64,000 nt of DNA from Trichopria drosophilae (taxonomy: Eukaryota > Arthropoda > Insecta > Hymenoptera > Diapriidae), in the NCBI GenBank assembly GCA_030407085.1, contig CM059585.1, forward strand, positions 89,356,501 to 89,420,500. The letters are read 5' to 3'. Below are positions 1 to 64,000 of the stretch, one piece after another (within the stretch, counting starts at the first letter, position 1; every line of letters begins with the position of its first letter). The notes below the pieces were generated by a model that worked only from the letters and a program-made list of their open reading frames with translations, made no database searches and was not told the origin of the DNA. The translations under genes and the position numbers were made by a program.

Positions 1-690
1 TTTAATATGAGTTCCCTTGCCTCTCTCAATGTCGGGTGTTTTTTTATTTTATATGAGTTCCCTTGCCTCTCACAATGACGGGTGTTTTTTTATGCAAGTT
101 CCTTGCCTCTCACAATGTCGGGTGTTTTTTGCTGTGAGTTCCCTCGCCTCTCACAATGTCGGGTGTTTTTTTTTTATATGAGTTCCCTTGCCTCTCACAA
201 TGTCGGATGTTTTTTTATAAGAGTTCCCTTGCTTCTCGCAATGTCGGGTGTTTTTTTAATTTTATATGAGTTCCCTTGCCTGTTGGGTGTTTTGCTGCGA
301 GCCTCTGCTTGCCTCCTACTATTTGGAGTTTTCTATAACGTTGGTACAATAATGTGGAGGGTTTTCATTTGTGATTGCAAAGAAATGCTGCATGCACAGT
401 GACGTGTTACACCAAGCACATCTAATTAATCCAATATCTTTGCAGAATTCACAGATGGCATCGCAAGTTTTAAGACTTTATAGAAAACTCCAAATAGTAG
501 AAGGCAAGGGGCTCGCAGCAAAACACCCGACAGTGTCAGAGGTTAGGGAACTCATATAAAAAAAACACCCGACATTGTGAGAGGGAAGGGAACTCGCATA
601 AAAAACACCCGACATTGTGAGAGGCGAGGGAACTCACAGCAAAAAACACCCGTCATTGTGAGAGACAAGGGGGACTCACTTACAAAAATC
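1..690. repeat. Palindromic minisatellite (foldback array), left end cut off
   Basis: From 1 to about 310 there are seven to eight units of roughly 42 bp containing GAGTTCCCTTGCCTCTCACA then ATGTCGGGTG and a T run. From about 510 to 690 four units of the same sequence occur in the opposite orientation. Between them the palindrome continues: a 17-bp perfect inverted repeat, ATTTGGAGTTTTCTATA near 320 and its complement near 480, closes the stem. The whole is therefore a hairpin-forming element whose arms are tandem arrays. Open frames over it are repeat translations, not genes. Its left boundary lies outside the window. Confidence 0.85.
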
Positions 691-1149
691 ACTCCGATGG
701 AAACAAAAAAACTACTACGTCCACGTCGTTTTTCCTGGGTAACGAAAAAGTAGAGAATGTAAATTTCAACTATTTACTTCATGATATAACACTAATGCAG
801 TTTATAATTGTTACGTATCCGGAAACTTGTAGACCGTGTTACAACGGCTATTCTTAATCTACAATTTCACAAACTCTAACATCATGTTGATAATCAGTAA
901 TGCCAAAAATCCCTAGCCAACCATGTTTCACAAAATTCCTGGAAAATAGTAAAAATTCGTCCGCCATATTGGTTCCGCCATTTTGAATTTTCAAAATCTG
1001 ACTTCAAGTTCTTCATCAGCGACCTCAAAACGTCAATATCCGAATATTTACAGACATGCTACAAATAATTTTTAACATACTATTATTCATCCCTAAAGAC
1101 ATTCAAGGGTCATTTCTACAAACATTCAAGGGTGATTTTTACCCCAAAA
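691..1149. other. Gene-free flank with one copy of a dispersed GCCAT-type unit
   Basis: No gene is visible. The stretch 955-1045 (CCGCCATATTGG ... CCGCCATTTTGAATTTTC ... GCGACCTCAAAA) is a relative of the tandem units that build the large inverted repeat at 55664-57895. This stretch is the host sequence into which the BEL/Pao element inserted. Confidence 0.6.
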
Positions 1150-1154
1150 ATGGT

Positions 1155-1410
1155 TGTTACTATTTGTACACCTGAAAAATTTGAATTGTCGCGGCTATAG
1201 ATAAACGCCGTCGTTCGGCATTAATTGTAATTTGTGACGTCATGCTTTCCCACTGGCAACGACGCCGATCCTTTCCGTTTTTGGCAGAGACTGTTAATCC
1301 TTCAAAGCGGCAACTCGTCGCACAATTATATTATAAAAATAAAATTTTATCTCTCGCAAAACTAAGTCGAGTGTTCGTAATTTTTCACCCGAGCGGATAA
1401 CGTCCTACCA
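1155..1410 (+). repeat. 5' LTR of the BEL/Pao element
   Basis: 256 bp, beginning TGTTACTATTTG and ending CGTCCTACCA. By eye it is identical to the 3' LTR. It should hold the promoter of the element. An ATTATATTATAAAAATAAAA tract near 1325-1345 is the only TATA-like part and could also serve as polyadenylation signal. Confidence 0.95.
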
Positions 1411-1740
1411 TTGGTCCTTCGAGCCGGATTAAAAGGAAGTAGTCCTACATAAATTAACTGGAAAAATTAGTCGATCTGGTCAACGTCAAGCCACGTGGAG
1501 ATTCTGGAATTTTCGACATTTTGAGTGCCATCTCAAACATTACGACGAACCACGTGCAATTCACGGACAAATTTTCGACGTTCTTCAAGTGAGGTCAGAC
1601 GTTCCTTTAAAAACTTCTTTTTTTCCAAATTATTATATATACCTTAAAAAAAATCATTTTATTTAAAAATCTATCTATTCTGACTATAATTGTTTTTTTT
1701 TTCTGTTTCGTATCATTGTGTTATATTACATATTTAAAGA
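1411..1740 (+). other. Leader of the BEL/Pao element with putative primer-binding site
   Basis: Directly after the 5' LTR, TTGGTCCTTCGAGCCGG (1411-1427) carries a TGG one base in, as expected where the CCA end of a primer tRNA anneals. The tRNA was not identified. The rest up to the first gag ATG (1741) is untranslated leader. Confidence 0.6.
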
Positions 1741-2905
1741 ATGGCAGAAGTTGAATTGAAACAAAAAAGAAAAACTTTAAAATCAACTTTGACGCGCTTT
1801 ATAAGACGTATTTGACTAACTTTGATATTGATTCTCATGAAATCGAGGAAACTAAAAGCTCGTTTAAATAAAATTGATAATATTTTAAACGATTTTACTG
1901 AAAACCATAACAAACTCGCGCCCTTCGTTTTGAAAATCAAAATAATGATGAATTTGATATGGAACTGGAAAGCATCGAGACCGCGTACTTTGCCGACATT
2001 GGTACAGCAAATAAATTCATCATCGAAAAGAATTCTCGTTTAAATCGAGCCGTCGTATCGGGATCTCAAATTCAAAATGGCTCCGGTTCGACCGTTATAC
2101 CAAATATTTCTAGTGTGAACGCTAACGGTCGGGTGCAATTACCAATCATTAATATACCGACCTTTACGGGAGCTTATGAAAAATGGCTTAATTTTTCGAG
2201 ATAATTTTCGATCCTTGATTCACGATAATGAGCAACTGCCTAAGGTTCAAAAATTTCATTACCTTCGTTCCTCATTGTCGGGAGAAGCTGCGGACCCAAG
2301 GTACAATCGCTTGATACAACAGACGCAAATTATGATATTGCTTGGCAACTGTTGTACGATAGGTACGAAAATAGTCACTTTATAATAAACAGCCATATCG
2401 ATTCTATTTTTAACATTCCGTCTTTGCAGCAAGAGTCTTATACCGGAATACGACAATTGCATACGGGCATTGAGAAAAATCTTCGGGCTTTAAAATCATT
2501 GGGATTACCTGTAGAAGGCTGGGATATGATGATAATCAATATTATCACATCTAAACTTGACTCGATTACCCTTCGCGATTGGAAGGGCGTAAAGCTTAAA
2601 GAAAAAATTCCTACGTTAAAAGAAATGATGAGTTTTCTTGAAGAGAGATGTCGAATGCTGCAAGGGTTAAAACTTGAGAAACAAACGGCTAAATTGTCTA
2701 AAAATTCATCGCATACGCGTCATATTAAAACTCTTGTAGCGACCGGCACACCTGTTTGCATGTATTGTGGAGAGGTGCATTATATAAATAGTTGCTCGGC
2801 ATTTCTTAAACTCTCGATAAGTGACAGGATTCAAGAGGCTCGAAAAAATAAAATCTGTTTTAAATTGTCTAAAAAAGGGGCATGCCACACGTGAATGTCG
2901 AATAA
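1741..2905 (+). pseudogene. BEL/Pao gag, frame broken several times
   Basis: The first ATG is at 1741. Pieces of one protein then follow in changing frames: about 1741-1810, 1822-1920, 1959-2204, 2176-2325 and 2352-2870. The middle matches the Pao gag domain (an FTGAYEKW-type motif near 2170, then LIHDNEQLP near 2215). The C-terminal part has a Cys-His knuckle around 2755-2800 and a second one split by a break near 2860. The frame changes seen near 1805, 1850, 1920, 2195, 2325 and 2860 mostly fall in or next to short homopolymer runs. The product would be the nucleocapsid/capsid precursor. Which breaks are real and which are sequence errors cannot be decided here. Confidence 0.85.
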
Positions 2906-3500
2906 AATTATCATGCCTCAAATGTGGTAAACGGCATCATTCGATTCTTCATTTGCAAACAACCGTTGAAACTATTGATAAACGCGAAGATTCAATTTCG
3001 CAATTGTCTGCAAACAGTGTAGTTGCGGCATGCAACGCAACAATTTCCACGAATAGAGTTTTATTGGCAACGGCTTTAATAAATATTAAAGATACCAGTG
3101 GTAATTCCCATGAATGTCGCGTTTTGTTAGATTCTGCATCTGAGTCCAATTTCATGACAGAAAATTTATGCAAAAAATTGAATTTAATTCCGAAGTCCAT
3201 ACGTGTTAGTGTATCAGGCATTGGACAAGGAGCGCAAACAATAACAAAGCAAACGCATGTTGTTATACATTCCCGATTAAATTCCTTTAAAGCCAATTTA
3301 ACGTGTCTTGTTTTGCCCGAAATAACAGAGAATGTCCCATCGAGCACATTTAAGTACGATTTATTAAATATTCCGGACGATCTGCAATTAGCGGATCCAG
3401 AATATTTTGAATCAAGACCTATTGATATGTTAATAGGTGCTTCACTCTTTTGGACCTTCTCTGTCAGGGGCAAATTCGCTTAGGCTCTGTTTTACCCCGT
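2906..3500 (+). pseudogene. BEL/Pao aspartic protease region
   Basis: Frame 2821-3483 carries a last zinc knuckle (CLKCGKRHH, near 2914) and then a retroviral-type aspartic protease. Its active-site motif is LLDSASESNF, with the catalytic Asp codon near 3130. Downstream residues (NLIPKSIRVSVSGIG) fit the Pao protease family (DUF1758). The frame ends prematurely at 3481 through a frame change just upstream (about 3440-3470), and pol continues in another frame. Confidence 0.85.
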
Positions 3501-3519
3501 CTTCAAAAAACTCAGTTTC

Positions 3520-5100
3520 GGTTGGATTTTGTCTGGACCATTAATTTTGCCAAATGATATGGGTAAAAAAACTGTTTGTTATTTGGCGAAATCTGATGTC
3601 TTAGAAAAACAGCTCGTAAAATTTTGGGAGCTAGAAGATCGGTATATGAATACTGAACCCAAATCATATTATGATCATTTTTGTGAGGAGCATTTTAAAA
3701 ATACTACATATCGTACATCGGACGGTCGATTTGTGGTCTCTTTCCCATTTAAAGAAAAGGATCATAATATATATTAGGTGAATCAAAAAAGCATTGCTAT
3801 AAACAGATTTTATTCTTTAGAGCGTAAATTGAATCGGGATAAAAATTTAAAAATGTTGTATGATGAATTCATTAACGAATATCTTACGATGGGACATATG
3901 GACCAAAGTTTCGGATAATAATGATAGCGTCGACCCAGCTCTATGTTATTATATGCCGCATCATCCGGTGCTTAAACCTTCGTCGTTCACAACAAAGCTT
4001 CGGGTCGTTTTCGACGCGTCTGCAAAGTCAAATAATGGCAAATCACTGAATGATTTGTTGTTGTCAGGGCCCACCATTCAAAACGATCTCTTTACTGTAA
4101 TTGTGCGATTTAGGCAGCATAGATATGGAATCACAGCTGATATCGCAAAAATGTATCGCCAAGTTTTAGTAGATTCGAAATTGAGGGCATTACAACGCAT
4201 TATTTGGCGGTTTTTAAAATTAATGAACCACTCGGACTTATGAATTTAAACACCGTGACTTACGGCATGGCTTCGTCTGCTTTTTTAGTAATTCGCTGCT
4301 TACAATCGCTAGCTGAAAATATTGTAGAAATTCCATTGTTATTAATTCGAGAAATACTCATTGAGGATTTCTATGTTGACGACCTGGTATCGGGAGCCGA
4401 AAGTGTCGATGATTTAAAATGGATTTATCGCGAACTTTCTCATATTCTCAGGGACGGCGGTTTTGAACTGAGAAAGTGGGTTTCTAATAGTGCCGAATTT
4501 ATAAGTACAATTGCGGACAGCGATGTAACGACAGCGAATTTCGTGCTGGGTGACGGTGAGAATCACAAGACTCTTGGGTTATCATGGAATCCAAGAGAAG
4601 ATGTTTTTATTTTTTACTGTGGATTTGAGACATAAGGGGTTGCAAATAACAAAACGAGAAATTTTGTCGACTATCGCGCAAATTTTTGACCCCTTAGGAT
4701 TGATTGCCCCCGTGACAACTATTGCAAAAACAATCATACAAAGGTTATGGCAGTTAAAATTGTCCTGGGATGAATCTATACCTCTAGATTTAAGAACTAA
4801 GTGGCAGAATTTGCGAGATAGTCTAGTAGACATTAACGATTTTACAATTCCCCGACATGCATTTGCAATTAATTCGGTTAATGTTCAGCTGCACGCCTTT
4901 TGCGACGCGTCGGAAATGGCCTATGGAGCCTGTGTTTACATTCGTTCCATCGATAAATATTCCAAATTGTACGATTCGTTTACTTGCTTCTAAGGCTCGT
5001 GTCGCGCCGCTTAAAGCAACGTCTATACCCAGGCTTGAGCTGTGCGGCGCATTAATTTTGAGTCAGTTGGTAAAAAAGTTGCGGGATGCTTTTAAAAATT
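3520..5100 (+). pseudogene. BEL/Pao reverse transcriptase and RNase H, fragmented
   Basis: RT sequence is spread over frames 3529-3777, 3860-4243, 4204-4635 and 4550-4993. Recognisable parts are LRVVFDASAKS (near 4000), ITADIAKMYRQ (near 4130) and the catalytic FYVDDLVSG, with YVDD codons at 4372-4383. An RNase H-like motif, [17 protein letters not shown], begins near 4890. Frame changes lie near 3775, 3850, 4210, 4600, 4960 and 5100. The active-site residues visible are intact, and the damage is to the frame rather than to conserved residues. Confidence 0.88.
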
Positions 5101-6760
5101 AGAATCCACTCGTATCATTATTGGACCGATAGTACCATTGTGTTAGGGTGGATTCGAGAATGTTCAAGGAGTAAATGGAAAACGTTCGTCGCGAACCGTG
5201 GTGAGCGAAATACAGTCGAATGTATATACAGCTGATTGGCGGCATATCGCCGGCGTTGAAAATCCCGCGGACTTATTATCGCGAGGTGTGTTGAACCGAG
5301 GTATTTGAAAAATTGTAAACTTTGGTGGTATGGCCCCACATTGGTTAAGGTGTTTGGAAGCCGAATGGCCTTCAGGTGCCTCTGATAACAACGCGACTAA
5401 AGAGGTAGATTGTGAGCGGAAAACTGTTGTATTAGTGACGGCTAGTCATTGGGGTTTTAACGTCATTGATCAATTTTCATCTTTTACAAAGCTACGACGT
5501 GTCATGGCGTATTATCTTAGATTTATTAGAAACGCACGAGATTTAAAGGAAAATAGAATCACGGGTCCCCTCAGTATTAAGGAAATTCGCGAAGGCACGG
5601 CTGCTTTAGTAAAGTTGGCGCAGAGAGATGCATTTCCAAATGAAATAAGTCGTCTGAGTAAAAGGACAAAACCTCCATGTCAAGTCTGCTCTGCTGTCTT
5701 TGAGTCCCTTTATGGATAACGGCGTATTAAGAGTGGGAGGAAGATTGCGACTTTCTAAGCATGCATACGATAAAAAAACATCCTATAATTTTGCCTAAAA
5801 ACCACGCTCTGACGCGTTTAATTATTAAATACGAGCACGAGCGATTATTGCACGCTGGTCCGCAAACAGTCCTCGCTTCGCTTCGCGATAGCTACTGGCC
5901 GGTAGCAGGCAGAAGCCAAGTTAAACAGTTGGTTCGTAAATGCGTGAAATGTTGGAGGGTCAATCCAAGACCTATTTCAGTGTTTATGGGTGATCTCCCA
6001 AGCAATCGGTTAACTCCATCTCGACCCTTTGCATGCTGTGGAGTTGATTATGCGGGCCCTTTTTTGATCAAGGATCGAAAATTACGCGGTGCAAGGCTAA
6101 TAAAGGCGTATGCTTGTCTTTTCGTATGTTTTGCCACTAAGGCAGTTCATATCGAATTAGTCGGGGATTTGTCGACTGAAGCGTTCCTTTCTGCTCTAGG
6201 CCGTTTTTCTTCGCGAAGAGGAAAACCCTTACACATATATTCGGATAACGGGACAAATTTTTGTTGGTGCTAATCGCGAGTTGTCCGAGCTTTCCAGTTT
6301 CCTAAATAAAAATCAAGAAGCCATTGTAACTGAGGCATGTATTCGTGAGATTCAATGGCACTTTGCTCCTCCTCGCTCCCCTCATTTTGGAGGGTTATGG
6401 GAGTCTGGAGTAAAGTCCATGAAGATGCACTTAAAGCGCGTTTTAGGAAACGCGTATTTGACATATGAGGATTTTAACACAGTTCTAGTTCGAATAGAAG
6501 GTTGTTTGAATTCCCGTCCTATCCATCCTATGTCTGATGACCCTCACGATCTACAACCTCTTACACCATCGCACTTCCTCATCGGCGAGTCGATTAGCAG
6601 TATTCCAGACCCTGATTTAAGCCACATACCAGAGAACCGTCGTTGTCACATTATCAAAGGTTTGCAGTCATTATTGCAGCATTTTTGGGCTCGATGGGCA
6701 AAGGGAATACGTTTCGGAGCTTCAAATACGCTCGAAATGGAAACAAAATAAATCATCGCT
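5101..6760 (+). pseudogene. BEL/Pao integrase, fragmented
   Basis: After a linker in frames 5330-5719, frame 5761-6273 contains the HHCC zinc-binding module (HALTRLIIKYEHERLLHAG ... CVKC). The integrase core follows, with Asp codons at about 6046 (VDYAGP) and 6244 (YSDNGTNF). The catalytic Glu comes in the next frame at about 6401 (HFGGLWESG). All three DDE residues are present. The break at about 6258-6262 is in a T run. The region runs on to about 6751. Confidence 0.9.
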
Positions 6761-6761
6761 A

Positions 6762-7094
6762 TTGAAATTGGGAGCGCTAGTCGTGATCCAGGAAGATGGT
6801 ACAGCTCCGATGAATTGGAAAATGGGTCGAATTATTGAACTACAAGAAGGAAAAGATGGAATCGCTAGAGTAGCCATTGTTCGAACAGCCACTGGAACCT
6901 TGAAGCGTGCCGTTGTTGTCAAGTTGTGTGTTCTTCCTTTGGATGAAAGAAAATGCCAAGTTGGCAGAGAAAACAGAATAATTATGCACCTTAGTGATAA
7001 ACCAATTTATGTACTTAATAGACATTGCGTTTCATATATTTTAACACGGAATGTAAAAGTGCGCAGTTATGACGTTATTTATAGGTTATTTTGA
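6762..7094 (+). pseudogene. BEL/Pao C-terminal DUF5641-like domain
   Basis: A frame of 110 codons begins GALVVIQEDG and continues to LKRAVVVKLCVLPL, the typical C-terminal domain after integrase in BEL/Pao polyproteins. A frame change near 6750 separates it from the integrase. The codons after about 6945 extend beyond the conserved domain. Confidence 0.8.
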
Positions 7095-7173
7095 GTTGCT
7101 TATTTATCTATACTCTATATCTACTATTTTGAAAACGTATATTGTATGTACAGTATTGATAGCAGGGCCTATC

Positions 7174-7186
7174 AAGGCGGGCGGCA
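7174..7186 (+). other. Polypurine tract of the BEL/Pao element
   Basis: AAGGCGGGCGGCA lies immediately before the 3' LTR. Its purine-rich, G-rich run is in the position where plus-strand DNA synthesis is primed. Confidence 0.7.
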
Positions 7187-7442
7187 TGTTACTATTTGTA
7201 CACCTGAAAAATTTGAATTGTCGCGGCTATAGATAAACGCCGTCGTTCGGCATTAATTGTAATTTGTGACGTCATGCTTTCCCACTGGCAACGACGCCGA
7301 TCCTTTCCGTTTTTGGCAGAGACTGTTAATCCTTCAAAGCGGCAACTCGTCGCACAATTATATTATAAAAATAAAATTTTATCTCTCGCAAAACTAAGTC
7401 GAGTGTTCGTAATTTTTCACCCGAGCGGATAACGTCCTACCA
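7187..7442 (+). repeat. 3' LTR of the BEL/Pao element
   Basis: 256 bp, same sequence as 1155-1410 on visual comparison, followed by the ATGGT duplication at 7443-7447. The flank resumes host AT-rich sequence. Confidence 0.95.
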
Positions 7443-7447
7443 ATGGT

Positions 7448-9619
7448 TTTTGGGGAAAAACAAAAAAAAACACGTGTTAAATACTTTTTAAAGAAGTACT
7501 TGTATACGCAGTTTCAAAAAAATAGGTGATTATCACTTCCCTAGTGTTACTTGTTAGATATGTTTCCCAACGCAATTTCGAGGTGAAAGTGATGTTGCAA
7601 TGAAAAACAACATGTAAAAAACAATGTTTTTAACAAAAAAACGTGCATAACTTTTTTGGGGTTCATTTTGTCGAAATTTTATTGAAAAATTCTGAAAGAT
7701 CATACAATTTTACGTTAAAAACAGTGGAGCTAAAATTTTTCTAAAAGCAAATTTATATACAAATTATTGATGTTCAAATTGATACTGAAAATCTGTTCGT
7801 CTGAGCGTTAATGGGTTTTTTTAACGAATTTTTTTAAATCGGTTTGGGTTTTAACTACAATTATTAATTTGCGTCTTTTCGCTATATCTGTATGTTGAAA
7901 GTGCTTTTAGATGGTTACACGGTTCAACTAAATAAATAGTAAGTTCAGTCACTTCCGTTAGACGAAGAATTTTCATAAACATTGAATATTTTTCTGATGA
8001 TTTCGTAAATTGTATCTAATACCATATTAAATGGCCAAATGTGGAGACATCTATATTCGAGTATTTTTAAGGTCGCTCTTTCGAATGGCTGGTGAAATTG
8101 TTAAAGGATTACGTTAAAAACTTTTTCTGCAAAAATATTCAAAAACGCAATTTTTTTAGCTATAATTTTCATTATATGATGCGGGTTTATGATCGATCAT
8201 CTTCTAACCTATGTGCAGAACAGTCTACTATTTTGTTTAAATTAGCCAAACCACAACTTCTAAATTTCATTCCACTAATTGAAATCGTTGTTCATTTAAC
8301 TATTTTAAGAAAGTCACTATATATAACTAATAAAATGAAATTAGGGACCTACTAAACTATGGAGGATCAAATTTTCAACCAATTTTTTTAGTAGATGCTA
8401 AGTAATTGAATTTTGCGAGACATTAAGTATAACTATAAAAAATTATTTAAATATTTTAGTAAACATATGCCAGAAACTTTTGTTCCTAAAAAGTTTAAGT
8501 GAAATTCCTTATTACTGAATTTCATTTAATCACGTGTAATTTCGTTTATACCCGAATAGGAATTTATTTCTCACTTAAACACGGCCAACTCCACATGATA
8601 TTCTGAGCAGAGCCTTAATAAACTATTAGGATAATTGTAAGCATCAAGGGATCATAAAATGTTAATGTGATATATACTTGTTTATTTTCCGATTTCTTCA
8701 ACATTTTTCTCAAATTATTCTTGGCACAGTTATATGTACTTATGTACATATTTCACAATCACTCACATTTTTTCTTCCAGCGATTCAATAAAATCTATTA
8801 GTCACATAATAATGCATCAAAGCGTATCAAAATAATTGCATGTTTTACAAAACGGTGCTTAAACTTAGTTGTGCTCCAGTTACTTTCTAGAATAGTAAAG
8901 ATTTTATTACATTTTCGAAAAAACATAAAATAAATAATTCTACAGAAAATTTATTAATTTATGTATTAAATATGAATTATTTTTAAAAGTTTTATTTTAG
9001 TATTTCATCAAAGTACTACAAGTCTTTAACAAGTCACAATTAATATAAAAATAAAACTCAAACGTACACAAATCCATTTTAGTTTTGAATAATATTTATA
9101 AAAGGAAAATAAGGATTTCCTTGCATCCGCCATCGTGAATTACATACAACTAATATCAGATTCATAAATACCGACTCCGAAAATGCCCGAATAATGAGTT
9201 TTGTTTAAGCTCAGAATTTTCTATTTAGTGCAATTAAAAAAAAACACAAGTAGTTTGATGGAACACTATTTAATTAATAGCACAAAATAGAAATTAGTAC
9301 ACGTTTATATATATATATATTTAATAAAAACACGATTCAACCAAAAATTTGATGAGAAAATATGAAAATTAGAGCTGAACCTTCAAAATGGACCATCAAA
9401 AATTAAAATCCATGAACTCAGGATTTTTTTTCATTTGTTCATATGAGAAGTACATTTGGTGGTTGAAGGATTGAAGCTGCATTTTCTAGAATGAATTAAA
9501 GCAATCAGTTTTGTCAATAAACTGCGGATTTCATCTATGTAAATCGATCAATCATTAGTAGCAGTTATGAAAATAAAAACGTATAAAAATAGTACGAAAC
9601 ATTTGTTGTATCGTTTCAC
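7448..9619. other. Gene-free AT-rich DNA
   Basis: No convincing coding region, RNA gene or repeat boundary is seen. A short stretch near 8040-8100 (GAGACATCTATATTCGAGTA ... TTTAAGGTCGCTCTTTCGAATGGC) resembles 17765-17825 and is probably a dispersed repeat. Confidence 0.6.
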
Positions 9620-9629
9620 TTGCCCAAAA

Positions 9630-10280
9630 AATTTTATTTAAATTTGTCAGCAGAATTGTTCTATCACGTCAAGATTTTGAGATATCATAACGTAAAAGTG
9701 CAAAAAACATCGTTTTTGTACATTTTCAGTAAGTTTTCGTCGCCGAACAAAATTTTCGTTCGCAGTTTGATAAAATGCAGATTAATGTGCTATTTACCAC
9801 CCTACAATGTTCGTTTAGCAATTCCGATTCGATTTTTTTCGTTATAGTATATAAGTTTTTGTTTTACGTGATAGAACAAATCCGCACCCACATTTGAATT
9901 TACCACATTACAAATCTTCGTGAAATTATACTCAGGTTTCTGATAAACGCATTTTCATCGGGTTGTAGACAAATTACGAACAAAAATTTTATTATTTTTT
10001 TTTATCACTTTATTAACTATTGTCATACAAATACACATTTATTTATATCTTGGCAAAAACTTGGGTAACTGGATGAAAAAAAAACGTAACAGTATGACTG
10101 AAAACGCACTTTAAACCCGATGATTAGAACTTTAATCTTCGTTTTTACCAAATTATGAAAAAAAATTGTTTATTCCAAAAAACCTATTGAAAATGGTAAA
10201 AAAATTGCATTTTTAGGTTAGGATATCTCAAAATCTTGACGGGATTCAATAATTCTGCGTCCAGATTTGCTGCGGTCATC
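9630..10280. repeat. Inverted-repeat (MITE-like) element
   Basis: The stretch around 9640-9720 (CGTCAAGATTTTGAGATATC with flanks) recurs as an imperfect reverse complement around 10195-10270. A second pair, AAAATTTTCGTTCG near 9750 and its complement near 9980, lies inside. A 75-codon frame at 9620-9847 falls in the left arm and looks like a chance frame. Confidence 0.65.
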
Positions 10281-13200
10281 TCCGCATAATAAAAGAGTTT
10301 ATTTTAAGGATCTTTTCACTACTTATTATAAAGGCAAAAATGTTATTTAAATAGTTATGACACACCTTATTATCCTCCTAATATCCTTAAAATTTAAAAG
10401 CCAAGTCGAAGCGGAAAATGGTTTCTTCACTTACTAAACATTACGACATAATTCGGCTAACAGAATAACAACTTAAGTTACTCGAATGGTACACTCGATG
10501 TTTCAATAGGGATAATCATACTTAATTTGAAATTTTTCGCTTCATTTAGAAGGCGGAAGAGTCGAATAACAAAAACCAATTTCTTTCATTGGTATACACG
10601 GAGTCAGCAATTCGTATTATTCTTCTTTAGCAATAGTGGAAGTGCTGCAGTCACGGAATGTTTGTTATCGTTTACATAAGAAACTTCTAAAATGACTTTG
10701 TTTCGTTTTGCAATTTAAAATTATTTTCCGTTTTCTTTCTATACAACATTTCGGGCCAAACATCAGTAGTTTAATTTAACCCAGAACGACATTTTTTTAT
10801 TTCAGTTTTCAATATTTGTGTTTCTGGAAAAAACAGAATTTAAAAAACTAATAAGGAGACAGGTCTGACGTAAAATTAACTCCACTTTCAGAATGTGTTG
10901 TTAGATTTTTCAAAAAATGCAAGTGTGAAAAACTATATACGGTTTTTTCCAAAAATAACATAGATTTTTCAAATGTATTTTTTTGATATCGTTTTTCACA
11001 CTGAAATCGTTTCGGAATTCTTGCTTGAAGTAAAGAAATAGTGTCCTCGATACTTTAAGTTTAAATTGCGTATGTAGGTATTATGAAAATGAAGGTGAAA
11101 GCATCGAAAATGGTGGCCCAAACACAAAAAAAAATCGTGTAACAGATTCTGTAAGACAATTTAAGTTCAGTAAATTTTACATCAGTTATGTCTGGTTGGA
11201 CATTTTTTAGTTCTCTTTTGCCTCAAAATACAACTGTTGATAACTGTAGTGTCAGATCTGTTTTTAGCATATTTCATTTTTGAAATGTTTAATTCAAAGT
11301 CAATTATAATGGAATTTAACAAATTGATTGAAACTTATTCACACAAATTTTTTAAATAATTTTATGATTCTCAAAAATTATTTGCTCGCAAACACAAATT
11401 AAATACTCGAAATTGAAAAACGTTATGCAGAAAAAAAAAGTCATAGAAAAGAGATTATTTTAATTAACATGTTATAAAAAACTCGCCTATACTAGACTGG
11501 TTTTCAGTTCAGTATAAAAAAGTCACAACTGATATATATGAACGAGATCGAACATGACTTGTAACGGTACATGTAGTTTGAAAAATGTACGTATCTTACA
11601 ATTTTCACATTTGAAATTAATATGTTTAAATAAAAATCTGTAACTTGCATTGGATTTAGAAAGTGCGCAATATTGAAAACGAGAGCAAAAATTCCGGTTT
11701 CTGTATCTGCACTTTCATTCTCAATACAATTTCAGTCTTTGAAGTATATATTATTTACTGCAGGCAATTTGTTACATATTCACAATGGACACATCGAGTG
11801 ATTTAGTTTCCCAACAATGCGAGTTACTATTATTTTACCAACTCATGTGTTTACTTATTATGAATTGTATTCGCTAAAATTAATAAAAAAATGAATATGA
11901 CTTAAAAACTGTTCATAACCCAATTGAAAATAAATTAAACGTAAAGAAATTTGTAATTGTCAATGAATAAATACATAATAAATCCATTATGAGTGTTTTA
12001 TTTTATTCAAATGCTTTTAAACTGGTGAACACGATTCCTACAATTTGTGTTAGATTATACGCAAGACATTTTCGAATGTATTGTTCAATAGTGATAACCT
12101 TTAATGGGATTATTTCACTAAATGAAAGTCATGCAATTTTTATTTTTAAGAGTATGTAATATAATTTGTTTTGCGAAGCAAGCGAATTTACAAACTTCAT
12201 TCAAATACATAATGGTATTTGCCTTATTTTTTATTGATTGCAACTTATGAAACCTAATTACAGGTTTATTAAGCTTTTAATAAATATTTCATAACGTATA
12301 TTAACATGCACTTTATGTAAAATTATTATGACTAACTAAGAATTTATAAATTATTGATTTCAAACACTGATTTTATGAGGTGGGCTGAAATTTAGTTTTA
12401 CAATTAAGTGCAAGTAACATTTTGTTTCTATTTAATTCCAAATTTTGACATTTCTTATTGCATTTTTTAATTTTTTGTATTAAAAATGATTACTAAATCA
12501 ACTAGTGGCCGACATTTTACTGTGTTATTCGTAAAATTTGACTAATTCAAATTTAAAGAATATACTACTAAAATGATGATTTTTATGATGATGGTCAACT
12601 TTAATCCCTCTGTGTTTAATGGATGGATATAGATGTGATTGTGGTCAAAAGATGTTAACAATTATTTAATAATAACGTCCTGTGCTGAAACAAAAGATGG
12701 AATTTGCACTCCCGATGTTAACACTCGTCTGCACAGTTCGGAGATTTGTGCAAATTTTTGTTGTAAACATTTTTTGTCAAAGATGGAATTTTTACTTTTT
12801 GGATCATTACTGATTTACAAATAATATGAAGGCCGAACCTTTTTAGAGATTCGATACCCCGGGGTTCTTTATAATTTGTTTTTAGGCTTTAAAATTGAAC
12901 TATTCCTAACGATGTTTGAAAAGGATGGTTACTAATTAAATAATATCTTTTATGAATCATGCGTTGAGAAAAATAACATTTTTTGCAAACTAATTAAATT
13001 TTGCAAATACGATTTTACTAGTACTTTTTTAGATTTCAATAGTCTATACATTTAAAAAAGTATACTATACAAAGTGCATATTTAAAATATTTATTGTGTT
13101 AGAGCCTTCATCAACCATATTAGTAACTTAAATTTCATTCTAAAAACTGCATTTTTAAATTAATCGCAGCTATAACTCAAAAATAAATCATCCACTCGAT

Positions 13201-13657
13201 TTGATTCATATCGCATTTACTTTTAATTTCTCCTTCCCATTAAACTCCAGTTTTTTAATACATATGTTCATTTTTAACTGTAGAATTGTAATTATGATAT
13301 ATTTGTTTTAATAAATGCGAAATACTATTTTGTTTCTTTCAACGCTAACATTTTAGAATACAAAATATGTAAATCATCTTAAAGTTTATTAAACCTTTAA
13401 AGGGAAGAGAAACATTTTGTACCCAACTTCAATGCGGTACTTCTCTATGATAAAAATAACAAAAATTTATGCGGCAAAAAATGAAATTTTGTAAGCTGTT
13501 TTTTTTTGCAGAAATCGTTTCAATGGTAACGAGTTTCGGCAAATGCTATACAGCTTAAAATATTGCGCATACAATATGTACATTGTATTATTTTTCTCTA
13601 TATCTATAATTCAACATGCAAAGTTAAAATGAAGTTAAAAGGATTTTGAACCCTCTC
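10281..13657. other. Gene-free AT-rich DNA
   Basis: No gene, RNA or bounded repeat could be supported. The only open frame, 61 codons near 12639, has no recognisable features. Confidence 0.6.
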
Positions 13658-14082
13658 GATTACGCAGCCCTGCAAAATTGCAATCAAGTCTGTTGTATTG
13701 CAAAAAAGGGAGGTGAATCTTGTAGATTTTTTGACGCAGAATCCGATTCCGACATCAGAATAGCCCATTCGTGTTCAATAGTCAGGATTTTTTCGAACAT
13801 TAGGTTATATAGATAAAAAACGGCCATTTTAGCTATTCTTATGAATTTGTTGTGGCTTACCAAACCTCTTTTTGTTCATTTACCGAATCGATATCGTATA
13901 GTACCATTATTAAGCTTCAAAACAACATTCTGCAAATTGATGTGCGATTTTTTAAAAAAAGTTTTGAGTTTGTTGACAATTTAACCTAATGTTTAGAAAA
14001 TTCCAGACGTGATGACCAAGAATCACCTGCCTTCTTTTGTAACAGTCTTGAGTGACATTTTGCAGGCCTGTGTAATTCAATG
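13658..14082. repeat. Inverted-repeat (MITE-like) element, about 425 bp
   Basis: The left arm from 13658 (ATTACGCAGCCCTGCAAAAT ... AGGGAGGTGAATCTTG) pairs with a right arm ending at about 14082. Inner segments also pair (GAACATTAGGTTATA near 13797 with the complement near 13980). The arms are about 75-80% similar and separated by a short AT-rich loop. There is no coding sequence and no clear target duplication. Confidence 0.7.
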
Positions 14083-15169
14083 CTAAGAATTTTGAAAAAG
14101 ATTTGAAATTGCATACCTCACTTGGTAAATATGGATTTCTTAGCTTACAGAATATAAATCTGATGTCATATTTTAATAATTATAAATGGACAATCCAATA
14201 TGGTGGAGGGTTTTTTTTTAAATGAATAAAATCCGTTTAACTGAAGATACTGGAGTGTTATTCGGCTCATTAATTACAAGTCTGAAATTAACATTTAAAA
14301 ATTCATAATTCAGATTTTATATGGAGTGTTTTGTGAAAATCAAACGAAATATACTTGAGTGATTACAGAGAGGTTAGCGGGTATATAGTTAATAACGGAA
14401 GTTTAAATACTGCGGATACGGAACTCAGGTTTCAAGAATATCCGGATATTTATTACGCGCACCGTACAGAAAACAATACTTTTTACAAAAAAACAATTTA
14501 AAAAAAGTAGATACAATTTTTTGGATTCGAAATTTTTGCTATTTGTAAAGTAGCGAAGCAGCTGTTTTGTTACCATAAGACTTATTTCATACCCATTTGT
14601 TTTTAGGTAGTTAGACCCCGAGAAGTTTAAGAAATATATTCAATAACGTTTTCAAGCATTTAATTTTCCCTAATAATTATATTCTTGAAGGTAGAAAGTA
14701 TTATTGCTCTATAGAAAAATTGAGACCTGCAAAAACAATTTGTTAAAGAACTATTGTTAGTGACTCAAACGTTTTTCTTATATAGACAGCTAAATATTTT
14801 TTTAGAAATAAATGGATTTTAACAAAGATCGGCTTCTTTGAGAAAAATGAACGCGCTTAAAGGGTTAAACAAATTACTAAACAAGTCTTTCGTTTATAAA
14901 TTATGTTTTATTTCAATGTTTGTTCAGGAAATTCTGATTTTTAAAGTCAACTTTTTTTATTTAAAATTGAATGGAAGTGAAAACATATCGAAAATTGTCT
15001 TTGTAACAAGTTTAGGATTTCATTATTTATTATTCTAACCGTTTTACATGAAATCAAGCAAATGGTCTTAAAGAACTATCTAAATATATAAGGAATTATC
15101 TAATACTAATTTTCCAGTTTTTAAAAGTAATTATGTATTACTTATGAATTCTGCATCATGTCAAAAAAA
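14083..15169. other. Gene-free AT-rich DNA
   Basis: Nothing bounded is visible. TTAAAGGGTTAA at about 14857 recurs at about 21314 and could be an isolated TTAA-type transposon end, but no partner end was found. Confidence 0.5.
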
Positions 15170-16320
15170 ATTTTGGCACTTCTTTAAAAATAAATCCGCT
15201 AGCACACGTTCAATTGAATGAAGTTTTCTCAAAACTACCAGAAGACTCCTTATCCTTCTTCAAAGACGGCAGTAAAATGAAAAATGCATCATATTATTGT
15301 CGAAAACTTCATCTTTCTAAAAAAAAGTCTTTCAAAATGTGCTTCAAATCTTACAGCTGAATGTATTGCCATCGATGCTGCTTTAAATCTTTTTCAATAA
15401 AAATACAAAAACATATGTGAAATTAAAATTGCCAATTTCCATTTTTACGATATTTTATCCAAAGAAGCAAAAATAATGACACAGTCAACATTCAAAGAGC
15501 AAGCGAATTTTAAAGGCATAGAATATATAAATTCTTATTGTAAAGAAAATTCACAACCATGGTTTCATAAAAACAATTACCAAGAGAATTTATTTCCTGG
15601 GTAAATAGTTCAAATCATTATCATTTAGCTGCTTTTCATCAACGTATAGGGTTTACTAATGATCCAAAACCTAAATTATCCATTCAAAGATTTGGATCAT
15701 GTTATTTGGCAATGTTAGCATTTTAATGTAAATAGGCAAAAAATGTTCACTTCAAAATCTAAATTTCAGACGACTTTACAAAATTAGTATCTATCTTTGT
15801 GAGTAATAAATGGTATTGTAAAGACGCAATAACTTTAGTCAACTTAAATCGTTTAATATAAACAGATTGCGTTTTATCTTAAAAGTTCATTTTTCCTTAC
15901 CAAATTTTTATTTAAAACTTATATATTTTATTTTTGTAATTTTAGACACATGGATAATTCTTTATATTTTTATGCAGTTTTTAACTAGTCATTACGCAGT
16001 TTTGAATGATTGATTACACAATTTTTAAACATTTCAAAAGACAAAGAAAAAAACAAAAAAAAATATATTTTTTTTGGTTTCTTGTTTCTCATTCTTTTCA
16101 CAATTCTTGTCTTAATTGGGAAGTTATTGGTCTTAGACAAATTAGATACTGATGTTATTTTATTTATTTATATGTATGATATTAATGTATTTTTTAAAAG
16201 TATATTTATTTACATTTTTCTAATGTTTGATTTTTTTTTATTTTTATAATTTTGACGGAAATGCATTTTTGAAGAGGATAAAAAATTGATCGAAACGTTA
16301 AATAAAGGAGAAAATATTAC
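15170..16320 (+). pseudogene. Decayed 3' end of an I/R1-type LINE (RNase H and tail)
   Basis: Scattered frames translate to a broken RNase H domain. SFFKDGSKM (near 15265) fits the first catalytic Asp motif, and LTAECIAIDAAL (near 15345) fits the catalytic Glu motif. Farther on, DLDHVIWQC (near 15690) is the usual C-terminal Cys motif of these elements. Stops and frame changes are numerous. The end carries a stem-loop with GAAACG (16269-16298) and GTTAAATAAAGGAG, a common LINE 3' UTR layout. Assignment to the I or R1 group is from motif likeness only. Confidence 0.65.
16269..16298 (+). other. GAAACG stem-loop motif (copy 1)
   Basis: TTGAAGAGGAT-loop-GATCGAAACG sits in the 3' UTR of the LINE remnant. 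A related layout occurs on the minus strand at 56695-56725 and on the plus strand at 35496-35527. It resembles, with deviations, the CUGANGA ... GAAA core of hammerhead ribozymes. Confidence 0.4.
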
Positions 16321-16554
16321 TTTTTATTCCTTTTATCAATGATTCCGTCACAACAAGAAACTAAATTTTGTTCACTTAAGAAGTAAAAGGACGGAAAAGA
16401 AATTTTTAAAAATTTTATCTTTGTGAACCTATCTCGTCACTACTTATCTTACATTAATTTCTAATAAAAATGTCTTATAAAATCATAATGTTTTTACGTC
16501 AACTTGACTATTAGAAAGAACTTGTTGTCAAATTATTGTATTACTTGAATAAAC

Positions 16555-16707
16555 GGATGCACCTCAAAAACCCGACAAATCACAAAACAGACACTTCACA
16601 AACCCGACATTTAAAAACACACATTCAATAACCAGACGTTTCAAAAAAAGACGTCGGGGTTTTTTAAATATCTGTTTTGTGATTTGTCAGTTTTTTGAGG
16701 TGCACCC
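16555..16707. mobile_element. 153-bp MITE, near-perfect palindrome
   Basis: The left end GGATGCACCTCAAAAACCCG and the right end (complement GGGTGCACCTCAAAAAACTG) form terminal inverted repeats, and pairing continues over about 35 bp (CAAATCACAAAACAGA). The flanks share ATAAAC (AATAAAC on the left, AAATAAAC on the right), compatible with a 7-8 bp target duplication of the hAT type. It has no coding capacity. Confidence 0.75.
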
Positions 16708-17581
16708 AAATAAACTTGTATTTAGGTTTAATAAGTATAAATAAAAAAAAATCAAAGTTTTTTTTTCAAAGGCAAACACTGTTTTTAATCCATAAATATT
16801 ATTATATTATATATACATATATTAAATCTGAAATAGTTTCAAAACTGTCATACTGAAAATATTTTTCATCGACGCTTTTGATCTCCAATTGAGTTCAATT
16901 TCCAATCTATTTTTTCCCGCATTAGACAAACTTATTCTTTTTTTTGACTAAGTGGGTAAATAGAACTAAACTGTTGTGATTTGAACCATAGAGGAAAACC
17001 GCAAGAAAAATAGTATTAAAGGAGGAGAAAATGGGATAAGAAGAATGAGAAGGAGAGCGTGAAGGTGAAGGAGATTAATCGCAGCATGATTCTTCTTTGG
17101 TCTCACCGTTAGATAGAACGGAACAAAAAGAAGCGATCGTGTATAACGAAACCCGTTATCTGTCTTGTGCTATTCTCTCACTCTCGCTGCATATAAGGAA
17201 ACTAAAATTAACCTGCAATTTTACCATAACCTGTTAGAATTGCATACAAGTTGTGCATGAAATATAATTGATAAACATATTAAATTTCAAAAAATATTTT
17301 TACGATCGACAAATTTATTTTAAGCAGTTTTCTAATACTAAGTGATACTAAATATTTAATTAACAAAACTTATGTAATGAAACCATCTATTTTTAACTAT
17401 TAACAAGTTTTATAAAATTTAATTTTTTCCAACTGGTAGTTAATTTCTGCATTGGTAGATAAAATTAGAAAATTACTGTTGACTTTTAAATTTTGTATTA
17501 ATGCGGCTTAAAATGTTTTATGCTGAATTTTTAGTCAAATGAATGTCTAGTGATAAAGTAAATGATTTTTATGTATTTCAG
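16708..17581. other. Gene-free DNA with a purine-rich tract
   Basis: No gene. 16990-17075 is a purine-rich run (AAAGGAGGAGAAAATGGG and similar), followed by a complement-rich CTCTCACTCTCGCTGC stretch near 17175. No repeat boundary was found. Confidence 0.5.
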
Positions 17582-18300
17582 AAAATTTTCGGTTAGTTCT
17601 CAATTAATGTCCTTAGTATTTTTTAGGAAACTAATAAAACAAGAGAGAGCTCAAATTTGAACATTTTATTTATAATCAGTCAAATTTTCTACCTTACCGG
17701 AGAACCACTTTGGAATCCTCTTGACGACAATTTGCACATAGATTTTTGTATCAATTTATTTTTTGTTAATTAGAGACATCCATATCTGAATAGTTTTGAG
17801 GTCACTATTTCGAATGACATTAGGCAGATTTTTGAAAAATAAGATTTAACACATTTTTCTTTTAATACTGGAAAAAACAGATTTTTGAGGTAGGTACAGT
17901 ATTGTTTAGAATGCAAATCTCACTCTATACCGGTTTCTGACCAACTAATCAGTTACATTCACATATTTTGATTTTACATTTTTTTTTAAATGGGGAAATA
18001 TCATTTCACTTAACAAAATATTTTACATGTTTCGTTCTCCATATTCTATCCTATATTTTGGATTTTGAAAAACTGATTTTATTCGATCATATTCAGTTAT
18101 GTCAAAAAATAAATAAAATGGCAATTAATAGATTACAATTTCTTCTTATTCTGTAATAAAATTTTCGGTTAGTCATCAATTAATATCTTTGGTATTTTCT
18201 AGAATATAGTAATTTGAATTATCTTTATAGAGACGGAATTTGGAAAATTTTATTTGGTTATTTTTAATTTGTTCATCAATCAAATTTTCTACCTTATGTT
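17582..18300. repeat. Degenerate direct repeat, about 580-bp spacing
   Basis: AAAATTTTCGGTTAGT ... CAATTAATGTCCTTAGTATT (17583 on) recurs at about 18162 with few changes. CAGTCAAATTTTCTACCTTA near 17675 recurs near 18277. The unit contains the dispersed segment also seen near 8040. The 62-codon frame inside (17968-18156) has no recognisable product. Confidence 0.6.
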
Positions 18301-18579
18301 ATATACATTCTAATAATGAACGCACTTTTACTACTCAATACACCTTGAAAATCTGCTACAAAACCTATTGTTGCCAGGAATGTTAAAAAACTATTATTAA
18401 TATTAAATATTAGTATATTTCGATACAAGTGCTTAAAATGCTATTTTATGCACCGCTTTTTAACATGCAATTAGATAGGACCGGTGCGTAAAATCAAATT
18501 TTACGCTTAAGTATGTAAAAAATTATTTTATATGTATACGCTATATAGAAACCAATGAAAACACAAAATTTCCCAATAT

Positions 18580-18890
18580 TTTAAAAATTTTGCACACCGG
18601 AGCCATATAAAAATCAAATTGTTTGGCCAAGAGAAACCCAAATCCGTTTGTACTATTTAAATTCGTCCTGCCAGTCGCGAGATATCGCGTATACAAAATT
18701 TTGCCCACGGACGGAAGGACGGACGGACGTACAACCTAACGGACACCAATTTTTTTATTGTTTCTATGGGTTCCTTAGGGCCTGAAACGTCGACATTTGA
18801 TGAAAAACTATAGGGTAATTTTTTGACGGGAACTGACCAAATTCAATACTTCGCCAGACCTATGGTCTGGGTCGAAGTAATTATACTTTT
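18580..18890. repeat. Dispersed-repeat-like segment with GGAC microsatellite and a short palindrome
   Basis: The segment contains GGACGGAAGGACGGACGG (about 18711), then TATGGGTTCCTTAGGGCC, and a perfect hairpin CCAGACC-TAT-GGTCTGG (about 18855). It is more GC-rich than its surroundings and has no coding frame. It looks like the end of a transposable element, but the family was not recognised. Confidence 0.5.
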
Positions 18891-21800
18891 GAATACTAAA
18901 TGAAATCTAAAAAGCAATTAAATTTCATCACCACTTAATCTGTTTAAAAATGCAAATAATGTACAAGCCACCACAAGATTGCGAATTCGATAGCTGATGA
19001 AACGAGACTACCAGAAATTAGATTATAGAATGTGATTACATTCGAAAGAGCCTTAGAGTTTTAGTGATCTTCTTTATGATCCAGGTTTCCTCCATGGCAT
19101 ATTCATAAATATTGATGGCTATTAGCTGTTTACTGAAATTAACAAATGTCGCCTGTGGACGATGATTTACCATGAGAAATTATAAAAATATGTAAGAATT
19201 TCTATATTAATACGTGACTCACGCGTAATTTGATGTAAATTTACAACTATATTTATATGTAAGATAATATGATCAAATTAAGATAATTGATGGATATCCG
19301 TACTTGTAGCGTGGATACAAAGCGGTCGTTATAAAATGCTTTAGTTGTAAGTATAATATAGTAATTATGCAATGTAATAAATTATTTTTATTTTATCTTT
19401 AAATTACAAAATGGACAATGAGTCGATGTAAACAATTAGAAAAAAAGGTATATTTTATCGATAAATAAGATTATAATAAATCTGATAAATAGAAGGTACA
19501 ATACTAATTCTCCATCTATTATCAAGGGAACGAGTTTAAATTTAAAAAATAAACATTATTTAACACTTTTTAGCAACATTTTGTAGATAAAATACATTAT
19601 AAAATGGTTATTCAACAAGATATTGTGAAATTTTATTTCGGCAAATGTAAACGTGTGGCTCGACTACCTAAAATATTTTAGCAAAACCGGTTGAGAACTG
19701 AACAAACCAGTTTTTAAATAAATGTTGCCCAAAATGGACGGTAAAAATAACAGACGACATTTAGTCAGATTATACTCGATCGATTCGCCGAAAATGCACT
19801 TAGTTGAATGTAATCTTTTCGTTTCAGTCCCACTTTTGAATTTGATTATCATAAAATTAACAATAGTTCTAAATGATTATTAAATAAGTAAATATTTAGT
19901 AATTTCTTTGTTAACCTTAATTTGATTAATAAAATTCATAAAACCGAGGAGACTCTGTTTCGTAATACAAAAATCGAAAGATCTGATGGGCGATATCTTT
20001 GACTAATTTGTCATTAATGGCTGATCGAAATGCAGTTTTTTAGCTGTATGGGCAAATGTCAGAAACTTTTACATTTTGTGTCTGTGTACATTTTGCCTAT
20101 TTGTAGGTTATTTTTAAGCTTTGAAAATCGTCAACGTGGTTAATTATACCCCAAATATATATGTGAATATACATAATATACCATTTATTAGACGTAAGTA
20201 TGAAATTCGTACCTTCAAAAACCAAAAATAGACCAAAAATGAAGTGCGTGGTCACTCATTTTACTTTATTATTTCTAGTGTAGCGTTTTCAGCGGTGTCT
20301 GAAATTTATACATTTAATAATAGACAAAAAAAAAACGAAGAAAACAGGCGGTAATAGAACTATGTGTCCCTTTCCGAAGCACTGAAAAAAGTGCCTACAA
20401 AATCTGTCCGGCACTTTTCCAAAAGAACAATTTTCAAAGGAGTAAATCTAGACTTCAAACGAGTCAAAAAGGAGTAAATAGACGTCATACAAGAATGTGC
20501 TTCCAAGAGAAGTTAGTGAAATATTAGTTTTAATTTTGTAAGTAATAGCATAACTGGTTCAAAAAATGATAGTTCTTCAATGGCACATCCCCAATTGAAC
20601 AAGAACATTGTGTCTAATATGTGTGCTCATTTCAAAAGTACTATAAATGAAGGTAACCTCAATTCGCTAACATCCAATAATATTTTTGTAGGCCCCTAGA
20701 GTCTGTCCAATATCGATAATTCAACCAATATCACGTTCTAAACCCGAAACATTTCAAAACAATGAAAAACTATACGAAAATTTTCAGCATTGCTGAAAAA
20801 ATAAAGCACATAGCATCATTTAATATATATAACCAATGAAATAACACATCTTAATTTCAAGAATGTGCTTAACGAGGAAGACTTTTGCACTTTTATGTCC
20901 TAAAATTTAAAGGTTTCAGAGATTTGCCGATATGCATTTTGATTTCTTGACCGTGAAATGAATAATTAATTTATAGACTTCCTGTATCGTCCATCCTCGA
21001 CTTTTTACAAATTAATTAACAATGATGTTTTTTATTTGTTAAGCACTATTGAAAATCCTTTCTGCATGAATCAATGTCATTAGAAAAATTTGAGTAATAC
21101 TGACGTAATATCTGGTTGCCGATTAGCAGCTAAATATTCAGTCACTGCAACTTTTAACTAAAATCATGATACCGATCTAGTCAATTCAACTACAATGCAG
21201 TTTAAATTACTTAATATTTGGCTGTTAACTAAATATTTAGTCAATATTAATAACTTAAATACGTATGGAAAACATAGGAAGTTGAAGTAGAATTGAAGGA
21301 CTGCTGGGCGTTAAAGGGTTAATGTGTAAATCACCGGGTAAAATTTGTTTATTTTTTACACAAAAAACGCATAAAAATCCCATAGCAATGTTCTGTAAGT
21401 AACTTAAACATTAAAGAAAAATTTTAAACAAATTACACTTTGCAAGAAATCAAAAGTTTATGGGCAATAATTTGAGAAAATGTAAAACCTAAATTAGCAA
21501 TTTATTATAATAAATAACATAAGTTATTTGGAGCTCATAATTTTGCAATGTTCCAATTAACTGCATTCACGGTTTTGTGTAAATATAACATTTTTACATA
21601 CATTTTTGACGATGAACCGTGTTTTTACTTGTAACTTACTGAGGAACCTCCTTAGTTCCAAATTACTAGAAACAACGACACAGTAAACAAATTGTTTTTA
21701 TTCGATCGAAGGACCAAGTAATTTATTGACTGTAAAAAATAATTTCAATGAAATGTACAAGATTACGTAATGATGACACACTAACGTATTTTCAATGTCA

Positions 21801-23689
21801 GAAGGTCATTCATATATCCGAGTATTTCATAAATCAAGCGTCTTGGTCTCACAGACGAGAAGGCGTTTAATTTTCGTCAAATGACATTTTTTAATAATAT
21901 TTCTCGATTTAGATTTTACAAGGTGACGTTTGGTTTCATTCTGAATAGATCGGATGGTATCTGCATGGATATCGTGAGAACCTGGCTGTAATGAATGCGT
22001 TTTAGCCTCCAAATTTTTGAATCCATTTTGTACAAGTGTTTTTGAAAATATATTACTCATAAAGATTTGTTCCGTTGAATTAGGTTAGGTATTCAAATAT
22101 GGACAAAAGAAAAGAATATTTTGGTTTTCAATTGGAACTATGTTTACATTTAAATTATTTATAGAAAACAATGAATGTAAATAAAAAATATTTGTTTTTG
22201 AGTAAAAGCATCGATAATTAATTACACCAAATTTTCAATGAATCTCTGCATTTCTATGATCAAAAAAAAGTTTGTCACAAGCATGAGCAACGATAGGTCC
22301 AATTATTTTTTATTTTCTAATTTTCTATAGAATAATAAAACTAAGAGAGTCCACGCAATATAAAAATTCAATAAAACCTCCCCGAATTAAGCTTATTTTT
22401 CATGGAATTCGATACCCAAATTTAAACTATTTTTGAGCAACTAATGCAACTCATGTATTAAATGAAACCGTACAGTAGCACTTTATATCACTAGTTCTTA
22501 AAGTGGTATTTTTATGTCCAAACAGAATACTATTTTTTGTACACGAATGAAGGTTGGCTTTACCGACACCGAAATTTCAAATACATTAATGAAATTATCC
22601 CTTAAATTATTGCAGGCAGAATTCGTACACTGTAATGATAATTGAAATAATCTTTTGAAAGGAAATGTTCAATCATTTGAGAGTGAGATTTCTCTGGATA
22701 AGAAATAGTAGTTTTCGATATAAGGGTGTAAAGCTCGACTTTAAGCATCGCATTTTAACATCCAATTAGATCGGTGCGTAAAGTGGAATGTTTACACCCG
22801 AGTTTCCAGCACTGTTTGATTTTAACGTATATGCTCTTTTATATACCTTTTTCAGGCGCGTAATGTCGAATTTTACCCATATTATGAACAAACAAACATT
22901 CTTTTAGTCGGTAAAGCGTTATAATAATGAGACTTAATTTCTTTAGATGAGATTATGGTTTCGTCCATCAAGGGGGCATACTGATTTTATAAAGACTAAT
23001 TTTGCAATCCAGTATATTTACAAAGTATTTTCAACATTATAATAGACATTTTTGTAAACAAGAAATTTTGGTATAAACTTTTTATTATTCGAACTGTATG
23101 GAAATGCTATTATACGAAAAAACATTGTTTAATGAAAATTACAAAAAGGTGAGGTTATGTCAGCCCTTGCAACGATTTTTTACTATTCATTTAGAAAAAA
23201 TTACGGAGAATTTTTATAAAATCGGGGGCAAATTTTTCAATTATTTCTTGCTTGCGTCCTCTTTGTTTCTAATTGAAATTTACAGAAGTGTAATGCAATA
23301 TTAGATGTTTTCAAATGGGTGCGCAGTGTTAAGTTTAAGGTTATGTTCATATGTTTACATGCCAAAACGGCAACTTTCGTAATTCAAATCATTGAATTCA
23401 GAAATGAAATTTTCAGCAGACTACATCAAAAGAATATATCACTTCGAATGAAAAATGGATATTTTCTCTAGAATGTTTCCAATCGAATACAACGTATATA
23501 ACATCCGATAAACTGGAAAGACAAAAACATTCGGCAAACATTGGACGTATGAATATTTCTTTTTGATAGTCAGATTTCATTTCTTTGAGAATAAAATTCG
23601 CTTATTATTATTATTAAAAAAAAAAACTTTTTCCTAATATTGGCTCAATTTTCACTGTAAAAGAGTTTTTGACAATGAAATTTTTGTTA
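18891..23689. other. Gene-free AT-rich DNA
   Basis: No supportable gene. The segment near 22740-22800 (TTTTAACATCCAATTAGATCGGTGCG) resembles 18455-18490, another dispersed fragment. 20340-20470 and the minus-strand 77-codon frame at 21827-22060 look mildly coding but match nothing I recognise. Confidence 0.5.
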
Positions 23690-25020
23690 ACAAAGATTTA
23701 CCAAAACTTGAACCTTTGGGCCTTGAACAAAGCGATGTTCACCAAATAAAAGTCGTTCACGGCCCGCATAACTTTTCGAAATATCTGAATAAATCAAGTC
23801 GAAAAAGTTTCGAAATTGACATGACTGACGAACATGGGCCTTTGACGCCGATCGAGTCAAAGACTACAAATCACCGCGGCTGCCCACGCAGTAAAATCGG
23901 CAGCAAGGACGGGGACTTCACAATATCCTGCAGCAATTCTGCTCACTCACGGAAAACACAAGATACGATTACGCATCGCGTCCCATTCTTACTAAGCTCA
24001 TTTTAAAACGTCAAACACATTTGCAACTTATTATTCCAGAAATCAAAATGTAATATTTGCGCGGCAAAATTAGCGGTTGCACAAATATGACGAGGCTTCC
24101 GGTTTCGTCATTGTCACTTTTTTGTCACGCTGTTGTCATTTCTTTAAAAAACGTCGAGACATTCCGTTGGTCCAGCAGTGACTCATATCGAATGGAATAA
24201 AGAAAACACGTTATCGCCCCATAAATGTTTCCGAGGGCACAAAAGTGACGACATTTCACGATTTCTGTATTGTTGACACTTCATTTTTTTTTCGAAAAAT
24301 AAACGCAAATGACTTTCCCGCGTGGAAATGCATGCATACGAAATAGTTTCTACGTTTCAAGGCCAATTTACGATGTAAGGAATAACTCGGTGCGATACGC
24401 GTAAACAAGAAAACAAACATTTTTCTTCTACCGAATCGGGTATTAATTAAGGAACTGAAAATGAACTCACTTTCTTTTTACGAGCACCTATGAGAGAAAC
24501 TTAAGAGTCTCCTGAGCGCACAGTATTTTAAGTAGACATCGCCGTACATGGCTCGTCGGCACAAGTTGAAAGTCTGGGTCACTGCACGCGAATTTCACGG
24601 ATTATCTCTGAGAAGTTTTCTCCCAGTGGAAGAGGGGGCCATCGGGACATTCCCTCCACCGGTATCCTTGTCCTCGCCGCCTAGATGTCCCCCGGGAAGT
24701 GGTACTCCAGGAGTATTTGTTTGACGTGTCCTCAGGATGGACCAGACACTCGCGTTCACCAGAAGTTCCGAACTCCGACTGAGGACGATGGGCCACCGGT
24801 TGATTGTTCGATCCGGTTCTGCCCGTTCAGGGACTGGGACTGGAAGTGGACAGTTTGCGGGTCAACGCCGTTGTACAGCCAGTCGGCCGCGAGACTGCAT
24901 ATGAAAGCGACAATGAAGACAGAAAGAGTGGGATATCAGGGCCTGGGAGTGTTCCGGTCCCAGACTTTTCATCCTCTTCTTGCACAGACCGTCTAGTATG
25001 CGATTTCACTTGAGTGTGCA
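23690..25020. other. GC- and CpG-richer block, function unknown
   Basis: Against a very AT-rich surround, 23700-24050 and 24540-25020 are clearly richer in GC and CpG. Frames of 60-100 codons are open on both strands: 23716-24006 plus, 24685-24996 plus, 24804-25013 plus, 24602-24796 minus and 24827-25021 minus. The 24804-25013 frame reads in a protein-like way (ESDNEDRKSGISG then a Ser-rich stretch), but a stop codon immediately precedes it and no family is recognised. It could be a coding exon of an unseen gene, a promoter or 5' exon region, or an LTR/retroelement fragment. Confidence 0.4.
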
Positions 25021-25188
25021 TACTCCAAAAATTGAGTCAAGTTCATCGCGATACGTTTTCGTAATTCTTCGATGTTTAGGCAACACTTCAAATCGATTTT
25101 CTTATATCACTTTAAAGAATGCTGACTAAAAATAGACAATTCTTTCAAGGGCAAATCCACAGAACTTTTATTTTTTACAGTTCATTAA

Positions 25189-26112
25189 CCTTCGCCGGTC
25201 ACTGGGGGTCCAGTGGACCCCACGATGAATTTAAAATTAAATAATTCACTTTATTAGTTTCAAATTAGAAATATTGGAATACCTATCGGTAATTTAAAGT
25301 GTTACCAACAAATTTCTAATAATGCCGTTGTCTGACAAACGTCAGTATACTTGTGGTACGTTTCGGAAGTTAGTCGATTTCGCGGAGGGGTCTGGCGGGA
25401 CCCCAGTGTGACTACGGTGTATACTTCGAAGAAAATAAAAAAGTTTTTATTTCATGATTCGTGTAGTATAAGTAGTCGATAATATTATGAGACATATATT
25501 ATTTATACATTTAGAGATGGCTTACAATTTACGAGTTTGTAATATTTATAAGCAATTAGAAAAGTCTGAGGCAAATGAAACGATTGGTGGAGGTGCTTCA
25601 GACATTTTCGATTATCTTTAAAGTTAAATAATTCGCTTTAATAGTTTCAGGATGTAAATTATCAGGATCTAAATTACTATATTTGTTAAGTTATATACTT
25701 TATATTTAAAAATTCCGAATAAATAAACAAAGTACGTAGATAAAACATATGTATTTTATTTTTTCAAAGATTATGCACTTCATTCATCTAAATAAATACC
25801 TTTTTTAAAATGTACATCGATACATCGAGAAAACTTCATCAAAAAATATTAAAAATATAATAAGTTATGATTTTTTAAGTAAATAAAGTCATTTTCTGTT
25901 CTTTTTTAATTTGTAACTTTCTTAACTATTTTAGATGCAAACTTATGCAAATTGAACAAGAAGGTCATAATTTAGGATGGTCTAACAATGTCTCAGAATT
26001 TTTGTAACTTGCTACAGATTACTCTTCTAATGCAGGAACGATTTTAAGCATTGGGGTCCGGTAGACCCCGTGTGTCGTTCTTCGCAGTTTTAGAAGGTGT
26101 AACCGGCGAAGG
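25189..26112. mobile_element. Non-autonomous piggyBac-type element with TTAA duplication
   Basis: TTAA occurs on both sides (25185-25188 and 26113-26116). The ends are inverted repeats: CCTTCGCCGGTC on the left and the complement CCTTCGCCGGTT on the right. Just inside each end is a palindrome, GGGGTCCAGTGGACCCC near 25206 and GGGGTCCGGTAGACCCC near 26053. A third GGGGTC/GACCCC pair lies near 25387. TTAA target sites and GGGGTC-type subterminal palindromes are usual for piggyBac-like elements. At 924 bp with no transposase frame, it would depend on enzyme supplied elsewhere. Confidence 0.85.
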
Positions 26113-26116
26113 TTAA

Positions 26117-27334
26117 AATTGTCTTTTGAATTAAAAAAATCATTGTTTATAATTGTTATTTATGAAAAATAATATGCGTTCCAAGATACATTTATTTGTA
26201 TGATATTATGTTTCAGTAAAAAACATAGGGAGTATGGAAACATGAAAAATATTTTTTTATTTAAACTTAAAGCCCTAACTGTTTGAATGTTAATGCTATT
26301 TGAAAATCATATGTTTCGTTAACCGGATGTATTAAATGGTAAAACCATTTGAACAAAGGTTTGCCTATAAAAAAAAATAACAAGTGGTTAAAGTCGCGTT
26401 GCAATAAAAATGTACATTTTGGTTTATTTTCTATAACTTTTGGAACGATCATTGTTATGGAATGATACTTTAAGAACTTTTAGTTGACGAATTAGTAATT
26501 TATTTTTTGTAATGAAAAAGTGCATAATAAACTCTGAATTCTATGTCTGATAGAAGCTGTAACGCGCGTATAATTTACAATCATATATCCTAATTATATG
26601 GGTAATTTATTGATCTCTGTATTATAAAACTACTGTGATGTTGTTCCAAAAAGAAGTCACCTTAAACGTTCCAATTAGAAACTGATATACTCGTTGACGC
26701 AACTTCTCTGTTTACAGTGATTGCTGTAAATAAATTTGCTTAGGTTCTTTTGACACTTTTGAGAAAAAAAATGAAATTTTTGTAAATTTTGTAGTTTTGG
26801 AGATAACAAATTTGAAACTTTGACGATTTTAAACGACTTTTCTGTTACGTTTTACGAAAGATTCACAAGAGATATTTTTTGGTTAGAATTGTTCGAGAAA
26901 TCTATGTATATTAAATATATGTATAAGATTTTTGCTGTCATTGTACTCCCCGTTGAAACAATCATTTAAAGCGAGGAACGTAATTTTTTTTTTTTATTTT
27001 ATGACACCAAATTCATTCTATTGATTTCAAAGATATTCTTCAATAAAAACAATGTTTTCGTATGGCTGTTAAGTTAAAAGTTCTGCGGCCCTGAATAGAA
27101 GTAGTTGTTATAATAGTATTAAACTGCGGCAAAATAGTGAATTGATATAACGTCCTTAGAGGTGACATTTCGCCTTGGAAAAGTGGTCGACTGTACTGAA
27201 GTCGGGCCCTTACCTGAATTTTTAGCTACATTAAGTCGAAATTAAAAAAAAATACAATTTATATTCTGATACTATTTTGGAAGAGACATAACGTCAAACT
27301 GATAACAATTGTTTAATGTTTTTTACCCCTAGAA
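26117..27334. other. Gene-free AT-rich DNA
   Basis: No gene, RNA or bounded repeat supported. Confidence 0.55.
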
Positions 27335-28341
27335 AAAGGGGTATTCATATCTCAAAATGTAACATTTCGCGGTCGAAGTTTTCGATTTGTCTGAAATTTT
27401 ACTGATACTTTTATACATCGTATTATATATGTGCCGGAATGAAATCTCAAGTCCTTATCTGCTATTTCTTTAACTTAGTAAAATTTGACATTTTTTAAAA
27501 TTAAATTTTAAAAACTCATTTTTGCTCTAAAAACCGTCATTTTTATTAAAAAAAAAAAATATTTAAATAGTGCAAATCGATTAGAAATTTGCCAAGGGAT
27601 TCAGTCCTATTTACGTTTATTGTAACAAAAATGTTCAATCCCCCAAAAAATCTAAAAAATTCTCATAAACTTAAAACTCTTGGTAAATATCCCCAATCAA
27701 TATTCTGATACTTTATTTTCATTTACAATCGATAGAATTTACCAAGAAAATAAATTCAAATGAAGTGTCAGAGTGCATAATTGATTGGAAATTTTCCGAG
27801 GAATCCAAATTTGGGTTCAGATTTATTCTCCAAAGCTGCTCATGCGAAAAAATGCACGATAACTGGGACAAATCGTTGAAAAAAATTGAATTTTCAGGGT
27901 GTTATTTTGAAAAATTGCATAAAACTAAAAAAAACCCGATTACTTCATCAAAGTATGTACTTTTAACTATCAGTAAAATCGAGTTAAAGTCCATTACAAG
28001 TTAATTTTGGATGAATTAGTCGTTTTTCGTTAAACTTTAGCTAAAAAACTGAAATGGGACTGACTTCCTCGGCAAATTTCCAATCTATTAGCACTGTTTA
28101 AATATTTTGTCGACTAACAAGCACGATTTTTAAAGCAAAAATGAGTTTTTAACTTTAAAAAATAAAATTTTAAAAAATAGCAAATTTTAATAAATTGATT
28201 GTGTGACTTCTATAAGAGATAAGGACTTGAATTTTTACCTAGACACTTTTTTTTTATTTAGAAAACAACAGTAAAATTTCAGCCAAATCGATGAACCTCG
28301 ACCGCGAAGTGTTACACTTGGATATGGAATGCCCCAAAAGA
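27335..28341. repeat. Foldback element, about 1 kb
   Basis: The left arm (from AAAAAGGGGTATTCATATC, through AACATTTCGCGGTCGAAG, to about 27610) is imperfectly repeated in reverse complement from about 28065 to 28341, roughly 280 bp per arm. The arms contain AAGTCCTTATCT and its complement AGATAAGGACTT. The centre has further short inverted pairs. The open frame 27765-28004 lies in the loop and has no recognisable product. Confidence 0.7.
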
Positions 28342-30178
28342 AATGTTGAAAATATTGAAATTTGTGGAAGAAGAATTATTGGTATTTGTACTAAAATTTT
28401 GGACAATGAAAAGTAATTCCGAAACAATTCGGTGTGCAAGGTCAAATTCAAGGTCTACACTATTAAAAACGCCTTGTATATGTATTTTTGCACTTTTTGT
28501 TTTAAATATAAACCTGACGAAAAAATATTTGGAAAATAAGGTACAAATCGTGAAAGTCTATACAAAAAAGATTGTATACATTTTTTTTCGTAACGTTTAA
28601 CTATAATTCTGCAAAAGAAGGATATATTTAGCCATTTTTTGGTAATTTATGGTCTCTAGCCATATATTTGAATATTTCCATAGACTATATTCTTTTCAGT
28701 AATTCATTTATTTTATAACGATAATTACGTCTCACGTAACTCTCTATTAGTAATATTATTGTTCATTGTTTATTTTAAATATGAGTTCATAAATTCATAA
28801 ATTCTACCATTTTTATGTTGAAGCATAACGCATGAAAAATTATTTTTGAATTGTTAAAAGTTTGTCGCTAAAAATATGAAAAGTTCTTATTCGTCGTTTT
28901 GATGAAATCGAAATTATTTGTTTTGCAATTTTATAGCATAGGTTTAAACAAAATTATGAAGCTAAAAAGACGTCATCCTTGGTATTTTCCATTTTTTATT
29001 AAAAATGATCATAACTCAGACTTGAATAACTGGAACATCAAAGTTGTTTTAACGGACCTTGGATTTTTTGCTTCTAGAAGACATTTAAAAATCAGGTGTC
29101 CAATGGATAATTGATTAGGATTGTTTTTATGAAAATACTAATGTTAATTTAAAATAAATTTAATAAAACAATCGTGAACCTTGACCAGGCCCATCTTCAT
29201 ATCTCAAAAAAGCATCTTTTTTTAACAAAAGTTGGTGCCATTTTAATGTCACTGATGAACCAAAATATCTCTAAAAATGGATATTTATTCTCATTTTTGT
29301 GCTAATTTACAATTACTGGGATCGAAATAATGAAAAACTGGAGATTAATGTTTCATTTGTTATTTATTAAATTTCTAAAAAAAATTATTAACGTAAGAAA
29401 TACAATTAAAAATGTAGGAAACAATAGTATTGAAATTTAATATAAGCATACAATTATTCATAATTTTTGTTCCAAAATGGCTTCTGAACCGTTATTATTT
29501 ATAAAAGCTGTAATACTATTTTATCTGTGCAATTTTAGCAGCTTACCTTAACAAAATGTTATCAATGATTTATGTCCGTGTTTGCCGAACTCTAGAAGTC
29601 GTTTTGCAAATCGTATTATGCATAAGAAATCCTTTATCTTTTATAAAATTTTCGAACATTTTTTAGGCACAAAATTAATCATCCTCTCAAGAAAAAAAAC
29701 ACACCTAAGAGAAAGAGAAAAAAACATAAGGACTGAGGCCTTGAGTTCTGCTGGGTGTTGCAGACACAGTGAACGAAACCGAAACCAATGTAGATAACGA
29801 TTCTTAAATCGATCTGGATATTTGCATTAACCGGTCTAGTATGCGCCTAACTGTTTAGCATAAATGGCGTTCGGTCATTTTTATTTATATCAATGACCCA
29901 CTTTAAATGTGTTGGGTATTATTGGTATAGAACTAATATAGTATAGAAAATGCTAGTTTTATACAACGAAACTAGTAAGGATTTTTGTTACTTCAAGAAA
30001 ATAATATTTAAAATAAATATCATAAAAATCCTCTTGATAAAGTTTAAGAAATTATTCAAACTATACTAGTTTTGATTTTCGATTAATTCGCGGGCAGCTT
30101 TTCTGCAATCTGTGTGCCATTTGTGAAGTATAATCATCGCATTATTTAAAATGCCAAAGAATATACAAATTTTCGGCA
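28342..30178. other. Gene-free AT-rich DNA left of the CACTA-like element
   Basis: Open frames of up to 85 codons (28343-28600, 28899-29114, 29582-29797) show no domain or codon signature. No RNA gene was found. Confidence 0.5.
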
Positions 30179-30180
30179 AT

Positions 30181-30631
30181 CCCGAGTGAAAAAAAATCAT
30201 CTTTGAAAGATCTTTCCAAGATCTTGTAAGCCTATGTTTGCTAACGTCTCGCTAATGGGACGGAGCAAGATGAATAAAAGACAAACAAATCTATTGCCTT
30301 GAAAGATATTAGAGAGATGTTCAATAGACAAATTTATAAAGACTCTTGCAGGATGAATTAATAAGGTTTGGAAGATGAATGAAAGACAATATAATGATGC
30401 TCTCGTGATATTTGCAAGCTTACGGCAAGATGATGTTCAAATAACGAAAAGATGTTGGAAAGATAACAAGAAGATGTTGGCAAGATAATCAAAAGATGTT
30501 GGGAAGATAACGAGAAGATGTTGGCAGGATAATCAAAAGATATTGAGAAAATGTTTGCAAGATAACGAAAACAATATCTCCAAATGAACGTAAAATGCTC
30601 GAAAAGCTACATTTTTATTCCCGTTTTATAA
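30181..30631 (+). repeat. Left terminal inverted repeat of the CACTA-like element
   Basis: About 451 bp, pairing with 42743-43184. Identity is complete over the outer 130 or so bases (to GAAAGATATTAGA) and falls inward. The inner part holds the 21-bp subterminal repeats. Confidence 0.92.
30450..30570 (+). repeat. Subterminal 21-bp repeats, left end
   Basis: AGATGTTGG-(N)AAGATAA-type units start near 30450, 30472, 30493, 30515, 30537 and 30550, spaced about 21-22 bp. Matching units in the opposite orientation occur at about 42800-42935 in the right end. Clustered subterminal motifs in plant CACTA elements are binding sites for the element's own DNA-binding protein. A similar role here is inference. 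Confidence 0.75.
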
Positions 30632-31186
30632 TTTTATTCAATTTGCAATTTTACAGTTTTTTATATTAAATTTGATATATCTGATTTGAAGTTAGCCACG
30701 ACAGAAATCAATATATAAGAATTCAGTTTTGTAGACATTGCAATCGGGAAGATTTGGATATATAGTAACATAACATTTTAGTATAATGTAATTTACTGAA
30801 AAATATCTAGTTTGGCTATTAAATTTCAAATTAGTCAGAAGCTTTTGTAAGATTTGAAGACAGTATGTGGAGTGAGTTTACATGATTTTTTGGTTAATAT
30901 ATTTAATTAAAAAAAAAATAATTTCTACGTTTTGGGTACTATACGACATTTAAACGTATTTTTACAACATGTATATGCCGGACTGTCTGCTGTATTTAAT
31001 AGCATCATTATTTTAAATAAATACATCAGGTATTCAAGTGCAATTTTCAATTCATTATTTATTAAATTGATGGATTTTTATAGACTAATTTCTTACATTA
31101 TAGTTTGTTTGAATTTTAGTGTATAGCCTATACAAACATCAAAAAACAAAATTTTTCTCTGCAAAATGATCACTACGTCGTTAAAA
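30632..31186. other. Non-coding interior of the CACTA-like element
   Basis: This is AT-rich sequence between the left inverted repeat and the 3' end of the BEN gene. It should include the BEN 3' UTR (minus strand). The 64-codon plus frame at 30932-31126 shows nothing recognisable. Confidence 0.5.
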
Positions 31187-34100
31187 TTATTTTTTCATTT
31201 TCAGTAACTTCTTTGTTAATTTTTTCAAGAGCTTTTTCTCTTTGTTGTGTTTGTGTCGCTTCTTATGCTTATGTCGTTCAGTTTCTACGGCTTTGCCTTC
31301 ACTATTCAGGTCTTTCTCATTTTCAGAGTCCACGGACTTCTTTTCGTCGTCTTTTTCTTTCCCTGCATCTTTCGAGATCTCTTTTCTGCATCTAACTTCC
31401 TTTTCTGCTTCAATTTGTTTCATATCGCTCGATGTTTTGTTGATTTCTTTCGAAGGCGCAATTCGGTCTTTTTCGTTCTCGTCATTCTGTCCTTTCTTAT
31501 CAACTGAATTAGATTTATCCATAGTCTTCTCTTTCTTATCTTTTCCCATCTCTGCATCTGTCGTGATCTCTTTTTCGTTCCTATCTTTCTTCTCTTTTTT
31601 AGTCTGTTTCATTTCGTTCATTTCTTCCACACGTTCATTTCGCTCGTTTTCCTCTTCGTCTTTCTGCCTTTCCTTTTTTTTCAAATCAGATTTATCCACG
31701 AATTCCTCTTCCTTATCTTTGCCCTTTGCTGCTTCTTTGTATTTATCTTTTTTTTGCATTTCAGTTTGTTTCATTTCCATATGTACATATTGTTCTTCTT
31801 CGTCCTCGTCTTTTTGCTCTTTCTCTTGCGACTCTGTTTCTGTATATGTTACGTTTCCGCTTTCCTTCACGCATTCATCATCCTTTGGTTTATACTTCTT
31901 TTCAGTTTTTCCTACTATTAGTTCTCGTTCTTCATTCGATTTTCTTATTGCACAGCACATTTGCGTCAGTATCCGTATGTAGTCCTTATGCGATATTTTC
32001 ATTTTCCGAACGATTGTTATGTACTCTGAAAATAAATGAAATGTTTGAATTTATAAATACTTAATTGTATAATTTCGTTATTTAATAAAAAATTCTTCAG
32101 TCTATAATGTCTATAAATATCCTTTTATAAAATATAAACACTTGTGTTTGCGAATGGAAATATTGAAAGAACGACACTATGGGATGCAAGATAATTGTAT
32201 AGTATCCCCCTCTTAAGTTATATGCACGAGACAAGCAAGCTAGAGGGCCCCTTCTTAAGTTATATGCACGAGACACGCAAAATGACGGCCCCCCCCCTCT
32301 TAAGTTATGTTTCATTACATTTAATTCCAATGGTTTTGCAGTATCATTTTCTGGTATTTTAGATACATTTCTAAGTTACGTGTTTGAACGTGAGCGGTTG
32401 TTGCATACAGTGCTTGATTAGGGAACGCGTTACAGTTTATAACGATTCATAACCTACAAAATTATAACTTAAAGGGGGTAAAATATATAACTGAAGAGGA
32501 AAATATGACATAAGAGGAGGACTACTGTATTTAGATTCCATGCTCTCTAATCTTCAATCCTAACCAAAAAGGTGAAATTAAACAATTTTCAAAGCCTATT
32601 CTAAAATTCTAGGCTCGGTACTAAGAAATAAAGCATGAAATGAAGTTAAAAACCAATTTCGCAAGAATTGATTTTGGAAATCGGAGAAAAACTTGAAACT
32701 AATAGTATCTTTTGATTTAGCGTAAATGTTTATTCACCGAATGTGATTTGGACCCTCGCTTCGCCTCGGGCCGCAACCCTTCACATTCGTGGAATGAACT
32801 TTTACGTAGTAGTTTCATAATATACTATTATCTGTTTGAGATCAATCAGTTGAAAACGAATAATAGCAAAACTGTTTTATTGCTTTCAATTTGGAGAGCA
32901 AGTTAAAGGCAAGACAAGTTCATAAAAAAGTCACATAATTGCTTTGTAATTCTACATGATACTTGTACATGTAAAGAATGTATAGGTTAGTGTGTTAAGA
33001 TTTCCAATATATAAACTTACGATAAACTGCTTCTAAGACATTGGCAGGAATGCGATCTCTATTCCTCCCACACGGAGTCATATTCAATAGCTTGTCTTCA
33101 CCAATAATTTTTTTCAACAGTTGTCGAATCATTTCATTGGGGTCTCCTTTGCATTTTTGTAGAATGATTTCGAGTTCTATGTGTTTGATCCTGACCCCTG
33201 AACCTTCTACTAATTCAACCTGTACAATTTATACATAACCGGTTGTACAATATTCTTAATAAAGTGTTTTGAGCGTTACGTGAATTGTGTAGTAATGCAG
33301 TATCAGACCACACATTTTTAACTTTAAAAATGCCGCGTAAAAGAATAACGCACGGGTGTTATGAAAAAGGAATCATCATTGTTCGTATGTAATAAAACTC
33401 TGCATTATTAAAGGTCAGTTATCAGAAAATAAAAAAAAAACATTATGGCGTTTGTCAATATAACATCAAGAACGTTCTAAAGTGATCAGCCGATCAGGTA
33501 GAAATTTACATACAAAAATTTTAATTAAAAATGAGTTAAAAAGTTTTTTTTAAATTGGCCTCCATGAAAGTGGTCCTAATCATTATACAATATCGCCTAA
33601 AAGATATCATAGAAATTAGTTTAGAATTGATCGAGTATTTTCGAAAATTGACGATTTATAATTATTTATGAAAATACTTGGTGAATTCTCGACTAATCTG
33701 TTTGACATTTTTTATGCGATATTAGATATAAAGATTAGAATCAGTTTTGTAGAGACCAATTTTTAAATAATTGATTTAGTTATTTTCAATATTTGTTTGC
33801 AAGCGTAAATCCCTACATTATCGGCAGAGCACTTTAGAGCCTCCTTAAAAGTAAATTTCTATTTGATTTATTGGCAATCCAGTTTGTCACTCGATATAAT
33901 AAACATGGGCAGGTCGATATATATGTAGGAATATATGTAGCATATATGTCACATATTACATTTTTCGCCGAAATTATATGCAATATATAGATTAAATATA
34001 TGCCAGATATAAATTTAAAACTACATGTGCATTCATATATCTAATATATATGTCACATATTGCATTTTTCGCCGAAAATATATGTGCATTTATTTAGCAT

Positions 34101-37100
34101 ATATGTCGCATATATTTATTTTCCGTTTGGGCGTTATCGCATTTTTTAATTGAAAAGTTTGATATAAAAGAGAAAAAGTACTTTGTAAAGAAGAATACCT
34201 ACGATGTAAGAAAAACACATTTGTAATATGAACTACAGTTAAGAAGGATAAAAAAGCAAAGATTAAAAAAATTAATTTGCAGAGATTAATTTTGTTTGTT
34301 TTTACTTACTGTGCTCAAAAAAATTAATTTTCTCATCTGCAATTTCTAATTTCATCTATTTTGACAAATTTTACAACATACCATATTTTCCGACTCACTG
34401 TTGGCATTCTCCTTTTACGAAGTGAAGTTTTATTTTAAAATGCAATTTCAATTTATCAATAAAGAGATTTGTTTCACTCTAGTTAAAGCGCTTTTTTACT
34501 TAAAATTTAATCGAATTTGAAACCTTACGAATAATAAAAAATTTTATTAAATTTTGTCCGTCTGTAAATAAATCAACATTGCCATTAAAGCAAATAAAAT
34601 AATTAGTTGATCTTGACAAATTTTCATTTTAGCGTGATTACAGCAACTATTTACAGTGCACTAACTCACATAGTTTCCTACTTTACTTCCTGACTGGTAT
34701 GTGAAGGTGTTATTAGCTCCCAATTCATTTCTGCTTTTATTATCTTGCTGGAAATATTTAGATTTCATCCAGTTAAGAACGTTCTCCAGTACGGTTATTG
34801 AATCCGCATCAACTACAAATATCACCATAATATTAAAATTAAAATTAAAATGTAGGTATATTATTGATACAAACAAAATGAAAAAAGTAGGGCTTTTAAC
34901 CTACAAAGTGCAAGTAACATCCGAATGCAGGACAAAATCCTGTAAGCACGTGTTAATTGCGAAGGAATATATATTTAAAAACGATGTTTTTTAATTATTT
35001 TCTTCTACGTTTCGAACCTACTACACGGAGAGAAATCTGAAAGGATGAAACTGTAGGTATTCCTTCGCCACTGTACTAAGATTTGGTGCTGGTGCTGCAC
35101 CATGTGTCGCGTAATATCAATAAGAAACCCACAGTCTCAGACTGTGAAAAGGCTTAGGATGAGACTGCAAAACTGCGATGCTTTCTTCGAGGCTTTCTCC
35201 CGCCTAAGTTTTACTTCTTAGACTAGGGCTCTCGCGGACTTTTTTGTAGGAAATTTCCTCCTCTACAAAAAAGGTTAAGTAAATTTTTGTTTTGCAGTCT
35301 CATCCTAAGCGATTTCACAGTCTGAGACTGTGGGTTTCTTACATTGATATCACGCGACACATGGTGCAGAACCAGCACCAAATCTTAGTACAGTGGCGGA
35401 AGGAATGCCTACAGTTTCATCCTTTCAGATTTCTCTCCGTGTAGGTTTCCTCATCAGTTTTAATCATTGGTTAATCAGAAGTAAATTTCTGCCTCCTGGT
35501 GAGGAACCCTAGTAGGTTCGAAACGTAGAGGAAAATAATTAAAAAACAACATCATTTTTTATATATATTCCTTCGCAAGTAACACGTGCTTACAGGATTT
35601 TGTCCTGCATTCGGACGTTACTTGCAATTTGTAGGTTAAAAGCCCTGCTTTTTTCATTTTGTTTGTATCAACATAATATAATTTTTGATCAATAAAATAT
35701 TATTAAAAAAGATTTATACCTACAAAATCTTCGCATGCTATACATTTTTCTCTGGATGCTTCGGCTTTAGCTTCCTAAGCAATAAATGAAATGAACAGTC
35801 ATTAATAATTGAAAACATTCATTAACACCGAATTTAGTGAGGAAAATGTAGGAATATTCGAGATAAAGTAACTAAACATATTTTTTGAATTCCGGCTTCG
35901 TTACTACAAAATGCAGTATTGTGTGAAGTTACAACACCAATTTCAAAAAAATTGATTTAGAATTGAATGAAAAAAAGAGAAAAGTTCACAATTTTCCAGC
36001 GATTTTTATGAAATTTATTTTGCTATTTCATATATAATATCTAATTTCGTTCTAACGAGTCGGAAATTTTGAAAATATATTTTATATATGATCTTCCAAG
36101 AAAATATCAATAAATTTAGATGACATTTAATGAATAATTTGTAAAAAAAAATTGTATTTTCATATTTGTGAAATCTATCGTTCAATATTTAGTTGAATGA
36201 ATTGGTATTTCTTTTTGATACCGTACAGATTATACAGTATCAGCACTAGAAATCGCGGTTTCAGTAACTTTTAAATAATATTTTTCTAACAGATTATTAC
36301 TTTATCGATTTCTGCCTCTAGAGACCCTTAGAGGGGGTCTAAACTAAACAAATTTATCACTGACTTCAACACAAAAAAAGTGTACATATAAATAGAATAA
36401 AACGTTTATTCTCAAAATTGAGGCATAGATAATACAATATTCTACATAATTCATAAAACATTCGAAAAAATGCCAGTGAATTCGGTTAAATATTGGACAG
36501 GAAATTTAGAAACAAATATGTGATACTAAACATAATTTGTTTCCAAAAGCTGTTATTAATTTTAGCAAATTTCTGCAGATGTTTTGTTTTGTCTTGTATG
36601 TACTTACAGTTTATAATTAAAATGTCAGGACTGAAATATTCAAAAAACGCTAAAATCTTTTAATTCAAACTTTAACGGTTGAGAATTTAATTCAGTAACT
36701 TTCCTACTTTAGCCAAATTAACAGAAGCATGCATTCAGACTATTTATTTATGAATAACATGAAGACTTAAAGGTGAATCAGGTGGTTCAGCAGAGAGGAA
36801 TTCTTCTTCTTCAAAAATACTGGATTGCTAGGAATAATATTCGAGAATAATTAAATTATGGTTAAAAATTATGTACATACATATTTAAATTCAAAGTACA
36901 TTCAACTAATTTTGAATCTGTTCTAAAAGTGATAGATAAAAATTCTAATTATATATAAAAATTACAAAACCTCTATCAAAATTTTTTCCATTTGTTTTTC
37001 ATTCTTTTTTATTTTCTGATTTACTGCTTTTGTGGCATCGTCAGTTTTTCTTTTTACGGCTTTCTTCTGCATCGATTTCTCTTCGCTATCATTTTGCAAC

Positions 37101-38112
37101 AGCTCTCCATTTTTTGAAACATTTAACGCAGTTAATTCTTCTTCATTATCTAAAATGTTAAAATATTAATTCGCTAAGGAACCAAACATGATGAGGAACT
37201 TAAACAATCAGCATTTTTGAAAATAAATGAACATTTTTAATAATATCCTGTTTTTATGTTTTGAAGTAAAAATTTTGTATAAAAACTGTCGTATAGCTGG
37301 AATAAATTCTATACTCAAAAATATCTTTTAAATATGTATTTAAATTTTTCTTCCTAGGTTAAACATCGTTTTATACATTACGAATACAAGAAAACAAATT
37401 TTAGGCTAAATTAATCTAAAATGCGTAAAAGCACATGAGTATTGCACGACAACCAATGTTTTATATAGACCGTTTTCAAAATCATGGTTTTATTTAGGAC
37501 CGTAAAATAAGGTTAAGAAAATATAAAAATCTTTATGTGTTTGAGGTTATATGATAAAGCTATTTCTTCACATACAATGTTAATAAAAATACACCGTTTG
37601 TAACTAAAATATTGCCAGTTTCCAGACATTTTTGGTACATTTTAATAAAAAACCTTGAAAGATTTAAATTAATGAGGTTCACTTCCCGAGCATAAATTTT
37701 TTTAGGCCCTGATCAGGGTGTAACACTTTTGGTCAGGCCCTGATCAGGGCCCTAATAGATTTCTACTCGGGTTACTACAAAAGTAGTACAGATATTTCAA
37801 ATGAACGTATAATATTCAAAATATATGTATATTATACTTAAAATAGTATTAATGGACGAAATACATTATTTTATTGAAAAATTTGACCTTTGGTGTTTTT
37901 TATAAAACTTTGTTTTAGCAGAATAAATGTTAATGTTTTAACATTTAATATTGAAAATTAAACTCACCACTGGTTGCAATAACCTTTGCGTGGAACCGCT
38001 TATTCCCCCATCTGGCTGATACCCAGTCTGACAGTGCTTTGTCCCTCTTAATATCACTGGAGAGTATTACGCTGGAAGATTTCTGTATTTTCCAGAAAAC
38101 TAACGAAAACAT
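31187..38112 (-). CDS. BEN-domain protein encoded by the CACTA-like element, seven exons
   Basis: Seven minus-strand exons join in phase with GT-AG introns: 38112-37968, 37149-36971, 36827-36759, 35774-35720, 34812-34670, 33219-33021 and 32025-31187. Lengths are 145, 179, 69, 55, 143, 199 and 839 nt, summing to 1629 nt, or 542 residues plus stop. Several donors are strong (GTGAGT, GTAAGT). Exon 1 starts MFSLVFWKIQ and contains SARWGNKRFHAKVIATSG, like the N-termini of BEN-type proteins. Exons 5-6 give a BEN domain (NYVELVEGSGVRIKHIELEI ... DPNEMIRQLLKKI ... ANVLEAVYQY). Exon 7 is an almost entirely Lys/Glu/Asp-rich, low-complexity tail ending KKLLKMKK, probably nuclear. BEN domains bind DNA or proteins in chromatin. 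Here it may act as the element's end-binding factor, which is inference. No frame damage is seen. Exon 3 boundaries are the least certain. Confidence 0.82.
32200..32527. mobile_element. TA-flanked pogo/Tigger-like MITE in BEN intron 6
   Basis: TA flanks both ends (32198-32199 and 32528-32529). The ends are inverted repeats of the form YAGTA(G)TCCYCCTCTTA. Inside, CTCTTAAGTTATATGCACGAGACA is repeated two to three times. A CAGTA start with TA duplication is typical of pogo/Tigger-group elements. At 328 bp it is non-autonomous. The ends are related to those at 49828-51591. Confidence 0.7.
32715..32810. repeat. Short palindromic element in BEN intron 6
   Basis: CGTAAATGTTTATTCACCGA ... TGTGA pairs imperfectly with TCACATTCGTGGAATGAAC ... 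TTTTACG across a GC-rich loop (CCTCGCTTCGCCTCGGG). It looks like a small MITE. Boundaries are approximate. Confidence 0.6.
33910..34125. repeat. AT-rich tandem repeat in BEN intron 5
   Basis: Two units about 105 bp apart each contain ATATATGTCACATATTRC then ATTTTTCGCCGAAA. Shorter CATATATGT pieces surround them. Confidence 0.7.
34864..35671. mobile_element. 808-bp palindromic element filling BEN intron 4
   Basis: TTGATACAAACAAAATGAAA at 34864 is answered by its complement ending at 35671. The arms continue inward almost without interruption to about 35180 and from about 35295, with pairs such as CAGTCTCAGACTGTG and GGATGAGACTGCAAAAC. The right arm carries about 75 bp absent from the left, including the GAAACG stem-loop at 35496-35527. 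There is no coding frame. The element occupies nearly all of the intron between BEN exons 4 and 5 (34813-35719). Confidence 0.85.
35496..35527 (+). other. GAAACG stem-loop motif (copy 3)
   Basis: CTGGTGAGGAACC-loop-GGTTCGAAACGTAG is a 5-bp stem followed by GAAACG, the same layout as at 16269 and 56695. The opposite arm of the palindrome lacks the upstream half. Confidence 0.4.
37685..37771. mobile_element. 87-bp MITE with CCCGAG ends in BEN intron 1
   Basis: The element begins CCCGAGCATAAATTTTTTTA and its right end reads CCCGAGTAGAAATC on the complement. Both arms carry GGCCCTGATCAGGG. TT flanks both sides, compatible with a 2-bp duplication. The terminal CCCGAG(T) is the same as that of the 13-kb element in which it sits, so it may be a small relative mobilised by the same transposase. 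Confidence 0.7.
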
Positions 38113-38585
38113 TGTAGAAATGCGAATAGTTGAAAATTACTTCATACAACCATAACACTACGCGATATGCTGCTTGATTCAATCACCTATTAATTCAGTT
38201 GTTATCTGACGTATCTATATGTTTCCTTGGTAATAACGACTACATAAAAAATGTAAATTGTCGAAAATTCCATCAATTTTAAATGCGCAAAGATTAAGGA
38301 AAATCCACTGCCTTTACGGTAAGTAAATTTATCAACATCTAATTTAGTTATTAATCATTTTCATAGTTATACAACGTAATTATATTTTATTAAAGTTTCA
38401 AAACAACAAGAAGGTTATATTAATTTTACATGCCTTTAAACCTATGATTTATTTGAAATTCAAGCGGCTTATTCCAATTAACGAATTTATATATTTTGGA
38501 AACCTGGAGTATATAAATTAATAACAGTTTATTTTCAGATTTTCCGTATAATGTTCGTAGTTGATTTGTTGAATAAAAGAAGATA
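38113..38585. promoter_or_regulatory. Divergent promoter region between BEN and transposase genes
   Basis: Only 473 bp separate the two start codons, which face away from each other. Both 5' UTRs and both promoters must lie here or read through it, which implies linked expression of the two genes. No definite TATA or initiator element could be singled out in the AT-rich sequence. Confidence 0.5.
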
Positions 38586-41500
38586 ATGCCAAAACGGCTA
38601 AAAAATTTGGAGGACTATTCCCGAACATCTCTTTACAGGCTATTAAAAGCGTTTAAAGAAAACAATTCGGAAGACGACAATGAAGGTATAATGTGTAATT
38701 AATCGAACTAATCTAATTCGAATATAAAGATAATTTTTATTGTTTACTCTATGTTCGGTAACTATTTGGTATCATCTGATTTTTCAACTAGTATATATAT
38801 TAACTACTTTTTTTACGTATATAAAGCAAATTTGATGTATTGTTTTTTTTTTTAAATAAACAATTTTTTTTTTATAAACTTGTCAATTTATTTAATTTTA
38901 TTTATATTTTTAAATGCAAATTCTGGTAAAGTTGATGATTGTTACAGAGACATGCCGTGTTAAAAACATAAATGAGCCAAAAAAAATGTTTGTTCGTTTC
39001 CGTCATGATTGGCTCAGTGTGTCATATTTACTTAAAAATCATTGATATGCAGATGTCATGATCGCTGAATTACAATATTTCATCTCAGAATTCTGAAATT
39101 TTATATGCCTGATCCAATATGGCCAAAATTAAAAATAATAACTGAAATTTAATAAAACTTAGTATTTAACAGTTTCTTGAGATGTTAAATTTTAAATCCT
39201 ACACTGTTATTTTGAATTTTGAAATTTGGATATCATATATTCACCATTAACACTTTTAATAATTCTTAAATACCATGATTCACCTATTTCTACTTATTTC
39301 TGTACTCAGATACACCATATGTGATCTGCCATTTTCTATTTTGAACTCTGAATATCAATTTCTTAATCATTACCTTTAAAAACTTGTTAAACATTTGAAG
39401 TTGGTGAATCATGATATTTAAGAATTATTAAGAGTGTTATTTGCGAATATATGATTAATTAATATAAAATTGATTAATAAAATTAATCCAGAAAGCTTCA
39501 AACAATCACCATAATCGTCTTATTTTGATGTATAATAATACTTACTTCGGGTCCATCACGTACGATACTTCTTTTATGCCTTGCGGTCTTAAAATAAAAA
39601 ACAATAATGTTTTGATTTAAGTTTCAAGCCAGCAGTAACTTGTTTCAAGACTGTATTCTGAATTAATGGCTATATTTAAGTCAATTCTTTAAAGAAGTCA
39701 CACCTGGTTGTAAGACATTTTTTTATGTGTAATGAGCGCATAATATATATCCTATTTATTTCAGCGGGAACAACGGGAGCAGATGTTATTAAAGAGAGTG
39801 ACAGAGAAAATAATGAAACAGAATCTACGGAAGGAGAGGAAGAGGACGAAATCATGAGCAGTGGCGAAGAGTCAAATTTAGAGGAGAATGTGTCGAGGAT
39901 AACGGATCCTGAAGAATGGATAGAAGAACGGAATGAAGAATGGAATGAAGAATGGAATGAAAATCCAGAAGATAGCGAAGATGATGAATGTGAAGAAGGC
40001 GAATCAGAAAACAATTCATGTGAAGAAGAAGAAGAAGAAGAAGATAAAGAAAATGAAAATAATATTCCTGTGTCAAGTGAATGCAGTTTAACAGTGCCTG
40101 AAGTTATGCTTATTATTATAACATTAATGATTCGTCATAAATTAACGGGATCATGTTTATCCGATATTTTATTGCTCATAACAATGCTGTGTCCGCGAAA
40201 AGAGGTTGCAAGATGCATGGGCTCATTATATCGTTTTCGAAAATATTTCGCAAACATACGCGCCCCAGTATTACGACATTTTGTATGTTCACAATGCTTT
40301 GCTAAATTAGCCACAAAATCAGATAAATGCACTGATTGTAAACAAAATGCAATATTTTTTATAGAAATCCCAATATTATGGCAGTTACAAGCATTGTTTA
40401 AAAGGCCAGGGTTTTATGAAAAACTGCAACATCGTTTTACACGTTCCAAACGAGTAAATAACAACCTCGAAGACATCTATGACGGCAGTATTTATCAAAA
40501 TTTATCTAAAGAAGGACAAATCTTAAGTAATCCAGACAATATATCCTTTACGTGGAACACAGACGGTGTACCCATTTTCAACTCTTCCAAATATAGTATC
40601 TGGCCATTTTACCTGGTGATTAACGAGCTGCCTTATGCAGAAAGATTTAAAAAAGAAAATTTAATATTAGCAGGTTTATGGTTTGGACCTAAAAAACCAT
40701 CCCCAAATGCTTTCCTTCTACCATTTGTAAATACTTTTAAAAAATTATTTCAAGGAGTATTAATGGCAGTTCCTTCCCTGGCAGAGTCTATAATTGTACG
40801 GGGAATTATTGTTTGTGGAACTTGTGATTTGATTGCAAGAGGAATGTTCTTAAATCACAAGTAATTCAACGGCAATTATGGGTGTCCAAGGTGCAAATTA
40901 TGTGGTGTTAATGTAGGTAAAATCCATACATATCCATATCAAGAAAATTTGGAGTTGCGGACCACTGCAGATACTCAGTACCATGCTAAAGAAGCATTTG
41001 AAACAGAGGAGCCTGTGTTTGGCGTAAAAGGTCCAACTGTAATAGCAAAATTCGTACACGATTATATAAACACAACAGTCGTAGATCCAATGCATTGTGT
41101 GTATCTCGGCATAACAAAAAAACTATTAGATCTCCATTTTAATCCCAATTATCATAAAAAACCGTATTCCTTATCCAAAATGATCAAAGTTGTTGATAAT
41201 CGAATTTCCGCATTAACGCCACCGACATTTGTACCAAGGTTACCTAGGAAAATTTCAGAATATGCTTACTGGAAAGCTTCCGAATTACAAATTTATCTTT
41301 TATACTTCTCAATACCACTATTATATGATATTATGCCAATTCAATATTTTGAACACCATAAGTTACTTGTTTTAAGTATTTATTTACTAAATCAGCAAAG
41401 TATTTCGACTGAAATGGTTAACTTAGCAAAGTGTCTTTTACATAAATATGTAGCTAATTACGCTAATTTGTACGGGTCTAAAAACATGTCATGTAACATT

Positions 41501-42274
41501 CACCAGTTATTGCATATTCCGGATGATGTAAAACGTTTCGGTCCACTCCCGGGGATATCATGTGCCCCTTTTGAAAATGCAAATGGTGTACTTAAAAACT
41601 TAGTTCATGGTACAAGTTGTGCAGAACGGCAAATATGTTCCACTGCTTCATTATTTATTAATCTTGACCATCTGAAATCTAAATTTCTTCAACCAAGCAG
41701 TTCAGCGCACAAACTTTGCGAAAAAATTACAAAAAAAGGTTGGCAACGTCAAAAACTAACGTTTTGTTCGCAAAATTTATATATTGTTGGCAAATGGATA
41801 TTAAGTCAGATTTTGCCCGACTCAATTAGAAATTTAATTAACGTACATAGGTTAGTGGGTAGAAAATATATTACTTTTCAAAAATTATTAATGAATGGAA
41901 ACTTGTATACCTCACAATCTTATCAACGCTCCATGAAAGTTAATTCTAATTGCATAAAATACAAAGTTGATGATGTATTTAATATAGGAATGATTGAAAG
42001 TTTCCTAATGACAACTGAATGTACTTGTAGTACTTTGTGCGAAAATTGCCCTGTAAATATGCAAGTTTATGCTATCGTAAAGAAAACTAATGCTGTAAAT
42101 ACTTTTTGTACACCTTATACCAAACTCTCTTTTATATGGAAATTAACAGAGGTTTTAAATGATCCATTTGTGCTTATTGATGTATGTAATATTGAAAGCC
42201 TATGTTATTACGTCGTAATAAATTCTAATAATATATATGGAATTGAAACAGCGAATACACTAAAATTCGAATAA
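38586..42274 (+). pseudogene. CACTA/EnSpm-type (tnp2) transposase, two exons, one in-frame stop
   Basis: Exon 1 (38586-38685, starting MPKRLKNLEDYSRTS) joins in phase 1 to exon 2 (39765-42274) through GTATAA and TTTCAG splice sites. Together they give 870 codons. An acidic, Glu/Asn-rich segment follows the start. A Cys4 motif (CSQCFAKLATKSDKCTDC) lies near 40290. The tnp2 core has WNTDGVP (Asp codon 40562-40564), then LVINELPYAERF, then DPMHCVYLG (Asp codon 41084-41086) and CAPFENANGV (Glu codon 41573-41575). These are likely the DDE triad. Near its midpoint a single TAA (40862-40864) interrupts the frame, which then continues unshifted through FNGNYGCPRCKLCG. The enzyme would cut and rejoin the CCCGAGTG ends. 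As written this copy yields only a truncated product unless the stop is read through or is an allele or sequence error. Confidence 0.85.
39230..39455. repeat. Inverted-repeat element in transposase intron 1
   Basis: ATCATATATTCACCATTAAC with the following TTTTAATAATTCTTAAAT ... ATGATTCACC (39231-39284) is answered by a close reverse complement at about 39405-39455. The arms are about 55 bp and the loop about 120 bp. It is a small hairpin-forming MITE. Confidence 0.75.
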
Positions 42275-42742
42275 ATTAAAATGTAAAAATAAATGTCAAA
42301 TTAAAGTCTAGTATAAAAATCCGTTAATTCAATAAATAGTTAAATAAATATGGCATTATTTGTTTCATGTATGCATTTCCAATAATGATGCTCTTTAATA
42401 CTAAAGATAGACCGATGTAAACATATTTTGGACTCTACCAAATATCTTATATCACCCACAACTTCAAATATATTAAGTGAATAATTCATGCAAACTCCCT
42501 CTACATACTGCTTTCAAATCTTGCAATACCTTCTGACTAATTTAAAGAATACTATCCATTTTAGACATTTTTTAGAAAATTAAATTATAATAAAATGTTA
42601 TATTACTACCTATATCTTCAAATCTTCCCGTTTGCATTGTCAACAGAACTAAAGTCATATTCCATATTTTCTCTGTTCGCGAATGTTAAATTATACATGT
42701 AAATTCATTAGAAGAAATTGTAAAATTGCAAGTTCCAAAATA
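42275..42742. other. Non-coding 3' flank of the transposase gene
   Basis: AATAAA-like sequence near 42331 (TTCAATAAATAG) could end the transposase transcript. Nothing else is seen before the right inverted repeat. Confidence 0.5.
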
Positions 42743-43184
42743 TTCTAAAACGGAAATGAAAATAAGTAGCTCTACAAGCACTTTACGTTCATTTTGCGAT
42801 ATAGCTTTCGTTATCTTGCCAATATATTTTGATTATCTCGCCAATATCTTCTTGTTATCTTCCCAACATCTTTTGATTGTCTTGCTAACAGCTTCTCGTA
42901 ATCTTTCAAACATCTTTTTGTTATCTGGTCATCATCTTATTATTAGCTTGCAAAGATCAAGAAAGCATCTCTGAATTGTCTCGCATTTATTTTCCAAACC
43001 TTTTTAATTTATCTTGCAGGCGTCTTTATAAATTAGTCTCTTGAATATCTTTCTAATATCTTTCAAGGCAATAGATTTGTTTGTCTTTTATTCATCTTGC
43101 TCCGTCCCATTAGCGAGACGTTAGCAAACATAGGCTTACAAGATCTTGGAAAGATCTTTCAAAGATGATTTTTTTTCACTCGGG
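42743..43184 (-). repeat. Right terminal inverted repeat of the CACTA-like element
   Basis: About 442 bp, ending CACTCGGG at 43184. It is the reverse complement of the left end, identical over the outer 130 or so bases. It contains the right-hand set of subterminal repeats (TTATCTTCCCAACATCTTTT and variants, about 42800-42935). Confidence 0.92.
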
Positions 43185-43209
43185 ATGTATAATATTACAT
43201 GAGCAATTA

Positions 43210-44997
43210 GAGTGGAACAAAAATAAAAAAGTTTGAATTTTGACAAACATACAAAACAAGTAAATTCAGTATGTGAAAAAGAGTACTCTCAATATTTTCC
43301 AGATTTTTCTGTCAAAGGTCGTTTGATAAAACGAACGCCATTGAATTGATACAGTATATGCTTTGTAAGATGAATCTAGATGATTATTTTTTTAATATCA
43401 TAGACATTTTAATGCACATTTTAAGCGGTCGTGAACCTATTTTGATCTAATAGAATATAGGATATAATTTTTTGAATCCTTTTTTTGACAATTTTCGATT
43501 TAAAAATCTCTCTATTTTATGTAAAAAAAATCTAACAACATGGTATTATTTTTTTTCATAAAATAGACATTCTCACGCACATTTTAAGAGGCCGTGCACC
43601 TGTTTTGGTCTAGTAGAATATGATATATGATTTTTTTTCTGACAATTTGGATTAAACAAATGTCTGTTTTATGTAAAAAAATCTACGACTTTGCTATTAT
43701 TTTTTTACATGATAGACATTACATAGGGCATTTGGCGATATCTATGACCTTAAGACATAAAGTTTTTTTATCATGTACATTAGTTAGAATTACATTTATT
43801 GTAAAAAACGTGAATTTTTAAACTTTCTTTATTAATAACAAAAGTATACTTATCAATAAATGCGGAGAGTACGTTACAAATACCTCCTAAAAGAATATCA
43901 GTAAGCCAGTCTAACATACTAAAAGCTAAAACTTATAATTTCATAACAAAAAATAGCTTAAAGCATTTTGTTAACTACAAATTACCATTAAATTATTTAC
44001 AAATTGACCCTAGTTTGTGGGACTAAGCTGTTAGTTATAAAGAGGCTATGACAAATATAAAAGTCATGAATGATGTTGCTGAGTGTGGTGTTGCACTTGC
44101 TCAAAGTCATATTTTGTTAACAAAACATGAAGAACAGTATCAGTACCTAATGCAAAGTGTTGAACACCATCTGAAAGTATTTCCTTCATCTGCAAAAAGA
44201 TGTGATCAAGAAAGACTAATATATTCAAAAAATTAAAGTAAATAATGAATTTTGAACTCATTATTATATTATCTCAATTATTTATAATATATGATATTTT
44301 GTAAATTGAATATATAAAATGAATAAAATGTATTTCAAAATTACATATACGTATCGTTATTAACACCTCACTTCAATTGTAGCATTATAATTGTTATTAA
44401 CCAAAATTATCGTACATCTAGTCACTTATTTTACGAAATTACATACCCCACAATGTTTAAAAAATTACATTTCCCGTTATATTTCATATTCCTAGATTTT
44501 TTTTTACACAAAACACAGACATTTTCTTAATCGAAATAGTAAAAAAAAACCATTCAATAAATCATATCTCATATTCTGCTGGACCAAAATAGGTCTCTTA
44601 AAATGTGCGGGAGAACATCTATTTTATAAAAAAATAATAGCATATTGTTAGATTTTTGTTACATAAAATACAGAGATTTTTCAAAATCAAACTGTTCAAA
44701 ACTCTCAAAAAATAGATCATATTCTATTAGATCAAAATATGTTCACGACTTCTTAAAATATGCATTAGAATGTCTATGTTATTAAAAAAATAATCATTTA
44801 TCATTCATCGTACAAAATATATACTATATCAATTCAACGGCGTTTGTTTCTTCAAACGACCTTTAAGCAAAGACAGCGACCTCTAAATAATTACCGAAAA
44901 ATCTGAAAAAAAATTGAGAGTACACTTTTTTACATACTGAATCTATTTGTGATGTATGTTTGTCAAAATTCAACCTTTTTTTATTTTTCCGCCACCC
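43210..44997. mobile_element. TA-flanked element with about 500-bp inverted arms
   Basis: TA flanks both ends (43208-43209 and 44998-44999). The left end is GAGTGGAACAAAAATAAAAA and the complement of the right end is GGGTGGCGGAAAAATAAAAA. Pairing extends over about 500 bp per arm. Each arm contains a tandem unit of about 170 bp with AGACATT-type starts, for example at about 43407 and 43566. The TA duplication suggests a Tc1/mariner-group non-autonomous element. It starts only 25 bp after the end of the CACTA-like element. Confidence 0.75.
43970..44236 (+). pseudogene. Short fragment of a transposon-associated protein in the loop of the TA element
   Basis: Between the arms, LNYLQIDPSLWD, a stop, and then the 62-codon frame 44048-44236 (MTNIKVMNDVAECGVALAQ ... 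LLTKHEEQYQYLMQSVEHH) read as one protein. The NDVAERG / LTKNEEQ pattern is familiar from multi-copy insect genes of transposon origin, but I cannot name the family. Upstream frames are broken, so this is a remnant. Confidence 0.45.
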
Positions 44998-46293
44998 TAA
45001 TGTGCATGCACATATGTGTAAAAGCTATTTTATGTTCGTAAAATGCTGAAACACCGTAATAACATTTTTTAATTCACTTTTCTTTTATTCCAGTCGAAAA
45101 ATTGAGCAGATATCAGGTTGGATAATGAAGAAAAAGTCTCAACAAAAAAATGGACCGATGGTGAGAAAGACATTGGTCATTGTTGCTGTGTTCTTAAAAA
45201 ATAATGATTTTCAGTTCGAATGGCCACAGTAAAATGCAATGGTTAAAGCATCACCGAGAGATTCAAATACATGGCATATATCTGACACAAGTTTTCTGTA
45301 TCATTATAAGAGGAATATTTTCCACCATGGTAGAATAAAAAATAATAAAACTTACTTTTTTAAATCGCTAAATGTAAAACAAGTTACATTTTCCTGATGT
45401 CAGTAACTCAAATTCTGAAGCAGACAGTCTCTAAAAAAACTAATATTCTACTAAATACTATCTCAAAATGACAATTTGTCGATTTTAAATCAAATGAATA
45501 TCGCCCAGTCACTGGAGAGGAAATACGGAAAAACTGTGAAGTTCTTTCAAGCAACACCGATTTTCCTGCAAATTTGGATTTAGGCTCTTACTCACCCTCC
45601 ATGTATTTCAAAGTTGATCATGTGCCAATCGTTGCTGTTGATTGTTGTAAAATTGTAAAATTCTAGATGAGGGCGTATATTCGATTGAAATTAGCTGTAA
45701 ATAAGTTGAATGAACGTCAAAATAAATTAAGAGACATAATTTATCATGTATTAAATATTTCAACCAAAAAAACACCACTAATCGAAAATTCTAGATTCGG
45801 GCGTATATTTGATCGAAATCATCTTAAAACATGTTGAATGAACGTCAAAATAAATTAAAAGACAAAAGTAAACATTTATTGATAATTTTAGGATACCCCT
45901 GGGATAGTTATATGTAATTAAAAATTATCTTGAAAAAGTTGTTAGTCTACCGCAAATTTATTATTTTTAATTTGTTTTCCTTTTAGAAAATCACAAATTC
46001 TCGACACTATCGTCATCATAGACGGAAATGTAGAAATGCTACATAGAAATATTACGCTAAATACAAAGTTAATTTACTCGCTCCCAAATTGAACCGAAAA
46101 ATGCGTTCAATTTTTTCCCGATAACTTCCTCAATTTTAGAGATAAAGAATCGCTCTAAATGGAAGTTTGTTTAGCATTCCAAGCTCTTTGACTCCTTTCA
46201 GTTCCATTTTTTATAGATTTTACAGACGTTCAAAGGTCTCACGAAAGAGGGCTTTCGTGCGTAGTTGTCACCTTCAAATGGCTATAATTCACA
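44998..46293. other. Gene-free DNA with a short tandem duplication
   Basis: A unit starting TTCTAGATGAGGGCGTATAT at 45661 is repeated from 45789 (period 128 bp) with GTTGAATGAACGTCAAAATA in both copies. Weakly protein-like broken sequence at 45060-45640 is unassigned. Confidence 0.5.
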
Positions 46294-47298
46294 CTCTCTA
46301 AATCTGAATTAGTAGAATTTTTACTATTTCGATAAGTAGCAGAATATTTGACTAATTTATTAGTACTATATTAGTCAAATTTCCCAATATCATTTAATGA
46401 ATTAGTAAAATCTGGCATATTGTTTTCACTAATAGCAAATAGTAAAATGATATCACTATTTTATAAGTAATATCATTTCACCATTTGAAATAGTAAACAA
46501 ATTCACTGTTTCAATTAGTCGAAAATCCGCGTGTTTCTTTGTTCAATATCGTAATGTAAGGAAAGTGCATATCAACAATATATTGTACTTTGAAACCTCG
46601 CGGTATCATATATTCGTCGCAAAATAACGATTATTTGTTATCCATCAAGATCTGGAAACGAATGGTTAATCGTCGTAAACAAGTCGTAAGTATGTTGTGT
46701 ATAATTAAGGTTAGAATGTTTAACAATGTAAGTTTTCTTGCTGGGCACAATATTTTTATAAATTTTCTTCGTTTTTTTCTCTGGGCGTTTTTAACGACAT
46801 GTAGCGTAATAAAATTAAAACGCGTTATAATTTTTCAAAATTTAACGTGCTAAATTTTCAAAAACCATAATTCTAACTTCGATGTGGTATAGTATTGAAT
46901 TTAGAGGTATTACCCAAAGTTTTATTCTAAAAGTTAGGTTAATGATTAATGATTTGTGTTTTACAGATTCATAGATTCCAAAAAGGTTAATCCAGAAATG
47001 AATTCTGCAGAATTATCAAAGCAGCTCGAAGATTATGTTCTTGTTCTTCTTATTTGAGTACAGTAACCGAAGATTGATCATTTTTAACAAATTCGTACGG
47101 TAACAGTTAAAGGGATACGAAATAATCAATTTCTACTAATTTATTTAGTATTTCAGATTTACTAATTCGTTTAGTAACAAATTTTGACTAATGTAATTAG
47201 TAAATTTCTACTATTTATTGGTAACCCACTTTTCTCTTTTTCAATGAGTAGAATTTGACTTACAATTAGTAAAATTTTATTAATTCAGATTTAGAGAG
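46294..47298. mobile_element. About 1-kb inverted-repeat element rich in TTACTAATT motifs
   Basis: CTCTCTAAATCTGAATTAGT at the left end matches the complement of the right end (CTCTCTAAATCTGAATTAAT). For about 200 bp inside each end, short motifs such as TTAGTAAAAT, TTTGACTAAT and ATTAGTAAA recur in both orientations. The middle has an 87-codon frame (46590-46853) without recognisable features. No clear target duplication was found. Confidence 0.7.
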
Positions 47299-48249
47299 CA
47301 CAATGTTCCAAGTACGAAAGTATTTAAAAAATGAATATTTTCAGCATAAAGAGACCTACTTTTTCGTATTGTTGCGTTTCTTTCGAAATTTTGTTAGTTT
47401 TGGAGTTTTTTTAAAAATAGCTCATTTTTTAATGAAATTCAAATTTATTTTTCAAAAGTATATTCAGCATTTTTCGGCCTGGAGGAATCTAAAACCGGCT
47501 AAACTTGTAGAACCTATTGCTGGTACCTAAATAAAGTAAATTGCAGAAGGATAGCTTTTAAGAAAATCATTTTAAAATCGACATAACTCTGTCAATTTTT
47601 ATACTACCGACTTCAACCGAGCTCAATTTAAAGCTATTTTCAAATACTTCAAAATAGGTAGAATAAGTTTTTTTGACAAAACTTTTCGTTTCGCCGCTAT
47701 TTCAAGTTGAAATGTTCGATTTTCAATATCATAGAATGCCAAATGTTCTTCGAGAAGCCATAACTTTGGTTTTAATGCCCACAGAACAAAAAATAAAAAA
47801 CGAATCTCTTCGTTGTTTCATTACCTTCAATTTTGATTTGTATAATTTTTTGCTAAAACTTGTTGTTTTTGAGATATTCATGAAAAATCATCAACATGCC
47901 ATTTTTTATTAACATCTTCATGCTCAAATAACTCAAAAAGTATCGATTATACCAATAAATTGTATAGGACATTTTTTGCTTAGAATTCACCACTCTATCG
48001 AACCTGGGGGTTGTTTTTAATAAAAAAAATCCACCCCCGTGGAGTGGTGGCACCCCCGATATTTCTAAAATCATCAATAAAGTTGTGCGCGCGCAGCTGC
48101 TCTCAACGCGTCTCTTCCCTTCTCCCTTTTTCTACTCTTCCCCTATATGCACTGTATATTACTCGCATCTTTCCACGTGATATACCACATGGTCAGTAAA
48201 CAATTTTCAATAGTTATAACTCGGATAAACTCGGATAGAGTGACGAAAA
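47299..48249. other. Gene-free DNA and likely 5' region of the following gene
   Basis: A short GC-rich hairpin, CCACCCCCGTGG with AGTGGTGGCACCCCC, lies at 48031-48058. It is followed by a pyrimidine-rich stretch (CTCTTCCCTTCTCCC at 48111) just upstream of the ATG at 48250. These may be promoter or transposon-end features. Nothing else is supported. Confidence 0.45.
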
Positions 48250-48955
48250 ATGAGTTGTGTATTTTGTAAAATAGAATCTTCCGAAAAAGTGATTCAATTC
48301 ACGTCGGAAACGAGGCAGAAGTGCAAGACGGTTTTGGATTTTCGGCGAAACAGACCTGTTCGAAGAAAATCACGCTGCAATTACAATGACGTACAACTTC
48401 CGGATATGCCGTCAAACGATGGTTATCACGCGCAATGCTATAAACTATTTACAGCGATCAAAATACCGGCAGAATTTCAACAACAGGAATCAATGGAATT
48501 ACCAGAAGTTTCAGGAAATGACTCTGACTTAAATGCTCCTGTTACTTCAATAACAATCCAGGTTTCTGATACGTCAACAGACTAGTAAGTACTAATTTCA
48601 CTAATAACAGAAAAAAAAAACAAATAAACAACAAAAATTTATTGGATACCCCAATAAACGAAAAAGTCTACGGAATCGATATTTTGCATTCTGTTTCTTT
48701 CTAGTGGCGTATTGATTATTCGAGATTCATATTCGAATTTATATTATTTTATATGATCTGTAATACCAGAATTGAATTCATTCGATCGTATACGATACCG
48801 TATCTAACGCATTACAAAAATTGATTTGTTGCGGCTTAGAATAGCTTTAAATTCTGTTAATTTAATCGAAGAATCGATTATATCGTTTTCGATAATCCAA
48901 AGTAATCATTTCTTCGAGGTTAGGTGCGTTTATGTATAAAGAGTGGGAAAGAAAC

Positions 48956-49637
48956 AGACTTATTTCGTATAAATATAATGTATTTGTAATGCTCACGTTA
49001 TTAATAAATATATATGATGTAAATGTGGCCTTATAATGAACAAACAAGATGGAATTGTGCAACTAACATATTGTTTTTAATTTTTTGGCTTTATTTCCGT
49101 CTGAAGTCGGAATCTTGTCCGCCACATACAGAAGCGTTGCTAAATATTGCCGAAAAATTATATGTCATAAATGTTGATACTCTTTTTTAATAGAAAATTT
49201 TAATTTTTGCCACCAGACGAAAATAAGATCTATCTCTGGCGTTTCATACCGGTCTGCACCAACTGGAATCGTCAGTAAGGCTTAGTGGTAAAGACCTGCC
49301 TTATACGCCGTTGTTGAACTGTATTATTGAGAAGTCTTTTAGAAGTTGGTGCAGACCGGGATGAAACGCCAGTGATAGATTTCCATTTTTAATGGAAAGA
49401 ATCTCTCTCATTTTCGTCTGGTGACAAAAATTAAAATTTTCTATTAAAAAAGAGTATCAACATTTATGACATATAATTTTTCGGCAATTTTTCGCAACGC
49501 TTCTGTATGTAGCGGACAAGATTCCGACTTCAGAAGGAAATAAAGCCAAAAAATTAAAAACAATATGTTAGTTGCCCAATTCCATCTTGTTTGTTCATTA
49601 TAAGGCCACCTTTACATCATATAGACTTATTTCGTAT
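48956..49637. mobile_element. 652-bp palindromic insertion with 15-bp direct repeats
   Basis: AGACTTATTTCGTAT occurs at 48956-48970 and again at 49623-49637. Between them the arms about 49012-49255 and 49365-49622 are near-perfect reverse complements, for example TGGCCTTATAATGAACAAAC and TTCGTCTGGTG with their complements. The spacer is about 110 bp. About 41 bp at the left have no partner on the right. A 15-bp duplication is unusual for cut-and-paste elements. The element sits inside the intron of the 48250-54605 gene. Confidence 0.75.
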
Positions 49638-50032
49638 TAAATCGTTCACAGATTTTTCGTATACTTTTTCGTTTATTGGGGAACTCTGTATTTCGCTGTT
49701 ATCGGTGACACTTTTTTTATTTTATATGTACTTGGAACAAACATTGAATTCTTGCTTAAATTTATCTACAACTGCATTTCTGGATGTGTTATGATCCATC
49801 AGAGTACGAAACATTTGATTCAGACTACAATAAAACCCCTCTTATTTTAAACCCCCTTGTTTTACTTCCCCCTCTTATTTAAAGTTTCTCCACTCACGTC
49901 CATGATTGCCATGGCAGAGCACGCGGAGACGGTTTTAGGGGTTGGGCATGCGCATAAACGCGGAGAAGAAAAGCTATATGCACTTCTCTATTACATCGCT
50001 AGCGGCAGACTATGGTGGAGCTAAGGGGAATA

Positions 50033-50283
50033 CAGCAGTCCTTCCCTTATTCTAATTTGTCCGGTCAGGCAAGATGGCGGCCTTCTTCCCTTATTCTAAT
50101 TTTCCCCTCTCCCCCACTACTTAGATTTGTAGTCTCACTTTTGTCTCTTTTTCTTTTGTTGCGCATGCGCCGTTATTTGTATTTAGAAAATCCACACGTC
50201 AACACACGTCAGTGGGGAGAACGCGTGAGGGGAAATATTAGAATAGGAGAAGAGAAAAAATTAGAATAAGGGAAGGAGTACTG
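50033..50283. mobile_element. 251-bp TA-flanked MITE nested in the Tigger-like element
   Basis: TA lies at 50031-50032 and 50284-50285. The ends are CAGCAGTCCTTCCCTTATTC and, on the complement, CAGTACTCCTTCCCTTATTC. The interior is CpG-rich and includes CTTCCCTTATTCTAATT twice in the left half. It is a third member of the CAGTA...CTTATT terminus group in this window. Confidence 0.78.
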
Positions 50284-50520
50284 TACGTAAAATAAGAGCC
50301 CCAGTAATCGAAAATGCATTCACAAAAGATTCAAATGCATCATTTCATAAAATTTGAATCCATTTTCTGTTCCTGACGAATCCATGTCAATACAAAAATA
50401 AACTTCCATACAATTTTTAATGCATATGAATTCATTTATATCCAAAAATAATATGTACAAAAAAGAACTTGATTTCAATTGAATGCATTAATAATATGTC
50501 ATAATGATACATTAATTTTG

Positions 50521-50720
50521 AATCCATGCAAATGCAAATATAATATTTATTTATTAGTGATACAAATTATGAATCCGTGTGAATGCAAATATAATATTGG
50601 TTTATTAGTGTTGTAAATTATGAATCCATGCAAATGCGAATATAATAATGGTCTTGATGTTATACATTTTGAATCCATTAAAGCATGCTGGGATATACAG
50701 GACACACACCAAGTTCATTA
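50521..50720. repeat. Tandem repeat, period about 51 bp
   Basis: Units starting AATCC(A/G)TG at 50521, 50572, 50623 and 50672 each contain AATGC(A/G)AATATAATA and TATTAGTG-like sequence. Confidence 0.75.
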
Positions 50721-51601
50721 TTTTTGCGTTCATTCGCCAATTATGGTGTTATCGTTGGCTTTACGCAGAAAATGCATACAACCTTTTTGTAGAGAATTTA
50801 ATGCTCTAACTTTTTTGTTTAAAACATTCGTCAATAAAATTTGTATTTTTACAAAATAAATGCAAAAAACTACAAAGAAACCTAATTGTGACTAATGTTT
50901 TTTTTAGTAACGGATGGATGGATCTGAGCCAAAATCTAATCAGATCTAAGTTATGACAATACACGCATTTGAAAAAAAGAATTATCCTGATACGCCCACC
51001 CATACCCGAGATATCGCGGTTGCAAAATTCGATTACTGGGGGGGTTTAGTGGGTTTGAATCATTGCACCAATGTATCCCTAATTTGGAAATTATGTCAAA
51101 ATTTCGTCAAATTTCACGTATCTCGTAACGTTTTAGAAATATTTCGTAATTTAGAAAAAAAATTACAATATTTATTTTATCAACAAAAATATTATACTAT
51201 CTATATGTATTTGTTCTTTTCAAAAGTCGATAAGTAAATTATTACTTAAATGTAGAAAATTGTAATAGATTTATGACATTATTTTTATTTGCACAATTCA
51301 TAAATACTCCATGTTTCAATTAATCGTTAATTTCACATTATTTTATAACAGCTAGTGTGGTGCATTTATTAAATGTGTGAACTAGGGTTATTTTTGGATA
51401 TAAATGCATTCAAATTTTCAATGCTTCTGAATGGATTTTAATACATTTTTATGGACAGAAAATGGATTTATATGCATTTATATGCGCATTCAAAAATTGC
51501 CAATGCCTGCGAATCGTTTTTCGATTACTGGGAGGAGGGTGACCTGCCATTGTCCCTGTCTCAAAATCTTAAAATAAGAGGGGTCTTACTGTAATTGGTT
51601 G

Positions 51602-52605
51602 CCCAGATAACATTGGGTGCGACCGTGAATTCACGAAATGATGTCATTGTGCAGCCTTCATGATAAGCAGTTCCGTGCTGCACGTGCACGTCTCTCACCT
51701 CCGAATCACAGGGAATTCACGCGTGATGCGCATTGTGAGTTCATCGTGATTCGCATCTGAGTGACATGCACATGCGCATAGGTGCATTACTTGAGCCCCG
51801 TTATCTGTCTTCTATTTTCGAGCGGGGCGCCACCTACACGAAAATGTCGCCCGGCATTTACCGGCATACATTACACATTTTGTGTGAAATCACTTGAATG
51901 ACACACGCTGTATTGCGTTTTGCGTTTTCTTGTATTTATTTATTAACAAAATTAAATTAAAGTTATTTATTCCTAGAAGGAAGTGACAATTAAACTTTTA
52001 TTAATGCTTGAATATATTTTTTTAGGCTCGGATTCTTAGTTGTAAATTCAACTTAAGTTCGTTTTTTTTTTCGTTTACATTATAGTCCATGTCAAAGTTG
52101 TACGATGGTAAAATGGCATCACATACCTTTCAAATATAAAAAGCAAAATACAGTAGATCTGGACAATACCAAAGTACATAACAGAATGAATATAATTACT
52201 GATTTGTCAGTTTGAGGTTAAGCTGCCATTCACGACTATGAAGCCCAGCCCAAGAGTATTCAGAATAAGTATTATAATGACACATATCGTAATTGAAGTC
52301 CCCATGATCCTTTCAAAACATAATAATCTATTTTATTTTATAATTCTTTCGTATTAACCAAAAGAATATCTCCTATTACTTATTATAGATTTTTATGGGC
52401 AGATTTTTCTACACCTACGCACACGAGGACTCATAGTGAGCTCATCATGAGAAGCATTTCACGTGAAATCACGAGCGTGATTTCACTATGAGAGTTGAGA
52501 CGCAATACGCGTCGCATTACGCAGCGTTCATGAATTCATCCGTGATAGAATTTCTCACACGTGAATTCATCGTGATTTCATTGCGATATCATTTTGTTAT
52601 CTGGG
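51602..52605. mobile_element. About 1-kb inverted-repeat element with CCCAGATAAC ends
   Basis: CCCAGATAACA at the left matches the complement of TGTTATCTGGG at the right. Subterminal sequence in both arms is rich in GTGAATTCACG, TGATTTCA and TCATGAATTC-like palindromic words, at 51625-51780 and 52430-52590. No coding frame and no confirmed target duplication. Confidence 0.7.
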
Positions 52606-52613
52606 TGGCTACA

Positions 52614-53098
52614 TGACTAAATAACTTTGCAAAAATAACTTTACAAAAATAACTTTAATAATACAATTATTATATAGAATATTACATGTAATAACTTCAA
52701 ATATCTCTTCAACTCAACACAACATTTGCGAATTATACATATCTCAACGCGTCTGTACATGCATTAAGAAAAATTACAAAAAAGTATTTTTCGAAATATC
52801 TCTCCTAACCTAACCTAACAAATTACTAACGAATATTAAATTAAAATCGATATTCATAATAATTGATGTAAAAAGTATGAACCTATCAAAATCATGTTCA
52901 TTCACTATGAATCGTTCACAATTTCTATATGAAATGTTCACTCGGTATGAACCTATCAAAATTCATGTTCACTCATTTCCATGAATTGCTTCAATAATTG
53001 ATGAAATGAACATTGTTCAAACAATGTTCTATTATATGCGCATTCTGAAATATTTGAAGTTATTTTTCGAAGGTTATTATTGCAAAGTTATTTAGTCA
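52614..53098. repeat. Inverted-repeat element with TGACTAAATAACTTTGCAA ends
   Basis: TGACTAAATAACTTTGCAA at 52614 is the complement of the sequence ending at 53098. TAACTTCAAATAT near 52694 also pairs with ATATTTGAAGTTA near 53050. The interior has CCTAACCTAACCTAAC (about 52805) and direct repeats of TATGAACCTATCAAAA. Confidence 0.7.
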
Positions 53099-54629
53099 CC
53101 AACTGGTTGAAGTTCTCATGTCAAAAAAGTTCAAACAAAATAATAACAATACGTTCGACTCGGCTATTATCACATTTCATTACAAATTGGCCATTTAATT
53201 CAGTTGTGATCTTTTATGAGATATTTAAAAATAAAATTAAAAAGTAAATTTGTAAGAATTTGTTATTCTATAATTTCAGCGTCGTAGAATCAAAGAATTT
53301 TGACGGCTGCTTCGATGACATGGATGATGAATTTCGTGAAGATGAACCCGTTGCCAGTATGGATGCTGGGGAAAGACAATGCATCATATGCCAAAGATCG
53401 AGAAAAAGGCTTCACGGACGTGAAGTTCCCATGTCAGTCAATAAATTTCAGACTATTGGCTTGCTAAAAAGTGCTGCTACGGATCATTACGACGTGGAAA
53501 TGTTAGAAAAGATCGGTTCGTTCTCTGATGATGCGGAAATCACTTATCATAAATGTTGCAAAGATCAGTACTTGCGAGACATTTCAAGGGGAGGTGAAAG
53601 TGATTTTCAGAAGAAGAGGAGGATATCCAACGTCGCTTATGCCAAACTCTGCGGAATGTTACAAAACACTGTGATAGAAAAAAAGGAATGCCTTTTCTTC
53701 GATCATGTTCAGCAACTGTACAAAGAACTACTAACTGAACAAAGCGTGCTTGTATTCGAATCTGTCAGCAATGTTTCTTTTTCTGATCGCCATCTTGAGA
53801 GAAAATTAATGGAAACATTCAACAACAAAATCAAGATAATCTGTGCGAAAAAAAGGAAGTTTCTGGCGCCGTTTTCCGCCAACATCCCCGCATACACTGA
53901 TTTAATTAAAGAAATGACCTTGAAAGAAAATATCCGCTCAGTAGCAGCGAAACTCCGCACGGAAATTATAAACTGTCCAAGCAGCAAGTTACTAGACGAT
54001 TGCACTGCAGAAGATCTCATTAAAGGAGAGTGCGATTTCGTGCCAGACCTTCTCACATGCTTTTTGGAAACGTTACTTTGGGGTGATGTGTCCCATTTAT
54101 CGAAAAAGGCACTTGACAATAACAAGAAAAGTAACAATCTGACAATGTTTTCGTTGGGACAAGATCTGATATACGCAGCTTCCGGCCATAAAATCAAAAC
54201 CTCCAAACACATTACTATGGGTCTGGCAATAAAAAGTCTGTGTAACAGAAAACAAATTATTAATGTATTATCGAGATATGGACACTGCTGTTCGTATACC
54301 GCGTTGGAAGAGTTCGAGGCTGAACGGACTTTTTCAACAGCAAGAAGTAGTTACGTGTGTCCTGAAGAGATTGTGTGCCACCCGGATTTAAATACAGCAA
54401 TTGCTTTAAATGGTAACGACACTGGGCGGGATAATTTACCAAGCCTTGCTTTGGAATGAAGATGCAATGACAGCCATGTCTGTTAGTGCTAGAGAAAATG
54501 AAAATTCAGCTCCTAATTACTGTTTACAGGATATTTCAGAATCCACTTCCACTAGACAAAGAAAACGAGAACGATACAAGTTGAGTGAGGCAGTACTCAC
54601 TGGAGTAAAAACGAACACATCAGTATAAC

Positions 54630-55663
54630 TGGTACTCAACATCATAAATGTATTAATATGTTCCGTTTTCCCTACTTCCATTTTCGAGACTCGATTATAT
54701 CGAATTTCCATAGACGTAACAAACCTAAACATAAAAAATACCTCGTAGAAACGACCCCTAAATTGAATGGTTTACCTGAACATTTCGAAAGTGATCCTCC
54801 ATTTTTTCAAAATAGCAATATTCATTTTAAAAAAATTACGTTTTTCGGGTGTTTTTTCTAAATTGTTGAAAAGATATGGCCGATAGTCAATTTCTGTTAT
54901 CATATTGGTAAGCAGCAACAATAATACATCGAAAACATATTCGCGTTTTTTTCATTTCTAATAGAGTTTTTCACTGACTATACTAGTACATACTGAGTGT
55001 ATTTCTGATAATATAAAATAAATTCTGTGGGCACTATAGGGCAGTCAGTGAAAAATGCCATAACGTGCAGTCCTTACGATGATTTGCGAAAATGTTTGTT
55101 TTCAAACCAGAAGATTAAGAAAATTCCTCGACATAATTGTTAGATTAAGGGGGTCCTAAAGTGGTCTGCCAGTAAGGTAGGAAATTTCACTAAAAAACGT
55201 AAATAAGCGATGACTGAATATCACTTTCGAAATTCTGTAATTACAGGTCGTATAAAATAGTATGAATTCAAATCTCGGATAATCAATACGCCACTGGAAA
55301 TACTATTATCAATTCTAACGGTATTGTCATTAACAATTCTATTATAGAAAAGCCAAATTCCAAGTTTTAAAACGACTATTGAATTGGATACAATTGTGGC
55401 AGATATTCAATGCGACAGTTTGAATAGAAACTCTCGACAGTGTTTAAGTTTAAGTAGTAAAAATTTTATATAATGTATGATTATCTCTTAGAATTAGTTT
55501 TTTCACGTGCCAACGATTTTTTCTAATTATATTTTATTGTTTTCGACAGTAGGTTGAGAATTTGACAGAGTTCATGTACATAAGAATAAATATAAAAAGT
55601 AACAAAATGTAGCACAAAAAGCAATTGCAAAAAAATCGACTTGCAAAGTTAACCGATTAACCT
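54630..55663. other. Gene-free DNA
   Basis: GTTTTTCACTGACTATA near 54966 and GGGCAGTCAGTGAAAAATG near 55038 form a short inverted pair. No gene or RNA is supported. Confidence 0.5.
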
Positions 55664-57895
55664 GTTTCGTCCTGAAATGGAATAAATTGTAGCCGTTTTT
55701 AGCTAAATAATTTTGATAGAAAGGGTGAATGAATTATTATACAAGTTCATATTTTATAGGTTTCAAATCTGCTCTTTCTGAATCTGAAGTCCATTTTCCA
55801 ATATCTTTAATCGTTTTTTCAATATGGCGCCCAGAATAGCAAAAAAAAAAAACGAAAAAATAGTAGTTTTGTAAATTAAAATCTTTTTTTTATATGAAAC
55901 TGTAGTGCAATCGATTCCTACTTTTAGATCTGGTGGACTAATTGGTTGTATCAAAATATAGTGCATTGGGCATCCTAGAATTCAAATTGGTGGCATTTTC
56001 AACAAATTTTTTGTTATTCAGTGGTAATACTTTTGTAAACGAACATACATTTAATACCGATTGATAAAAGATGACTTTCCACATCCTCGGTCACGAATCA
56101 TTTTCCAAATTTTCAGAATTCAAAATGGCATATCAAATATGGCGGTCAAAAATTTGAAATTTTTATAGAATTTTATACAAATGTATGAAGAGTTTTCGAG
56201 GTTCCTGATCACAAATCCGTTGTCAGATTTTTGAAAATCAAAATGGCAGATTCAATATGGCGGGCAAAAACCCAAAACTTTTATAAATTTTTGTAAAAAT
56301 GAGTATAGGTTGTGTTTTGAGGTTCCTGATTCCGAATTTTTTGTCATAATTTTGAAACTCAAAATCTCAAAAGAACTATTGACCATCAATAGTGATGCGA
56401 TATTACTTCTTCAATAGTGACGAGAAAGTGCTTCTTCGCCTCAATGTTGCCTTTCGATCTTCTAACAACCCAAAATGGATACAAAAGATCCATCAACGAA
56501 ATCGTTATCTGGAGAACTCAGAAACCCCCAAATACATATAAATTTCCGAATCAATCGATGTAATATGACAACTTAAAATATTCAGTATATTAAGTTTAGA
56601 ATTTCTTTTCTGATACGTTTTCTTAAGTGAAAATATCCTTTTTTGATTTCTTCTTAATCAGAATAATTACAGTGAAATAATTTTCAACAATTAACGTTTC
56701 GACCATTGATTTAGGTCCTCTTCAGATTTATTCTATTTTAACAAATAAAAAATATATATAAAAACAAATTACAATTCTTTAATTGATGCGATGAAATGAA
56801 TATGTGTTTACAATATTATGTGAAAATTATGAAACATCTAAAGTGACACTTAAGAATTTGTTTATTTTTTTCCTTTGAACTTTTCATTCTTCTTTTTTTT
56901 TTATTTTTTTTTTTAAAATAAAAAAATAAATTTAACTATGAAAAAACTATTAAAAAATTTTTTTTGTGAAATATGCATCTATTGTCTTACCTTGAAAAAA
57001 GTGAGTAATCCTAAGTTTGTAAAACCATTTTATGTAGAAAAAAGCACTGAAATAAAAAATATTTGGAAATGATGTAAATTTCGAAATTTGAATTCTACAA
57101 ATCTAACGACGGATTCATAGTTCAGGATCTCAAAAAAGCCCCTAAATGCATTTTTTACAGAAATTTCAATTTTAACCGCCATATTAGATCCGTCATTTTC
57201 AATTTCGAAAATCTGTCAATGAATTCTGAATCAGGAACCTCAAAAAAGCACCTATACTAATTTTTACAAGAATTAGTTAAAAGTTTTAACTTTTTGTCCG
57301 CCATTATGAATTTAAAAAATCTGACAACGGATTTGTGATCAGGAACCTCAAAAAAACCTCTATGCACACTTGTATAAAAGTGTTTAAAAAATTTTTTACG
57401 GCCATATTAGATCCGCCATTTTGAATTCTGAAAATTTGATAAGTGGTTCGTGATCGAGAATATGGAAAATCATCTTTTACCAATTGGTATTGAATGCATG
57501 TTCGTTTACAAAAGGATTACAACTGAATAACAAAAAATTTGTTGAAAATACCGCCATTTTGAAGCCGATAATTTTAATTCTGGCATGCACATTACACTAC
57601 CTGTTAGTACAACCAATTACTCCACCAGATCTAAAAGTAGGACTCGATTACACTACAATTTCATATAAAAAATAGAATTTCAATTTAGAAAACTACTATT
57701 TTTTCGGGTATTTTGCCATTCTGGGCGCCATATTGGAAAAACGATTAAAGATATTGGAAAATGGACTTCTTATTCAGAAAGAGCAGACTTGAAACCTATA
57801 AGATATGGACTTGTATAAAAATTCATTCACCCTTTCTATCAAAATTATTTAGCTAAAAGAACGGCGACAATTTATGCCATTTCAGGACGAAAAAC
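55664..57895. repeat. 2.2-kb foldback element built from GCCATATTGGAT-type units
   Basis: The left arm, from TTTCGTCCTGAAATGG to about 56360, is an imperfect reverse complement of the right arm, from about 57190 to 57895. Each arm is itself a series of about 115-130-bp units containing a 'gatcaggaacctcaaaa' word and GCCATATTRGATCCGCCATT. The spacer 56361-57189 holds a GAAACG stem-loop on the minus strand. Short frames near both ends encode the same peptide (PPDLKVG) because they are mirror copies. A single unit of the family also lies at 955-1045. Confidence 0.8.
56695..56725 (-). other. GAAACG stem-loop motif (copy 2), closest to a hammerhead core
   Basis: On the minus strand: CTGAAGAGGACC, a 9-nt loop, GGTCGAAACG. 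GACC and GGTC pair perfectly, and CTGAAGA and GAAA match the two halves of the hammerhead core consensus. Stems I and III are not convincing from inspection. Confidence 0.4.
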
Positions 57896-58039
57896 ACAAA
57901 ATTAAATAAGTATATAGGAATGAAAGATTGCATACACGATTTGAGTTATGGCTGGAAACGAATCAACATCTGTAGATTTTATATTATTAAAAAATTGTAT
58001 ATTACATTATTAAAAATATCCACTTATTTACCAAAAATT
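57896..58039. other. 3' flank of NIF3L1
   Basis: Short AT-rich interval between the foldback element and the NIF3L1 stop codon. It should contain the NIF3L1 3' UTR (minus strand). Confidence 0.5.
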
Positions 58040-59064
58040 TCATACAGTCTTCAACGGATCACTGTCTTGTTGAGAGACAACAACGTTGACTACTTGATCC
58101 AATAATTTAAATAACTCTGATGAAAATATTTTAAGAAAACCTCGTTCAGAATCTGAATGATTTGTAAGAATAACATTGGTTCCTTTATGAACTGCATCGA
58201 GGACGTCATGGTGCAACATTTCTCCTGTTAAGTAAAGATCAGCTGGAATATTCTTCAAGACCGAAGTTCCTGATCCAGCACAAACAGCTATCGTTTTGAC
58301 CCACTCATCTGCAACCATGCAGAAAAATAAGTTAGTTTTAATTCTTTATGAAATTGACATATAGTATCACAATTTGAAATCACCTTTTCCTCGTGAATGA
58401 GCAAGTCGAACGTGTTTAAGGTTAGTAAGGTTTTTAACATGACGTACAGCATCGTTTATTGAAATTCGTTCTTGAAGAACGCAGAGTCTTCCCATGCCAT
58501 TTTCTGGGTTTTGCCCCGGCTCAATTGGTTGACATTTTTCAACATTAGGGAATGCAGATACCAACCAATCGTTAACACCGCCTTTTATAGAGTCAAATGA
58601 AGTGTGCGGAGAATACAGTGCTATTTTATTTTCTAAACATTTTGCTGCAATCCGTTCCTAGAAACATTAATTCACTGTTATATCGCACATTAGATAAAAG
58701 GTCAAAATCTCACCTTCCATGACTTAGTCGTTATCGTTTTTAACGGAGCAAAAATTGGGGGATGGTAAGAAATAATCATATTAACATTTAAATCAATCGC
58801 TTCCTGCATGACATCTTCCGTTAAATCATTGGTCAGCAAAATATGTGATACAACGTGAGGTTCTGTAGGTTCGATAAGCAGACCAACGTTATCCCAAGAC
58901 TCGGCGAGCGATGGGCTGGCATATTTATTTAAACACTCGACAACTTTAGACAGTGGTAATCCACTGAAATTTCCAGCAGTTAATAAAGAACGGGTTTGTT
59001 CTGTAGTTTTAACAAGATTTGACATTGTTAATACTTGTAAGGTCCTTGATAAATGACTAAGCAT
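58040..59064 (-). CDS. NIF3L1: NIF3-like protein 1 (NIF3L1), three exons, complete
   Basis: Minus-strand exons 59064-58714 (351 nt), 58657-58384 (274 nt) and 58308-58040 (269 nt) join in phase with GT-AG introns, giving 297 residues, within the family's usual size. Family signatures are SWDNVGLL and IISYHPPIF in exon 1 (His of the di-metal site), SFDSIKGGVNDWL in exon 2, and AGSGTSVLKN, TGEMLHHDVLDA and HSDSERGF in exon 3. NIF3 proteins are conserved from bacteria to animals and bind two metals. Their exact reaction is unsettled, and the animal protein is linked to transcriptional co-regulation. The ATG at 59064 is the first of two candidates; a second Met (MSNLVKTTEQ) is 13 codons on. The upstream neighbour CIAO1 ends 152 bp away on the same strand, so NIF3L1's promoter must be very short. 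Confidence 0.93.
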
Positions 59065-59216
59065 TTATCTTTATCTGCAATGAAAAATTTTGATTATTAC
59101 CTGCTGTAATACGAGCATAAAGGAAAGGTGAAACGATACAAATAAAAGAAACTGCTTTAATAGAAAATAACAATATATATTTTTTATAATTTACAAATTG
59201 TTTACACATTCTGTTG

Positions 59217-62200
59217 TCAATCGCTATAAAACCATATTTTTACTGTTCCGTCGTCACTAGCCGATGCTAATAATCCCGGCACTTCTGGATTCCATTGAAC
59301 ACAATTAACGTCTTGAGTGTGGGCTCCTTCTCCCGAATAAACAAGATTAAAAGTTGGCTCGTTAGGATCCTTGTCACTTTCTTCTTGGAATACCCTAATG
59401 ACATTATCACCACATGCAGTAACTATCAATCCACTTTTTTTACACCAGTCAACATCGTAAATAGTTCTGTCGTGAAAGCCAGATAATGTACAAACGCACT
59501 TCCACACTGGTTCGTTATCTGGTGTTGCAATACCTAATTCATTGTCTGGCAGATATTCTTGCCATATTTTGACAGTTTTGTCATCGCTGCAGGTAACAAT
59601 TCTGTCTCCAGTTTTGTTAAATGATAAACTCCAAACTGTTGAAGTATGTGAAGCCAAAGAAGCAGTCATTATCCAGTCGTTGTTAGAAGTATCTTCTTTG
59701 AATATTTTTACTGTATCGTCATAACTTGCAGATGCCAATACATTTTTGGATGGGTGCCATCGTACCTGGATACAAGAATACCAGATTAAATTTCAAATTT
59801 TTAAAATTATTTTTTAAAACATTATACCATCCTAGCAACCAGAAAGGAATAGCGAAGAATTTAAAAATTCATTCCTGTTAATTCCTGTTTATTCCATTAA
59901 TGACGGAATTCAATGGAATTTAGTGGAATATAATAATAATAATCATAGTAATATATTTCAGGTATTTATACATTAGGCAAGAGTATGTGTTACATATATA
60001 TAATACTCGTCAGCGACCTAACTACAGTCTATTAGACTGCACGCAATAACAAAAAAATAATTAACATAAGAAAAATAAAATAACATAATATAAAATGATT
60101 TAGTAAAATAAAATGAGAATAAAATAAGAATAAGAAAATAAAAGCGGTGTTTTGCATGGTAAATCATAGGTTGAAATCGCATAATTCCACTAAACTACAT
60201 TTGGTATTAACATTGAATTGAGAGATTTGCAATCCATTTCTCTTATATTATGCACAATTTTTAATAATCTAAATTTTTTATTTGGTAATCTGAATTGACG
60301 AGGCAACATATTTACAATTTCACAATCGAAATAGTCAAATGCTCTTTGACCGATAGTTTTAGTTCTTAATGGACATTGCATCACACGATTGTTTTTACTA
60401 CGTGTATTACAGTTATGATTATTTGGAATGGGTACATAATTCCTTATTGTATAACTCGCTGCTTCACAATAATAAGTTTTCCTAACATCTAGTACTATCG
60501 AAATTTTGAACAGTTCATTTTGAACAATTGCATCCAATGGAATTGAAAAGAATAAAAAAATTTTTTTTTATTCTCTCAAATCTGTCTGAATTCCAAAGTA
60601 TACGGTTCTTTTGCGGGTTAGGTAAATGAAATAAAATATATTTCTTTTTGACACTCCATGGGTAAAATGCGATTTTACGCATTTATTTATTTTTTACATT
60701 TTAAAAAAATATTGTTCGTCATAAAAAAGTTTGGATGAAAAAATAGAAAATTCAATGGATATATCCAACGAACTTAATAAATTTTTTGTAAACATTAAAG
60801 AAGATCTTGCAACGAAAATACCAAATAGACCGAGAGGAACAACAATAAAAAGAAGAATTAAACAATCACTCTTTTTTACCCCTGTAAATATTAGTGAGAT
60901 TGATCGTATAATCATGGGATTAAAATATAAAAAAGCATCAGGTCCAGCTGATATTCATGTAAACGTTCTAAAAAAAATATGTCCTTTTATAAATATAGCA
61001 TTAATGCAGCTCATAAATAACTGTTTCGAAAATAGTATTTTCCCAGATCACTTAAAAATAGCATCAGTTACTCCACTTTTCAAATCCGGAAACAAAAATT
61101 ATTTCGACAATTACAGACCAATCTCGCTGATATCAGTCATTGCGAAAGTCATTGAAATATGTATAAAAAATAGATTAATGAAATTCAACCACAAACATAA
61201 AATATTGAATCCGTCGCAGTTTGGTTTTAGAGAAGGAAGATCAACGACCGATTCGTTAGCTACACTAGCAAATTCAGATTATTCAGCACTAGATTCAGGG
61301 ACTCCAATAATTGCGGTTTTTATTGACTTAGCAAAAGCTTTTGACACCTTATATCATGAAATTCTTATCGATAAACTATATAGTTATGGAATTAGAGGCA
61401 CACAAATTATTCCAAACTTATCTAACAAATAGAATACAAAGTATGATTTGGCAATATAAAAAGTGACGCCCTTGCTCTAAAGTATGGTGTACCTCAAGGC
61501 ACTATTCTTGGTTCAATTTTGTTTATACTCTATATGAATGACATCTTCGAAAACAAAATAAACGGTTCAATACTGATGATATTGTCATAATAGTCAAAGA
61601 ACAAACGTGGCCTTCTCTTGTAATAAAATATAGAAACTGATTTACCGATCATATTTACATGGTTAATTCGAATTCACTGACAGTAAACACAAAAAAATCG
61701 TATTTTCTTCCCTTTGGTTGCTATTTATATTGATAGCATACAAAATAATTTAAAATTGAGAATTGTTATAAATAATAAGACAGTGGAAATAGAGCTACAA
61801 ACATAAAATATTTGGGAATATCGATTGATAGTCACCTTCGATGGGATTCACATATAAAATAAATTACTAACAAATTGAGACATATATCATATTTATTTTA
61901 TAAACTAAGGTATTCTAAATATCACACAACTTTTAACTGTTTATTACTCCCTTTTCCTCTCTATTGCAAGGTATGGGATTATTTTATGGGGCAGTGCGTA
62001 TGAAAATGTTTTAAATTCACTACAGGTGTTAAAAAATTCTGTGTTAAGGATAATATTTTTTAAGCCACGACTATTCCCAATAATAGAATTGTATAACATT
62101 AGAAATTTATGAAATATACAACAATTATATTATCTATCAGTATCGTCTTATTGCCTTATAAATAAAATTGGTACGAATGTGTCTCACTCAATATACACCA

Positions 62201-63830
62201 GGTCAATTACAAATAAGTTACTCACTACAATGTTTCACCAACAATGAAAAGAAAAATAGGACAAAGATCCTTCACTTACATTGGATGCAAATTATAATGA
62301 ACTGCTAAATCTAATACCGCAATCTATAAAAAAGAATTATGTCTCAACTAAATTAAAATTATAAAATTTAAATTAAAAAATTAATATTTCCAGCTGATTA
62401 AAAATATACATTATATGTATTATATAAGAAATGTATAGTTCCAATACCAAAAGTGCAAATGCTGAAAACTGTGATACTTAAAATTAATTATCTCGACAAT
62501 TAATCTTAGTTCTTACTATATTTTAGTTTCAGCTTTAGATTTTAATTTATATTTATTATTAAAATTTAATTTTGTGTACATTCAGGTCACGGACAAGTAG
62601 GGATTATCTACTCTTGCGAAATATGTATTGGGGTTAGCGACAAACTATATATTTTCACCTGAATAAAGATATTATTATTATTATTATATGAACATAAAAT
62701 GTTTTTTAAACGAATGTGCACGCGTAGAAAAAACACGTAGAGAAAAGTACTATTTCATGTCAATGTATAACCATCAATGTAATGGAAGTTTATTCGTTTT
62801 GAAAGCTTGCAGTAATTTTGAATAAAAAATTAAATAAAGTCGTGTAATTATTAAATTGATTAAGAAGTAATTAGTAATAATACTAAGGCCATGTATTTTT
62901 GTTTAATGATTTTTTATCAAAATCATTATAGCCTGGATTTTATTTTATAGCAAAAATTTTACAGCATTAACACAATCAATTTGGGAATTCCGGTATAGGA
63001 ATTCAAAACCGTCTTTCTTTCCACAGATTCAAAGGAATTAAAACTTTTGTATGGCGAATTTCAGTGTGGGAATTAAAAAAAAAAATAGATAATCTTACAT
63101 TTCGTTGTGGGATTTAAAGGAAGTAAAATGGCTTTCTGGCCAATTTTTTATCAGGAATTAAAATATTACCATAATCTTATTTCATTCCTCTGGATCCAAA
63201 GGCATTCAAAGAAATTAAAACCTAAAAAACTTTTGTCAAAATTTAAATTTCAGATTGTCGTTAATGGGATTCGAGACGTATGTTCGTTAATTCTTTTCAA
63301 TTTCTCTCAATTGCTTTCTGTTTGCTGGGATAACTCAAATTATAAATAAGTTGTAATATATCAAAGTAACTTACTTTCTTCACATCTTGGGTATGTGCAT
63401 TATTGACAGCTGCACATTCGTACTCATCATCGTCTACTTCCCAGATCCAAACAGTCTTATCTCGACTGCAAGAAGCTAACAATAGTCCACAACTTGACCA
63501 ACTAACACTTTTTACTTCATTATCATGGCCTTCGAGTGTGGTATTGCATTCAAATTGCCCGGAATTTTGATCCCAAATTGCAACAGTTGCATCGAAACTG
63601 GCAGATGCAATTCGTTTTCCACAAGGACCCCAAGCGATCTCTCGTATTGTTCTTGAATGACCTTCCGTAAGAATGGTTTTCAGAACCCATTTAGATCTAT
63701 CCTGCATCCATATTCTTATTGTCATATCTTCACCACAAGATGCGACAGAATCCCCTGACGGATGCCAAGAAACACTCCAAACTCGTCCTTTATGTCCAAC
63801 CAGGCTTTGTTTTAGTTCTAGTGCTCCCAT
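59217..63830 (-). CDS. CIAO1: CIAO1, WD-repeat cytosolic Fe-S assembly protein, two exons
   Basis: Minus-strand exons 63830-63375 (456 nt) and 59765-59217 (549 nt) join in phase 0 with a GTAAGT donor, giving 334 residues, the family's length. The start [16 protein letters not shown] is chosen by likeness to insect CIAO1; an in-frame Met lies five codons upstream. The frame is seven WD40 blades. Telling stretches are [37 protein letters not shown] then [19 protein letters not shown], and [19 protein letters not shown]1 is the beta-propeller of the CIA targeting complex (with CIAO2B and MMS19), which delivers Fe-S clusters to cytosolic and nuclear enzymes. ATTAAA on the minus strand at 59161-59156 may be its poly(A) signal. 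The 3.6-kb intron carries two LINE fragments. Confidence 0.95.
59930..60580 (-). pseudogene. LINE 3' fragment in CIAO1 intron, minus strand
   Basis: The 115-codon minus frame 60537-60190 ([10 protein letters not shown] ... [20 protein letters not shown]) matches the usual C-terminus of Jockey/I-type LINE ORF2 proteins (NTR...GQRSF.Y.....N.LP). After it, AT-rich 3' UTR runs to an (ATT)n-like tail at about 59930-59950. The reverse-transcriptase part is missing, as in 5'-truncated insertions. Confidence 0.65.
60700..62692 (+). pseudogene. 5'-truncated LINE with reverse transcriptase in CIAO1 intron, plus strand
   Basis: Frame 60731-61432 encodes the N-terminal half of a non-LTR reverse transcriptase: [16 protein letters not shown], then [34 protein letters not shown] and [12 protein letters not shown] with the catalytic Asp. 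A frame change at about 61410 is followed by broken remnants of the rest ([17 protein letters not shown] near 61480, DDIV near 61575) and a C-terminus near 62330. The 3' end is GAATAAAGATATTATTATTA at about 62660-62690. It is a dead copy, opposite in orientation to the host gene and to the neighbouring LINE fragment. Confidence 0.8.
62693..63374. other. Remainder of the CIAO1 intron
   Basis: No gene is supported. The plus frame at 63107-63349 shows no recognisable features. Repeated GGAATTAAAA / ATTCAAA-type words (62985-63220) may be an old repeat. Confidence 0.5.
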
Positions 63831-64000
63831 AATTATCTGTAACATATTGTCATTGTTATATCGACATCCTGTATTAGACTGAAGGTGGATTGGAATGTTT
63901 GTGCAAACCGCAAAATGGTTTTTAAGTCGCATCTGTGGGTGAAGTTTCTGATTAATGAGAATCTAATGAACGCCATAAACTTTGCAACTTTTCAACTGTG
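63831..64000 (-). promoter_or_regulatory. Upstream region of CIAO1 (window end)
   Basis: This contains the CIAO1 5' UTR and probably part of its promoter. The frame stays open upstream of the chosen ATG to about 63932, so a longer N-terminus cannot be excluded, but the extra residues do not resemble the family. Confidence 0.4.

Follow-up and report, generated by a model that had tools for sequence, protein, structure and literature searches.

The window, the whole stretch of 64,000 nucleotides of Trichopria drosophilae that was analysed, contains a transposable element which probably represents an animal CACTA/EnSpm (CMC) lineage with two genes arranged head-to-head, one for a tnp2 DDE transposase and one for a Tudor-like/BEN-fold protein with a TnpA-like role. 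The 13-kb unit is mobile as a whole, and in many related elements the tnp2 and BEN-type genes have remained linked and diverged in parallel.

Architecture of the element

The element proper comprises 13,004 bp at 30181-43184, starting with CCCGAGTG and finishing with CACTCGGG. The 13-kb unit of the preliminary description was thereby recovered; the span of 30179-43186 given there includes the AT/AT duplication. The inverted repeats had been called nearly identical, which was not borne out, the outer 374 bp being 89% complementary and the inner parts 70-80%. In an initial pattern scan, no more than a two-fold excess of CACTCGGG was seen. As had been proposed, two divergent genes are located in one unit, the BEN-type gene on the minus strand and the tnp2 gene on the plus strand. 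The features are as follows:

30179-30180, no strand: left target-site duplication AT, equal to the AT at 43185-43186
30181-30552, plus: left terminal inverted repeat, outer part, beginning with CCCGAGTG and 89% complementary to the right arm
30207-30563, plus: left subterminal AAGAT array, 15 sites, 13 of them in one 11-bp register
31187-32025, minus: BEN exon 7, end of the BEN domain and K/E-rich tail, stop at 31187
33021-33219, minus: BEN exon 6, BEN core
34682-34812, minus: BEN exon 5, aligned with Cotesia glomerata P0001
34857-35678, no strand: nested palindromic MITE-like repeat in BEN intron 4; stretch found in all eight copies
35720-35774, minus: BEN exon 4
36753-36760, no strand: breakpoint of a 63-bp deletion in the window copy only, exon-3 donor removed
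36759-36827, minus: BEN exon 3, truncated in the window copy
36971-37149, minus: BEN exon 2
37968-38112, minus: BEN exon 1, Tudor-like N-terminal domain
38113-38585, no strand: 473 bp separating the start codons of the two genes, presumably a shared promoter
38586-38685, plus: tnp2 exon 1
39765-42274, plus: tnp2 exon 2, coding for a DDE-type transposase (PF02992); the window copy has an in-frame stop at 40862-40864
42813-43158, minus: right subterminal AAGAT array, 13 sites, 10 of them in one 11-bp register
42813-43184, minus: right terminal inverted repeat, ending with CACTCGGG
43185-43186, no strand: right target-site duplication AT

The identification of a two-exon gene for a tnp2-type transposase was confirmed. 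PF02992, through which the protein belongs to Transposase_21 (CACTA/EnSpm, CMC), was matched over the cut-off both by the part of the window protein before the in-frame stop (E 2.9e-9) and by a sister copy with an open tnp2 frame (E 1.5e-10); the part after the stop, scanned alone, gave no Pfam match. The stop corresponds to residue 400 of the spliced frame, and the six other full-length copies have an open frame of 864 codons at this site. Residues D267, D355, C374/C377, H580/H584 and E604 were invariant in all 15 tnp2 sequences compared. The protein thus contains a DDE triad with C(2)C and H(3-4)H motifs between the second D and the E, the arrangement by which CACTA/EnSpm transposases are defined in the relevant excerpt of PMC12730594. 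Judged from the order of the motifs, the acidic residues are putatively catalytic. The transposase motifs, the CCC ends and the 2-bp target-site duplications therefore assign the unit to the animal CACTA elements, for which, in the TRC type, CCC termini and 2-bp duplications are described in excerpts of PMC1636069. The tnp2 (Transposase_21) gene is likewise shared with TRC elements, namely SmTRC1 of Schistosoma mansoni and elements of Aedes and Tribolium (PMC1636069, same excerpts). In that text a TnpA-like second product had already been postulated for an animal CACTA element, with no known domain assigned, and was attributed to alternative splicing with conservation undetected, whereas here the second product is encoded by a multi-exon gene of its own, which is divergent from tnp2 and specifies a Tudor-like domain and a predicted BEN fold.

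The seven exons of the BEN-type gene were picked by hand and join in phase to 538 codons. The gene had been described as intact, and the in-phase joining of its seven exons was upheld; the window copy itself is damaged by the absence of 63 bp at 36753-36760 in comparison with the seven other copies. The missing bases represent the end and the donor site of exon 3, as read in one sister copy, and the phase of the window exon is kept by a chance GT which the deletion created. The BEN identity obtained no support from Pfam, since no match to PF10523 was found in the element protein at E up to 1, nor up to 10, and it is the predicted structure that displays a BEN fold; the label BEN therefore rests on structure prediction. 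A sequence search of the PDB with the BEN-type protein gave weak rows of one unrelated protein alone (E 0.26 and worse). In the search for protein homologues, Cotesia glomerata P0001, seen as a protein only, was the single one found outside the genome, and it has no Pfam BEN match either. Pfam-type BEN domains occur elsewhere in the genome, with 82 matches at E up to 10 and 34 over the cut-off, and none of the 82 is located in the seven full-length copies.

Copies, insertion sites and derivatives

Searches of the genome with the BEN core, the C-terminal half of tnp2 and the left end led to the same seven places, at which the ends of full-length copies are approximately 13.0-13.1 kb apart. The region 34700-39400 was found at approximately 100% identity in these seven copies and additionally in an eighth, truncated copy at C4:118.24-118.25, which retains part of the BEN-type gene and whose 3.0 kb past window position 32173 are unlike the far end of that gene. 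Each of the seven copies departs from their majority by 0-2 substitutions in three stretches of 3.1-3.8 kb, of which the first and second overlap. The tnp2 frame is open in six of the seven and BEN exon 6 in all seven; the exon-7 frame has 287 codons in six copies and 102 in the copy at C1:131.7. BEN exons 2, 4 and 5 of the other copies are approximately 100% identical by region match, not base-by-base. As far as read, the other copies look intact.

The flanks differ among the seven copies, with the duplications AT, AT, TT, TA, TG, TA and CTA. CCC ends are thus combined with a 2-bp duplication in six copies (one of which, the first TA, reads TATA on both sides) and with a 3-bp duplication in one. 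The insertion at C1:131.7 interrupts a repeat, and ten matches elsewhere span its joined flanks; this site was rejected as a clean empty site because approximately 25 bp are missing from the target copy at the junction in comparison with three aligned copies. No spanning match was obtained when an empty site was searched with the joined flanks of the window element.

Short derivatives of 1.2 kb at C2:85.36 and of 0.88 kb at C4:25.57 were read with both ends. Moreover, three partly read pieces combine one element end with bits of the 37.8-38.3 kb region, and eight weaker inverted pairs of element ends span 0.46-0.59 kb. Such short forms have kept element ends and lost most of both genes, as in deletion derivatives, and they point to mobilisation in trans. 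The transposon was recently active, and nearly identical recent copies are available.

Two possibilities raised in the preliminary description, namely full-length ends that always lack the BEN-type gene and a BEN-type gene fixed at a host locus, were both answered in the negative: the gene is present in all seven full-length copies, and it occurs at many places, nearly always head-to-head where a tnp2 gene is near.

Subterminal arrays and the probable role of the BEN-type protein

The repeats near the ends, described as 21-bp repeats, are real subterminal repeats with a period of 11/22/44 rather than 21. The motif AAGAT was counted 15 times in the left 0.52-kb end and 13 times in the right one, against a shuffle mean of 2.5. 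Pairs of sites at a distance of exactly 11 bp number 7 and 5, respectively (shuffle mean 0.01), and the placement of 13/15 and 10/13 sites in one register was reached by 0 of 20,000 random placements each. A diverged family at C2:173.1, whose tnp2 is 38% identical and whose true ends were not found, lacks AAGAT in its inverted repeats; these instead contain GGACTT, 6 times on one side and 14 on the other, and 2 and 6 pairs of it, respectively, are spaced by 11 bp. For GGACTT, placement in one register is less striking, being reached by 169 of 20,000 random placements, and both motifs were chosen after inspection of the sequences. Autocorrelation is unspecific, as lags 33 and 11 also lead in the coding-side control 36901-37500. 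The other flanks read, most of which stop short of the element end, showed no clear array signal, and a weak one in L059 and L062. An 11-bp phasing would also arise from nothing more than the duplication in tandem of 22-bp units.

TnpA is not known to be a BEN protein. In plants it recognises subterminal repeats, transposition requires it together with TnpD, and the proteins as well as the repeats differ from one family to another (excerpts of PMC2613891). Like maize En/Spm (TnpD and TnpA) and soybean Tgmt*, as presented in these excerpts, the element combines a transposase with a fast-changing second protein and has subterminal repeats at both ends with family-dependent motifs. In both plant systems, the two proteins are derived from one transcription unit, and the ends of Tgmt* are CACTA with a target duplication of 3 bp (PMC2613891, same excerpts). 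Here the second protein is not spliced from the transposase transcription unit, and in this respect the element does not count as an En/Spm member, because the BEN-type gene lies on the other strand and has its own start codon.

By analogy, we infer a TnpA-like role for the BEN-type protein, a reading made more likely by the phasing and family specificity of the subterminal motifs. The BEN domain would bind the subterminal sites, which at both ends present AAGAT every 11 bp, approximately one helical turn, so that a row of BEN domains could occupy one face of the DNA and assist in the pairing of the ends. The protein would coat both ends, which the transposase would then pair and cut, and it might also regulate the short shared promoter like TnpA in plant En/Spm, while the Tudor-like domain may contact chromatin. 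Since the diverged family keeps the layout and has GGACTT as its motif, protein and sites would co-evolve.

VANC, too, is not known to be a BEN protein. A possible, if doubtful, reading is that the Tudor-BEN protein acts in anti-silencing or as a transcription factor, like VANC, and keeps the shared promoter open by binding the arrays, with both cutting and pairing of the ends left to the transposase alone. The element does combine a protein of chromatin type with a short promoter common to both genes and with arrays that are specific to the family, and such a function is compatible with most of the facts that fit a TnpA-like role. VANC itself binds short motifs in tandem arrays, and for this transposon-encoded protein and its family-specific arrays co-evolution has been proposed, though VANDAL elements are, unlike the present one, plant MuDR-type elements (excerpts of PMC5735166). 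Against this reading, the arrays are terminal at both ends and were kept in both derivatives read with two ends, as would be expected if they acted in cis there; this position is also compatible with a double role as TnpA has.

Linkage, co-divergence and origin of the gene pair

The association of the BEN-type and tnp2 genes was analysed genome-wide. With the BEN core, 150 of 164 candidates were scored and 64 matches obtained, from which 56 places were used after seven second exons of recent copies and one fragment had been left out. The tnp2 search gave 93 matches within the best-scoring part of the candidates (91 of 1,114 scored), and 90 places were used after three extra fragments had been dropped. 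Outside the eight recent copies, 15 of the 48 older BEN places have a tnp2 place within 15 kb, and 13 of these 15 are head-to-head by nearest neighbour, or 14 if C1:125828704 is paired with its other tnp2 neighbour. In a random placement control, which ignores the clustering of repeats, the mean was 0.115 and the maximum 3 in 10,000 trials.

Viewed from the 90 best-scoring tnp2 places, a head-to-head BEN core was present within 20 kb at 23 (other arrangement at 2), a head-to-head exon 1 at 17 (other arrangement at 1), and either of them head-to-head at 29. Some exon-1 matches are weak alone (E 0.3-0.9); that of C6:37.6 was recovered at 1.1e-11 by a profile not containing the re-read matches. 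A 12-copy tnp2 family with a 784-codon frame has exon 1 and a BEN core upstream in L085, the single flank read. At 49 of the 90 best-scoring places no partner was seen, many of these being fragments and the BEN search being weak on diverged copies, and the genome may contain tnp2 elements without a BEN-type gene. The expected co-occurrence of both genes at several loci was thus found in 7/7 full-length copies and, head-to-head, in many diverged elements. DUF4806 is an accessory-domain idea for other tnp2 loci; it was rejected as their partner domain, as its single genome match (C4:43.98) lies beside none of the 90 places. A search of viral contigs with the tnp2 alignment gave 42 pattern matches, none of which was confirmed.

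For the analysis of co-divergence, 16 pairs were compared, consisting of the window pair, the 784-codon family and the 14 older pairs whose genes lie head-to-head at up to 15 kb from each other. The tnp2 and BEN-core distances were correlated with a Mantel r of 0.853, reached by 0 of 20,000 permutations, and among nine lineages at least 35% apart in tnp2 with r 0.639 (again 0 of 20,000). Selection was assessed in 20 BEN-core comparisons, 3-45% apart, in nine of which dS was usable. In six of the nine dN/dS was 0.08-0.17, four of these values comparing the same two groups, which leaves approximately three independent contrasts; the remaining three were 0.47 and, for two comparisons of very similar copies, 0.43 and 1.06. 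The 11 comparisons with saturated dS gave pN 0.23-0.30 versus pS 0.74-0.86. In most of the deep comparisons that are usable, the BEN-type gene bears the mark of purifying selection, and it is an old part of this transposon lineage.

Plant CACTA elements are known to carry captured genes, and the 82 Pfam matches (E up to 10) reveal many other BEN-type stretches in this genome, so that a host BEN gene carried as a passenger in the manner of Pack-CACTA elements has to be weighed. Such a capture is very improbable in view of the head-to-head layout in diverged elements (23 of the 90 best-scoring places versus 2 otherwise), the co-divergence and the purifying selection; moreover, among the 82 Pfam-type matches there is not one in head-to-head position at up to 20 kb from any of the 90 tnp2 places, and a single match is close by but arranged differently. 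The head-to-head linkage together with the co-divergence speaks against both recent capture and chance neighbourhood. Least probable of all is an independent BEN element nested in or beside a tnp2 element by chance or insertion preference, which would suit the 33 of 48 older BEN places without a tnp2 match within 15 kb and the MITE-like repeat that does exist in the unit, but is opposed by the single pair of CCCGAGTG ends and single target-site duplication around both genes in 7/7 copies, the nearly constant head-to-head orientation where both are near, and the distance of 473 bp between the start codons.

Among the open-licence papers listed, none reported a BEN protein encoded by a CACTA element; no such paper joined EnSpm with the BEN domain, and a histone review alone joined BEN domain, Tudor and transposon. 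In the portion of PMC5704228 covered, 'BEN domain' and 'CACTA' both occur, in unrelated places. Compared by description, the bracovirus BEN proteins of parasitoid wasps resemble the present protein in an N-terminal conserved domain, a C-terminal BEN domain and several exons, and the excerpted account in PMC4574769 contains no linkage to a transposase. Only tentatively can the head-to-head reading be widened to a whole animal CACTA lineage with Tudor-BEN proteins as TnpA, in which the BEN part would read helically phased, family-specific arrays at the ends, and the Tudor-like part would tie the element to marked chromatin; bracoviruses may have obtained their BEN genes from this gene family of wasps.

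For the partner protein that has long been missing from animal CACTA transposons, the element offers a concrete candidate, which is conserved and predicted to adopt a BEN fold. With a candidate protein, a candidate target array and nearly identical copies at hand, the two-protein model is testable in insect cells. Moreover, the transposon constitutes a mobile source of BEN-fold genes.

Repeats within and beside the transposon

Between exons 4 and 5 of the BEN-type gene, the transposon carries a palindromic repeat, and a second element with inverted arms is located directly to its right:

34857-35678, palindromic MITE-like repeat within BEN intron 4
43219-44987, second element with inverted arms (43219-43298 and 44908-44987) and inner pairs

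In genome searches, the intronic stretch was found in all eight copies of the transposon, and the MITE-like repeat had many more matches elsewhere in the genome at 93-100% identity. The stretch adjoining the transposon matched at many genomic places.

Tudor-like and BEN-type stretches elsewhere

In the 784-codon tnp2 family, a second sequence resembling the Tudor-like exon 1, in addition to the upstream one, was found downstream of tnp2 (L063-L068, stretches read from the same genome), perhaps as an inverted duplication. Coordinates of the downstream stretch within each are:

3950-4132, plus strand, in L063, L064 and L066
255-437, minus strand, in L065, L067 and L068

The whole genome yielded 82 matches to PF10523 (Pfam BEN) at E up to 10, 34 of them marked above the cut-off and several grouped closely, inverted or in tandem; these matches are perhaps a second BEN expansion without linkage to the tnp2 clade of the transposon. 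Bracovirus BEN proteins are described as multi-exon with a conserved N-terminal domain and a C-terminal BEN domain (PMC4574769), and by this description their layout resembles that of the transposon protein.

Frequency of the terminal pattern

The terminal pattern of the transposon, CACTCGGG, was counted 3921 and 3862 times in a whole-genome pattern scan versus 1947 and 1972 times for the reversed control, and this approximately twofold excess hints that the genome may hold many short elements bearing such ends.
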